From IMG/VR virus record IMGVR_UViG_3300020185_000068, positions 1 through 50,674 of that record: 50,674 nucleotides of DNA; one strand, given 5' to 3'. This DNA comes from a virus. The notes beneath the pieces are model-generated. The model did no database searches and had not been told where the DNA came from. It was given only the letters and a program-made list of their open reading frames with translations. Position numbers and translations under genes: made by a program. Below, in pieces: positions 1 to 50,674 of this stretch (within the stretch, counting starts at the first letter, position 1; every line of letters begins with the position of its first letter).

Positions 1-9
1 ATATTGCCA

Positions 10-3000
10 TTAGTTAGCTTCTCCTATTGATAGACTGTTTATTTGTTTGCCGCTTGCAATTGCAATTCTAACCAACACAACATTGTTTGTTGCGTTACTC
101 ATATTTTCTGCACCAAGTGTCATTGTGTAGCTGGCGTTAATATTTGATCCTGTTGGAACAACGTCTGCACCTGTTAGCGCACACCCATTTGAACCGTTAC
201 CACCATTAGCAGTATTTGTGCCTGGTACACCTGCACCTGCATATTGGCTTGTACATTCTAACCAACCATTTAATCCACTAGCATTGTCTATACCACTACC
301 TGGAGCTGCAATCCACATACCTGCAATACCTGTACTATTGATGTTAATGTCAAAATTAGCAACAACTTGTCTTTGGAAAGCAAAAGTAAAATACTGCGTT
401 CCAGTATCTGCACTTCTGTTTGGCCCAACTGGCAAGAATCCTGTTGAATAGTTTGTTGTGTTGTGTGTTAATTTTCCCCAACGTACTGTTGCTTCTTTTG
501 TTCCTGCTACTGCAATTGCACCAGTAAATGGTGTTGCTGTATAATTAGTTGAACTTGTTATAGCTGGCGTATCAGTTGTTGAGTTTATAAAATCAGCAAT
601 ACGAATTCCGTCTGTAGTAAATGTTCCATTGCCTAAACTATCAGCAACTGGTATAGCAGTCTCAATCAATCCATATGGATTAGTTGTATGTACTTGTACG
701 TTTTCTGCAAAGTTAACATAACTTCCAGTACCGTTAACATTATGCGCTCTTGCTTTTAGTGTTTCAACTGCTGCTATATTTGAATTTGTAATATCGATTA
801 TTTGGTCTGCTATATTATAAGTTAATGTATTTGCGGTAGGTATTCCATTATTTAGATATACTACATCTTCCAAATCTGCATAACCTTTATATTGTGTACT
901 AATTGTTGCACCGCTTGTACCTTCAGAATTAGTTCCATTAGAAATTTCAAATACATTATTTGTATCTCTATATGCTTGGCCAATCCAGTTAGACAATGAT
1001 GCACCAGACAAAGTTAATTTTGGACTTCCGGTATTATAGTAAGGAATTCCTGAAATATATCTATAATTTCCTGCTGTGTGTTCTGTTAACGTAGCAGATG
1101 TTGTATTTACTGTTGGGTTACTTGTTAAGTCATCACATACTACTGTAACATAGTTTGTGTTACCAGTTTCGCTATGTTCTATGCGCTGGTCGTTCACACC
1201 TGTTGAATACTCACTAAATAGTTTTGTAATTTTAGAGTCAAAAGTTTGGAAAAATCCAGTAGGATAAGTCGAAGAACTTATACTGTCATTTGCATCACGT
1301 TGATCGCTAATTACTAAACTACCAAAAGTACCGTTTTCATTTAATGAAGTAGTAAACGCTTTTGATCCATCTGCCGCACCATTAATAATTGCGGTTGCTG
1401 TTCCGCTTAATCCATTATATGAATTTTGTGCAACTGTCGTGTTAAGTGTTCCACCTGTATATCTTCTTGCTGTAAGTGTTTCTAAATTTGCGCCTGCTGC
1501 TAATGGAGTTGACGCACTGTTTTCTGTAAACCCATGTGCTAATCGAGGACTGTATCCTTGTGTTGGGTCTGTTAATGAAATTGCTTTACTACTTAATCCA
1601 CTTGGTGCTGGTGGCATTGCATGTAATTGAATGTTTAAGTTATCAGTATCTGTTTGCGCTGTTAGATCTGGAGTACCACTAGCAGTTAATGTTAGCGCAT
1701 AAATTCCTGGTGTTTTTCCACTAAAGTCATGTTGCACACTGTTGAGTCCTGCTTCAATGTCATTTACACTACCGTCATTCCAAGCAAATTCATGACTGTC
1801 TCCGTTTTCGCTTGTGTTGTTTGCTGTAACTAATGCTCTGTTTACGCCGTTATAATCTACGCCGTCAAAAACATCATATTGATTATCGCCAATACGATCA
1901 GATATAGTATTTGCACTTGCTGAAAGATGTGCTCTTACATCTGGTTCAACATGAATAGTAAAGTCAGTACTGATAAACGGACTATTTGTGTGTAAGCTTT
2001 CCACTCTTAAATTGCCAGTAAAGTCTGCGGCTATGTTGTTTCCTGGAAGTGTGTAAGTGTGTGTAATATTTCTACCAGTGTCACCAGATTGGTTGCTTCC
2101 TACGTTTATAGTTTGTGTATTGCCGTCACCAAATGTCCAAACATAACGAACACCATATGTTGAATAGTTACCAATTGATGTTTCAGTATCATTTGAAAAT
2201 GTAACTGTTAGGCCACTTGATGCTAGTTCATTGATGCCTGTTAGTTTGTCTGCACTTAGCTCTGGAGTATGTGTGTCATAAATTTTATAGTCTGCATCAT
2301 CGTCAATTGGAACCAATCCTGGTGTTGCAGTACTGTGTGTATCAAGTGTTAGTGAAACTTGACGTGTAACTTCTTGCTCATTACTTGCTGTAAATGTATG
2401 AGCTAAACGTCCGCCACCTACACCTCCAGATATACTATCTGTGCTGATGACATCATTGCTTGATCCGTCACCCCAATCCCATGTATACTGAATTGTTGCA
2501 CCACTTGTATTTGTAGTTGTATTTTCAAAGTAAACTGTGTCGCCATCGTCCCATTGTGTAATAGGACTTCCGCCGGTTGGACTTGTGTATGCTGCAAACG
2601 ACACCTGAGGATCTCCAGTAAAGATCGAAATATAATTTTGTCTTAATTTTTCAGCTGAACTACCTACACCTACTCCTGCATTGTTAAATGCAATTACCTT
2701 AACATCATAAGGTGAGCCAGTGTTTGTAGCGTATGTATGTGATGGTGTTGAATCTGAGGTGGCTGTGGTTATATTTCCATCTCCCCAGTCAATTGTATAT
2801 CTGTTTGGATTTCCTACTGTTGATATAGTTAGTGTAACATATAGCCCTGCGCCACCAGTAGTTATATCAGCAACAAAGTCTACTGATTTAACATAAGTGT
2901 CAGTTCTAATATTTTCAATAATTTCTGCTAGTTGATTTACAGATGCCCCAACTTCGCTATCTTGTGTTAAATTAAAATTTGCAATTGTTGCTTCTAAGAA

Positions 3001-3159
3001 AATTTTAGTTACAGCATCTTGATCATCAATCGGATCTAAAACATTTACAAGTCGGTTGCTACTAGCACTAATATTATGTAACTCTGAATCTGTATCGAGC
3101 TGTAAGTCATTGTTAGACGCAGACAATAAATTAGTAGTATGGTTAGTCCTGATCGCCAT
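10..3159 (-). CDS. PKD-domain tail fibre / virion surface protein
   Basis: A 1049-residue protein that I read as a secreted-style virion surface or tail-fibre protein. Four PKD-type (Ig-like) domain cores are visible as the motif W/F-x-D-G: IDWGDG near residue 123, WDWGDG near 228, WTFGDG near 342 and AWNDG near 460, about 115 residues apart. The C-terminal half is rich in T, S, N and G with no recognisable enzyme motif. PKD repeats in phages usually mediate binding to glycans or host surface. The start follows a strong ribosome site (GAGGAAGCG just upstream), and a late-promoter box lies about 60 nt upstream. It follows a second fibre-like gene on the same strand. Receptor binding is inference; the PKD cores are seen directly. 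Confidence 0.75.
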   Translation of the reverse strand: MAIRTNHTTNLLSASNNDLQLDTDSELHNISASSNRLVNVLDPIDDQDAVTKIFLEATIANFNLTQDSEVGASVNQLAEIIENIRTDTYVKSVDFVADITTGGAGLYVTLTISTVGNPNRYTIDWGDGNITTATSDSTPSHTYATNTGSPYDVKVIAFNNAGVGVGSSAEKLRQNYISIFTGDPQVSFAAYTSPTGGSPITQWDDGDTVYFENTTTNTSGATIQYTWDWGDGSSNDVISTDSISGGVGGGRLAHTFTASNEQEVTRQVSLTLDTHSTATPGLVPIDDDADYKIYDTHTPELSADKLTGINELASSGLTVTFSNDTETSIGNYSTYGVRYVWTFGDGNTQTINVGSNQSGDTGRNITHTYTLPGNNIAADFTGNLRVESLHTNSPFISTDFTIHVEPDVRAHLSASANTISDRIGDNQYDVFDGVDYNGVNRALVTANNTSENGDSHEFAWNDGSVNDIEAGLNSVQHDFSGKTPGIYALTLTASGTPDLTAQTDTDNLNIQLHAMPPAPSGLSSKAISLTDPTQGYSPRLAHGFTENSASTPLAAGANLETLTARRYTGGTLNTTVAQNSYNGLSGTATAIINGAADGSKAFTTSLNENGTFGSLVISDQRDANDSISSSTYPTGFFQTFDSKITKLFSEYSTGVNDQRIEHSETGNTNYVTVVCDDLTSNPTVNTTSATLTEHTAGNYRYISGIPYYNTGSPKLTLSGASLSNWIGQAYRDTNNVFEISNGTNSEGTSGATISTQYKGYADLEDVVYLNNGIPTANTLTYNIADQIIDITNSNIAAVETLKARAHNVNGTGSYVNFAENVQVHTTNPYGLIETAIPVADSLGNGTFTTDGIRIADFINSTTDTPAITSSTNYTATPFTGAIAVAGTKEATVRWGKLTHNTTNYSTGFLPVGPNRSADTGTQYFTFAFQRQVVANFDININSTGIAGMWIAAPGSGIDNASGLNGWLECTSQYAGAGVPGTNTANGGNGSNGCALTGADVVPTGSNINASYTMTLGAENMSNATNNVVLVRIAIASGKQINSLSIGEAN

Positions 3160-3220
3160 TTCGCTTCCTCAAATTTCTATACTAAATTAGCATAGTTTTT
3201 CTTTTATTGCAATAGAAGAA

Positions 3221-3227
3221 TATTTAT
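3221..3227 (-). promoter_or_regulatory. T4-type late promoter box (ATAAATA)
   Basis: The minus strand reads CAATAAATATTC about 60 nt upstream of the PKD protein start. It matches seven of the eight bases of the T4 late consensus TATAAATA recognised by sigma gp55. Confidence 0.5.
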
Positions 3228-3234
3228 TGAAGAA

Positions 3235-3948
3235 CTAGTTTGTTATTGTAGTTCTAAATGCAGATGTGATCGACCATCCTGCAGATGTAAATATCAAACT
3301 AATTGAGTCTCCTGTTGCTGACATTGTGAAAGTTGCATATCCGTTAGGAGTGTCTGGAGTTACTACTACTGAAATAGCAGGATTTCCTGTTGCTACAATT
3401 GTTAGTGTCTGTCCTACTTCACCATCAGATAGTGTTACAGTCGATGCAGTTGTTGCATCGATATATGATAAACTTGAATTTATTGGGATAGGCGATGCTG
3501 GCGTTGAACCAACTGATGTAGGAGAAGTATCTAATACTAACGTCTTAGTGTATACTTTATTCCAAAGTAATGAATCTGATCCTATGTCGTATGTTGCTGT
3601 AGTAGATGGTTTTAAATCACTACTAATATTAGAACTTAATGTTAATGATCCGCCACTATTGCCTAATGTAATCACATCTCCATTTGCTACTAATGTTCCG
3701 CCAACATACAAGTGACCTCCAATAAATCCGCCGCCAACTACATCTAATGCACCTTGACCTAATGCTGGACTATTGAGGTCAATATCGCCTGTGTCTGATA
3801 TTGCTAATTTATTGTTAAAAGTAGCAGTACCTGTTACTGTTAAGGTATCTGAAAACTCAACTTCTCCTAAAACATCTAAAGTGTTATCAATATCTACATT
3901 GCCTTTAATGTTTAGTAACCCTAAATTAGGCCTAATTACAGAAGTCAT
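3235..3948 (-). CDS. tail-fibre-like structural protein
   Basis: A 237-residue low-complexity beta-rich protein. The N-terminal third has repeated short beta-strand phrases (DIDNTLDVLGEVEF, DTLTVTGTATF, GHLYVGGTLVANGD), and the middle holds TATYDIGSDSLLWNKVY. That DIGS-x-W-x-x-V-Y pattern is common in tail-fibre proteins of T4-like marine phages. The C-terminal 70 residues (TLSDGEVGQTLTIVATGNP onward) look like a beta-sandwich tip. It lies just upstream of the PKD protein on the same strand, so the two may form parts of one fibre. No enzyme motif is visible. The exact fibre role is inferred. Confidence 0.65.
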   Translation of the reverse strand: MTSVIRPNLGLLNIKGNVDIDNTLDVLGEVEFSDTLTVTGTATFNNKLAISDTGDIDLNSPALGQGALDVVGGGFIGGHLYVGGTLVANGDVITLGNSGGSLTLSSNISSDLKPSTTATYDIGSDSLLWNKVYTKTLVLDTSPTSVGSTPASPIPINSSLSYIDATTASTVTLSDGEVGQTLTIVATGNPAISVVVTPDTPNGYATFTMSATGDSISLIFTSAGWSITSAFRTTITN

Positions 3949-3981
3949 TTTTCAAGTTTCCTTTTCTTTCTATTGCAATTG

Positions 3982-3988
3982 TATTTAT
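3982..3988 (-). promoter_or_regulatory. T4-type late promoter box (ATAAATA)
   Basis: The minus strand reads GCATAAATACAATTG about 35 nt upstream of the 237-aa gene start. It is a near-consensus late promoter. Confidence 0.6.
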
Positions 3989-4024
3989 GCATAATCAATT
4001 GTATATGTATAAAATGATAACTCC

Positions 4025-4053
4025 AGTTTAGCACTAGTAAAAGTACCTGTCAA
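4025..4053 (-). promoter_or_regulatory. possible sigma70-type promoter
   Basis: Minus strand: TTGACA, 17-nt spacer, TAAACT (4 of 6 matches to TATAAT). It lies just past the HNH gene stop and would drive the fibre genes at 3948 and 3159. The -35 is perfect and the -10 weak, so this is a candidate only. Confidence 0.35.
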
Positions 4054-4069
4054 GTTTTTTTTGGTACTC

Positions 4070-4507
4070 TCAAGGAGTACTATTACCTTTTTTCCTATTT
4101 TCTTTTACAGTAAGATATTGTAGATTATCTTCGTGGTGTAGTCCGCCTTTTGACAATGGCATAATATGGTCTACTTCGTGTCCCACTGGACAATTCTCAT
4201 ATATCATCTTCATCACTTCTTTATTGGCGTCTTTGGCATATGCTCTATTATATCCATACTTTGCTCTGTAACGTGCTTGCCTTGCGGCATTACTTGCGGC
4301 TATTAGTTTAGGATCTTTTTTCCTAACAGAGCTTGCACACTTACTACTACAAAATTTCTTATTGCGTGTTTCTGTATTACATACTACACACTTAATAGGA
4401 TCTTTGCCGTGCCGTCTAACACTTTTGTTATTATGTTTTGCAGCACAAGATTTGCTACAAAACTTTGGATTGTTTGTGTCTGCTTCGCAGTGGTTACATT
4501 TGTTCAT
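4070..4507 (-). CDS. HNH endonuclease with two N-terminal zinc knuckles
   Basis: A 145-residue HNH nuclease. The N-terminus has two tandem zinc-binding modules, each built as CxxC...CxxxC: CNHC/CSKSC at residues 4-20 and CVVC/CSSKC at about 40-57. The C-terminus carries the HNH core HEVDHIMPLSKGG followed by a downstream N and H (HHEDNLQ) and a K-rich end. These are usually stand-alone homing-type nucleases in T4-like phages. It is the last gene after the two tRNAs, on the same strand. A late-promoter box lies only 5 nt from the ATG, and I see no good ribosome site. Confidence 0.85.
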   Translation of the reverse strand: MNKCNHCEADTNNPKFCSKSCAAKHNNKSVRRHGKDPIKCVVCNTETRNKKFCSSKCASSVRKKDPKLIAASNAARQARYRAKYGYNRAYAKDANKEVMKMIYENCPVGHEVDHIMPLSKGGLHHEDNLQYLTVKENRKKGNSTP

Positions 4508-4512
4508 ATAGT

Positions 4513-4519
4513 TATTTAT
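4513..4519 (-). promoter_or_regulatory. late promoter box abutting the HNH start
   Basis: The minus strand reads GATAAATAACTATATG, putting the box 5 nt from the ATG. If used, transcription would begin at or next to the start codon. It matches the arrangement at the gp25 gene. Confidence 0.4.
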
Positions 4520-4555
4520 CTATTTGAACTTAAAACCACTGCGTAACATAGTATT

Positions 4556-4640
4556 TGGTCCTAGCGGTTGGAATCGAACCAACTCGGTCATTACAACAAA
4601 GCGTTATGAGCGCTGAGGCTCCCCATTTGCCATCACTAGG
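4556..4640 (-). tRNA. tRNA, anticodon CAT (Met or Ile2), long variable region
   Basis: An 85-nt tRNA with encoded CCA. The acceptor stem CCTAGTG pairs with CGCTAGG (7 bp, one G-U), discriminator A. The D stem is GGC/GCC. The anticodon loop CTCATAA gives anticodon CAT with U33 and A37. The T arm is GTTGG-TTCGATT-CCAAC. Between the anticodon and T stems there are 15 nt instead of 4-5, able to form a short hairpin (GTT/GAC), as in class II tRNAs. The anticodon stem top pair (C-T) is mismatched and position 8 is A instead of T. The amino acid identity is uncertain because a class II body is normally Leu, Ser or Tyr. Confidence 0.8.
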
Positions 4641-4648
4641 ATTATATT

Positions 4649-4722
4649 TGGCAAAGGTGAGGAGAATCGAACTCCTGCTTCTGGTTTTGGAGACCAGCGT
4701 GATACCATTTCACTACACCCTC
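4649..4722 (-). tRNA. tRNA-Trp (CCA)
   Basis: A 74-nt tRNA with encoded CCA. The acceptor GAGGGTG pairs with CACCTTT (two G-U pairs). The discriminator is G, as in bacterial tRNA-Trp. The anticodon stem is CTGGT/ACCAG with loop CTCCAAA, anticodon CCA. The T arm AGGAG-TTCGATT-CTCCT is canonical. It sits 8 nt upstream of the CAT tRNA and just downstream of the structured RNA at 4737-4804. Confidence 0.93.
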
Positions 4723-4736
4723 ATTTTTTTTAAAAA

Positions 4737-4804
4737 CACACTAACTTCAATCCTTTCGGGATCTATATTCTGCAAAACTTCCCATTGCAGTGGGACATAG
4801 TGTG
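4737..4804 (-). ncRNA. candidate pseudoknotted three-way-junction RNA
   Basis: On the minus strand an outer stem CACACTA/TAGTGTG (4798-4804 with 4737-4743) encloses two hairpins. The first is TCCCA-CTGCAA-TGGGA (4780-4795). The second is ATCC-CGAAA-GGAT (4750-4762). The six-base loop CTGCAA is perfectly complementary to TTGCAG at 4770-4775, which makes an H-type pseudoknot. It lies between a terminator and tRNA-Trp. I do not recognise the family. A processing signal, a riboswitch-like element or a small RNA are all possible. Confidence 0.45.
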
Positions 4805-4810
4805 CTTATA

Positions 4811-4844
4811 AAAAAAGCCCCTAATGAATTAACACTAGGGGCTT
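4811..4844 (-). terminator. intrinsic terminator / possible attenuator
   Basis: Stem AAGCCCCTA/TAGGGGCTT (9 bp) followed on the minus strand by a run of seven T. It lies about 30 nt past the stop codon of the 19-codon peptide and upstream of the tRNAs, so it must be read through, or a new promoter used, to express the tRNAs from the upstream promoter. Confidence 0.85.
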
Positions 4845-4873
4845 GCTTAAAATAACTTTTTTAAAAAGTCACG

Positions 4874-4933
4874 TCAAAACATTCCCCAATCTCTTGGCGG
4901 CCATCCTAATATATATGATGTAGTATTTGACAT
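4874..4933 (-). CDS. 19-aa peptide with two Trp codons (leader-peptide-like)
   Basis: The open frame reads ATG then 18 more codons and TGA. The peptide begins MSNTTSYILG and ends WPPRDWGMF, with Trp at positions 11 and 17. A ribosome site (AGAAAG, 8 nt spacing) precedes it. A near-consensus sigma70-type promoter starts transcription about 24 nt upstream, and an intrinsic terminator follows about 30 nt after the stop. The promoter/short ORF/terminator arrangement and Trp content recall amino-acid leader peptides, and the next stable RNA downstream is tRNA-Trp. It could instead be a free-standing small protein. The function is not known. Confidence 0.55.
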   Translation of the reverse strand: MSNTTSYILGWPPRDWGMF

Positions 4934-4963
4934 GTTATAATCTTTCTAATTGCTTATGTACTT

Positions 4964-4992
4964 AATATAGTATTTATTAACTTGAATGTCAA
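4964..4992 (-). promoter_or_regulatory. strong sigma70-type promoter
   Basis: Minus strand: TTGACA (4992-4987), 17-nt spacer, TATATT (4969-4964). The -35 overlaps a small dyad CTTGA-CAT-TCAAG that could bind a repressor. It drives the 19-aa peptide and possibly the tRNAs. Confidence 0.75.
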
Positions 4993-5012
4993 GCCTTTTT
5001 TTAAAAAAAGTT

Positions 5013-5044
5013 AAAAAAAACAGGACCCGAAGGCCCTGTTTTAA
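5013..5044 (-). terminator. intrinsic terminator after gp23
   Basis: Stem AAAACAGG-a-CC / GG-c-CCTGTTTT with a CGAA tetraloop (5017-5044), followed on the minus strand by a run of eight T. It sits 23 nt past the capsid gene stop. Confidence 0.85.
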
Positions 5045-5066
5045 TATTTTTATCTTACAGTAAAAC

Positions 5067-6230
5067 TTACTGGAATGATAGCTCAGCTGCATTAACACCA
5101 ATTTTAGCTAGGTAGTCTGCCGCATTACCAAGTGATGAAGCTTGGTTGTTTAGCTCTACATAACCGTAACGTGTCATAAATGACACTGTTGGTTCGAATG
5201 TTGCTGGGTCTAGTACTGTGCCTGATGACATTAGTGGGATGTATGGGCAATAGAACGCTGCTGCATCCATTTCGCCGTCACCTTTGTAGCCAACTAGTAC
5301 TGGAGCATCGTCTGCTGCATACTGGTCTACAAATACACGTACTGTGTTGTTTAGTGTACCAACAAATTTCGTGTTAGTTGGAGCCTCGAAAGGACCTTCT
5401 GTTGTACGAGCAAATGCTGATGTTGTTGCTGACTGTAGTACAGTTAGCATTGTTGGTGATACTACTACGTAGTTACCTGCGCCACGACGTGTGCGTGTTG
5501 CAATTAGGTTAGCCGCTCTGTTGATTAGAACTGCTAGTGCTGCGTGTTGGTCACCAACGAAAGTTGCTTGACCTGATACTAATGATTGGTCATATGTATC
5601 TGTTGCTGCACCTGCTAGTGTGCGTAGTGAAGTTAGAACTTCTTGGTCGATTTCAGCAGTAATTTCTTGTGCAAGTGCTTGCATGATTTCTGCTTCAACG
5701 TCTAGACCGTGCATTGAGTTAGCGTCTTGCGCCGCTTCAAAAGTCCAACGTGCTGATAGCTTACGTGTTTTCGCTTCAACTGTTTGTTTTAACACTTGAA
5801 TTGAAAGCTTACGACCAGCTTCTGCTTCTAGAGAAGCTGTTGCTGCTGGGCCACCAGTTGCTGCGTCACCTGAGTAACCTTTTGCAATTGCAAATGGGCT
5901 TAGTGCTTCATCACCAGCTGTTGCGCCAGCTGCTGTTTCTGAGTAACGTACACGTAGTGTGTGGATTTGGCCTACTGGACCTGTCATTGGCTGTACACCA
6001 ACTAGTTCGTTTGCAATCACTGTCGGCATAACACGACGGATTACCGGTAGGATTACTTTATTCATTGTGGCAATGTTACCTGCCATTGATGTGCCTGCAG
6101 CAGCGGTTTCTGAAAGATAGCTCTTAGTGTTTTCTAGAACTGACTCCATTACAACCTTTTTGTTGCCTGATAGACCATCTGTTAGAGCGTCTTTAGTTAC
6201 ACCCCAGTTTTCAAATAGATTCTGTGACAT
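5067..6230 (-). CDS. gp23: major capsid protein gp23
   Basis: A 387-residue homologue of T4 gp23, the hexamer-forming capsid protein. The hallmark phrases are VIANELVGVQPMTGPVGQI near residue 72 and LSIQVLKQTVEAKTRKLSARW near 142. T4 gp23 is 521 residues, so this is a compact version lacking much of the inserted domain. A prohead-protease site fits LSE|TAAAG, cutting after Glu41; the T4 gp21 consensus is (I/L)xE|. The start is preceded by AGGAGAATACC. It lies 15 nt after gp22 and ends at a strong terminator, as expected for the most expressed gene. Confidence 0.95.
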   Translation of the reverse strand: MSQNLFENWGVTKDALTDGLSGNKKVVMESVLENTKSYLSETAAAGTSMAGNIATMNKVILPVIRRVMPTVIANELVGVQPMTGPVGQIHTLRVRYSETAAGATAGDEALSPFAIAKGYSGDAATGGPAATASLEAEAGRKLSIQVLKQTVEAKTRKLSARWTFEAAQDANSMHGLDVEAEIMQALAQEITAEIDQEVLTSLRTLAGAATDTYDQSLVSGQATFVGDQHAALAVLINRAANLIATRTRRGAGNYVVVSPTMLTVLQSATTSAFARTTEGPFEAPTNTKFVGTLNNTVRVFVDQYAADDAPVLVGYKGDGEMDAAAFYCPYIPLMSSGTVLDPATFEPTVSFMTRYGYVELNNQASSLGNAADYLAKIGVNAAELSFQ

Positions 6231-6245
6231 TTGGTATTCTCCTTA

Positions 6246-7340
6246 TTATTTGATACCAGCTAATTTTTTTAGGTTAATAATCTTGGCTTCGCTTTCAGTC
6301 TCCTGTGTGCTCACCTTGTTACCTGTGATCTCAGTCATCTGAGATTCATTTATTGTTTGTGGATTTTGTGCTTTTACTGATTCGTTTAGCACTGTTGGCA
6401 AATACTTGTTAAATGCAGTCTGTAATTTTACAGTTGCTACACTTTCAAGTAAATTTGTCATCAATTCACGTTTGTCTTTTGCAAGAGGACTTAAAAGTTC
6501 ATCAATTTTTGCTTTGCGCTGACTTGCGTCTGCAATGCGTGATGCCTTTTTAGTTGCTGATTCAATCAGCGCCTCTTTTTCAGTAATTACTGATTTTGAT
6601 TCTGCTAATGCAGTTTTCACTGTTAGTAATTCCTGTGATAGCTTAGAAACTTGTGTGCCTTCTGCTAAGTGTGAACCCATAAATTCAGCTGCAAATGTTT
6701 CAAAGATCTTACGACCAAACATATTTTCTTTTGCAAGTTGAATATCTTCTTTAAGAGTGTGTAGTTCACCAGTTAGTGTTGATTCAACAATACTTGCTAG
6801 TTTACCACTTGCTCTGTCAATAAATTCACGTTTAGTTTCAGCAATCATTTCTTTACCTTCTTTCACTAGACGAACCTTCTCTGAAATCAGTTCTTGTTTG
6901 TCTTGGTGGAATTCGTTAAGTTCTGAAGCTAGTTGTTCCATTACGAAACCTTCTAACTTCCCGAAGTTTGTTTCCTGAAGTTTACGATCATCACGTAGTT
7001 CTTTGATTTCCTTTTGCAAGGTTTCCATTACGAATTGATCTAAAATAGCAGTGTGTTCTTTTAGTTTACTGTTGTATTCAACTTTTGCTTCTACTGCTGC
7101 TTTTTTATCCTCAGCAAACTCTACAAGTTCTGCTGTGATTGTATCATTAAGCATTGCGTCTAGTGCTTCCACCATTTGCGTCTTATCTGATTCATATCTG
7201 TTAGCGAACTCTTCACGTAGTGTTGCTGTGATTTCCTCACGTGCCTCCACAAGCTTAGTTTCCCATGCTTCTGAAAGTGTTGTGCGAACTTCTTCACTTA
7301 AAACTTCTGAACTTAGGAGTTGGTCGATTGCGTGCGCCAT
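6246..7340 (-). CDS. gp22: prohead core scaffold gp22
   Basis: A 364-residue, almost entirely alpha-helical charged protein (long E/K/R-rich coiled-coil segments, no Cys). This is typical of the T4 gp22 scaffold, on which the prohead assembles and which gp21 later degrades. T4 gp22 is 269 residues, so this one is longer. The ending INLKKLAGIK resembles the conserved scaffold tail. It lies directly between gp21 and gp23, the canonical T4 order. Several L/I-x-E sites could be cut by gp21. Confidence 0.9.
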   Translation of the reverse strand: MAHAIDQLLSSEVLSEEVRTTLSEAWETKLVEAREEITATLREEFANRYESDKTQMVEALDAMLNDTITAELVEFAEDKKAAVEAKVEYNSKLKEHTAILDQFVMETLQKEIKELRDDRKLQETNFGKLEGFVMEQLASELNEFHQDKQELISEKVRLVKEGKEMIAETKREFIDRASGKLASIVESTLTGELHTLKEDIQLAKENMFGRKIFETFAAEFMGSHLAEGTQVSKLSQELLTVKTALAESKSVITEKEALIESATKKASRIADASQRKAKIDELLSPLAKDKRELMTNLLESVATVKLQTAFNKYLPTVLNESVKAQNPQTINESQMTEITGNKVSTQETESEAKIINLKKLAGIK

Positions 7341-7342
7341 TT

Positions 7343-7981
7343 TTAACTTCTCCTAATATCTAAGTTATTAATAAATTTAAGTACTTCTTCCTGAAGATAC
7401 TTTTGTGCGGCGTTGTCTTGATTTGAAGCATGTGCAACGTCCAATAGGATGTTACCACGCTTGCCGTTCATAATAGCTTCATATAACGGATCAGGATATG
7501 CATCAGGTGCTGATGGATTCGCAACGATGTCTACCGTTTGAATCTCAAAATCTGATACATTACCACTTTCCGCAACATTGCCGCTACCACGACTAGATAC
7601 GCCTAGCTTTACACCATTCTCCAGTAGGGTTTTACATATATTTCCCATTGGAGTTGGTAAAATCTTTAAGCGACCAAAACCATCCTGACCGTTCATCCAC
7701 ATTTTTTCAATTACATGTGATACACGGTCTAGATTAACTTGTAAGTCATCTGGATGGTCTGCTTCGCCTAATACTGTAAACCCGTCATCAATCTTGCCTT
7801 GGATGTTCTTAACAGCCTTAGCAATTTCTGTTACGGGGTAAACTCTTTGGTTTTGGTTGCGCTTGTCACCTTGAACAAATATACCTTCCATGTACAAGCT
7901 TTTACCGCCCTTGCCGTCATCGACAGCTTCGGTTACGATACTTGCTTGATCAAAGGAAAGTTGTTCTTTTAAGGTTAACAT
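7343..7981 (-). CDS. gp21: prohead core protease gp21
   Basis: A 212-residue serine protease of the T4 prohead family. The family catalytic elements are visible: His in LGEADHP (His76) and Ser in GVSSRGSG (Ser129/130), with the downstream strand VDIVANPSAPDA. It matures the head by cleaving scaffold and capsid proteins and itself. The ATG overlaps the stop of the upstream gp68-like gene, and gp22 begins 2 nt after it, so the three are likely translationally coupled. Confidence 0.93.
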   Translation of the reverse strand: MLTLKEQLSFDQASIVTEAVDDGKGGKSLYMEGIFVQGDKRNQNQRVYPVTEIAKAVKNIQGKIDDGFTVLGEADHPDDLQVNLDRVSHVIEKMWMNGQDGFGRLKILPTPMGNICKTLLENGVKLGVSSRGSGNVAESGNVSDFEIQTVDIVANPSAPDAYPDPLYEAIMNGKRGNILLDVAHASNQDNAAQKYLQEEVLKFINNLDIRRS

Positions 7982-8790
7982 TACTCAGCCGAACCTTTTT
8001 TCTCTGCGCCATGACCACGTGACTCAGGTGATAGTTTTGCGCCATCGCCTGGGTGCGTTACGCCCATGTCTTTAGATGCTGGTGTTTTGCCACCTGCTTC
8101 TTTTGTGTTGTCTGTTGATACTGGTTTCGCCATGTCGTTGCCTGCATCTTTAACTGGTGACGCTTTACCGTCATCACCTGCTGGCATATCGATTGGGTGC
8201 ATTGCACCATCTTTACCAACTTTTGTCAAGTCTGCTGCTTCTTCAAGCTCTTCAGTTTCTTCTTCGTCAGATTCTTCTGCTTCAAAAGTAATTTCTTCTT
8301 CAACGTCGTCTTCAGCGTCCATGTCCATTGCTGGAACTTCTGCTTCGTCGTCGTCTGACATGTCATCGCCAATGATTTCAGCAAATGTAGCTTTTAGATC
8401 AGCCAAAGCATCTTCAACATTCACGATAGCATCTTCAACATCATTGTCGCCTGCTTCTTCGTGATCCATTGATAGTTCTTCTTCTGAATCCATATCCATT
8501 GCTTCGTCATCTTCTTCGTCGTCTGACTCACCAAAAGCTTCTTCAGCTTCGATTTCGTCTTCTGATGTTTCGATGTCATTTAAAAAGTCATCAGCTTCTT
8601 CTTCGCCAATTGCTTCTTCTAAATCTTCTTCTGAAACCTCATCTTCTGCGATTTCATCTTGCTCCACTAGATCTGACCAGATCTCGCGGGCTCTTTCTAC
8701 AAAAGCTTCGTGCATTAGTTCTGAAGCATTTGCTTCGTCGCCGTTTACTAGGCTCTCAATAATCTTTGTATAACGATGTTGAGCACTCAT
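7981..8790 (-). CDS. acidic prohead core protein, gp68-like
   Basis: I start this at 8790 (MSAQHRYTKI, 269 residues) because AGGAGATTTAATC precedes that ATG; a longer in-frame start at 8898 has no ribosome site. The N-terminal 45 residues (KIIESLVNGDEANASELMHEAF...) resemble the conserved N-terminus of T4 internal head protein gp68. The middle is extremely acidic, with long E/D runs. The C-terminal 60 residues are G/K/P-rich and include VGKDGAMHPIDMPAGDDGK. T4 gp68 is 141 residues, so the acidic insertion is large. It sits between the portal and protease genes, the gp67/gp68 position. Confidence 0.7.
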   Translation of the reverse strand: MSAQHRYTKIIESLVNGDEANASELMHEAFVERAREIWSDLVEQDEIAEDEVSEEDLEEAIGEEEADDFLNDIETSEDEIEAEEAFGESDDEEDDEAMDMDSEEELSMDHEEAGDNDVEDAIVNVEDALADLKATFAEIIGDDMSDDDEAEVPAMDMDAEDDVEEEITFEAEESDEEETEELEEAADLTKVGKDGAMHPIDMPAGDDGKASPVKDAGNDMAKPVSTDNTKEAGGKTPASKDMGVTHPGDGAKLSPESRGHGAEKKGSAE

Positions 8791-8858
8791 GATTAAATCT
8801 CCTTCTATCCGATAGGTTATAACATATGTATTTAAGACGTGTTGGTAAAGACCATAGT

Positions 8859-8882
8859 AAAATGCATTTAAAACTGCATTTT
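8859..8882 (-). terminator. hairpin between the 65-aa gene and the gp68-like gene
   Basis: A perfect 8-bp stem AAAATGCA/TGCATTTT with an 8-nt loop. The minus strand ends in TTTT then ACTATGG, so it is at best a weak terminator or an RNA-processing/stability hairpin. A weak late-type box (TTAAATA, 8829-8835) follows it. Confidence 0.4.
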
Positions 8883-8920
8883 CGTTACTATCCTTCAAAA
8901 AACTTCATAAAACTGTTTGT

Positions 8921-9118
8921 TTATTCGTCTTTATTTTGACTATACATAGCAATATTACCTATAACTTCTTCATCATGTTCTTTTTTGCGTAGTTCTTGTA
9001 CATTACGCATTTTATTAATATGTTTAAGCTTTAGCTTTGGTCTACGTGTATCATCTATATCCCATTTGCCGTATTCGTCATCTTCTGCGCTTTGCGCTCT
9101 GACTTCATTAAATCTCAT
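8921..9118 (-). CDS. small conserved phage protein between portal and core genes
   Basis: A 65-residue basic protein (MRFNEVRAQS start). The start at 9118 is chosen because AAGGAGG lies 8 nt before it; it overlaps the portal stop by 11 nt. The core PKLKLKHINKMRNVQELRKK is Arg/Lys-rich and likely helical. The position between gp20 and gp68 is that of T4 gp67 (80 residues, internal head protein), but gp67 is acidic and I do not see homology. I believe T4-like marine phages carry a similar short gene here. The function is unknown; a head-core role is inferred from position. Confidence 0.7.
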   Translation of the reverse strand: MRFNEVRAQSAEDDEYGKWDIDDTRRPKLKLKHINKMRNVQELRKKEHDEEVIGNIAMYSQNKDE

Positions 9119-10778
9119 CTTCGCTGCCTCCTTCTGCACCGCTAATTGGACTATCAGTAGCATCGACATCTAAATCGCCACTATCTGCATCGTCTGCGCC
9201 ATCATCTAAATCAGTTGGCTCAAAGCCTTCGATGTCGCCGCCTCTAACACCTAATGATCCTAAGTCGCCTTGACTGTTTATATCTGGCTGACTGTTGGTA
9301 TCATTTTCTTTTTTCCATAAAGCTTCGTTTTCTTTAATTTCATCTTGTGTTAGACCAAGGTATTTTTGTAGTAGGAATTGTTTACTTAGGTAACCTACGC
9401 CATCTAAGTTTCCAAATAACTGAGCTCTTGAACTATCAATTTCAATTTCTCTATATTGACTAAAGCTTTGCGGTTCTACAAAGTCTAAATCAAATAAGTT
9501 TCCTGGAATATTAATACCTTTGTGTTTCATAAATAATTTAAATTCATAATCTAGGGAAGGCTGTAGAATTAATTGTAGACGTTCGCAATACTTGCTAAAT
9601 CTAAATTCTTGAATTAGTGCTGTGCCTACTCTGCCGTCTTGATATGTTGCTGTACCATCGTCTGGTCCAGTTGGCAAGTAACTTGATGGAATACGTAGTC
9701 CACGCATTAATTTATTATTAAAGTATTTTAGGTCATCAATCTCGCCAAGGTTATCACCGCCTGGCAATACTTCAACTTTAGATCCACGTCCTTCTGCTGT
9801 TTGAGCAAAGAAGTAATCTTCCATGATTGATAAAGGGTTGTAGCTTGCATCCATTACACTAGCGCCGCCGCCATTTTTAGTAGGGATACGTGTTTGGTGT
9901 ACTTCATTTTTAACACGCTCAACAAATGCCTGTGCTTTATGTGCTGGCATATTACCAACGTCAACATAAAATGCTCGACGCTCTGGAGCTCTTTGTACAC
10001 GATAGATAATAATACTATCTTCTAATAATTCTTTTTGTTTGTATACTTTAAATACACTGTCAAGGATACTGTTACCAAATGGCCATGCCGCATTCATTCC
10101 GTCTGTTAGACTAATATGAACTACGTGTGCTGCATCAACTGCAAACTCTGTGTTATTGGCATTCATGCCGCCTTGATATGTTCCTGGACTTGTATTTTGT
10201 GCTGCACCAGTTACGCCACCAGTTGTATTATTGATACCCATATTGTTTAATTTGCGGGTATCTGTAGTAACCATGTCGTTTAAGTTTAGTGCAATATTTT
10301 TTATAATGTACTGATCAATTTCTTTACCAGTACTTTCGTTTACAATTGCTTTGGAAATATCTGATTGATTGACCCAAATTAATTTAAATGTTTCTGGATC
10401 ACGAATAAAAAAGTGATCTCCATACTTAATTGTAGATCTAAACACACCAAACATTCTACGTTCAAAATCATTAATGTTACACCACTGCTTTAGTGTTGTA
10501 TTAATAGCAGAAATTTCACTTTCTGTCATTTCATCTTTGTAATTGATTGTGAATGGTAATCTGCTTTGTGATTCACTCTGTGTAGCAAATTCAGCAATGG
10601 TATCCAATGCTGCATTAATTTCACTATCCTGATCCATTTGGTCATACTGAGTATATCGCTCAACACGATTTGGCATACCAGAATATACTTCTGGTAACCA
10701 GGATTGCCATCTATTGGCTTTTGTACGTCCAGATCCTGTAGAAGGTTCGTACTTTGTGAAATGTTTTTTCCAGCTCAT
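9108..10778 (-). CDS. gp20: portal vertex protein gp20
   Basis: A 556-residue portal of the T4 gp20 family, which forms the dodecameric ring for DNA entry and initiates prohead assembly. Diagnostic phrases are NRVERYTQYDQMDQDSEINAAL near residue 37, RAPERRAFYVDVGNMP near 260, EDYFFAQTAEGRGSKVEVLPGG near 315 and RIPSSYLPTG near 360. The C-terminal 60 residues are acidic (DLDDGADDADSGD). It is the first gene of the head operon and has its own sigma70-type promoter just upstream. Confidence 0.96.
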   Translation of the reverse strand: MSWKKHFTKYEPSTGSGRTKANRWQSWLPEVYSGMPNRVERYTQYDQMDQDSEINAALDTIAEFATQSESQSRLPFTINYKDEMTESEISAINTTLKQWCNINDFERRMFGVFRSTIKYGDHFFIRDPETFKLIWVNQSDISKAIVNESTGKEIDQYIIKNIALNLNDMVTTDTRKLNNMGINNTTGGVTGAAQNTSPGTYQGGMNANNTEFAVDAAHVVHISLTDGMNAAWPFGNSILDSVFKVYKQKELLEDSIIIYRVQRAPERRAFYVDVGNMPAHKAQAFVERVKNEVHQTRIPTKNGGGASVMDASYNPLSIMEDYFFAQTAEGRGSKVEVLPGGDNLGEIDDLKYFNNKLMRGLRIPSSYLPTGPDDGTATYQDGRVGTALIQEFRFSKYCERLQLILQPSLDYEFKLFMKHKGINIPGNLFDLDFVEPQSFSQYREIEIDSSRAQLFGNLDGVGYLSKQFLLQKYLGLTQDEIKENEALWKKENDTNSQPDINSQGDLGSLGVRGGDIEGFEPTDLDDGADDADSGDLDVDATDSPISGAEGGSEDEI

Positions 10779-10792
10779 TGTTTTATACCTTT

Positions 10793-10821
10793 AATATAGT
10801 GTATTTAGTTGTTCTTGTCAA
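10793..10821 (-). promoter_or_regulatory. sigma70-type promoter upstream of gp20
   Basis: Minus strand: TTGACA (10821-10816), 17-nt spacer, TATATT (10798-10793). The spacer holds CTAAATAC, one base from the late-promoter box, so the same site could also serve gp55. Confidence 0.65.
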
Positions 10822-13397
10822 CCAAAAGTTCGTCCTGTAGTGTTTATTCTTTGATATTTCTTGACTTCATCCCTTAATGCCATAACTACACCACGGTATG
10901 TCTCTTTTACGGTTGCTAATTCTTCTATATGTGACTTAAATTGCTCAAAATCTGGAGCATTTGTATTATTACTTGATTCTTGAGATACTGGTCTTATATT
11001 TTGTACAATTTGATTATTATTATTATCATTAACTGTACTTGCCGTAGTAGTATTTATGGTTGCAGGTTCTGTTGTTGGTTGTGCATTTGTTGCAATTGTT
11101 GCATTAGGAGTAGTTGTAGAAAACGGATTTAATAAACTGGTTAATGGATTAATAAATCCAAGAAAACTGTCTATAATATCTGTTGGCATTGGTGGCATTG
11201 GAGTTTCAATGTTTACATCTTTGTGTTCTTGATTATCACCAATAGTAGGAAGTAATGACACATCGACCTTTTCTGCCGCTGCCGTAAATGCATGAATAGC
11301 ACGGGCGCTAGATTCAATTATTGATGTCATTTCACTAAAGGGTATAATTCTTCCATCTGTACTAGGTTCAAAGTACTCAGGTCCTGCTTCGCCAACAACA
11401 TACCCTTGGCTATTGGCCGCAGGAGTAACTGTGCCGCCAAACTGTCTAGCTTTCATAAATGCATTGGTTCCAGGGAATATAGGATGTGGCATTTTTACAA
11501 CTTCGCCATGCACTGGATCGTTCACTACATGTATTGTACCTCCTGACATATCCATCATAGATTTAAATGCTTCCATTTGTGCTTGATTAAATTCAAGAAC
11601 ATCTGCATCTCCAATTTCATCTGTAAACTCTGGATTTAGTTCTCCAGATTCTTCCATTAATTGTAATTGTGTATCACGGTCGTCAGTAGTGATCTCTGAG
11701 AAGTCAATTTTGCCTCCTCCAATACCAGTGTCAGTTTGATCTTGCACTTGTCCATTTAATATATTAGCAAGTTGTTCCATACCCCCAGCAACTAATCTTG
11801 CAAATCCTGCTGATTTTTCTAAATCTGGCGTTAGTTTGGTTTGTGCTTGTAAAAATAATGTTGTTAGCTCATTAAGTGCAACTGTTGCAGTGCCAGATAC
11901 TAACATCTTGGCTTGTAAATCTCGGTATGCTTCGTCACGTTCCTGTTGTGTTCCATTTAACAATGTATTAAAATCTTTGTTAGCAAGGATACTTTTATTG
12001 GTAAAATCCAATACCATAGCTGCATATGCACTCGTTTCACCAGTGTTCATTCTAATTTCAGGCATTAAATCTTCCAATGCTGCTATTTCTTGAAACACAA
12101 ATGTTCTTAATTCTTCAGGAGTTGCGCCATTAGCTACCGCAGTTTGTATTTTACCCATTATATCTACACCAGTAGTGTTTAATATTGCTGACACATTTCC
12201 CGATGGATCTGCGGCACGTAGTGCTGCTCTTAGATCTATGTTTGCTGGATTTTCACCTGCTTCAAGTTCACCATACGCTACACCAATTGCTGTTTGTATC
12301 ATTTCTGATACACCACTAGGCAAATATTCAGCAGTGTTTGCAAATTGTCTTACAATTGTTTCAATAACATCAGCTTCTTCGCCAAACCCACCTTCTCTCA
12401 ATCTAATTAATGCCGCCGCAGTTGTTGGATTCTTCATTGCTTCATTTTGTTCAGCAAGTAACTGATCTCTGCTTTTGCCTGTTAGTGCAGCTAAAGAAGT
12501 AGTTTCTTGCATTAATTTATGGTAGCTACCTTGTAGTAATGTTGATGCGTCTGATGTTTCACTATTAACTCTACCAGTTAAACGTGAGACTTCAATAAAC
12601 TCTGCAAATCCGGCAGCCAATTGTTCATTTGATAATCCAAAGTCTCCAAACTGGTTACTTGCGTCATTTAATTCTTTAAACTGGTTAATAAATTCAGTTA
12701 CACCGCCACTTACGCCATTGCCCAACACTTGTAAACTCGTACCATATTGAACAGCAATTTCGCTTAATTGATTGTATGTAATGCCAGCATTTGATGCAGA
12801 TTCTCTTAGTTTTTGAAATGACCCACTGGCATCAAAAAAGATAGCACCAGCATTAATCATATTTGCTTGTGCTTTAGCAAATGATTCTAATTGCCCTGCA
12901 ACAAAACCAGCATATGCAAAAAATGCATCTCCCAATCCGTCAGCTGCACTTGCTATAAATTCTCCTGCACCATCAAAAGCTTCTCCTAGCATTTTTGAAT
13001 TTCTAAGCCATGAGCCGCCGCCTTTGCCCAACCATCCTGCGGCTAGTTCTGCATTTTTAGTCATTGTAGATAAAGGTTGGCTTGTATCACTTAATGCGTC
13101 AACTACGTCGCTAGTTGCTTTAGCAATGCCTTTGGCAAATCCAGCTCTTGCTTTTTTCTCATCATCTGTTTCTTGACGTTTTACTTCTTCAAGAGAATCA
13201 AACATATGTTTGATACTATCTTCAATTTCATCAGTGTCCAGATTTAGATCTGCAACTTCTTTAATTAGTGAACTATTTAATTTTCCGCCAATTTTTAGTT
13301 GTTCGACAAGAACATTTAACGTAGCTTCACGAGCCCAAGCTGGTACTGGAATGGTTGTACCATCTGGAAGTGTTAAGTTATATATTTTATCTGACAT
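10818..13397 (-). CDS. tape-measure-like protein C (no lytic domain)
   Basis: An 859-residue protein, third of three tandem paralogues. The N-terminus has the shared WAxEATL motif (PAWAREATL near residue 20). Residues about 180-330 hold the common core: AKAQANMINAGA then a helical stretch and LTGKSRDQLLAEQNEAM. Near residue 660 is FGGTV...YVVGEAGPEYFEPS...GRIIP, the C-terminal hallmark of many tail tape-measure proteins. Gly/Ala-rich segments near 120-190 look membrane-active. Among the three it is the best candidate for the true tape measure. Its ATG directly follows the upstream stop, which suggests translational coupling. T4's tape measure gp29 (590 residues) shows no obvious likeness. Confidence 0.7.
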   Translation of the reverse strand: MSDKIYNLTLPDGTTIPVPAWAREATLNVLVEQLKIGGKLNSSLIKEVADLNLDTDEIEDSIKHMFDSLEEVKRQETDDEKKARAGFAKGIAKATSDVVDALSDTSQPLSTMTKNAELAAGWLGKGGGSWLRNSKMLGEAFDGAGEFIASAADGLGDAFFAYAGFVAGQLESFAKAQANMINAGAIFFDASGSFQKLRESASNAGITYNQLSEIAVQYGTSLQVLGNGVSGGVTEFINQFKELNDASNQFGDFGLSNEQLAAGFAEFIEVSRLTGRVNSETSDASTLLQGSYHKLMQETTSLAALTGKSRDQLLAEQNEAMKNPTTAAALIRLREGGFGEEADVIETIVRQFANTAEYLPSGVSEMIQTAIGVAYGELEAGENPANIDLRAALRAADPSGNVSAILNTTGVDIMGKIQTAVANGATPEELRTFVFQEIAALEDLMPEIRMNTGETSAYAAMVLDFTNKSILANKDFNTLLNGTQQERDEAYRDLQAKMLVSGTATVALNELTTLFLQAQTKLTPDLEKSAGFARLVAGGMEQLANILNGQVQDQTDTGIGGGKIDFSEITTDDRDTQLQLMEESGELNPEFTDEIGDADVLEFNQAQMEAFKSMMDMSGGTIHVVNDPVHGEVVKMPHPIFPGTNAFMKARQFGGTVTPAANSQGYVVGEAGPEYFEPSTDGRIIPFSEMTSIIESSARAIHAFTAAAEKVDVSLLPTIGDNQEHKDVNIETPMPPMPTDIIDSFLGFINPLTSLLNPFSTTTPNATIATNAQPTTEPATINTTTASTVNDNNNNQIVQNIRPVSQESSNNTNAPDFEQFKSHIEELATVKETYRGVVMALRDEVKKYQRINTTGRTFG

Positions 13398-16295
13398 TTA
13401 AGTTACTTGCCTTTGTGCTGAACTAGCTAATATATTTCTAATCTCTGATATTGCTGCTGATATTTCTATATCAACTGACGGATCATTGCTTATTACAGAT
13501 GCATAGTCAGACGCATTCGTAGTAGAATCATTAACTTCGTTACTTGTATTTATAGGTTCTGTAATACTGGTAGAATCTGCAAGTACTGTAGTTTCCCCAG
13601 CTTGGCGGCCCGGACGTTGGCTAGGCGGCATATGCATTTCACTTAGTTGTGGCATATCTTCATTAATTTGGCCTGTGTTATCTCTTTCTGAAATATACGC
13701 TTGTTCTTCATCTGATAACGAAGTATCAATCTCTTGCATTTGTCCTGATTCTATTCTTTGTAAAAATCCTGCCGCAACTCCTGCCCTCATTTGTGCATCA
13801 GATACTTTCGATGCAGTATCTGGATATGCACCCCAAGTCAGTCTATAAACTTCTCTGGAGTCAACTAATTTTGCTCTGTTTGTTTCACTCATATTTCCAT
13901 AATATGCTGCTGCAATTCTTGGCGCCCAATATGGATCATTAACTAAGTCTGGATTGTTAACAAGGTCAACACCAGCTATCTCTCCAATTCTCCTATAATT
14001 TTCTATACCGGTTAACTGAATATACCCACGCCCACGATAATCATAACCTCCCAAATTACCACTTCTAACAAAATTAGCACTAATGCTTCCGCCATTATCT
14101 TGTCTAGATAATCCATTATCTCTTGCTACTTGGCGCCTATGTTCTTGTTCTTCTCCGTACATTGCATCATAAAATGCTCTATCATCTGCTTTAAGTAATT
14201 CTATTTCTTGATCAGTATAAAATTGCGCACGGGATGCCAATACTTCTCTAATTCTAGATATGCTTGTATTTCTATAGCTTGTTTCTTCTAATAATTGAAA
14301 TCCACTTTCGCCACTTACCATTCCAAGTATATTAGCTTGTGCTCTTTGATCAGTAATTCCATATTCAGATAGTGCTTCTATCATTCTAGCTGCAACTACA
14401 TCAGCACTTGCTTGTGGACGTCCACTGCTATCTACTGTCTGTTCTCCTGTAAATAAATGGGATATATCACTTGCTGGCATATCAATAGAACCTCCCACCA
14501 TTCCTGGTAAGTCGTGAGAATCTAAAACTGCATTAAACTGTTCAACAGTGGTTACTGTTTGTAACTCTGCTAGCATTGCTTGTCTAGCTTCTGTTAATTT
14601 TTGTCGTTCTTCAGATTGTGCTGCTTCACTATCTAAGTCAATCACCTCATCTTTTCTTCCTGATAAATTCAACGCACTCATTGAGTTTTGTAAGAACTCC
14701 AACCCCACTCCAAAAACATTAATGGCGCCAGCAGTAGTATCGTATTCTGGCAAAATTTTAGCTTTAACTGTTGCTGTAAACACACCTATATCACTAATCG
14801 CTTGTACTGCTTCGCTTGCTATTGTTACGGCAGTATCTATTGTTGTTTTAGTAAAGTTTGTTATAGCTAAATTTCTTTCAAATGCTGACTCTGGTATTGT
14901 AGTAATAATGTCTTGTATCATTCTAGCATTAACTTGTTCTGGTGCTACATCTAAATATGATATATCTACTGTGTCACTATCTCTCATAGCCGTCATTAAA
15001 TCAATATAGTCGTTTGTTAATTGGCCTGGATCACTTGCATCGTATCCTGCTTGTACAATTGTTTGCATCATTTCAATATATTGATTTTTAACTTGTGGAC
15101 CCATTGCTGTTAACATTTTTAACATATCATTACTCATGTTATTGAGTATATTGCCGCCATCAAAATCTATATCATAAACTGCTCGAGTAAGTATATCTGT
15201 ACTTTCTTTTCTAAAATCTTCAGGTAATGGCGTCATCAACATACTTAAAAATCCAATATTTTCAGTTATATTCTTTGCACCATCATCACCAAACATATCT
15301 ATAATTTGTGCATAATTTCTATCTAATGCAGCAGTTAGTTCAATTGTACCCAAGGCATCAGTTCTTGCCTTTAGAAGTTCATCTCTTTTTTGTCCAGTTC
15401 TATTTGCCATTGTTAATGAAAATATACTATTGGTCTCAAATGTTTGGGCCACTTGCATTTTAGTTTCTTCATTAAAGGCAGATATCTGATTTAATCGGTA
15501 TAACAGTTGCGTATTTGACGCAATTTCTTTCGCATAATCACGCAACATTAATCCATATGTGGAAAATCCATCTGCTTGTTTCATAACTAATGCCATATTT
15601 GTAAACTTTTGATATCCATCAGCTGCATCGTTTGTCATGTTTGCAAACACTGGACCAAAGTCACTAAATTCTTTAATAAAATCTTGCTGTGTCATTCCTA
15701 ACAATCCAGCGTTATCTCTAATTTGATTAAACACTGTTAAGTCATTTGATAATATGCCAAAGTCAATCATTGTACGCAATGCTTTTTCTTGATCTTGTAC
15801 AAACTTCAATGCAATGCCGCCAATAGCAACTGTACCAATAACAGCATTGGTTCCTAGGTTTAAACCGTCAACACCAGTTTCAACAGCTCTAATTAGTTTG
15901 GCGTATCTATTATTTGATGCTAATGAAAGCCATCTTGCACTATCAGTAAGTTCGTCAGCAGCGTTAGCTACGCCGTCTAAACCCTTGGCCATATTATATG
16001 CTAGTTCATTAATAGCGTTTATACTATCGTCTCTTGCCATTGTTTTAATTATACTACTAGTTGTTGTACTTAAATGCTTGGAATATCTATTAAATGTTGA
16101 TCCTCTATCTGCATTTTTTTTAATCTCATCAACAACACTATCCCAACTAGCTGGATCATTTCTTATTTTAGCAATTGCTTGTCTAGCCTTTAGGTTTGCA
16201 CTAGACTGTTCACCATAAGCAATTTTCAAAGTTTCTTCACTTGCCCATGGATACGCCATTACAATTTCATTAATCCAGTTTTCAATACTATTCAT
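13398..16295 (-). CDS. tape-measure-like protein B with GH19 muramidase/chitinase domain
   Basis: A 965-residue paralogue of its two neighbours. The shared N-terminal motif is YPWASEETL (residues 15-23). The core aligns as QDQEKALRTMIDFGILSNDL...GPVFANM and RTGQKRDELLKARTDAL. From about residue 640 a lysozyme-like GH19 domain follows: NILGMVSGESGF holds the probable catalytic Glu, and YRGRGYIQLTGIENY near 752 is the family hallmark. GH19 phage enzymes cut peptidoglycan. A wall-degrading domain on a tape-measure-like body would be delivered through the tail at infection. The start overlaps the upstream stop as TAATG. The C-terminal 90 residues are disordered-looking. Confidence 0.8.
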   Translation of the reverse strand: MNSIENWINEIVMAYPWASEETLKIAYGEQSSANLKARQAIAKIRNDPASWDSVVDEIKKNADRGSTFNRYSKHLSTTTSSIIKTMARDDSINAINELAYNMAKGLDGVANAADELTDSARWLSLASNNRYAKLIRAVETGVDGLNLGTNAVIGTVAIGGIALKFVQDQEKALRTMIDFGILSNDLTVFNQIRDNAGLLGMTQQDFIKEFSDFGPVFANMTNDAADGYQKFTNMALVMKQADGFSTYGLMLRDYAKEIASNTQLLYRLNQISAFNEETKMQVAQTFETNSIFSLTMANRTGQKRDELLKARTDALGTIELTAALDRNYAQIIDMFGDDGAKNITENIGFLSMLMTPLPEDFRKESTDILTRAVYDIDFDGGNILNNMSNDMLKMLTAMGPQVKNQYIEMMQTIVQAGYDASDPGQLTNDYIDLMTAMRDSDTVDISYLDVAPEQVNARMIQDIITTIPESAFERNLAITNFTKTTIDTAVTIASEAVQAISDIGVFTATVKAKILPEYDTTAGAINVFGVGLEFLQNSMSALNLSGRKDEVIDLDSEAAQSEERQKLTEARQAMLAELQTVTTVEQFNAVLDSHDLPGMVGGSIDMPASDISHLFTGEQTVDSSGRPQASADVVAARMIEALSEYGITDQRAQANILGMVSGESGFQLLEETSYRNTSISRIREVLASRAQFYTDQEIELLKADDRAFYDAMYGEEQEHRRQVARDNGLSRQDNGGSISANFVRSGNLGGYDYRGRGYIQLTGIENYRRIGEIAGVDLVNNPDLVNDPYWAPRIAAAYYGNMSETNRAKLVDSREVYRLTWGAYPDTASKVSDAQMRAGVAAGFLQRIESGQMQEIDTSLSDEEQAYISERDNTGQINEDMPQLSEMHMPPSQRPGRQAGETTVLADSTSITEPINTSNEVNDSTTNASDYASVISNDPSVDIEISAAISEIRNILASSAQRQVT

Positions 16296-19102
16296 TATAT
16301 TGTCTCACTTATACGTCTGGATTGATTGCCATAATTAAATATGTCATTCCATGCTAATCTTGTTTGGATTGCAGACCTTTGTTCAACTTCTAAATTTGAG
16401 TTTATTAATTCTATTGTTTCAATTAGGTTACCATTTTCAATTTCTGCTTCGTATCTCTCTTGTAATTTCTCATCAAGCATTATAAATCTTTGGATGCCTG
16501 TGCGTGGCATAATATCAGCTCCCATATCACTAATATAATCTCCATAAACCGATTCAATTTTACCAAGACTGTGTTCAATTGTTGTGATTCTTTCAACATT
16601 ATCTTCTGGATTTCTTTTTAATGTCCAATATTCATCATACAAATCATCTCTCTGTCTAGCTACAGATCTTAGATTTTGTTGACTTGTATCTACACCTGAT
16701 TCAGGTATTACTAATGTAGTGGGATTTACTAATTCAGCTTCAGATGTTGTATCTTCAACATCTACAAATTCACTTTGAAGAGGATTCAATTCAACAGATT
16801 GAATGGCTTCCGCATTTCCAGCAACAAAAGATTTCCAAACACTAACAGGACGGCCAGCAAAAGTTGTATTAGTATATGACCAACTTCTAGCTGAACCTAA
16901 ATCAACGTGTAATATAGTTCCGCCAAATCCAAATCCTTTAAACCCTGCTCTAAGTGCAGCATGTACTAATCTAGTTTTATCTTCATTAGACATTGCGCCA
17001 GTGTGTAAATCAAGAGCATTACCAAAGAAGTGCTGACTGTTTGGTGTGTTGCTTTCACGAGTGGTTCCGTGTTTTGCAATGGCATCATTTATGCTTACTG
17101 GACCACCATAGTATTCTTGTAATCTTGCATATGGTCCACTAAGTAGTCTATCTAAATTTTCTTGAGCACCAGCTCTGACCATACTACTTTCGTTACCTTG
17201 AGATAAATCTACTAGAGCATTTTGTCCTTGTGTTAGGTTAACTCCATACTCGCCACCTTGGTACAATGATACTGATCCAACATCTATCGAGTTATTGGTG
17301 CTTGCATTAGGCAGTGTATCTGTTTGCAATCCAGTTACTCCTGCTCGATCTCCTCGTCTTCTTGGATTATTACGACCTCTAGATACTGGTGCTGGTGGCA
17401 AGACTGTTATATCATTTTCAGGAATGCTACCTTCAGATGTTCTAGTTACTCCTGATCGATCTCCTCGCCTTCTTGGATTATTGCGACCTCCAGATACTGC
17501 TGGCTCATCATCAAATACTGAAATAACTGAATCTACACCACCAATTAATCTTTCTAAATTATCATTAAAATAATCCATGGCTAATCCAGTTGTACCAAAA
17601 CCTGGCATCATCATATTATAAACTCTACGCATTGCTACTGCTAGGGCGTCTACAACTTCAATTGCATCGTCAGCATTATCAGTAAGTGCTGCGCTAGCTG
17701 CGGCTAATTCAACTAATTCTTGATCAGTGGCATTCATAAATTCATCACCAATCAAAAAGCTTCTATTGAAAACTTCTCTTGCTATTTGTATTTCGCCATC
17801 TGGAATTTGAAACATACCATCAGTGGCAATAGTGTTGTTTGATTGTTGTATTGTTTTAAAAAAATCACGTTTGGCTAATTCTAAATCTATGCCATGTAGA
17901 TCGCCATCTAATAATTGTTGTCCAATATCTAGGAAACTTTCTCTGACACTAGGTCCCAATAAGTTAAGTACTTCATTTAATTCAGTATCAATATTATTAC
18001 GAAAATCTGTGTCTGTATCATAATCATAGATAGCGCGATTAAGTGCGTTGCCTGCTAGTGTAGCAAATTCGTCACCTAAATATCCCAATCCAGATAAAAA
18101 GCTAGAACGTGCATAAGATAAATTTTCAAATCCTATCTCGCCCAATCTGTCAATAATAGATGCTTGGCTATTTCTAGAAGCTACAACAAATTCAATATTA
18201 CGACTTTCTTCAAGTCTTCTATTTCTTTCTGACTCAGCATTCACACCCATAAGTTGACTTACTGCAAATATAATTCTGTTATTAGATTCATACCGATCTA
18301 ATGTTTTTGCCATTGCCATTTGATTTAAATCGTTTATACTACCAATATCATATAGTGTAGTTAACACATCAGATACTTGCCTAGTCACTGCTGATCTCCT
18401 TTGGCCAAATTTTGATATAGTGTTAGTATCTATTGCAGTATCAATACTGCGTAACATGTTGGTCAATGTTAATGTAGTATCGTCGCCCAAGTTAGCAAAT
18501 GTTGGTATTGTATTGCCTAGTAATTCCATTCCTTCGTTTAAAGATAATCCTGCCTCTGTAAACTGATGTTTCATCTCTGTGTACATATCAAGATCAGCAA
18601 CCAACAAACCTTGATTAATCATTGCACGTGATGCTTTTTCTTGTTCTGTCATCAGCTTACCATAAAAGATCATAGCTGAACTGTAAGCTGCTGCGGCTAC
18701 ACCAAATGCGGCTAAACTGCCGCCGCCTACATCGCCAAGAAGACCAGTTTTAGGAGAGTCAGCAACACTTCTTCCAAGATTTGCTACTTTAGATGCACCT
18801 ATTGCTGTCATTGTAGCTACGCCTTCAATTGGAGAAGTCATTCTACCAAACACTAGGAATTTTTTAGTAGCTGATGTTAACTTTTTAGAAGCTTCTGTTC
18901 CTTTGGATATTAATTTAGAAACAAGACCTTGCATTTCAGATTTAAATCCAACTACGTCTGGTTTATTTTTGTTAAACTTTTGCTGTAAACCAGTACTGTC
19001 TTTAATTTGTTCACCTAGAACTTCAGCTACATCTATTAGTGTGGCTTCACTTGCCCAAGGGTACTTTGCATTGATCTTTTGAAATTCTTTTTCAAAATTC
19101 AT
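16295..19102 (-). CDS. tape-measure-like protein A with peptidase M15 domain
   Basis: A 935-residue first member of the tandem paralogue set. The N-terminal motif is YPWASEATL (residues 14-22). The core EQEKASRAMINQGLLVADLD...PTFANL aligns with protein B. A Gly/Ala-rich hydrophobic segment (about 125-150) could insert in a membrane. Around residues 630-740 is a D-Ala-D-Ala carboxypeptidase-type M15 domain: SQHFFGNALDLH supplies His and Asp, and ILHVDLG the second metal-binding His. The linker holds two copies of GRNNPRRRGDR. The gene has a good ribosome site (AAAGGGGTG) and a late box in the divergent promoter region. Confidence 0.8.
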   Translation of the reverse strand: MNFEKEFQKINAKYPWASEATLIDVAEVLGEQIKDSTGLQQKFNKNKPDVVGFKSEMQGLVSKLISKGTEASKKLTSATKKFLVFGRMTSPIEGVATMTAIGASKVANLGRSVADSPKTGLLGDVGGGSLAAFGVAAAAYSSAMIFYGKLMTEQEKASRAMINQGLLVADLDMYTEMKHQFTEAGLSLNEGMELLGNTIPTFANLGDDTTLTLTNMLRSIDTAIDTNTISKFGQRRSAVTRQVSDVLTTLYDIGSINDLNQMAMAKTLDRYESNNRIIFAVSQLMGVNAESERNRRLEESRNIEFVVASRNSQASIIDRLGEIGFENLSYARSSFLSGLGYLGDEFATLAGNALNRAIYDYDTDTDFRNNIDTELNEVLNLLGPSVRESFLDIGQQLLDGDLHGIDLELAKRDFFKTIQQSNNTIATDGMFQIPDGEIQIAREVFNRSFLIGDEFMNATDQELVELAAASAALTDNADDAIEVVDALAVAMRRVYNMMMPGFGTTGLAMDYFNDNLERLIGGVDSVISVFDDEPAVSGGRNNPRRRGDRSGVTRTSEGSIPENDITVLPPAPVSRGRNNPRRRGDRAGVTGLQTDTLPNASTNNSIDVGSVSLYQGGEYGVNLTQGQNALVDLSQGNESSMVRAGAQENLDRLLSGPYARLQEYYGGPVSINDAIAKHGTTRESNTPNSQHFFGNALDLHTGAMSNEDKTRLVHAALRAGFKGFGFGGTILHVDLGSARSWSYTNTTFAGRPVSVWKSFVAGNAEAIQSVELNPLQSEFVDVEDTTSEAELVNPTTLVIPESGVDTSQQNLRSVARQRDDLYDEYWTLKRNPEDNVERITTIEHSLGKIESVYGDYISDMGADIMPRTGIQRFIMLDEKLQERYEAEIENGNLIETIELINSNLEVEQRSAIQTRLAWNDIFNYGNQSRRISETI

Positions 19103-19126
19103 AGAATTAACACCCCTTTTAAAAAG

Positions 19127-19133
19127 ATAAATA
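19127..19133 (+). promoter_or_regulatory. late promoter box for gp26 (ATAAATA)
   Basis: The plus strand reads AGATAAATATAA, 45 nt upstream of the gp26 ATG. It faces away from a minus-strand box at 19155-19161. Confidence 0.55.
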
Positions 19134-19140
19134 TAATCGA

Positions 19141-19157
19141 ATACATATTATATGTAT
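19141..19157. repeat. palindrome between divergent late promoters
   Basis: A 17-nt perfect dyad ATACATA-TTA-TATGTAT lies between the opposed late boxes and overlaps the minus-strand one. It could be an operator or simply AT-rich promoter sequence. Confidence 0.4.
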
Positions 19158-19161
19158 TTAT
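19155..19161 (-). promoter_or_regulatory. late promoter box for the tape-measure operon
   Basis: The minus strand reads CAATAAATACATATAATATG, 53 nt upstream of the start of tape-measure-like protein A. Confidence 0.55.
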
Positions 19162-19177
19162 TGGAGAAAACCTTAAA

Positions 19178-20008
19178 ATGACAAACCCATTAGTAGCGGC
19201 TTATAGAAAGCCAGCGTTATACGTCAGCTTACCTAGCGGTGGCAAATATTATAGCGAAAAACCAAAATTGAGTGTTGACGGCGAACTTGCGATTTATGCA
19301 ATGACAGCCAGAGACGAACTACTTTATAAAACACCAGACGCATTGTTTAACGGCGAAGCGACCTTTGCTGTATTGCGTAGTTGTTGTCCAGATGTTATTG
19401 ATCCTGAGCAAATGCCAGTTAATGACTTGCTAGTTGTACTATTAGCTATTAGACAAGCTACACATGGCCGTAGTTTAGACGTAGACATTAAATGTCCAAA
19501 ATGTCAAGAACTTAACATGCTTGCAGTTGATGCGAACAAATTACTAACAACAGTAAAACCAAATACTGCTAGTGATAAAATAGTTTTTGACAATGGTTTC
19601 ACTATCCATGTCAAACCATACAGTCTCAGAGACCGTACACTGTTACAAATCCAACAAGTTAAACAGCAAAAGATGATTCAAGCATTAACTGCTAGTGATT
19701 TGGATGAAGAGCAACGTAGTGAACAATTTGGCAAAACGTTTATTGAATTGGCAAATTTAACTGTTGATTTAATTGCAAACTGTATATATGCAGTACGTCC
19801 ACCAGAAGGTGAAGAAATTACAGATCAAGATATGATTAAAGAATGGATGCAAAGTATTACAAAAGCAGATTATGAATCGCTAAGAACTTCAATTGAAAGT
19901 ATAAGTGATGATTGTATTGATACCAATCTAAAAGCAACTTGTCAAAGTTGTGCGCATGAATGGTCAACAAATATAGATCTGGACGTTGCAAATTTTTTCG
20001 CGGGCTGA
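19178..20008 (+). CDS. gp26: gp26-like baseplate hub / tail assembly protein
   Basis: 276 residues starting MTNPLVAAYRKPALYVSLPSG; this start has GGAG upstream, and the longer open frame before it overlaps the divergent promoter region. The sequence resembles the T4 gp26 baseplate family: LPSGGKYY near the N-terminus, LDVDIKCPKCQ near residue 105 and a second pair, CQSCAHEW, near 260. The two CxxC pairs could bind zinc. In T4, gp26 acts in baseplate hub assembly. The gene ends within a hairpin just after the heptamer AAATTTT, the layout of a programmed -1 frameshift into the next frame, as in lambda G/GT tail chaperones. The neighbouring tape-measure-like genes fit an assembly-chaperone role. 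Confidence 0.8.
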   Translation: MTNPLVAAYRKPALYVSLPSGGKYYSEKPKLSVDGELAIYAMTARDELLYKTPDALFNGEATFAVLRSCCPDVIDPEQMPVNDLLVVLLAIRQATHGRSLDVDIKCPKCQELNMLAVDANKLLTTVKPNTASDKIVFDNGFTIHVKPYSLRDRTLLQIQQVKQQKMIQALTASDLDEEQRSEQFGKTFIELANLTVDLIANCIYAVRPPEGEEITDQDMIKEWMQSITKADYESLRTSIESISDDCIDTNLKATCQSCAHEWSTNIDLDVANFFAG

Positions 20009-20025
20009 TAGCCACTAGTCAGCCC
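19990..20025 (+). promoter_or_regulatory. putative -1 ribosomal frameshift signal
   Basis: The slippery heptamer A-AAT-TTT (19990-19996) is in the correct phase of the gp26 frame. A 5-nt spacer and a stem GGGCTGA/TCAGCCC (20002-20008 with 20019-20025) follow. The loop can add TAG/CTA pairs. The gp26 stop codon lies inside the stem. Confidence 0.65.
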
Positions 20026-20238
20026 GAAGCTCTTGAAAGCTTACTTGAGAGATATGAAAAGCAAGTTGAATCTCTTGAAACAAGCTATATAGATATTGTT
20101 CTAAATAGTGGAGGGGCAATGAACTATCAAGATGTTTTATCTATGCCAGTACCTGCTATTACACTATTTGTACAAAGACTTAACGCAATACGTGAAGACC
20201 AAAACCAAAAAGCACAAGCGGCTAGCAATAGAAGATAA
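19996..20238 (+). CDS. frameshift extension of gp26 (gp51-position reading frame)
   Basis: An open frame in -1 relative to gp26, with no credible start at its upstream edge. A slip at AAATTTT would join 273 gp26 residues to 80 more (FRGLIATSQPEALES...), making a fusion of about 353 residues. The tail is helical and charged (LLERYEKQVESLETSY). Inside it, ATG at 20119 has a very strong ribosome site (GGAGGGG), so a separate 39-residue protein beginning MNYQDVLSMPVPAITLF may also be made. The place after gp26 is that of gene 51 (hub assembly) in some T4-like phages; I do not see clear homology. The GT-like role is inferred. Confidence 0.55.
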   Translation, partial: FRGLIATSQPEALESLLERYEKQVESLETSYIDIVLNSGGAMNYQDVLSMPVPAITLFVQRLNAIREDQNQKAQAASNRR

Positions 20239-20267
20239 CAGGATTATGGCTTGTCCATGCCTGTTAT
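20228..20267. terminator. hairpin between convergent genes
   Basis: An outer stem ATAACAGG/CCTGTTAT with an inner ATGG/CCAT lies between the convergent gp26-extension gene and the 153-aa gene, covering the 3' end of both. It has no T run, so its termination strength is uncertain. Confidence 0.45.
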
Positions 20268-20705
20268 ACTCTTGAAGTATTCTGGCGACCAATCATCATA
20301 ATATGAACTATTGTTTAATAACCAATTACGTTTGGTGAGAATATCGCCTTTAAGTTGAATAAAAACACAGTTGGTAAAGTTTTTCTCAAATCCACCACTG
20401 TCAGTTGTACTCATAAAGTATAGCAAGTCTGGATTGAGATCTCCATAAAAGTCAATAACATTTTGTGTAGTTGGAATATCAGCATGATCGTCGTCACCTA
20501 ACCAAGCAATACCAATTTCATATGTTTTATCATCAAACTCTCTAAGTGAAACATGTACATCTTCACGAGCATCTATAAATTGTATTTTGCCTTGTAGTCT
20601 AGCTTTTCTTGCATAAGGACAAACTGGCCAATCACCATCACCCTTAGTTTCGATTTTTTCTTCTGTCCACGCCAAAAACGCAGAAGTGAATTCTTCAAAT
20701 GTCAT
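20244..20705 (-). CDS. conserved-looking hypothetical protein
   Basis: A 153-residue soluble protein that I do not recognise. Visible landmarks are WPVCPYARKARLQGKIQF near residue 26, a patch EIGIAWLGDDDHAD near 63 and an aromatic C-terminal third (NNSSYYDDWSPEYFKSI). The motif CPYARKA resembles short metal- or flavin-site segments but is not enough to assign a function. There is no signal peptide or membrane segment. It is convergent with the gp26 extension, 5 nt apart. A late-type box lies 57 nt upstream, suggesting late expression unlike the gp46/gp47 genes further upstream. Confidence 0.75.
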   Translation of the reverse strand: MTFEEFTSAFLAWTEEKIETKGDGDWPVCPYARKARLQGKIQFIDAREDVHVSLREFDDKTYEIGIAWLGDDDHADIPTTQNVIDFYGDLNPDLLYFMSTTDSGGFEKNFTNCVFIQLKGDILTKRNWLLNNSSYYDDWSPEYFKSITGMDKP

Positions 20706-20761
20706 ATAATACTATCCTGATTTTTTATTCATAGGTATACTTAAATATCATAACCTAATAA

Positions 20762-20768
20762 TATTTAT
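20762..20768 (-). promoter_or_regulatory. late promoter box for the 153-aa gene
   Basis: The minus strand reads TTGATAAATATTATTAG, 57 nt upstream of the start at 20705. Confidence 0.5.
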
Positions 20769-20929
20769 CAATTTGGAATAATCTAGTTGAATCTTACAAT
20801 TGCTCTTCGAGCAATATCAACATCAGGAATCTTCAATTCCTTTGTTGAATCTTTTTTTAATAGTTAATACCGAACATAATATTTTTAATCGTTAATAATA
20901 ATGATATTATAAACTTATATTTCACGAGC

Positions 20930-21375
20930 TTTTAATCACACTTAGCCTGATCTAAGGCCAAGTATGAAAAAATAATTTTGACATTTCCGTCGCAATCACC
21001 CACAATATCATAACATAACTTTTTTACAAGGGGAGGCGGTTGTGCGGTACCTCCTATTACAATGCGTCTCAACGCAAGTATATACTGGTTTGCCATGATA
21101 TAAGCTTTCCAGTTACTTCACGAGTTACAATAGTTCAGTAGAGCTCGTTCATTTTATTCACATATCTCTATGCTACAACCTTTATGACAACAGTAAAGCA
21201 CTCACGCATAGGCATGGTCTTTTTAGGCATCCTCCGCTTAAAGAGGGTAGACTGTTGAAACGGACAACTGAATAGCCCATTGCTTACCGTCACTATTAGG
21301 AACGGATTCACAGCACAATATTATCTGGCGTGCCAACCTTTTGTTCAGTTTGTAGGGTTCTATGGGGGGAGTGTT
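20930..21375 (-). ncRNA. ORF-poor, GC-elevated region; candidate large structured RNA
   Basis: About 450 bp with GC near 42-45% against about 36% around it, within a 670-bp stretch lacking a convincing gene. On the minus strand CAACAGT (21258-21252) pairs with ACTGTTG (near 21195) and encloses CCTC-loop-GAGG and CATGC-CTAT-GCGTG. Further hairpins are TGCGT-TGAG-ACGCA (21077-21064), CATA-GAGA-TATG, GGAGG-13 nt-CCTCC and CTTAG-6 nt-CTAAG. A GNRA loop and a G-U pair favour the minus strand, co-directional with the genes on both sides. I do not recognise the family. The left part (20706-20930) is AT-rich with two hairpins (ATTGCTC-TTC-GAGCAAT; GGAAT-CTTCA-ATTCC) and nothing else clear. Confidence 0.35.
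20932..21096 (-). CDS. possible 54-aa ORF inside the ORF-poor region
   Basis: ATG to TAA, 54 codons, beginning MANQYILALRRIVIGG and ending LALDQAKCD. A modest ribosome site (GGAAAG) lies 8 nt upstream. It overlaps stable hairpins and uses codons (CCC, GCC) rare in the neighbouring genes, so a structured RNA explains the stretch as well as a protein does. I cannot name it. Confidence 0.2.
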   Translation of the reverse strand: MANQYILALRRIVIGGTAQPPPLVKKLCYDIVGDCDGNVKIIFSYLALDQAKCD

Positions 21376-21858
21376 TTAAGAGTGTCTTTGAGAGTTTTTA
21401 ATAAGATTTTCTGTTAGTATATGGGAGCCATGTACACGTACTTGAATATGTCCGTTGTAGTACTCATCTGTTTCTAAAACTTTTCTTTCGAATTGTTCTC
21501 GTGCCTCAACGTAGGAGCATTCGCCTTTGCTACTACAGTAATATAGTATTTCTCGTTTGAATTTTGCTGTGCCTATATTAGTAATATCTTCAGTTAGCAA
21601 TTTTGAACTTCCAAAATATGTCTGCCAATCTGAGTCAACTTTTGATTTGATTTTCTTTTTTACTTTTTTGCCATTTTTTTGTGTGTGCATTTTGTATCTT
21701 GTTTTGGAAAACTTAGCTAGTTTCTTCCCAACATACATTCTGTCATTTGTAGTATTCGTTATTAGGTATACAAAACCAGCGCAATCTTCCGGTAGTTCTG
21801 TTACTGGGTTTCCTTTGAATGTCCAACCTGAAAAGTCAATTTTATTTTCTTTTACCAA
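21376..21858 (-). CDS. GIY-YIG endonuclease
   Basis: A 160-residue nuclease of the GIY-YIG superfamily. The paired strands FVYLIT and MYVGKK (about residues 29-46) correspond to the GIY and YIG motifs. A basic stretch (KNGKKVKKKIKSK) is followed by SDWQTYFGSSKLL, FKREILYYCSSKGECSYVEAREQFERKVL and YYNGHIQVR, an arrangement common to Seg-like phage nucleases. It likely nicks or cuts DNA as a homing-type enzyme. Its start overlaps the preceding gene by 17 nt, so it is translated from the gp55-47-46 transcript. The putative structured RNA follows immediately downstream. Confidence 0.85.
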   Translation of the reverse strand: MVKENKIDFSGWTFKGNPVTELPEDCAGFVYLITNTTNDRMYVGKKLAKFSKTRYKMHTQKNGKKVKKKIKSKVDSDWQTYFGSSKLLTEDITNIGTAKFKREILYYCSSKGECSYVEAREQFERKVLETDEYYNGHIQVRVHGSHILTENLIKNSQRHS

Positions 21859-22231
21859 GTGTTTTTTTCAATTGTTGCAGTACATCGGTACCTAATAATC
21901 TTTTTACATGAGGATCATGTAAGTTGGGCATTATAACCCACGCATCTATATCTGTAAAGTATTCATCATGTACAGAGCCATTTTCGTCTTCAAATAATTC
22001 TTTTTGAAGATCTCTCTTGTTTTTAACATGCTCTATAAGTATAACATCACTAATATCAATGTCAATCGATTTAGATATAATTTCTCGATTTAAGTCGCCG
22101 GCTCTCCTGCGAGTTACCGTCTTTCCTCCATCTGGACTCTCATAAACGTATGGTCCGCTTTTATGCGTCAATAACCTCAATCTCCGTGTTAAAAGTCGTA
22201 AATCCATTTTCCTTGGTGACTTGTAAAACAC
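21842..22231 (-). CDS. hypothetical protein downstream of gp46 (start uncertain)
   Basis: Up to 129 residues. The core PYVYESPDGGKTVTRRRAGDLNRE looks conserved among T4-like phages, and the C-terminus (DAWVIMPNLHDPHVKRLLGTDVL) is well formed, but I know no function. The ATG start overlaps the gp46 end by about 70 nt and adds an odd leucine/arginine-rich stretch. A TTG at 22171, preceded by GAGG and overlapping the gp46 stop, would give about 109 residues (THKSGPYVYES...). It lies between gp46 and the GIY-YIG gene and overlaps both. Confidence 0.65.
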   Translation of the reverse strand: MFYKSPRKMDLRLLTRRLRLLTHKSGPYVYESPDGGKTVTRRRAGDLNREIISKSIDIDISDVILIEHVKNKRDLQKELFEDENGSVHDEYFTDIDAWVIMPNLHDPHVKRLLGTDVLQQLKKTLGKRK

Positions 22232-23936
22232 TATTTACCCTTCCTACTAATTCATCCCTATGAGATATTAATAGAATGTTCTTTTCGCGATCTCGTTCCA
22301 TTTTCTTAAGAACACCCAAAGCACTTTCAACACCTACTGTGTCCATACCACTATCAACAAGCTCGTCGATACAGATGAGATTAATTGGATGATTCATACT
22401 TTCAAAAACGTCACGGAAAGCCCAGCTTAATCCAAGTATAAGTCTATTACGTTCACCACGTGATAGATTGTCAAAGTCCAAGTCCTGTCCAAGTTGTACA
22501 ATGCTTACTGTTAGGTCACTCTGGAATTGTACTTCATGTGGAAGTCCAAGCTTAGTGATATAGTATTCTAAACGAGTGTTTAAGAATTGTAAATTTTGTT
22601 CAATAATGCGTTTACGGATAAAACTATCTTTATTTGTTAAAAGTTTCATTAGGAAGTCTTGATGATCCTTTAACTCCGTAAGTCTATTTACCTCTTCCCA
22701 ATTTACTACCTGCAATCCAGTATCTTTAAATGACTGTATTTGATCATCGTACGGATCAATTTCTGTTTTCTTACGTTCAATCTCTAGTTCGATGTTTGAT
22801 AGTTTATTTTGGTGTTCATACGCTTCTTGTAATGTATTATACTGTAGTTGCGGAGCAACTCCCAAATTACCAATACTAGCAAGTGCTTCTGTATAATCTT
22901 CAATTGATTGATTGTATTCGTTAATCAATTGTTGACTTTCGTCAACTGCTTCTTGTTTTGTTACAAGTATTTTTTCATGTGCATCATCATGTAGCTCTTG
23001 TCCACATGCATAACAGGTGTGTTCCATTGTAGATTTTAAATCTTTTTGTGCTTTAACAAGTCTACGTTGCTCACGATCTACACTACTTTTAAGTTTTGCA
23101 ACTTCACTTTCCAGTGTGTCAATTTGTGACTTTGTTTGATTGTATTCATCAAACGCCGCATGATTAGTAATTTCAGTATTAATATCAATCTGCTGTAGTG
23201 CAAGCAAGTCTGTAGACAATGCAGCCAGTTGATCTGCATTACTTTTATGCCATATGCGTTGCCTACGTTCCATATCAACAATGCTTTTATTGATATGTTC
23301 ATTTGCTTCTTCAACACCACGGATACGATATGTTTCTTCTTGGATACTATCTTTGTTTTGTTTTGTTAAATCTTTAAGTATGTCTGCTTTTTCTGACAGT
23401 TGAGTAATACCCAACAGTTGTTCAATTAATTCACGTTGCTCATTAGCTCGCATACTTAAGAACGGATCAGTATAGGTGTTAAGTGCCATAATGTGCTTAA
23501 ACATTGTGTGGCTCATACCTAAAACTTTTTCAATTGCTATTTGTGTTAAGCGACCTTCGCCCTGCATTTCATCACTAATGCCTTCCAAGTTATCAACACC
23601 GCCAACCATGAAACGAAAAATATTTGGTTTACGTCCACGCTCAATAGTGTAGTGAATTCCATCCTTTATAAATTCAACAGTAACCATCATTTGCTTGTTG
23701 TTGGTTTTATTAACTAGATTATCTTTTTTAATGTTGTAAAGTGCGTTGCCGTATAGTGCATAACTGAGTGCGTTAACAATAGTAGTTTTGCCTGTTCCGT
23801 TACGTGAGCCATCGCCGCCCAAGTCCATGTTATTGCCCAACACAAGTGTTAAGCCATCATGGTTAAAAGTTACTGCCTGGGTAACATTGCCCACGCTCAT
23901 AAAGTTCTTTACTGTAATGTTTTTTATTTCTAGCAT
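22161..23936 (-). CDS. gp46: recombination endonuclease subunit gp46 (SbcC/Rad50-like)
   Basis: A 591-residue ABC-type ATPase. The Walker A motif GSRNGTGKTT lies at residues 43-52. Long coiled coils flank a zinc hook CYAC near residue 308. The signature LSRGERNRL is near 490 and Walker B LICIDEL near 522, followed by a D-loop-like segment. With gp47 it resects DNA ends for the recombination-dependent replication and repair typical of T4. The length matches T4 gp46 (560). It starts 1 nt after the gp47 stop, so the two are made together. Confidence 0.96.
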   Translation of the reverse strand: MLEIKNITVKNFMSVGNVTQAVTFNHDGLTLVLGNNMDLGGDGSRNGTGKTTIVNALSYALYGNALYNIKKDNLVNKTNNKQMMVTVEFIKDGIHYTIERGRKPNIFRFMVGGVDNLEGISDEMQGEGRLTQIAIEKVLGMSHTMFKHIMALNTYTDPFLSMRANEQRELIEQLLGITQLSEKADILKDLTKQNKDSIQEETYRIRGVEEANEHINKSIVDMERRQRIWHKSNADQLAALSTDLLALQQIDINTEITNHAAFDEYNQTKSQIDTLESEVAKLKSSVDREQRRLVKAQKDLKSTMEHTCYACGQELHDDAHEKILVTKQEAVDESQQLINEYNQSIEDYTEALASIGNLGVAPQLQYNTLQEAYEHQNKLSNIELEIERKKTEIDPYDDQIQSFKDTGLQVVNWEEVNRLTELKDHQDFLMKLLTNKDSFIRKRIIEQNLQFLNTRLEYYITKLGLPHEVQFQSDLTVSIVQLGQDLDFDNLSRGERNRLILGLSWAFRDVFESMNHPINLICIDELVDSGMDTVGVESALGVLKKMERDREKNILLISHRDELVGRVNSVLQVTKENGFTTFNTEIEVIDA

Positions 23937-23937
23937 A

Positions 23938-24960
23938 TTAAAGGTTTAATCCGTTGTAAATGTCAATAAGAATGTTGTTGCTGATTGTAGGACTGTCAAT
24001 AGCCTTGAGCTGATTTAGCACTATACTATCCACATTCTCTACTTCTAATTGTGCGCTGCTATCCCAATCTTGTGCGTGTTCTTCTTTTTTGCTTGGTAAC
24101 AATGCAATCTCACGCAAATTATATTGTTTAGCAAATGTCTCTTTAATAAAGTTTGCTTCTTCGTATGTAATTGGCACATCCAATGTTACACGGCAATAAG
24201 TGTTATTAGACAATATTTCTTCAGGTCTGTCAATCAATTTAGATAGTGGAATAGTACGATACTTTGGAGCATCTTTCCAAGTAACGTACTCATGTGTTCC
24301 GTCCCAATCTAAAATAGTAAACCCGCGGTCATCATCCCATGCATCACTAAAGTTATGTGGAAACGCATTTCCTGGATAGATAACATTGCCTTGTTCTTGG
24401 CGTTTATGAAAATGTCCACTAAACACCTTTTCAGCTTTTTGCATATGCTCTGCTTTGAGTCCATGTCCATGATCTGGCATTTGTACCATTGCATTCATAT
24501 AGAAACTGGGAAGCTCAAAGTGACCAAAGATAAAACGTGATTTGACTTCTTTAAGTTTTTTCCATTCATCATCAACAAGCCAAGGTATAAATGCACACCC
24601 ATCCTCTTGATATATTCCATCGTTAATCATACGTAAATTTGGATACATTTCCACCATAGGTACACTATGGATCTCACGCTTCTCTCGATAATATAAATCG
24701 TGATTACCAGTAATCATAACAACTTCATCAAATGCATCGTTAAGTCGTTGAAGGTTGCTCATTGTATAATTTAGTGTACTAACATTGATACTTGCACGAT
24801 TGTGATGCCAGTCGCCCAAAAAGAATGCTTTCTTGATGCCACGTTTGTGTGCTTCGTCAATCATCCATATAATAAACTCTTCGCAATCAATGTTGTGTTG
24901 GCGGCTGTTGTTCTTCATGCCAAAATGAATGTCAGTAAAAATTACTACCTTATCAAACAT
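23938..24960 (-). CDS. gp47: recombination endonuclease subunit gp47 (SbcD/Mre11-like)
   Basis: A 340-residue metallophosphoesterase nuclease. The metal-binding motifs are in order: DIHFG (Asp10, His12), GDWHHNR (Asp50), GNHD (residues 85-88) and GHFHKRQ in the middle. T4 gp47 is 339 residues, an exact size match. It forms the nuclease of the gp46/gp47 complex. It lies 19 nt downstream of gp55 and 1 nt upstream of gp46, in one operon. Confidence 0.96.
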   Translation of the reverse strand: MFDKVVIFTDIHFGMKNNSRQHNIDCEEFIIWMIDEAHKRGIKKAFFLGDWHHNRASINVSTLNYTMSNLQRLNDAFDEVVMITGNHDLYYREKREIHSVPMVEMYPNLRMINDGIYQEDGCAFIPWLVDDEWKKLKEVKSRFIFGHFELPSFYMNAMVQMPDHGHGLKAEHMQKAEKVFSGHFHKRQEQGNVIYPGNAFPHNFSDAWDDDRGFTILDWDGTHEYVTWKDAPKYRTIPLSKLIDRPEEILSNNTYCRVTLDVPITYEEANFIKETFAKQYNLREIALLPSKKEEHAQDWDSSAQLEVENVDSIVLNQLKAIDSPTISNNILIDIYNGLNL

Positions 24961-24979
24961 TATTAATATTTACCTTTAA

Positions 24980-25846
24980 TTATTTCTTATCTTCTACACG
25001 ATTTTCTTGAATACTTTCCCATTCAGCACCAAATGTTCTAGTCCAACTTGGATCTAAACCATTTTGCTCTAGTATATCATCTCTAATATTTTGGTTACGC
25101 TTCTCTAAGTTTAACACTCTTGTAAAACTATTATTGATTGCGGCAGTGTAATATGCAAATGGATTTTGTGATTTAAACTCGTTAAACTGCAATCCAATTT
25201 GAGATAGTTGTAATAATGCTTGACTGCGCATTTCATCCACATATGTGTATCCACGCCAATTGCCTCTGCGGCTATATCTTTCACAAAGCTTCATGTACAT
25301 AATAGCAAGCTTCTGATTAGTTACACCGTGATCAATACTAAAATATCCATTATCAACACCGCCTTCCCAATGACTACGAGCACATTCGCTCCAGTCACCA
25401 TCATTAAGTGCAATATGCTTGAAAGGAGGAAAGTTAACTTTTGTTTTAGTATCTGCAATTGTTTTTGGATTGTTCTTGCGTCCTGGTTCATCAGGCACAT
25501 GATCGAATGTCATTAAACGAAATACTAACTGATCGTCAGTAATCGTAGAAACATCAACAGCAAAGTCAGCAGCACGTGGTTTCGTTCGTCTTGCTACTAA
25601 TCCATTTTCCCAACGTGTCACTTCGGCATCATGAGCAACTTTTTGCATGCGTGTTGCACGGTTCTGTCTTGCTTGTTCGATGGTTTCTGGTGTAATCTCA
25701 TCTAAACTCTCAATAATTAGGTCAAAGTAAAAATACTTTTCCTGGTCGCCTTCGTCTTTAATCCAGCAGTAAGACATCTTACTATTGTGGATTTCTTTAA
25801 GAAGGTCCTTGTTTGTTAAGTAATATTTTTTTGGGGCTCTAGCCAT
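24980..25846 (-). CDS. gp55: late-transcription sigma factor gp55
   Basis: A 288-residue homologue of T4 gp55, the sigma factor that directs host RNA polymerase to TATAAATA late promoters. The sigma core is in the C-terminal half: LAIMYMKLCERYSRRGNWRGYTYVDEMRSQALLQL followed by NPFAYYTAAINNSFTRVLNLEKRNQNIRDD. T4 gp55 is 185 residues. Here about 150 N-terminal residues are extra (PKKYYLTNKDLLKEIHNSKMSYCW and onward) with unknown function. It is the first gene of the gp55-gp47-gp46 operon and has a sigma70-type promoter with a good ribosome site (AGGAGATTACAATT). Confidence 0.93.
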   Translation of the reverse strand: MARAPKKYYLTNKDLLKEIHNSKMSYCWIKDEGDQEKYFYFDLIIESLDEITPETIEQARQNRATRMQKVAHDAEVTRWENGLVARRTKPRAADFAVDVSTITDDQLVFRLMTFDHVPDEPGRKNNPKTIADTKTKVNFPPFKHIALNDGDWSECARSHWEGGVDNGYFSIDHGVTNQKLAIMYMKLCERYSRRGNWRGYTYVDEMRSQALLQLSQIGLQFNEFKSQNPFAYYTAAINNSFTRVLNLEKRNQNIRDDILEQNGLDPSWTRTFGAEWESIQENRVEDKK

Positions 25847-25870
25847 AATTGTAATCTCCTAGTTATATAC

Positions 25871-25899
25871 ATTGTAACACTGGTCATATAGGCAGTCAA
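25871..25899 (-). promoter_or_regulatory. sigma70-type promoter of the gp55 operon
   Basis: Minus strand: TTGACT (25899-25894), 17-nt spacer, TACAAT (25876-25871), followed by a ribosome site and the gp55 ATG. It is expected to be used by host polymerase before late transcription. Confidence 0.75.
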
Positions 25900-25914
25900 C
25901 CTGTTTTTTCAAAG

Positions 25915-25922
25915 TATAAATA
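25915..25922 (+). promoter_or_regulatory. consensus late promoter TATAAATA
   Basis: The plus strand reads AGTATAAATACAATATAATG, an exact T4 late consensus, 22 nt upstream of the nucleotidyltransferase ATG. It is the likely head of the baseplate operon. Confidence 0.8.
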
Positions 25923-25943
25923 CAATATAATGGAGACACCAAT

Positions 25944-26564
25944 ATGAGATATTCTGACATAATATTAACGGAAGACAAAGCCCAACAAATTACAGTTGTG
26001 TATGGCGGACGCTTTCAACCTATGCATAACGGGCATTATTCATTGTATCAAAAGCTAGTACAACGCTTTGGTGCTGATAATGTGTTTGTTGCAACAACAG
26101 TTAGTAAAGAAGCACTAACACAACAAAAATCTGGAAACTTTAGCAAAAATCCCTTTACATTTGAAGAAAAAGCTTATATAGCTAAAAAGATGTTTGGAAT
26201 TAATAATATTGTGCAAACAAGCCCATATAGGCCAGAACTAGATAAAATGGGCAGAGATCCAAACACAAGTGGTGTCGTGCTAGTGTTTAGTGAAAAAGAC
26301 GCAGGCAGATTAAAAAGCTCTCCATCAATCCACCCACTGCCAAAAGATTTAAACAGCATGGAAGCATATTATGAAAATGGTAATATGAAACGTGCATACA
26401 TCCTTGAGATGCCAATAGAACAAGGTGGCATGAGTGCTACTGACTTCCGTAACGATATGGCAAATAAAGAATTAGATGATAACGAAAAACAAAACACATT
26501 TGTTAAGTTCTTTGGAAAGTTTGATCAAGAAGTATATGACTTTATTTCAGAGAGGCTATCATAA
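25944..26564 (+). CDS. NMN-adenylyltransferase-like nucleotidyltransferase
   Basis: A 206-residue enzyme of the HxGH nucleotidyltransferase superfamily. The ATP-binding motif GRFQPMHNGH spans residues 22-31 and a second, ISSTxxR-like site reads MSATDFRN near 170. Relatives are nicotinamide-nucleotide or cytidylyl transferases; similar genes occur in T4-like marine phages. It would transfer a nucleotidyl group from NTP to a mononucleotide or phospho-compound; the substrate cannot be told from sequence. It is the first gene behind a consensus late promoter and its stop abuts the gp48 start, odd for a metabolic enzyme. A virion or tail-assembly role is possible. Confidence 0.8.
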   Translation: MRYSDIILTEDKAQQITVVYGGRFQPMHNGHYSLYQKLVQRFGADNVFVATTVSKEALTQQKSGNFSKNPFTFEEKAYIAKKMFGINNIVQTSPYRPELDKMGRDPNTSGVVLVFSEKDAGRLKSSPSIHPLPKDLNSMEAYYENGNMKRAYILEMPIEQGGMSATDFRNDMANKELDDNEKQNTFVKFFGKFDQEVYDFISERLS

Positions 26565-27148
26565 TGGCAACTCCTGGAAATGTAAAAAACAAAGTGTCAC
26601 TAACAGCACAAATTGGCTTTGCAGGAATGCTAGGACCGTTACGTCAATCAAGAGGTGTACATTTTCCATACAGTCCTACTATTCAAGTATCACATGCTGC
26701 TAGTTATGGACAATATGAAACAACACACAGTGCTTATCAAGCAAACTATTATATTAACACACGTAATCCAAATATCAGTGTAACAGCACAATTTACTGCT
26801 CAAACTGTTGAAGAAGCTGAATACGCAGCGGCAGCTCTTCATTTTTTTAAATCATGTACAAAAGGTGAATTTGGTCGTAGCAGTGGCAATCCAGGTGCAC
26901 CGCCGCCAGTATTAAAATTCAGTGCATATGGAGAACTACATATGTCTAATGTTCCAGTTGTACTTACTAGTTTTGGGTACGTATTGCCAGAAGATACAGA
27001 TATGGTAGAAACAAGCTTTGGGACAATACCTGCGTTGTTCTTAGCTAGTATAGAATTAACTCCACAATATGCACCTGAAGATGTAAAAAATAATTATAGT
27101 GCCGCCTCTTATAGAAACGGTGCCGCACTTAAAAGAGGGTTTATGTAA
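26564..27148 (+). CDS. gp48: baseplate tail-tube initiator gp48 (short form)
   Basis: A 194-residue protein matching the core of T4 gp48: FPYSPTIQVSHAASYGQY near residue 33, SVTAQFTAQTVEEAEYAAAALHFFKSCTK near 75 and GAPPPVLKFSAYGELHMSNVPVVLTSF near 108. T4 gp48 is 364 residues, so the N-terminal domain is missing or replaced. It caps the baseplate hub and nucleates the tail tube. It overlaps the preceding stop and is followed directly by gp53. Confidence 0.85.
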   Translation: MATPGNVKNKVSLTAQIGFAGMLGPLRQSRGVHFPYSPTIQVSHAASYGQYETTHSAYQANYYINTRNPNISVTAQFTAQTVEEAEYAAAALHFFKSCTKGEFGRSSGNPGAPPPVLKFSAYGELHMSNVPVVLTSFGYVLPEDTDMVETSFGTIPALFLASIELTPQYAPEDVKNNYSAASYRNGAALKRGFM

Positions 27149-27438
27149 TGGACAATGCAAAATATAATTCAGGTAGTGTTTATAGAAGTACTACTATTAT
27201 TGACAATAAATATTTAGACATATACAACTCAGAGATAGACTTTACAAAAGACTACGGGTTATATGATTATACGATAGAAAACAAATATAACTTACGCCCA
27301 GACTTGTTAGCTTTTAATTTATATGGTGACAGTGAGTTGTGGTGGGTATTTGCAAAATTCAATCAAGATCAACTTAGTGATCCAATTATTGATTTTGTAT
27401 CAGGACTAAAAATACAGGTACCAGAAAGATTTAACTAA
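27148..27438 (+). CDS. gp53: baseplate wedge subunit gp53
   Basis: A 96-residue protein with the gp53 C-terminal LysM-like region: LRPDLLAFNLYGDSELWWVFAKFNQDQL, DPIIDFVSGLKIQVP. T4 gp53 is 196 residues, so this is a shortened form. In T4 it clamps wedges together in the inner baseplate. Start and stop abut gp48 and the next hub gene. Confidence 0.88.
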   Translation: MDNAKYNSGSVYRSTTIIDNKYLDIYNSEIDFTKDYGLYDYTIENKYNLRPDLLAFNLYGDSELWWVFAKFNQDQLSDPIIDFVSGLKIQVPERFN

Positions 27439-29217
27439 ATGGCATTAGCACCAAACACTAGTTCATCTTCATCCATACAACCAAATTGGATGAGTTCTTT
27501 AAACTTAGCCACATATAACTTTAGTTTATATTTGACTAGTGTTGACGTATGGAATACGCCAGAGCTTTTAAAAAATGATATTCCTATACTTAATTCACAA
27601 CGTGCATATTTAATAGCACAAAGTGGACATACTGCTGACTTTGGTATTGACAATGTAGCATTTACGTCACGTGCAATTAACGGCACTGAACAATCAATGT
27701 ATACAAGTGTAAGCACTATACAGTTTGATATACATGAAGTATTGGGATTTCGTTTATATAAAAACTTACTTGAATACATTAAGCTTTATAACTATGCAAG
27801 TTTTCAACAAAGCAAATTTGTACTTAAATTGGAATTTGTAGGAAGAGATTCAAACACCGATGCAATTAAAAAATACCCTGCAACATTATTTTTCCAGTTA
27901 GGCATTCAAGACATCAATGCATCTATATCTGCCCAAGGTACACAATATAATTTCATCTGTACTACGCAAAGTCGTAACGGATTAGATATTGCAAGAGCGC
28001 CAACAGCCGTTAGTGCTGAAGGTATTGTTTCACTAAATGATTACATAACAAACATAGAAGCATCATTAAACGAAAATGAAGCTAACATGCGAAGAAGACG
28101 ACCAGAAGATCAAGTTAATATTGTAAGCAAAGTATGGAAAATAACAACTGGTCCTGGCATGTCAGAATTTTTATCACAGCCAATTAGTGGGGTAGAGTCA
28201 AACAGTGCTAGTTTAAGTCAACAAAAAGAAACTGGTACTGCAATGGTAAGTATTCCTAGTAACACAAATATCGTTGGATATCTGTATACAGAACTTAACA
28301 AAATAATACCAGGGCTAATAGAACAAAGAGAATCAGCACGTTGGGAAGAAAGTATTCCTAAAATTACAGTCACGCCAGCAATTAAAATAGAAGAGTCTAG
28401 AGATAACTTAACAAATCAAATTACTCAAATTTTGGAAATTAAAGTAGATGTAGCCTCTACATTTGATAGACAACCTGCAGATACTCCTGCAGAAGAAAAT
28501 TCCAATAGAAGCAATCCATTATTGCAGAATACATTTCTTAATAACATGACATCTCATATTAGCAAGAGGTACGACTTTTTATACACTGGATTGAATACTG
28601 AAATTATGGATATGGAATTAAATATTAATGCACAATTCTTTAATAGTATACCTCCAAGCTTTGGCACAAAAACAAATGAATCTATTGTACCACAAGTAAC
28701 CCCAACTGAAACTGATGGACCAGAAACAGGTAATAATAGTGTTCCACCTCGCACATTAGATAGCGTAGTTGAAAGTGTTAGAGAAATAGACCAAACTAGA
28801 GCTGCAGATCAAAATGCACTAGAGAGTTCTACAGATGCAACTGCAAGTAGATCACAAGGTTTGTTTAATCCAAGTGAAGTTGGATTTATGAATATGAGTA
28901 TGGACATCAAAGGTGATCCATATTGGTTAGGGTTAGCAGATGTATTTCCATCAAGCGACTCATTTAGAACAACCGCAGTGAGAGATCAAGCTAGAGGCGA
29001 TGTGCTAATTGCTTTCCTAAACTATCTGCCTTCACAAGACATAGCTAGATTTGGCAGTCAGCGTGGAAGAGAATTAGATTACCTTACAAGCGGAGTATAT
29101 ACAGTACAATCTATTAGTAGTAGATTCCAGTCAGGTGCATTTACACAAACACTTGAAGCAGTTAAGAGAGACGACCTAACTGTTGAGTTAGTTAAAAATA
29201 GAATGGAACAATTATGA
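27439..29217 (+). CDS. baseplate hub protein (gp27 position)
   Basis: A 592-residue structural protein. The N-terminal 200 residues (LYLTSVDVWNTPELLKNDIP, GFRLYKNLLEYIKLYNYASFQQSKF) and the C-terminal segment (GDPYWLGLADVF ... YTVQSISSRFQSGAFTQTLEAVKRDDL) have the style of tail-hub proteins, where a late YxVxxIxSxFxxGxFxQxLxxxR strand closes the barrel. The gene directly precedes the gp5-like gene, the place of T4 gp27. Homology to gp27 itself is not obvious to me. A Gln/Ser/Pro-rich linker (about 405-460) separates the two halves. Confidence 0.6.
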   Translation: MALAPNTSSSSSIQPNWMSSLNLATYNFSLYLTSVDVWNTPELLKNDIPILNSQRAYLIAQSGHTADFGIDNVAFTSRAINGTEQSMYTSVSTIQFDIHEVLGFRLYKNLLEYIKLYNYASFQQSKFVLKLEFVGRDSNTDAIKKYPATLFFQLGIQDINASISAQGTQYNFICTTQSRNGLDIARAPTAVSAEGIVSLNDYITNIEASLNENEANMRRRRPEDQVNIVSKVWKITTGPGMSEFLSQPISGVESNSASLSQQKETGTAMVSIPSNTNIVGYLYTELNKIIPGLIEQRESARWEESIPKITVTPAIKIEESRDNLTNQITQILEIKVDVASTFDRQPADTPAEENSNRSNPLLQNTFLNNMTSHISKRYDFLYTGLNTEIMDMELNINAQFFNSIPPSFGTKTNESIVPQVTPTETDGPETGNNSVPPRTLDSVVESVREIDQTRAADQNALESSTDATASRSQGLFNPSEVGFMNMSMDIKGDPYWLGLADVFPSSDSFRTTAVRDQARGDVLIAFLNYLPSQDIARFGSQRGRELDYLTSGVYTVQSISSRFQSGAFTQTLEAVKRDDLTVELVKNRMEQL

Positions 29218-30407
29218 GCATAGGCAATAACAGAACAAGAGGAACTCGTGTACCAACGGAAAGTGACCGTACTGGCAATAATAATATGACGCCAGATGGT
29301 ATGTATGTTGCAGAAGTTGTTGACAATGTAGACAGTACACATACTGGCAGAGTTACTGTTAAAATTGGTGAGTTTGAAAGCGATGCAGAGTTTAGTGCAT
29401 TAATGCTAACGCCTATGGGCGGAGCAACAAATTCAGACACTGTACAAGATGTTAACGATCCTGCGGGTACTGCTAAAAGTTTTGGTATGTGGATGCAACC
29501 ACCAGCACCAGGCACAACTGTATTAGTACAATTTAATCCTGGTATGCGCAATCCAGTTCTTATGGGCGGATTAATAACTGCACCAACAAATCAGAACTTG
29601 GGGAGTCAAGCAAGTGCTGAAACCAAAGACGGTGAAATTGGCCCAACAACGGAACAAAATCCAAATGATGATGCTAGTGAAATTACTAAGCCACGTAACG
29701 AAGCACAAAGTGAAGTATTGAATGATCAAGGATTAGAAACAGACTTTGTTCGTGGACATAGTATGAGTAGTGCTAGACGTGAATCGCCAAGCAATGTTAT
29801 GGGAGTTACAACACCAGGTGGTGGCGGACTAACAATGGATGACGGAGCTGCAGATGGTAGCGGTAGTCAAAATATTAGAATTAAAACACCTGGTGGCGGA
29901 CAGATATTAATTGACGATAGCACAGGTATTATTTTTATTACAAACCAATCAGGAAGCACACACATTGAGATGAATGCTGAAGGACAAATTGATATTTTTA
30001 GTGAAAATAGTCTTAGTGTAGCAAGTGGACAAGACATAAACTTTCATGCACAAGGCAATATCAATATGCAAGCTGACCAAGGTATAAACATACAAGCTGG
30101 CGCAGATGGAATTAAAGCAGCAACCGACGGTGACATTGATACCCACTCAACAGGAACAACTAATATACAAGCAACTGGTAGTTTAAGCACCAAGAGCTCT
30201 GCAACAATTAAGCAGACTGCACCAACAATTAATAATAACACTGATGGTGCCCAAGCAGATACAGCAACAACGCCAACTCCTAATGGATTAGTTGAAAATA
30301 GCGGAATTACAGAAAGTGCAACAAGCCGTGTACCTGAGCGCCATCCTTGGAATGGTGTACCAGGCGTACAAGAATCATTTACAACTGGTACAGGGAAACA
30401 ACAATAA
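29214..30407 (+). CDS. gp5: gp5-like baseplate hub spike without lysozyme
   Basis: A 397-residue spike protein. An OB-fold domain lies at about 25-125 (DGMYVAEVVDNVDSTHTGRVTVKI, PAPGTTVLVQFNPGMRNPVLMGG). From about 195 a VgrG/gp5-like triple-stranded beta-helix follows, with repeats such as IRIKTPGGGQILIDDSTG, HIEMNAEGQIDIFSE and NINMQADQGINIQAG. T4 gp5 (575 residues) holds a lysozyme domain between OB-fold and helix; here that insert is absent. A lysozyme-like gene follows at once (TAATG overlap). Confidence 0.85.
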   Translation: MSIGNNRTRGTRVPTESDRTGNNNMTPDGMYVAEVVDNVDSTHTGRVTVKIGEFESDAEFSALMLTPMGGATNSDTVQDVNDPAGTAKSFGMWMQPPAPGTTVLVQFNPGMRNPVLMGGLITAPTNQNLGSQASAETKDGEIGPTTEQNPNDDASEITKPRNEAQSEVLNDQGLETDFVRGHSMSSARRESPSNVMGVTTPGGGGLTMDDGAADGSGSQNIRIKTPGGGQILIDDSTGIIFITNQSGSTHIEMNAEGQIDIFSENSLSVASGQDINFHAQGNINMQADQGINIQAGADGIKAATDGDIDTHSTGTTNIQATGSLSTKSSATIKQTAPTINNNTDGAQADTATTPTPNGLVENSGITESATSRVPERHPWNGVPGVQESFTTGTGKQQ

Positions 30408-31147
30408 TGCCACAGCACGTAGTTAGACCAAATAAAGTATCAAAAGAAATGTTGATTGACTTTGAGGTATTTCCCAAAGTAGAAGCTAACATTAATAGCG
30501 TACTGATTCCACTAAGTGACTTAGAAGCAAGTGACTTATTGATTAACTTTGCGTTGAGACAAACACCTTATGTTCCTTTTAAACATAAAAATAAAAAAAC
30601 CAAAAAGATGCAGATTGGTTATGGATTAACAAAACAAATAGATAATCCAGTAGCATTGGAAGAATCAGATGCATATGCATTTTGGATTGAAAACTTTAAA
30701 GACAAAGAACGTGCATTTAAAAAGTTTTTTCCACTTGATACACTTACGCAGACACAATATGATGCAATGGTAAGTTTGCACTTCTTTACAGGTGCTTGGG
30801 ATAAAGTTGGAACAGAAATAGCAAAGTTTGACTTAAGAACACACATAATGAATCGTGAATGGGATTATGTTGCAACCGCACTTGTTAATAATGGACAAGA
30901 TCGTTTGCGTACACAAAGTGAAGCTAAAATAATGATGTTAGGAAATTATGGTAGACATACTCCAAGAACTATGTTAAAGTCTAAAGGTGTACAATTAATT
31001 CGTGGAGAATATCCACGTCAAAAAGACGCTATATCAAAACAACAGTGCGAGTATATATACTACGTTGAGCAACGTAGATTCTTGCCTGGTATCACCCAAT
31101 CCAGAATGCGACAAATCGTCGACCTCTTTAAATTACGGAATAATTAA
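30407..31147 (+). CDS. lysozyme-like (GH24-type) protein, catalytic Glu apparently lost
   Basis: A 246-residue protein starting MPQHVVRPNK (the ATG overlaps the gp5 stop). Lysozyme-fold phrases are visible: MQIGYGLTKQ near residue 68, then TLTQTQYDAMVSLHFFTGAW near 115, as in T4-type lysozymes. Where T4 lysozyme has its catalytic Glu before the first beta-hairpin, the sequence reads NFALRQTPYVPF, with no Glu. It may therefore be a wall-binding or structural remnant of the gp5 lysozyme. The C-terminal 100 residues are extra and basic. The family call is good; loss of activity is inferred. Confidence 0.65.
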   Translation: MPQHVVRPNKVSKEMLIDFEVFPKVEANINSVLIPLSDLEASDLLINFALRQTPYVPFKHKNKKTKKMQIGYGLTKQIDNPVALEESDAYAFWIENFKDKERAFKKFFPLDTLTQTQYDAMVSLHFFTGAWDKVGTEIAKFDLRTHIMNREWDYVATALVNNGQDRLRTQSEAKIMMLGNYGRHTPRTMLKSKGVQLIRGEYPRQKDAISKQQCEYIYYVEQRRFLPGITQSRMRQIVDLFKLRNN

Positions 31148-31150
31148 AAC

Positions 31151-31708
31151 ATGCCCAGTCAGCAAGTCCTGTTACTAAACGCAGATGCACAACCAGTTAG
31201 TTATTTGCCACTTAGTACAATAGGATGGCAGACTGCCGTTAAATCATATTTCTCAGATAAAGTTAAAGTATTACACAATTATCCAGGTATTGTATTGCAT
31301 AGTGCTAATTTTGAAATGCCTTGTCCAAGCGTTGTTATGTTAAATAGATTCCAACGCCAGCCCAAATCTGCAAAATTTACTAGAAAGAATCTGTTTATCA
31401 GAGACAACTACCACTGCCAATACTGTGAAAAAAAGTATAGTTATAGTGAGCTAACAATTGACCATGTTGTACCACGTGTGATGGGCGGTGCTAATACTTG
31501 GCTTAATACAGTTGCATCTTGTCAAAAATGCAATACTGATAAAGGACAAAAACTTCTTAGACCCAAGAAAGTACCCACACGGCCAAGTTGGTTTAGTATT
31601 AATAACTTGGCAAAAACATATGAATTAAAAATTCCTGATCAAAACTGGCAACAATACTTGGATTGGCCAGAACACCTCCTCCATATATCACCTCCCAAAA
31701 GTTTATAA
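31151..31708 (+). CDS. HNH endonuclease (McrA-like)
   Basis: A 185-residue nuclease. The HNH core runs from RKNLFIRDNYHCQYCEKKY (zinc Cys pair) through LTIDHVVPRVMGGANTWLNTVASCQKCNTDKG: the His of DHV, a downstream Asn and the second Cys pair are in place. The N-terminal 75 residues (LLLNADAQPVSYLPLSTIGWQTAV) match the usual leader of stand-alone phage HNH proteins. It lies 3 nt after the lysozyme-like gene inside the baseplate operon, so it may be a mobile insertion between gp5 and gp25. Confidence 0.88.
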   Translation: MPSQQVLLLNADAQPVSYLPLSTIGWQTAVKSYFSDKVKVLHNYPGIVLHSANFEMPCPSVVMLNRFQRQPKSAKFTRKNLFIRDNYHCQYCEKKYSYSELTIDHVVPRVMGGANTWLNTVASCQKCNTDKGQKLLRPKKVPTRPSWFSINNLAKTYELKIPDQNWQQYLDWPEHLLHISPPKSL

Positions 31709-31728
31709 TATATGTAGTTAATTTTCTG

Positions 31729-31736
31729 TATAAATA
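31729..31736 (+). promoter_or_regulatory. consensus late promoter abutting the gp25 start
   Basis: The plus strand reads TGTATAAATACATATATGG, an exact TATAAATA box 5 nt before the gp25 ATG with no ribosome site between. Transcripts would be leaderless or nearly so. Confidence 0.65.
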
Positions 31737-31741
31737 CATAT

Positions 31742-32122
31742 ATGGCAAATACTATTATTGGATCAACAAACACACAAGGCGGATGTACTAGCGTAACACT
31801 AACAGACTTACAGCTAGCTAAAAAAGACCTTGAAAATCATTTCTCAATCAAAAAGGGCGAGAAGTGGAGCAATCCTGCATTTGGAACTGACATTCCATTG
31901 TATCTATTTCAACCTCTAGATGAATTGACAGTTGACTTAATTAGACAGGAAGTTATAGAAGTTATTGATTATGATCCAAGATTTGTATTAGAAGACAGAG
32001 ATATTACTGTTAGCGAAGACACTCACACTATAACTATTGAAGTTACAGTGAGATATGTTCCGCTTAACATTGTTGATGTCTTATTGATTAGCTTCAATAA
32101 AGAAGAGACAGGAAACTTATAA
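31742..32122 (+). CDS. gp25: baseplate wedge subunit gp25
   Basis: A 126-residue protein of the gp25/lysozyme-like sheath-initiator family, the conserved baseplate core subunit of contractile tails. Diagnostic phrases: TLTDLQLAKKDLENHFSIKKGEKWSNPAFG, then a C-terminal strand VTVRYVPLNIVDVLLISF. T4 gp25 is 132 residues. It sits directly before gp6, the canonical order. The start codon lies 5 nt after a late-promoter box. Confidence 0.94.
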   Translation: MANTIIGSTNTQGGCTSVTLTDLQLAKKDLENHFSIKKGEKWSNPAFGTDIPLYLFQPLDELTVDLIRQEVIEVIDYDPRFVLEDRDITVSEDTHTITIEVTVRYVPLNIVDVLLISFNKEETGNL

Positions 32123-32123
32123 C

Positions 32124-35100
32124 ATGGCACAGCAAATTAGACAGGCGAGACTTTTTGCAGCAGAAGACTATATGGCAGTTTATGATTCATATCTAAACTC
32201 AGACTTTCAGGCATTTGATTTTAAAACTATTAGAGACTCAATGGTTTCATATATTAAATCACAATATCCTGAAAACTTTAACGACTGGATTGAAAGTAGT
32301 GACTTTGTTGCTCTTCTGGATGTTGTAGCACAATTTGGACACAACTTTGCTTTCAGAAACGATTTAAACAGCCGTAATAACTTTCTTGCAACCGCACAAA
32401 AACAAGACAGCGTATTTAAACTCGCTGAATTCCTAGGGTACAAACCTCGCCGTACTGTACCTGCAAATGGACAATTAAAAATTACTAGCATCAAAACAAA
32501 TGAAGTTGTAGTTGGTAGTTTGGGTAGTAGCCTAGCAGGTAAAGAGATCAAGTTTGAGACTTCAAACAATGCAAGTAACCTTGATGACTTTATCAGTATT
32601 ATGAATGCAGTACTAAGCACAACAAACCAATTTGGCAATCCTCGCAAGAGTGCTACTATTAGCGGTGTAGACAATCAATTTTATAACCTTAACAATACTG
32701 AAAACCAAATTGTATTTGAATTTACAGGAAGTGTACAAGGACAAAAATCAACGTTTAACCTAATTGGATTAGATTACTCAACAGCCTTAAGATCAACAGT
32801 TGAGATGTATCCAGATCCAAACGGAAGCTTTAGTATTAATTACAGAAATGACAACCGTGGGTTGGGTAGCGCAGAAACTGGATTCTTTGTAGGCTTTAAG
32901 CAAGGCGCAATGAGTTTTAAGGATTTTAGTATTACAGATCCAATTAGTAACTTAGCACTTGACATTAATAGTAATCATGTAAACAACGATGATGTTTGGG
33001 TGCAAACAATTGACCAAACAGGTGCAGTAACAGCACATTGGGATCGTGTTGAAAATGTACACGGCTTTAATGAAATTTACAACGACATTGACGTAACAAA
33101 AAGAAATGTGTTTGCCGTAAAAACAAGAACAGATGGTCAAATTAGTGTGCTATTTCCTGATGAACACTTTGGTAACTTACCACGTGGCATTATCCGTATT
33201 TGGTACAGAACTGGTGTTAACCAAACATATGTGTTGCGTCCAGATGATATTGGTACAAAAAAGATTAACATCAAGTATACTGGTGTTGATGGAAACATTT
33301 ATACAGCAACAATTGGTGTCGCACTACAAACAACAATTACAAATGCAAGTAAAAGCGAAACACTAGACGATATTAAACAAAATGCTCCACTAGTATATAG
33401 TGCGCAGGATCGAATGATTACAGCAAGCGACTATAATAATTACTTGTTGACACAGAGTGATCAAATCGCTAAAATTAAAAGTATAAACCGTACACACAGT
33501 GGGCACAGTAGATTTATTGACTTAATGGATCCAACTGGCACATATACAAACGTAACACTTTACAATACTGACGGCGCCTTAACAAAAACAGAGACTATTG
33601 TTGAGAGCAATACAAATAATATCCCTGCTCAAAGTATTTTTGATAACTATATCAAAACACAATTAGAAAATTCAGAACTAGCTAATCTGTATTATGATAG
33701 ATTTGCAGATAGATTCCAAATTGAGCGTAACGAAGATTTAGACGTATATAGATGGCAGGTTGTAGATTCAACAACTGGTTACTTTGTTAACAGTGCTAAC
33801 CAAATTGTTGGCAATACTGGAACAGCTGCTGATTCAGACTTTATGAGATTTATTAAAGCTGGGGCAATGGTTCAACTAAGTGACGGCACGACAAGCAAAT
33901 GGGCTCGTGTAGCAAATGTATTTGCAAATGGATTTGGTGTCGATAGTTCAACAGGTAACTCAACAGGACTTACATCAACAGGCAGTGGTGCAATTACATT
34001 AGATACTTTTGTGGAAAGTAACACAACACTAGAAATGGCTTATCCTGCATTGCCACGTAGCTTTACAACGTCAGAGAGATCAGAAATTATTGGAAGAATA
34101 ATTGATAATGATGACTTTATTATTTGGTATGACTTTGAAGCAGAACAATTTAAAACTACTATTGGTAGTCAACTTATTCCAGCTCAGTTACCAGATACTA
34201 CTTTCCCAACAACATTTGGTAAAAATAGTGACAGTTGGTTAATATATGCAACCCCAAATGTAACCAATAACAGCTATAATATTACTACTCGTATAGTTAG
34301 ATATAGTTTAAACAGTGACAAGGTTCACTTCTCAAACTCATCTAATGAATACAAGTTAGATTATTACACAAAGAAAAAATTTAGAGATCAAGTTATGTTT
34401 ACTGAAAATGGTGTAACATATGGAAAGTTTTTCATTGCTGGATATAATTTCCAAAGTAATGGTATATTTGATAGTAATAATGTTACAGTAACATTAGTAG
34501 ATGCTAATGCTGATGGACGTCCAGATGATCCACATGCATATATTAATCTAGCAACACAAAATCCTACATTGAGTGATTTAAGATTTGAATGGACGCATAT
34601 CCCAGATACAAATGAATTAATTGATCCTAGCTTTACAAACCTTATTGATGTGTTTGTATTAACTAGAAGTTATGATACAGAATTCAGAAGCTGGTTAATT
34701 AAAAATGATAGTATACTAGCAGACATGCCACTAGCACCAACATTAAACGAACTAAGTAGTCAGTTTAGAGGATTGTCAAGTAAGAAGTCACTTAGTGATA
34801 GCTTGATATATCGCCCAGTTAAATACAAAGTATTGTTTGGTAATAAAGCACACGAAGAATTAAGAGCAGGCTTTAGTGTTATTAGAGCTCAAGGTTCTAG
34901 AATGACAGACAACGAAATTAAAAGTGTTATTGTGGACAAAGTTTATGAATTCTTCCATATATCAAATTGGGAATTTGGCGAAACATTTTACTTTACTGAA
35001 TTGGCAGCATATGTTCATCAAGAATTAGCTGGAGAAATCAGTAGTTTTGTTGTAGTACCAGAAAGTGCAAATAGTGTGTTTGGTAAATTATTCCAAATTA

Positions 35101-35198
35101 CGCCATTGAACGATGAGCTATTAATTCCAGATGTATCAGTAGCTGACATTGAAATTGTAGAAAAGATAACAAACACAAATATTAAATCGAATGGATAA
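32124..35198 (+). CDS. gp6: baseplate wedge subunit gp6
   Basis: A 1024-residue protein of the gp6/J-like wedge family that forms the iris-shaped inner ring. The N-terminus (DFKTIRDSMVSYIKSQYPENFNDWIESSDFVALLDVVAQFGHNFAFRNDLNSRNNFLATA) is the strongly conserved gp6 start, and KLAEFLGYKPRR follows. T4 gp6 is 660 residues; the extra length lies after residue 550. It ends with TPLNDELLIPDVSVADIEI and is followed 5 nt later by the giant gene. Confidence 0.94.
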   Translation: MAQQIRQARLFAAEDYMAVYDSYLNSDFQAFDFKTIRDSMVSYIKSQYPENFNDWIESSDFVALLDVVAQFGHNFAFRNDLNSRNNFLATAQKQDSVFKLAEFLGYKPRRTVPANGQLKITSIKTNEVVVGSLGSSLAGKEIKFETSNNASNLDDFISIMNAVLSTTNQFGNPRKSATISGVDNQFYNLNNTENQIVFEFTGSVQGQKSTFNLIGLDYSTALRSTVEMYPDPNGSFSINYRNDNRGLGSAETGFFVGFKQGAMSFKDFSITDPISNLALDINSNHVNNDDVWVQTIDQTGAVTAHWDRVENVHGFNEIYNDIDVTKRNVFAVKTRTDGQISVLFPDEHFGNLPRGIIRIWYRTGVNQTYVLRPDDIGTKKINIKYTGVDGNIYTATIGVALQTTITNASKSETLDDIKQNAPLVYSAQDRMITASDYNNYLLTQSDQIAKIKSINRTHSGHSRFIDLMDPTGTYTNVTLYNTDGALTKTETIVESNTNNIPAQSIFDNYIKTQLENSELANLYYDRFADRFQIERNEDLDVYRWQVVDSTTGYFVNSANQIVGNTGTAADSDFMRFIKAGAMVQLSDGTTSKWARVANVFANGFGVDSSTGNSTGLTSTGSGAITLDTFVESNTTLEMAYPALPRSFTTSERSEIIGRIIDNDDFIIWYDFEAEQFKTTIGSQLIPAQLPDTTFPTTFGKNSDSWLIYATPNVTNNSYNITTRIVRYSLNSDKVHFSNSSNEYKLDYYTKKKFRDQVMFTENGVTYGKFFIAGYNFQSNGIFDSNNVTVTLVDANADGRPDDPHAYINLATQNPTLSDLRFEWTHIPDTNELIDPSFTNLIDVFVLTRSYDTEFRSWLIKNDSILADMPLAPTLNELSSQFRGLSSKKSLSDSLIYRPVKYKVLFGNKAHEELRAGFSVIRAQGSRMTDNEIKSVIVDKVYEFFHISNWEFGETFYFTELAAYVHQELAGEISSFVVVPESANSVFGKLFQITPLNDELLIPDVSVADIEIVEKITNTNIKSNG

Positions 35199-35203
35199 AA
35201 AAG

Positions 35204-38200
35204 ATGCCTTTTAAGCCTAATAAAATTAACACGCCACTTATGAAAACTAAACCAGGGCAATCAGTTATTAATAATATCAAATCAAGTACATTCTTACCAG
35301 GTGTATTTAGAAGTGATTTAAATAACAAATGGTTGGATGGTACGCTGGATCTTATGATTAGCAAAGGCAAACTGGATGACGTAGATCATTTTATTGGCAG
35401 CAACAAAGGCGACGTAGTTAACAGCATCAATGATGTTTATTTGAATACTCCAGGGTTTAGACATTTACAGCCAGCCTTTGTTTCTTTTAATAGCGACAAT
35501 TCAGTTAACAAACAAATAAGTTGGAATCAGATTAAAGACAAAGTAGATATTGAATTTAACGATTACGATTATAATGCTGCGTATAGTGTTCGTACATATG
35601 TGTTTAACCCTCCTGTTGATCTTGATAAAATGGTCAACTACAATCAGTATTACTGGATTAGTGGAATGGGACCTGCGGCATTAACCATTAACACTGGTAG
35701 TAATTACGATCCAGTAGCGGATGTTAGAAATAAAATTACTGCATCTCTTCCTTATGAAATTACTGTAAGAGGTGTTGTTTATCAAAAGCAATTACAGTTA
35801 TGGGATGGTATGAGACTGGAATTTAAAGGCACAGGTTATGATAGTAATGTTCAAGTTGGAAGTTATATTGTTACTGGTGTTGGAAATAAAATTAGACTAA
35901 TTCCATTCAGTGAACTATATTATGCAGCCCCACATGCAAGTAAAGTAAATGGAAAAACACTGCCGTATGATGTTAAGCATTATACAGTTTGTAATTTGGA
36001 AGACAAATACAAATCAAGTTGGACACGTGCCAACCGTTGGATCCACCACAGCGCCTTAGTGCTATTACAGGAAGCTGATGATAACTTTAACATAGGCGAT
36101 TGGGCAACAGAAGCAAGACGTGCCCAACGTCCTATTATTCAGTTTGATAGAAATTTACAACTTTATAATTTTGGTTATGATATAAACTATGGGGTTGTTG
36201 ACTTTTTAATTAGCAGTAGTTTAATTGAACAAGATCTAGATTTAATTGCATCACACGGACTTAATGAAGGCGATACAGTTGCCGTAAAAGATACACAAAA
36301 CCAAGCAATGTACAATTATATTTACGAAGTTGTTGGCAACACGCTAGTAGCAACTGACAAAGAATTAACAAATGGTAATTATTTTACTATTGGAGAAGAC
36401 TATTATAATGTAGATGGCAAGCATAGATACTATGACTACTATTGGCAAGATGATGTTCTTGTGTTAGCACAGACAAAAACAAGCCAAGGTGACATGCCAG
36501 TATTTGAACTTAGTGATCATGAAAACAATAGGTTAAGCGAATACAACAATACTACATTTACCGGAAACCGTGTATTTGGTTATAAAATTGGAACTGGTTC
36601 AGTTGATCCAGAATTAGGCTTTGCTCCTGTCGTAAGCACATCAGGTGTTAAAACTGAATATGTATTACAAAATGTTATTGATACTGAACGCTACACTTAT
36701 TTAGAAAAGCAAAATAATACTGAAAGTAACATAGAAGGAAATTACTACGCAAATTACGGACGTGGTGAGCGTATAGCTACAAACTATCCTGCTAGTGATT
36801 TTCCGTTATTATCAAGAAGTAGTATACAAGTTGTTGGCGATGGTAGTGAAGATATTGTAGTCCCATTACCAACCTCAACATGGCAACCAAATATATATTT
36901 TGAATATTATAAAGCCGCTGGAGACTTAGTTGTAAGAAAAGTAGTTAACAATAAAATATATAATGAGGAAATTACTTCTACATTAATGCTAGAACAAAAT
37001 CAATCTCATACCTTTATTGATCGTTCAGATGATGATTCATTATCATTTTCTGATCCAGGTGGCTTGGCAGTTATTACACAATCAGGCGATACTTATACAG
37101 TAACACTTCCAGATGAAGTTGGTTATGTAATTTTCTATTCAAACGGACCAAGAAGAAATAAAATTATTACTGGCAGCAAAGATAATGTTGATGGGTTATA
37201 CTTGAGAGTTAACTCAAATGGACAACCGTTTAATTTGTCTGATGTTCAAAGAACGCCTGATAGTTTAATTCTTGATTCATCTAAATTAGGTGAAGGTGAT
37301 GAATTTATTATTGATGTAGAATATGTAGACAATAATGCCACAGTTACATCGCCAAGAATTTTAAATCATAACCCAACTAATAAAAAAATTAATGAGTTTA
37401 CTCTTAGTGAAACTTCTAGACATTGGAAAAGTTTAATTGCTAACCAACCAGGATTTACGGGATCTTCACAAGGTAAAAACAACTATGGTATTATTCCTAA
37501 ACTGAATAACCTTGGTGGTGAAATATATATTAGTGATGGTTCTCCAATTATTCACGACTACCTAAGCACAGATAAAAATATTGATCTAACAGAAGCATTA
37601 AAAAATCAAGCACAAGAATGGTTGAGCTTCCGCAAAAGAGCAGAGGCATATGCTAATAGAAAGTTTCAGTCAGCTCAGTACAATAGTACACGTGAGTTAG
37701 TTAACGATGTTTTATCTGCATTAATTACAGGACAAATTGGTAGTAACTTGCATCAAAAATCAAATATGTTATTTACTGATACTAACCTGAAACAGGACTT
37801 CATTTATGACACAATTGGACAAAGCTATATTGCTAAATTTAATTATGACGAAGACACATTTAGTGTAGACCATATTAATATCTATATGAAAGACAACGCA
37901 ACTAATAATAATGTTGGAGTTACCCGCCTGCTAAAACGTGATGTTGAATATACAATAGAAAATGGAATGGTAACTGTAACTGCTAGTTTTGTACCTTTCA
38001 CAGATGGATCAGCTGTCGTATTGGAAGTATATAACCATGGTAGTTTAAATGATTGTTATATACCATCAAGCTTTACAAAGCTAGGTCTTGCTAATGCGTA
38101 TGAGCCACAAATTATCGACAATGTACTATACTGTCATGATGGATATAAAATTGACTTTAGCGATACAAGCACGACAAATACAGATGATATTTTAGGACCA

Positions 38201-41200
38201 GAATTTAATCCAGTACTTGCTGTTTTATATGATATTGAAAAGAAAATTTGGAACGGACTTGCTAAAAAAGTTAAAAGCCACGGCGCACCAAGAACATATA
38301 TGCCATCAATGAATGAATCATTATGGTTCACACACCAGGATATAGATGATTATGTTGAGCGTTTCTTTATTGACTGGCAACATGCAACGGGCAACACTGA
38401 TTTGCAGACTGTAGATTATTATGATGCTGCAGACTCAAATACATGGAATTACAGCTCAATTGATTTACCTGGAAAACTTAATGGACAAACTGCACCAGGA
38501 CATTGGAAAGGTGTTTATAGCATCTTGTTTGGAACAACAACTCCTGAGTTAGCACCTTGGCATATGTTAGGATTTATGTTTAAACCATCATGGTGGGATA
38601 CACATTACAGTTGGACAGACCCAACAAAACGTACTGCATTATTGAATGCACTCAAGTATGGTATTATAACAGAACCAGGAACAGAAGTTCATCAAGACCC
38701 TAGTTGGATTATGACACAATGGGATTGGGCTGCTAAGTGTCCAGTAAAAACTGATGGCACACTAGAAGATCCTGAAGTTGTGTTAGGAACTCCTATAACT
38801 CCACAAAATCCATTTGTGTTTGGCGATTGGGGTCCAACTGAGTATGAATGGAGACAATCACCATTAGGACAATCTGCAACAACTGACGCAGTGGTTAAAT
38901 TAAATCCATCAAGAACATCGCCTTGGGTATTCCAAGCTGGTGCATTCCACAACGATGATACAGTTGATCTAAGCACAATTAGTAATTTAGACAAAATGCA
39001 ATTCTCAAACAAGAGACTTACATATCATGGCAGTACAATAGGAAAACAAATACAAAATATAAAAGTAACAAAGCAAGTTGGTACAATACCAGCAGGCACT
39101 AGAGTTAGTATTATTGGAACTGGTGAAACCGTTACTGGGCTAGCAGATCTTAATTTAGATGATAACGGCAATATACTAAGCTTAACCGTTACCCGTTCGG
39201 GTAGTGGGTATTCAAGTACACCAAACGTAACACTTATCTATCCAGATGACTACACTCCTCCTTTAAGTAGTGAAGGTTTTAAAATTTGGCCCGCAGTACA
39301 TTTTAGCGTAACATTGAGAGATAATTTTAAGTACAACTTGGGTATTGACCAAGTACTATTCAATGCTAACCAACGCAATAGAAATAGTGAAGTTATTGAA
39401 GACACATTTAAATCCCTTGAGTCAAGAATAATGCAGCCACTAAGTGGATTTACAGATAGTAGTTTAATCAAAATTAAATCTGAAAGTGGGAAAAATGGCA
39501 GATACACATTAGGCAATAAAGATTATCAAATAAGAATGTCAGGCGGTCTTCCTGAAACATTATTACTAATTAGTAATATCAAAATTCAAAAGAAAGACAG
39601 TGGATATATTATCGAAGGATATAGTACCCACAGACAAGAATTCTTATTTTATGAACCACTACAAACACAAGAGTTTGATTTTACTTTAGTAGAAATAGCT
39701 GAAGGTGTAAACATTAAAAAATATAACCAGTTCAATACAACAGCAAGTGTATTAAAGTTTGGTACAAAACTATCACGCATACAAGATGTATATAACTTTA
39801 TACGTGGCTACTATGAATATTTAACTGCAAGCGGATTAGATACAACAAAAGTTACTGGCGATGGCCGTGCAAACGAATTTGCTGCATGGGCTGTTAAATC
39901 TGACCTAGATGCTGAATTTGAATCTCCTGTAACAACAACCATAACAGTCACAAGTAATACATTTAGTGTTATGGAATTTAACAGTCTACCTGGCGGCGCT
40001 AACGATATTATGGTTATGGACGCTGACGGAAACATTAGTCAAGGTGACTTTAGTGACTTGTGTATCACAAGAATTGCTAACCAAATGACAATACACCCAC
40101 AAGGCACAAATCCTCTAACAGCAGAACCAGTAGAGGGTATTGTAAGTATTGTAAGTTCAAACACAACATCAAATAGCCAAACGCAAATTGGTTCAATACA
40201 ACCAGTAGACACAGTAACAAATAATACAACACCAGGACGTGTTGTAGGTCTTAACGTTGCATTAACTAGATACTATCACAGTGTGTTGTTTAATAATGTT
40301 ACAACATTTAACGAAATTATATATACTCCACTAACAGGTCTAGCACAGCGTAGATTTAAAATTGTAGGACAAAAAACGTCATCATTTGATGGTAGTAAAT
40401 CAGCACCAGGTTATTTGATTGGCGAAGATACAATTATCCAAAACTTTGATACAATTGCTGACAGTATGAGTGATCTTTACGACTTCAATGTAACTAAGTT
40501 TAACAAAGATATCCATAGTGCTGAACGCATTACGTTAGGCATACATGCACAGGATTGGATTACGCAATTAGATTTACCAGACAATGTTATCAATAAGTTT
40601 ATGCAAGGCGTACTACGTCACAAAGGTACAAATAATAGTATTGATAAGTTCAATCGTGGCAACACAGTTAACAGAGGCGCAAGCAATGTTAACGTAACTG
40701 AAGACTGGATGTTTAAGTCATCACAGTTTGGTGATACAACTAGAAGCGAAGCAACAGAAATTATTATTACAGATGATATGTTATCAAACAATAACGTATT
40801 AATTAATTTGAATGATACAAATAATACATTTGTAAACAAACAACATTCATTAACATTCCCAACTGAATCAAGACCAAAAGTTACCCAAATTAGAAAAGGC
40901 GGCGATGTATTATTAAGTGAGTATGATTATATTGTACCAACTGTATTACAGATTGGGGATGTTTATGATAATTATACATCTGCTTATGACGCAACTCCAA
41001 CTTGGAATAATACACAATCATATAATCGTGATGAAGAAGTTAGATATAATGGATCAAAGTTTAAGTTAAACATTGACAAGCTAACATATAATCCGCTAAA
41101 TTCTGTTGTTACTGAAACAGGCAGTATTAACATTAGTAACACTGAGTTTATTTACAGAGACCCACTTACTGATATCCCAAGTGCGGTTATTGAAGGTCGT

Positions 41201-44200
41201 GAATTTTGGTGGAACAAACAGACAATTTCATATCCAGATATCGTTGCAACTGGCGCAACAATTATTAACCAAGTAGCAAATGCGTTTGTTATTAGCATTA
41301 ATGGTACACAAATTAATGTGTCTAATATTGTTGCAACAAGTGTGTTGGATGACACACAGCTTAATGGTGGTTTACCTTATAGTTTACAATCAGCTGTTCC
41401 TGATGAGACACAAGATGTACGTGGACTAGAATTAACAATTGATAGCACAGTATTAGACTTGGAAGAATGGGGATCAGAAGTATACTTACAGACAACTCCT
41501 CCGAATCAAACTGAAACATTCCAAGGTAACGGAACCCAAACAGTGTTCTCATTTACATTACCAGAAGGTGTTGATGAACTTACAAGCGATATAGGAGTTA
41601 TAGATTATAACCAACGTTTGTTAACTGTTGAGATTGACGATGTAGACGAACTAGGCAATCCAATTGTAAGGGCAATGACTAGTGATGAGACAGCAACTAT
41701 TACATATACAATGTTGCCAGTAACAGAATTACAAAAAATAACATTAACAAATGATCAACTTAAAGTAGCAATTGATTCAGTAGCAAATATTGAATCAGAA
41801 ATCTCAATATCAAATAACTTATTAATCATTAAGAAAACAATAGAAGCTTCAATGGAAATCAGTGGTACAGGTGCTATACCAATGAACTTAACTAGTGGTA
41901 CATACAATCCACAATATGTTCTAGAGCCAACTGCAACTCCAATGGATCTAGATTATATTATTACATTCATTAACACCTTCCTAACCAATAATGGATTAAC
42001 ACAGTATGTTGCATCAGAAGATGATAATCTAACAAACAGACTAAAAATTACATCATTAAGTTCAGAAGGTAGTCTAGGACCAAACAGTACACTAGTAATA
42101 GTTGATAATTCTAATATATTCTCTATTGCTGGTACATATGACATGGGTGCAACTATTATTAATAATGTACCATCCACGGCAGTTGAAGTAGTAAATGAAA
42201 TTACATCAGCAAACATTCCAGGGGTAACAGTAGAAATTGTTAATAATCGTATTGTAGTTACTAAATTAGTAACAGTAGGCCCAACATTGGATTTAGGCAG
42301 TGGCGACTTTAATACTCAAGCTGGACTATCAACAGGTATTGTGTCAGTTGGACAAAGTGGTGGCAATACATTCCAACTTAGCGATTGGACAAATATTAGT
42401 AGTACTGATAGTACATTGTTTAGCACTTGGGTATTAAATGATATTAACATTCATGACAATTCAACAATAGTTAGATCTAATAGCTGGAACATATTACGAA
42501 CACAACGTACCACACGTTGGGCTGAAGTTGACGCAGGCGATGAAAGTACAGATGGTAATGATGCAAAAATTACTCTTAAATCTTTTGAAGGTGAAAGTAC
42601 TTCACATAATGTTCGTGAAGGCGATTATGTTATGATAATAAATTCAACCACATTGCCAACTATTGACGGAATACACACAGTAACTTCACAAGATCTTAGT
42701 GATCCAGCAGCATTTTATATTGATAGATATATTGAAGAAAGCGGCCGTGCTGAAGAAGTATTTGTTATTCGCAATGCACGTTTTGCAAGTGAAACAGCAA
42801 TGCGCAATGCAGTTGCTGATACAATTAACTATAATTTTGCTGACGGTGATTTGTTGTGGGCATCAAACACAGATCAAGGAAGTGCTATTTGGATGTATAA
42901 TGGTGGAGAACTAACACTAGTAAGAAATATAGAGACTTCAATTGACAACAGCCAATTTGAAAATGTAAAAATATATGACGGTGAAACACAAAAAACAATT
43001 AGAGAACTTGAAGTATATGACCCTGTGCAAGGTATTATTCCTGGAGTTGCTGAAAGAGAGATTGACTTTAGATATCCAACAGATGTTGCGGTATATAATT
43101 TAAGTAGTGATACATCGTATGATACAAATCAAAGAAGTGCATGGGCTGAAGAACATGTAGGCAAACGTTGGTGGAATACATCAAGTGTTTACTATTACGA
43201 TTACAAACAAGGCGATGCACAGTATGCAAGTAAGATGTGGGGCAAACAAATTCCTGGATCAAGTATTGATGTTTACGAATGGGTGAAATCAAAAGTAACT
43301 CCAGACTTATGGGCTGCAGAAGTAGAAGCGTCTAGCGATCAATTTGGTACACCAGCTTCAGGCGAAGCGTATCGTGTATTTGATGAAGCGAGTGCCGTAT
43401 ATCTTGATTATTACACAGAAGAAACATATTGGAATAACGACTTTAGTAGATATGATAGTGTTTATTACTTCTGGGTTAAAAACAAAACAACTATTAGCCA
43501 AGACAATAGAATGCTAACTGCATTTGATGTTAGTCGTATTATTGCTGATCCAAGTGCAAATGGTATCAGCTGGACAGCAGCAGTTAGTCCAACACAGATA
43601 ATCATTAATAACATTAAAAACTTTATAACTGATTCAAATACAGTTGCACAAGTTAATATTATGCCACAGGATTTAGGACACAGTTCATGGACTAATATTA
43701 GTGAAGGTAGTGATTTAATTCCTGATTACTATTATACAGCACTTAACGATAACTTAGTTGGTGTACAAAGTGTTACTGGTAATATACTACCAGATCCATT
43801 ATTACATCCTTACAATCGTTACGGAGACAATCGTAGCTTTGAATATATCTATCCTGGCGTAAAACATAGCCAAGCATGGTTTAAAGATGTTAAAGACGCT
43901 AGACGTGAAGCAATTAATATTATTAACAGTTTGTTGATACACGAAAATCTAGTGGACAATTTGGCTAACAAGTGGAACAGAATTATTACAAAAACATTCT
44001 ACACTATTCCAACTGATGCTTATATACCAGACACTCCAGCGTTTCCAGATATTCTTCAACCTGGCAATACATTTTTTAATAGTGACACTTCTCTTAATTA
44101 TATATGGGACGGTAGACAATGGCGTACAGATCCAACTGTAGTATCTCCTACAGATTATAGCGGTACTGAGTTTCCAATTCAATATACTAGTTATTATAAT

Positions 44201-45616
44201 AAAGAAACAGAAATACTATATAGAAACAGTGGTACTGAATGGTACCAAGACGCTGGTTGGGATATGAATTTAACATGGCAATGGGCATCATATGTTAACC
44301 CAATTAAAACACAAGACCTGACTCCAAGTATTTCAGTTGATTCAAGAGCTGAGTTGAATAATGTAGACAAAAATGCACATACTAGTGTACTAGTAAGAGA
44401 AGGTGTAAATGACCAAAGCGGACGTATTAGTGATGAAACTTATTACTTAATAGATGGCGAATGGGTTATGGTTGAAAAAACTTTTGCAACTATTCAATTT
44501 AACGACTTAGTATGGAATATTAACTCTCTATACAGTTGGGATATGCAGAGTTGGGAAGGCATTTGGGATTTTGATCCAAGTCAATTTATGTCATTTATCA
44601 TAAAAGCATGTCGTGAAGATTTATTCATAGGAAAATATTTGCTTAACTTTAATCATATGTTCTTTGGAATGATTCATTATATTGCAAGCATACATAATCA
44701 AGTTGATTGGTTCTATAAAACTACATATATCAAACTAAATGTAGACACTACTATTGCAACAACAAATAACACTACTAAACTACCACGTAGATATTATCGA
44801 GGTAATATTGATATTCTGGAAGGTTACATTCAAGATATCAAGCCATTCCATACAAAAATTAAATCGCAAGTAGATATAAGTCGTGTTAGTGATACTGCTA
44901 AAATTAGTGTTGTAGAAGAAAATCAGAAACGAATTGTAACAATGAAGTTCGAAGACAGTCCAACAGAAACATTTACTGATTGGATGGAACAACCAAATGG
45001 AGAACTAGTAGGCTTAGATGTATACGTATCATCGTTTACAGATACGCCTGAGAGTTTAGATATAATTGACGGCGGAGACTTTGTTACTAATCCAACATCA
45101 TATTTAGATGGTGGCGATTTTGTAAAAGCAAATAACTTTAGTAATGAAACAAATTCATTACGCAGACAGTCATTTAACGCATTAATTGATGAATCAGTAA
45201 GTATTGTTGTTAATACAAATACATCAGGAGATGTTGTAGATGCAAGTTCAACAATACATGTATATATTACAGGCAAAGATAAAACTGCTGCTGTTTTTGA
45301 ATTGACAAGCACAGAAACATCTACTATAAGTAGTAGTATAACTAAAAATGATATGCTAATTAGCGTAGCAGATAGCAGTATGTTTGAAAGTAGTGGCGGC
45401 ATTGCTTACATTAATGGCGAAGTGATATCATACACCGCTGTTATAGGCGACACATTACAAAATGTACAACGTGGGCAAGGCGAGACAATATCATCGTTGC
45501 ATAATGCTGGAACACAGATTATAGATATTACGAACGCATCGCGTATGGGAACAAATTTATATCCTTGGATGGAACTACCATATCCAGAGTCACCGTTAAT
45601 GTGGGGCTTTGATTAA
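35204..45616 (+). CDS. giant structural protein, gp7 position (3470 aa)
   Basis: An uninterrupted 3470-residue frame directly after gp6, the position of T4 gp7 (1032 residues). The N-terminus (MPFKPNKINTP, FLPGVFRSDLNNKWLDGTLD) looks like a baseplate attachment segment. Landmarks: FSFTLPEGVDELTSD near residue 2110; a block rich in Trp and Tyr near 2640-2830 (KRWWNTSSVYYYDYKQGD, YYFWVKNKTTISQDNRM); IKPFHTKIKSQVD near 3210; a tip-like SSGGIAYINGEVISYTAV with an NVQRGQGE segment near 3400. Style and position suggest an elongated wedge/arm or fibre protein shared with marine T4-like phages. No enzyme motif was seen. Whether its N-terminus is a true gp7 homologue I cannot say. Confidence 0.6.
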   Translation: MPFKPNKINTPLMKTKPGQSVINNIKSSTFLPGVFRSDLNNKWLDGTLDLMISKGKLDDVDHFIGSNKGDVVNSINDVYLNTPGFRHLQPAFVSFNSDNSVNKQISWNQIKDKVDIEFNDYDYNAAYSVRTYVFNPPVDLDKMVNYNQYYWISGMGPAALTINTGSNYDPVADVRNKITASLPYEITVRGVVYQKQLQLWDGMRLEFKGTGYDSNVQVGSYIVTGVGNKIRLIPFSELYYAAPHASKVNGKTLPYDVKHYTVCNLEDKYKSSWTRANRWIHHSALVLLQEADDNFNIGDWATEARRAQRPIIQFDRNLQLYNFGYDINYGVVDFLISSSLIEQDLDLIASHGLNEGDTVAVKDTQNQAMYNYIYEVVGNTLVATDKELTNGNYFTIGEDYYNVDGKHRYYDYYWQDDVLVLAQTKTSQGDMPVFELSDHENNRLSEYNNTTFTGNRVFGYKIGTGSVDPELGFAPVVSTSGVKTEYVLQNVIDTERYTYLEKQNNTESNIEGNYYANYGRGERIATNYPASDFPLLSRSSIQVVGDGSEDIVVPLPTSTWQPNIYFEYYKAAGDLVVRKVVNNKIYNEEITSTLMLEQNQSHTFIDRSDDDSLSFSDPGGLAVITQSGDTYTVTLPDEVGYVIFYSNGPRRNKIITGSKDNVDGLYLRVNSNGQPFNLSDVQRTPDSLILDSSKLGEGDEFIIDVEYVDNNATVTSPRILNHNPTNKKINEFTLSETSRHWKSLIANQPGFTGSSQGKNNYGIIPKLNNLGGEIYISDGSPIIHDYLSTDKNIDLTEALKNQAQEWLSFRKRAEAYANRKFQSAQYNSTRELVNDVLSALITGQIGSNLHQKSNMLFTDTNLKQDFIYDTIGQSYIAKFNYDEDTFSVDHINIYMKDNATNNNVGVTRLLKRDVEYTIENGMVTVTASFVPFTDGSAVVLEVYNHGSLNDCYIPSSFTKLGLANAYEPQIIDNVLYCHDGYKIDFSDTSTTNTDDILGPEFNPVLAVLYDIEKKIWNGLAKKVKSHGAPRTYMPSMNESLWFTHQDIDDYVERFFIDWQHATGNTDLQTVDYYDAADSNTWNYSSIDLPGKLNGQTAPGHWKGVYSILFGTTTPELAPWHMLGFMFKPSWWDTHYSWTDPTKRTALLNALKYGIITEPGTEVHQDPSWIMTQWDWAAKCPVKTDGTLEDPEVVLGTPITPQNPFVFGDWGPTEYEWRQSPLGQSATTDAVVKLNPSRTSPWVFQAGAFHNDDTVDLSTISNLDKMQFSNKRLTYHGSTIGKQIQNIKVTKQVGTIPAGTRVSIIGTGETVTGLADLNLDDNGNILSLTVTRSGSGYSSTPNVTLIYPDDYTPPLSSEGFKIWPAVHFSVTLRDNFKYNLGIDQVLFNANQRNRNSEVIEDTFKSLESRIMQPLSGFTDSSLIKIKSESGKNGRYTLGNKDYQIRMSGGLPETLLLISNIKIQKKDSGYIIEGYSTHRQEFLFYEPLQTQEFDFTLVEIAEGVNIKKYNQFNTTASVLKFGTKLSRIQDVYNFIRGYYEYLTASGLDTTKVTGDGRANEFAAWAVKSDLDAEFESPVTTTITVTSNTFSVMEFNSLPGGANDIMVMDADGNISQGDFSDLCITRIANQMTIHPQGTNPLTAEPVEGIVSIVSSNTTSNSQTQIGSIQPVDTVTNNTTPGRVVGLNVALTRYYHSVLFNNVTTFNEIIYTPLTGLAQRRFKIVGQKTSSFDGSKSAPGYLIGEDTIIQNFDTIADSMSDLYDFNVTKFNKDIHSAERITLGIHAQDWITQLDLPDNVINKFMQGVLRHKGTNNSIDKFNRGNTVNRGASNVNVTEDWMFKSSQFGDTTRSEATEIIITDDMLSNNNVLINLNDTNNTFVNKQHSLTFPTESRPKVTQIRKGGDVLLSEYDYIVPTVLQIGDVYDNYTSAYDATPTWNNTQSYNRDEEVRYNGSKFKLNIDKLTYNPLNSVVTETGSINISNTEFIYRDPLTDIPSAVIEGREFWWNKQTISYPDIVATGATIINQVANAFVISINGTQINVSNIVATSVLDDTQLNGGLPYSLQSAVPDETQDVRGLELTIDSTVLDLEEWGSEVYLQTTPPNQTETFQGNGTQTVFSFTLPEGVDELTSDIGVIDYNQRLLTVEIDDVDELGNPIVRAMTSDETATITYTMLPVTELQKITLTNDQLKVAIDSVANIESEISISNNLLIIKKTIEASMEISGTGAIPMNLTSGTYNPQYVLEPTATPMDLDYIITFINTFLTNNGLTQYVASEDDNLTNRLKITSLSSEGSLGPNSTLVIVDNSNIFSIAGTYDMGATIINNVPSTAVEVVNEITSANIPGVTVEIVNNRIVVTKLVTVGPTLDLGSGDFNTQAGLSTGIVSVGQSGGNTFQLSDWTNISSTDSTLFSTWVLNDINIHDNSTIVRSNSWNILRTQRTTRWAEVDAGDESTDGNDAKITLKSFEGESTSHNVREGDYVMIINSTTLPTIDGIHTVTSQDLSDPAAFYIDRYIEESGRAEEVFVIRNARFASETAMRNAVADTINYNFADGDLLWASNTDQGSAIWMYNGGELTLVRNIETSIDNSQFENVKIYDGETQKTIRELEVYDPVQGIIPGVAEREIDFRYPTDVAVYNLSSDTSYDTNQRSAWAEEHVGKRWWNTSSVYYYDYKQGDAQYASKMWGKQIPGSSIDVYEWVKSKVTPDLWAAEVEASSDQFGTPASGEAYRVFDEASAVYLDYYTEETYWNNDFSRYDSVYYFWVKNKTTISQDNRMLTAFDVSRIIADPSANGISWTAAVSPTQIIINNIKNFITDSNTVAQVNIMPQDLGHSSWTNISEGSDLIPDYYYTALNDNLVGVQSVTGNILPDPLLHPYNRYGDNRSFEYIYPGVKHSQAWFKDVKDARREAINIINSLLIHENLVDNLANKWNRIITKTFYTIPTDAYIPDTPAFPDILQPGNTFFNSDTSLNYIWDGRQWRTDPTVVSPTDYSGTEFPIQYTSYYNKETEILYRNSGTEWYQDAGWDMNLTWQWASYVNPIKTQDLTPSISVDSRAELNNVDKNAHTSVLVREGVNDQSGRISDETYYLIDGEWVMVEKTFATIQFNDLVWNINSLYSWDMQSWEGIWDFDPSQFMSFIIKACREDLFIGKYLLNFNHMFFGMIHYIASIHNQVDWFYKTTYIKLNVDTTIATTNNTTKLPRRYYRGNIDILEGYIQDIKPFHTKIKSQVDISRVSDTAKISVVEENQKRIVTMKFEDSPTETFTDWMEQPNGELVGLDVYVSSFTDTPESLDIIDGGDFVTNPTSYLDGGDFVKANNFSNETNSLRRQSFNALIDESVSIVVNTNTSGDVVDASSTIHVYITGKDKTAAVFELTSTETSTISSSITKNDMLISVADSSMFESSGGIAYINGEVISYTAVIGDTLQNVQRGQGETISSLHNAGTQIIDITNASRMGTNLYPWMELPYPESPLMWGFD

Positions 45617-45631
45617 GTGGTTTTGATATGC

Positions 45632-45638
45632 ATAAATA
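45632..45638 (+). promoter_or_regulatory. late promoter box (ATAAATA)
   Basis: The plus strand reads GCATAAATACAAATAGCGGAG, 24 nt upstream of the 196-aa gene and in the only gap after the giant gene. Confidence 0.6.
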
Positions 45639-45661
45639 CAAATAGCGGAGAATTTTGACAA

Positions 45662-46252
45662 ATGACAAATTTAATAGATAAATCAACTCTTGAAATGGAT
45701 GGCCATGTGTTAATCACTGATTGTGATACTAATGAAGTATTGCTGGATAAACACAATGCTATTAACTTTGAGAATATGAGTGTTGCATTAGCTAATGCAA
45801 TTGGAACAGGTGGTGCTGGTATTGAAGGCATCGCATACGGTAATGGAGGCACAACAATTGATGGTGTTGGTAATGTAATTTACAATACCCCAAATGTTGA
45901 CCATACAGACGATGTATTGCATAACCAAACGTTCCCTACAGAAGGTGCAAAGACAGTAACAGCAGGAAGTGACGTGTTAAATCAAATTGAAGTTTTTCAC
46001 ATTCCAGGTGAAACACAGACTGATATTGTTATTACTAGCACACTTACATATAACGAGCCAACAGGACAAGGTCTTATAGACAACAACACAAATAGTGAAG
46101 CAGATTTTATTTTTGATGAACTAGGCATTATTGCTGGTTCAGAGGTAGCTACGCAAAAATTTGTTAGTCATATTATTTTCCATCCAATTGAAAAAAGTGC
46201 AAATAGACAAATACAGGTTGTTTATACACTTAGAATAACGGCAGGTAACTAA
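45662..46252 (+). CDS. tail/fibre structural protein, unassigned
   Basis: A 196-residue protein. Phrases such as GHVLITDCDTNEVLLDKHNAINFENM, ALANAIGTGGAGIEGIAYGNGG and the ending FVSHIIFHPIEKSANRQIQVVYTLRI are typical of virion proteins encoded with tail fibres in T4-like marine phages. No enzymatic motif. A good ribosome site (GGAG) precedes it. It heads a run of four fibre-like genes under a late box. The role is inferred from company. Confidence 0.6.
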   Translation: MTNLIDKSTLEMDGHVLITDCDTNEVLLDKHNAINFENMSVALANAIGTGGAGIEGIAYGNGGTTIDGVGNVIYNTPNVDHTDDVLHNQTFPTEGAKTVTAGSDVLNQIEVFHIPGETQTDIVITSTLTYNEPTGQGLIDNNTNSEADFIFDELGIIAGSEVATQKFVSHIIFHPIEKSANRQIQVVYTLRITAGN

Positions 46253-46253
46253 C

Positions 46254-47162
46254 ATGGTATATAGAGTAAATCATTTCGATCCAAGCACCCCGCCAATTGA
46301 TGTACAAGATGCTACGCTAAACACAGACACTTATCTAACATTTGTAGGTAAAAACTGGTATGGTTACGGCGAAACAATTGCTGAGAACCAATTAAAATTA
46401 TTAGAGAACTTTGCATACACTAGCACACCGGATAATCCGCATCCACCAATTGCTAATGCAGTAAACGGTCAAATTTACTACAACAAAGGAAACGAAGTGT
46501 TTAATTACTTTGATGGAGTTAAATGGAACGAAATGCCTGGCAGTGCTATGAAAACAGTAACAGTTGAAGATACATTAGGCGCACAACACAGTGTTACTCT
46601 TGTATACGATACAGGTGAGATTGTAATGGTTATAAGTGCTGACGACGATTTTGATGTTAATCCATCTGAAACAGAAGTACAACCAACATTTACTAAGATT
46701 GGCAAAGGTGTCACGTTATCAAGCGAAGCAGGATTTAAATTCCACGGTGTTGCTACAACTGCTCAGTATGCCGATTTAGCGGAAATGTATGTAGCAGATG
46801 CACAATATGAACCTGGCACAGTATTAAAAATTGGCGGCGAGGCTGAAGTAACGCAAACAACATCAGCATTTTGTCCTAGCGTTTTTGGTATTGTTTCAAC
46901 TAACCCAGCTCACTTAATGAACAGTGCTGCTGAAGGAACAACAGTCGCAGTAGCATTAGCAGGTCGTGTACCGCTTAAAGTTATTGGTCCAGTAGTTAAA
47001 GGACAGCGATTATTGGCAAGCGAAGAACCAGGTGTAGCTAGAGCTCCAACAGATTATGAAATGCAAGAGTACATGGATTGGTATCGCATTGTTGGCAGAG
47101 CTTTGGAAGACAAAACATCTGAGGGAATAGGACTTGTTGAAGTAGTAGTTGGAGCAAAATAA
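46254..47162 (+). CDS. tail-fibre protein with self-processing-like C-terminal domain
   Basis: A 302-residue fibre protein. The N-terminal module TYLTFVGKNWYGYGETIAEN then LKLLENFA is the standard attachment repeat of T4-like marine tail fibres, and a short head domain (NGQIYYNKGNEVFNYFDGVKWNEM) follows. The C-terminal 130 residues (FHGVATTAQYADLAEMYVADAQYEPGTVLKIGG ... GRVPLKVIGPVVKGQRLLAS) resemble the Peptidase_G2/intramolecular-chaperone domains that trimerise and may cleave themselves. Cleavage here is inference. Confidence 0.75.
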   Translation: MVYRVNHFDPSTPPIDVQDATLNTDTYLTFVGKNWYGYGETIAENQLKLLENFAYTSTPDNPHPPIANAVNGQIYYNKGNEVFNYFDGVKWNEMPGSAMKTVTVEDTLGAQHSVTLVYDTGEIVMVISADDDFDVNPSETEVQPTFTKIGKGVTLSSEAGFKFHGVATTAQYADLAEMYVADAQYEPGTVLKIGGEAEVTQTTSAFCPSVFGIVSTNPAHLMNSAAEGTTVAVALAGRVPLKVIGPVVKGQRLLASEEPGVARAPTDYEMQEYMDWYRIVGRALEDKTSEGIGLVEVVVGAK

Positions 47163-47164
47163 CT

Positions 47165-48319
47165 ATGGCTACTCCACCGATTGGAATAAGTAATTTAATT
47201 ACAGCAGAACAGTTCAATGAACTGAAGGCAATTTATAATTCCTATTGGTCTGATAATGATCCATCATATACACTATCAAGTTTAAACCCATCATCAAAAA
47301 ATGCAATTAGAACTGGTTGGGGACAGAATACAGTAGAGCCGCAAAATTTAGGTGGTGGTTCTGTTGATATTATTTTAGCAGAACATGTCAATCAATTAGT
47401 AGCACAAGTTAATGCTGGTCTAGCACATATGAGTGCAGATGGCGCATCAAATCCATTACCTAAGTTTAAAGATCCTGATAAGATTGATGGTGATGCAGAG
47501 TATCAGATTATTTTTGCTCAGGCGTTGAATTTAGTTAAACAAAAAATTGAAAGTATTGAAGCTACAAAAAATGATCTAAATCCTGCATATGCAGAAATGG
47601 ATGCTGATATTGTAGTTATTGATTCAGTAGACTTTGATTTTGCACAAATAGCACAAGCCGGAGTTATTGCTAGATTTTCAGACTATACCGAGGCGAGATA
47701 TTTCTTTAACAGTGGTGGAGAAATTATCTTTAACTTGGGAGAAAGCGTAGGAGAAAGTAGCCGTGGATTTGTTTGGCAAGATATTTTACAAGGGATTGGC
47801 ACAATAAAATTTGGTGCCAATGCTGTTCAAACAACAGACGGATATCTCAATCCAATTATATCTTTAGGATTTTATGACTGTGAACAAGACGTAAAGACAA
47901 AAGTATTTGATGTGCTTACTGGATCTGGCGGCGGCGATTATGTTGACGAATATAGTCTTGGTGGTGAGTATGATAATGCCAGTATTAAACTTTGGGCTAC
48001 TGTTACAGAATTACCTGATAGTAGCATCGTAATACAATTAGAAGTAGAACTTAGAGACCCAGACGATAATGTTAACGCACACATTGATTTGATTTTAGAA
48101 GTAGGAACAATTATACCAGATATAGCACCAACAGACGAACAACTTGCTGCTGGTAATACAAATACAGTTTATAAAGATATACCAACGACAGAGTCATATC
48201 AATTTGCACCACGTATTGGGCCAGCATTGGTTGAATATTATGACTGGGCCGGCATAACAAATACAACACCATATACATTACCAGGGTACGTAGATCCAGG
48301 TTACATAGCTGACCCATAA
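47165..48319 (+). CDS. virion structural protein, fibre-associated
   Basis: A 384-residue protein starting MATPPIGISNLITAEQFNELKAIY. The N-terminal 120 residues (VDIILAEHVNQLVAQVNAGLAHM) are helical and look like a capsid- or baseplate-binding part. The rest is beta-rich and ends in a repetitive PGYVDPGYIADP. No motif beyond this. It lies between two fibre genes with 2 nt and 19 nt gaps, suggesting one assembly unit. Confidence 0.6.
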   Translation: MATPPIGISNLITAEQFNELKAIYNSYWSDNDPSYTLSSLNPSSKNAIRTGWGQNTVEPQNLGGGSVDIILAEHVNQLVAQVNAGLAHMSADGASNPLPKFKDPDKIDGDAEYQIIFAQALNLVKQKIESIEATKNDLNPAYAEMDADIVVIDSVDFDFAQIAQAGVIARFSDYTEARYFFNSGGEIIFNLGESVGESSRGFVWQDILQGIGTIKFGANAVQTTDGYLNPIISLGFYDCEQDVKTKVFDVLTGSGGGDYVDEYSLGGEYDNASIKLWATVTELPDSSIVIQLEVELRDPDDNVNAHIDLILEVGTIIPDIAPTDEQLAAGNTNTVYKDIPTTESYQFAPRIGPALVEYYDWAGITNTTPYTLPGYVDPGYIADP

Positions 48320-48338
48320 CAAAGATAGGAGGCTTAAG

Positions 48339-48944
48339 ATGCCAACAACACAAAAAGGCCTTGATGGCCCAGCATTATCACATGCACAGATGGACGAAAA
48401 CTTTGCGCTAGTAGATACAAATGAAGTTGAAATTGCTAGCTTACAAGATCAAATTGACGAACAGCAGATTGTAGGAGAAATAACTTTTGGTGAGAACAAT
48501 GTTGATGATGCATTTGTACCATTCGTTATAACTGATACGGTTACAGGAACATTACAGGATAGTTTTACTACACCTAACCAAAATGTAGACGGAGACTGGG
48601 AAAAAATTATTTACAGTAATCCAATAACTAGATACACTAGTGGTGGAAAGTTAATGTTAACATTGGTTAATAATACTGGTGTAACACCTCATTACTTAAC
48701 TAATGAATATACATTTAGTAGAGTTGAAGGTGGCGACTTTAATGTAAGCACACCAACGACGGCAGGCGATGCTACACTATTGGATAGTATTAAGATTGCA
48801 GAAGTAACTGTAGGACTTGTAACAAGTTTAGAAGTTACACTAATCGCATCTGATGTTGCACCACAAGACACAACTCATACTAGAATTGTAGGTCAAATTA
48901 CATATACTAGTGTACCAATATTTGTTACTGCAAGCGGATACTAG
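48339..48944 (+). CDS. virion structural protein, fibre-associated
   Basis: A 201-residue protein. The start MPTTQKGLDGPALSHAQMDENFALVDTNEVEI is a common N-terminal attachment motif of short fibre-like proteins (a SHAQMDENF-type segment). The C-terminal part is a beta-rich domain (VTGTLQDSFTTPNQNVDGDWEKIIY) without known function. A strong ribosome site (AGGAGGC) precedes it. Confidence 0.6.
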   Translation: MPTTQKGLDGPALSHAQMDENFALVDTNEVEIASLQDQIDEQQIVGEITFGENNVDDAFVPFVITDTVTGTLQDSFTTPNQNVDGDWEKIIYSNPITRYTSGGKLMLTLVNNTGVTPHYLTNEYTFSRVEGGDFNVSTPTTAGDATLLDSIKIAEVTVGLVTSLEVTLIASDVAPQDTTHTRIVGQITYTSVPIFVTASGY

Positions 48945-48946
48945 CC

Positions 48947-48954
48947 TATAAATA
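48947..48954 (+). promoter_or_regulatory. consensus late promoter TATAAATA
   Basis: The plus strand reads CCTATAAATAGTAG, 23 nt upstream of the 73-aa gene. Confidence 0.7.
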
Positions 48955-48976
48955 GTAGTAACAGAAAGTTATTACT

Positions 48977-49198
48977 ATGGCAATGAACCACCAACCAAAT
49001 AAAAAAGATAAAGAAACAGAAAAATTAGTAGCGGCGTTCCTGAAAAAGGGCGGCGCTATTAAAAAATTAAAAACAAAGCCCATGCCAAGTGAGCTTAACA
49101 TAAGCAACAATAGTTGGAATCAAAAACTAACAAAAGCTGAAAAACAAGCTCGCGATAGCGGCAATGATGTTAAAGACGATAAACCCAAAGACGAATAA
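48977..49198 (+). CDS. small basic conserved phage protein
   Basis: A 73-residue Lys-rich protein with LVAAFLKKGGAIKKLKTKPMP, a short x-F-L-x-x-G-G-x-I-x-K/R motif that I believe recurs in small T4-like marine phage proteins. The tail is charged and disordered. It could bind nucleic acid, but nothing proves it. It has its own late promoter and is followed by a sigma70-type promoter. A second in-frame ATG two codons in (MNHQ) is an alternative start. Confidence 0.65.
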   Translation: MAMNHQPNKKDKETEKLVAAFLKKGGAIKKLKTKPMPSELNISNNSWNQKLTKAEKQARDSGNDVKDDKPKDE

Positions 49199-49205
49199 TA
49201 TCTTC

Positions 49206-49234
49206 TTGACAATAAACAATCACTAGTATATTAT
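49206..49234 (+). promoter_or_regulatory. strong sigma70-type promoter
   Basis: TTGACA (49206-49211), 17-nt spacer, TATTAT (49229-49234), then a ribosome site (CGGAGAC) and the ATG at 49261. It marks a switch from late structural genes to host-promoter genes. Confidence 0.75.
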
Positions 49235-49260
49235 AGTAAGTAACCATAACGGAGACATCT

Positions 49261-49608
49261 ATGGACGAACGACTAACGAAGGCACTGGAGTTTGGAAATT
49301 ACAGTGCAACTATTGCAAATCAAAAACAACTTATTAAAAATAGAGTTAAGCAGCTAACAACTGTACATCATAACAATGGTGTATTTTATGCTGACACCTA
49401 TACAATATCATTTGTGAATTCACTAATTGCTAATGGTGTAACCAGTAGCATTATTGTTGATACAAAAGAAAATCCAATTCGTATTGCTAACTTGATAGAA
49501 TTTCAAGAAACATTATTGTCATCATATAACGATGCAATGAATGAATACGAAGCTGAGTTTGAGAAACTCAAGAAGGTTCGTAACCTTAAGAAACTAATGG
49601 ACTGGTAG
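49261..49608 (+). CDS. hypothetical helical protein
   Basis: A 115-residue soluble protein that I do not recognise. It has a helical N-terminus (LTKALEFGNYSATIANQKQLIKN), a beta-like middle (HHNNGVFYADTYTISFVNSL) and a charged coiled-coil C-terminus (YNDAMNEYEAEFEKLKKV). It is first behind a sigma70-type promoter and abuts the glycosyltransferase start, so the two are co-expressed early. Confidence 0.65.
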   Translation: MDERLTKALEFGNYSATIANQKQLIKNRVKQLTTVHHNNGVFYADTYTISFVNSLIANGVTSSIIVDTKENPIRIANLIEFQETLLSSYNDAMNEYEAEFEKLKKVRNLKKLMDW

Positions 49609-50487
49609 ATGACTGAAGGCGTTTGCTTTTTTGCATATAATAACGAACATATTGACTATGTCAAGTTGGCATTGTTTGCTGCTAAGAAAGTTAAAAAATA
49701 TTTAAAACGACCAGTGTGCTTGATTACTGATCAAGGAAGTTGGGACTGGCTTATTGAAAGTCACGGCAGTAATGAGATCAAAAAGTATATCGCAGATGTA
49801 GTTATAACTGACGACGAATTAGAATCCAATACTCGCAATCATTATGATAGTCCTTGGACAGAATTCAAGGCACAGTTTAGTAATAGTAACAAGCATAAGG
49901 TATTTGAGTATAGTCCTTATGACAAAACATTGTTGCTGGACATTGACTATATTTTAAAAACAGACTTTTTGGATCATGCGTTTAGTAGCTACCAAGGGGT
50001 GGCGATGTTTGACAGAGCCATTACAATGCGAAATATCGAAATGAATCTTAAAGAAAGAAGATTATTTTCAAATGGTGTACGTATGTGGTGGAGTACTGTT
50101 GTGTATTTTGACAAAAGCGACACAAGTAAATTATTTTTTGACACTTGGCAATACGTAAAAGAAAATTACCAGTACTATAAATTTTTATATAACTTTCCTG
50201 GATCAATGTTCCGTACAGATTATTGTGTAAGCATTGCAGTACATATTATGAATGGCATGCGTACTGGACAATCAATTAACAGCTTTGCAACTCCCATACA
50301 AAATTTATCTGGCAAAGATGATATTGTAGATAGTTTAGACGACGAAACTTGGATTGTGTTGTCACATGATCCACATGAGCCCTGGAAAAATATTATGGTA
50401 AGACATGAAAACAGTGATGTGCATTGTATGAACAAACGTGCATTAGATAGAATTATTGTTAAACACGGTGAGAATGTAAATGGATAA
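49609..50487 (+). CDS. glycosyltransferase-like protein (GT-A fold)
   Basis: A 292-residue protein. The N-terminus (GVCFFAYNNEHIDYVKLALFAAKKVKKYLKRPVCLITD) is a Rossmann-like nucleotide-sugar binding start, and LLLDIDYIL near residue 107 supplies the DxD metal motif of GT-A glycosyltransferases. The later SNGVRMWWSTVVYFDKSD and YCVSIAVHIMNG fit a family-8-like core. Donor and acceptor are unknown; it could modify phage DNA, virion proteins or host surface sugars. It starts 1 nt after the preceding gene and overlaps the next gene by 8 nt. Confidence 0.7.
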   Translation: MTEGVCFFAYNNEHIDYVKLALFAAKKVKKYLKRPVCLITDQGSWDWLIESHGSNEIKKYIADVVITDDELESNTRNHYDSPWTEFKAQFSNSNKHKVFEYSPYDKTLLLDIDYILKTDFLDHAFSSYQGVAMFDRAITMRNIEMNLKERRLFSNGVRMWWSTVVYFDKSDTSKLFFDTWQYVKENYQYYKFLYNFPGSMFRTDYCVSIAVHIMNGMRTGQSINSFATPIQNLSGKDDIVDSLDDETWIVLSHDPHEPWKNIMVRHENSDVHCMNKRALDRIIVKHGENVNG

Positions 50488-50674
50488 ACCCAAGAATGGT
50501 TTTATTACCATTGCCACTACCAAGCAACAACAAGTTGCCGCAGCAACACTGGCAAATAGTATTAAGACATATGATCCACATGCAAGCTTTACGTTAGTAG
50601 TGCCAAACATTAATGGCGTCTTATCACAACATGAATATGCATTTGATTACATTGTAGAATTTCCATTTGTCACT
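50480..50674 (+). CDS. second glycosyltransferase-like protein, 3' end outside window
   Basis: The first 65 codons are open to the window edge: MDKPKNGFITIATT, then AAATLANSIKTYDPHASFTLVVP. This start, with an ALxLANSIKxxxP segment followed by a beta strand, is typical of nucleotide-sugar transferases related to the preceding gene. It overlaps that gene's stop by 8 nt. Only the N-terminus is visible, so the call is provisional. Confidence 0.6.
   Translation, partial: MDKPKNGFITIATTKQQQVAAATLANSIKTYDPHASFTLVVPNINGVLSQHEYAFDYIVEFPFVT

Follow-up and report, generated by a model that had tools for sequence, protein, structure and literature searches.

A probable ribosome-mediated transcription attenuator ahead of a phage tRNA-Trp gene

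A cassette on the minus strand of a viral contig from IMG/VR probably acts as a ribosome-mediated transcription attenuator that controls a phage tRNA-Trp gene. The whole stretch analyzed (50,674 nt; here called the window) carries T4-type head and tail genes and belongs to a large marine phage. Its capsid protein is 65 to 70% identical to those of jumbo myoviruses, e.g., Sinorhizobium phage Phosso and PA5oct, and the closest relative of this protein is from a Sinorhizobium phage. On the minus strand, the capsid gene and its terminator are followed by a promoter, a short open reading frame (ORF), an intrinsic terminator, a structured RNA, tRNA-Trp, and a second tRNA with the anticodon CAT (Table 1). 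The order of these parts, their conservation, the position of the Trp codon W11, and the alternative pairings of the transcript, as predicted, can all be read from the DNA.

The near-perfect sigma70-type promoter expected from an earlier inspection of the letters alone was present, and the intrinsic terminator, the pseudoknot-capable RNA, and tRNA-Trp(CCA) were all found on the minus strand. A separate promoter for the tRNA was looked for in the window between the terminator and the tRNA, and none was found. The ribosome site proposed ahead of the ORF was also located, but only as a weak purine run (AGAAAGA), and this poor Shine-Dalgarno match counts against the attenuation reading. Trp codons had been placed at positions 11 and 17; the first was correct, while the second is codon 16. 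The CAT-anticodon tRNA scores low as a tRNA, its variable region is unusually long, and it could be tRNA-Ile(CAU); its nearest cultured match was in Ochrobactrum phage vB_OspM_OC. The HNH/endonuclease VII-like gene immediately downstream of the tRNAs might serve to mobilize the cassette.

Table 1. Features of the cassette in the window and of related elements in other contigs
Feature	Position	Strand	Remarks
Sigma70-type promoter TTGACA-17-TATATT	4964..4992	-	starts cassette transcript; 11/12 matches, spacer 17; TTGACA 4992-4987, TATATT 4969-4964
Leader ORF	4874..4933	-	19 codons, MSNTTSYILGWPPRDWGMF
Trp codon 11	4903-4901	-	in leader ORF
Trp codon 16	4888-4886	-	in leader ORF
1:2 structure (predicted)	4870..4934	-	CAUGUCAAA at the start codon region (4934-4926) paired to UUUGACGUG at the stop codon region (4878-4870)
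Hairpin CCAA-GAGA-UUGG	4897-4886	-	enclosed by start-stop stem of 1:2 structure
Antiterminator 2:3 (predicted)	4838..4887	-	GGGGAAUGUUUUGACGUGACUUUU paired with AAAAGUUAUUUUAAGCAAGCCCC
Intrinsic terminator 3:4	4815..4844	-	12 bp, then U run
Structured RNA	about 4732..4807	-	outer stem, H-type pseudoknot, second hairpin
tRNA-Trp(CCA)	4649..4722	-	CCA encoded, discriminator G73, 67.3 bits
Second tRNA, anticodon CAT	4556..4640	-	same transcript; 35.7 bits, long variable region
HNH/endonuclease VII-like gene	4070-4507
Structured-RNA fold in intervening segment of viral permuted tmRNA	L099:4986-5061; L163:2832-2909; L189:9415-9490; L214:9210-9285		same fold
manA RNA (RF01745)	L083:13813-14017		56.7 bits
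manA RNA (RF01745)	L120:2941-3143		40.6 bits, below curated cut-off

From these parts we infer leader translation, stalling, readthrough, and a purpose for the unit as follows. RNA polymerase would initiate at TTGACA/TATATT, and a ribosome would translate the 19-codon ORF. When Trp-tRNA is plentiful, the ribosome would pass codon 12 and cover the GGGG of codons 16 and 17, and the terminator would halt transcription before the tRNA. When Trp-tRNA is scarce, the ribosome would stall at W11 and cover CCAA, the partner of segment 2, so that UUGGGG and the following 20 nt would be free to pair with the 5' arm of the terminator. With the terminator blocked, tRNA-Trp and the tRNA behind it would be transcribed, a negative feedback by which the phage tRNA-Trp would be induced whenever charged tRNA-Trp runs short.

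To model the switch, the ribosome-covered part was taken out of the nascent transcript, and the remainder, as far as the terminator loop, was folded for 10 variants of the cassette; a trpL-like 1:2/2:3/3:4 switch was predicted in all of them. When W11 occupied the A site, the probability (P) that GGGG paired with the CCCC of the terminator was 0.87 to 0.99 in the ten variants. The pairing extended through GUUUUGACGUGACUUUU : AAAAGUUAUUUUAAGC, so that every variant formed a long hairpin with some 19 pairs and energies of -13.9 to -19.1 kcal/mol (the complete terminator hairpin has -17 to -20). The original prediction of a weak GGGG/CCCC antiterminator was therefore borne out in its pairing but not in its weakness, and the view that the antiterminator consists of the 4-bp GGGG:CCCC pairing alone was rejected, as about 15 more pairs follow. 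The window's pairing probability was reached by only 2 of 1,000 shuffles; the same test was weak for L119 (298/1,000). When only the spacer between GGGG and CCCC was shuffled, the observed antiterminator energy was equaled in 6 to 24 of 1,000 cases.

The position of the ribosome determined the predicted outcome in all 10 variants. With the A-site codon at 7 or earlier, the start-stop stem and the hairpin of codons 13 to 16 already kept GGGG paired before CCCC was made (P about 0.9 to 0.99). At codons 9 to 12, GGGG was mostly free of this pairing (P ≤ 0.19, and ≤ 0.03 at codon 11), and from codon 13 onward it was masked and the terminator formed. The sensor window would thus comprise codons 9 to 12, and W11 is the sole Trp within it; footprint offsets of 11 to 16 nt left the W11 result unchanged. 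In this model W11 is the sensor and W16 provides the GGGG. W16 as the sensor was rejected on geometry, since a ribosome stalled there would hide GGGG, with termination as the outcome. The antiterminator was also favored at equilibrium when the RNA up to the 3' arm was folded without any ribosome; this weighs against the model, in which low basal transcription would then depend on hairpin 1:2 folding first. In silico, the antiterminator was exclusive of the terminator and exposed only with the ribosome at the control codon, as is characteristic of an attenuator. The same calculation applied to Escherichia coli trpL gave an antiterminator of -15.6 kcal/mol for A-site codons 7 to 12 and none from codon 14, indicating that the calculation reproduces the textbook case.

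Homologues were collected by pattern scans for the peptide, the structured RNA, and the conserved ORF end, and the cassette was found in 15 further viral contigs (L082-L085, L095, L097, L101, L119-L122, and L248-L251). All are metagenome contigs and none is from an isolate. The ORF, terminator, and tRNA-Trp occurred in one order in 16/16 contigs with seven distinct ORF sequences (the L250 contig ends inside the tRNA). These ORF sequences were MSNTTSYILGWPPRDWGMF, MSNTTTYITCWPPRDWGMF (in two nucleotide versions), MSKTTVHITYWPPCEWGMF, MSTTTVYITYWPPCEWGMF, MSTTTVHITYWPPCEWGMF, and, in L119, MSNTTTYITCWPPCLGNVLM. W11 was invariant in all 16 ORFs while the amino acid varied at codons 3, 6, 7, 9, 10, 14, and 15, and the ORF was never seen without a Trp codon; the co-occurrence anticipated by the original prediction therefore held for the homologues. 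W16 was lost in L119 only, through a 2-nt deletion whose frameshift gives the L119 sequence above; the UUGGGG nucleotides and W11 were retained, and the deletion could be an assembly error. Trp accounts for 1.12% of residues in the window phage, and at least two Trp in 18 codons would be expected with p of about 0.017 and Trp somewhere in the 4-codon sensor window by chance with p of about 0.044.

In the terminator, two pairs showed double-sided changes and 100% of cells were paired across the 10 variants, and the helices of the 1:2 structure were 97.8% and 97.5% paired. The codon 13-16 hairpin changed from CCAA-GAGA-UUGG to CCAU-GCGA-AUGG, with GNRA loops in both. Segments 2 and 3 were nearly invariant, and with columns this uniform the antiterminator lacked double-sided covariation, a point against the reading. 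Such near-invariance fits strands that would have two partners. Together, the conservation of W11, the terminator, and the predicted alternative pairings support the attenuation reading.

TTGACA-17-TATATT was located upstream of 15 of the 16 ORFs; the L121 contig is too short to show the promoter region, and its identical relatives carry the promoter 250 nt upstream. The distance from promoter to ATG was 27 to 34 nt, except that an additional RNA between the two raised it to 250 nt in L083, L120, and L122. This RNA was manA (RF01745), found between the promoter and the leader ORF in L083 and L120-L122, suggesting that the cassette locus gathers structured RNAs. In L083 it is flanked by a repeat of TATATTAAGTACATAAGC. 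The surroundings of the cassette also varied: it lies directly after the capsid gene in the window and L251, inside a tRNA array between tRNA-Glu and tRNA-Pro in the L082 group, after tRNA-Ile in the L095 group, and after other genes in L248-L250. A related phage, L003, has tRNA-Trp and lacks the cassette, which speaks against the attenuation reading. Neighbors of the capsid gene, used as a source of homologues, were mostly without a nearby tRNA. Cultured phages gave no match to the leader peptide, and a search for known phage or plasmid copies of the cassette gave matches at the tRNA level only. When 135 tRNAs in the gathered loci were scanned for a leader ORF with cognate codons plus a terminator, the sole result besides this cassette was a weak Ala case in L123.

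The fold of the structured RNA ahead of tRNA-Trp shows strong covariation. That of the window folded better than 200/200 shuffles; over ten sequences, 97.3% of cells were paired, ten pairs had changed on both sides, and the covariation score was reached in 0/500 shuffles. It was absent from L248 and L250, and the same fold was observed in the intervening segments of four viral permuted tmRNA genes, where it immediately precedes the mature 5' end in the way that it precedes tRNA-Trp in the cassette. Since two cassettes do without it and its relatives are found in permuted tmRNA genes, the structured RNA is separate from the switch and is an optional element 5' of tRNA or tRNA-like domains. The attenuation cassette as first proposed thus stands for the ORF, terminator, and tRNA-Trp but not for the inclusion of this RNA in the switch. 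We would guess at a role in 5' processing or stability. No known RNA family matched it up to an E value of 10. A host origin was rejected: six bacterial or archaeal pattern matches lacked tRNA context and look like chance, and 385 alphaproteobacterial genomes gave no credible match (best, 23.6 bits). Other permuted-tmRNA intervening segments contained different structured inserts. Among the viral permuted tmRNA genes L128-L247, a simple rule was used to delimit 115 intervening segments (lengths, 10 to 296 nt), of which 34 held an ATG-started frame of at least 25 amino acids, candidates for small genes nested in the pre-tmRNA. Recurring peptide families in these segments were MDEVILWEFRK..., MKNPLVKKISVVMF..., and MEIIWHILLTVC..., and several of the frames were Trp rich.

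We considered whether the ORF and terminator might instead form an independent small gene for a functional 19-amino-acid phage peptide, with the downstream tRNA-Trp made by leaky readthrough. A strong promoter of its own would suit such a gene, as would the conservation of TT, WPP, and WGMF in the peptide and the retention of Pro at P12 despite synonymous variation (CCG/CCA/CCT). However, the N-terminal half of the ORF changes mostly by replacement, the invariance of WGMF is explained by segment 2, the alternative pairing matches the position of W11, and the ORF was never found without tRNA-Trp in the 16 contigs, making this explanation unlikely. The conservation of WPP at the amino acid level, with P12 also within the sensor window, might alternatively point to a TnaC-like arrest peptide, in which the ribosome is stalled not by a lack of Trp-tRNA but by nascent WPPRD-like residues together with free tryptophan or slow Pro-Pro bonds. 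Pro-Pro is known to slow ribosomes. If the ribosome stalled at codon 13 or beyond, however, GGGG would be masked and the terminator favored, and R14 and D15 are replaced by C and E among the ORF variants; we regard such an arrest as very unlikely.

A chance arrangement, copied recently among phages as a neutral tRNA cassette of near-identical DNA and serving no regulation, would account for the several copies that are almost identical in DNA and for the other optional RNAs that occupy the same locus. Against this, the copies in L119, L120, L249, and L251 have diverged yet retain the promoter, W11, and the two alternative folds, and compensatory changes have kept their terminator intact; neutral copying therefore appears highly improbable.

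If attenuation by the leader is correct, phage tRNAs would be inducible on demand by the charging of the very tRNA encoded, from a small, transferable unit that brings its own promoter. We tentatively suggest, with more doubt than for the attenuator itself, that a leader peptide lets the virus sense how far one host tRNA is charged and respond by inducing its own version of that tRNA, countering tRNA-cutting defenses or a tRNA shortage at the time of infection. It was observed that tRNA-Pro follows tRNA-Trp in many cassettes (L082, L084, L085, L095, L097, L101, L119, L083, and L251). Given a downstream tRNA-Pro and P12 beside W11 in the sensor window, the switch may also respond to Pro-tRNA, and the same tentative suggestion extends to such a two-codon sensor. 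With the unit, one could test directly why phages carry tRNAs and, among other ideas, whether they replace tRNAs cut by host defenses. Induction of phage tRNA synthesis by tRNA shortage may be a new idea: the original prediction knew of no such phage cassette, and in the part of the literature covered by our search we found neither one nor a paper linking phage tRNA genes with leader-peptide attenuation.

Leader-peptide attenuation is a textbook control of amino acid operons. The phage unit resembles E. coli trpL in its short ORF with Trp codons at about 10 to 11, its 1:2, 2:3, and 3:4 hairpins, its intrinsic terminator, and its matching response to ribosome position in the folding calculation. 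It differs in controlling a tRNA gene, whereas trpL controls biosynthetic enzymes, and in having one Trp codon in the sensor window where trpL has tandem Trp codons, the latter difference weighing against the attenuation reading. An Rfam search of the window at gathering scores returned tRNA only, with no Trp leader match up to an E value of 10 and no T-box riboswitch match by covariance model. The Phe_leader (RF01859) and Thr_leader (RF00506) families share the architecture of leader ORF, terminator, and antiterminator; their matches were weak and sub-threshold (E values of 3 to 4) and do not indicate homology. The optional insert ahead of tRNA-Trp corresponds to the RNA in the intervening segment of permuted (two-piece) tmRNA (RF01849/RF04321; PMC11915505). 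RF01849 itself was absent from the window, and the cassette, which lacks a tmRNA, has only this type of RNA in common with it. In the alphaproteobacterium Sinorhizobium meliloti, the trp attenuator leader peptide peTrpL, encoded by trpL, leads a biosynthesis operon and acts in trans (PMC7298713), whereas for the phage leader peptide a role in trans is not known. Phage tRNAs can offset tRNA-cutting host defenses, and phage T5 has a strong promoter for tRNA-Tyr (PMC11555353, PMC10264068). Those tRNAs are likewise supplied when the host tRNA is depleted; no induction by the shortage is known for them, whereas the tRNA-Trp of the cassette described here would be.
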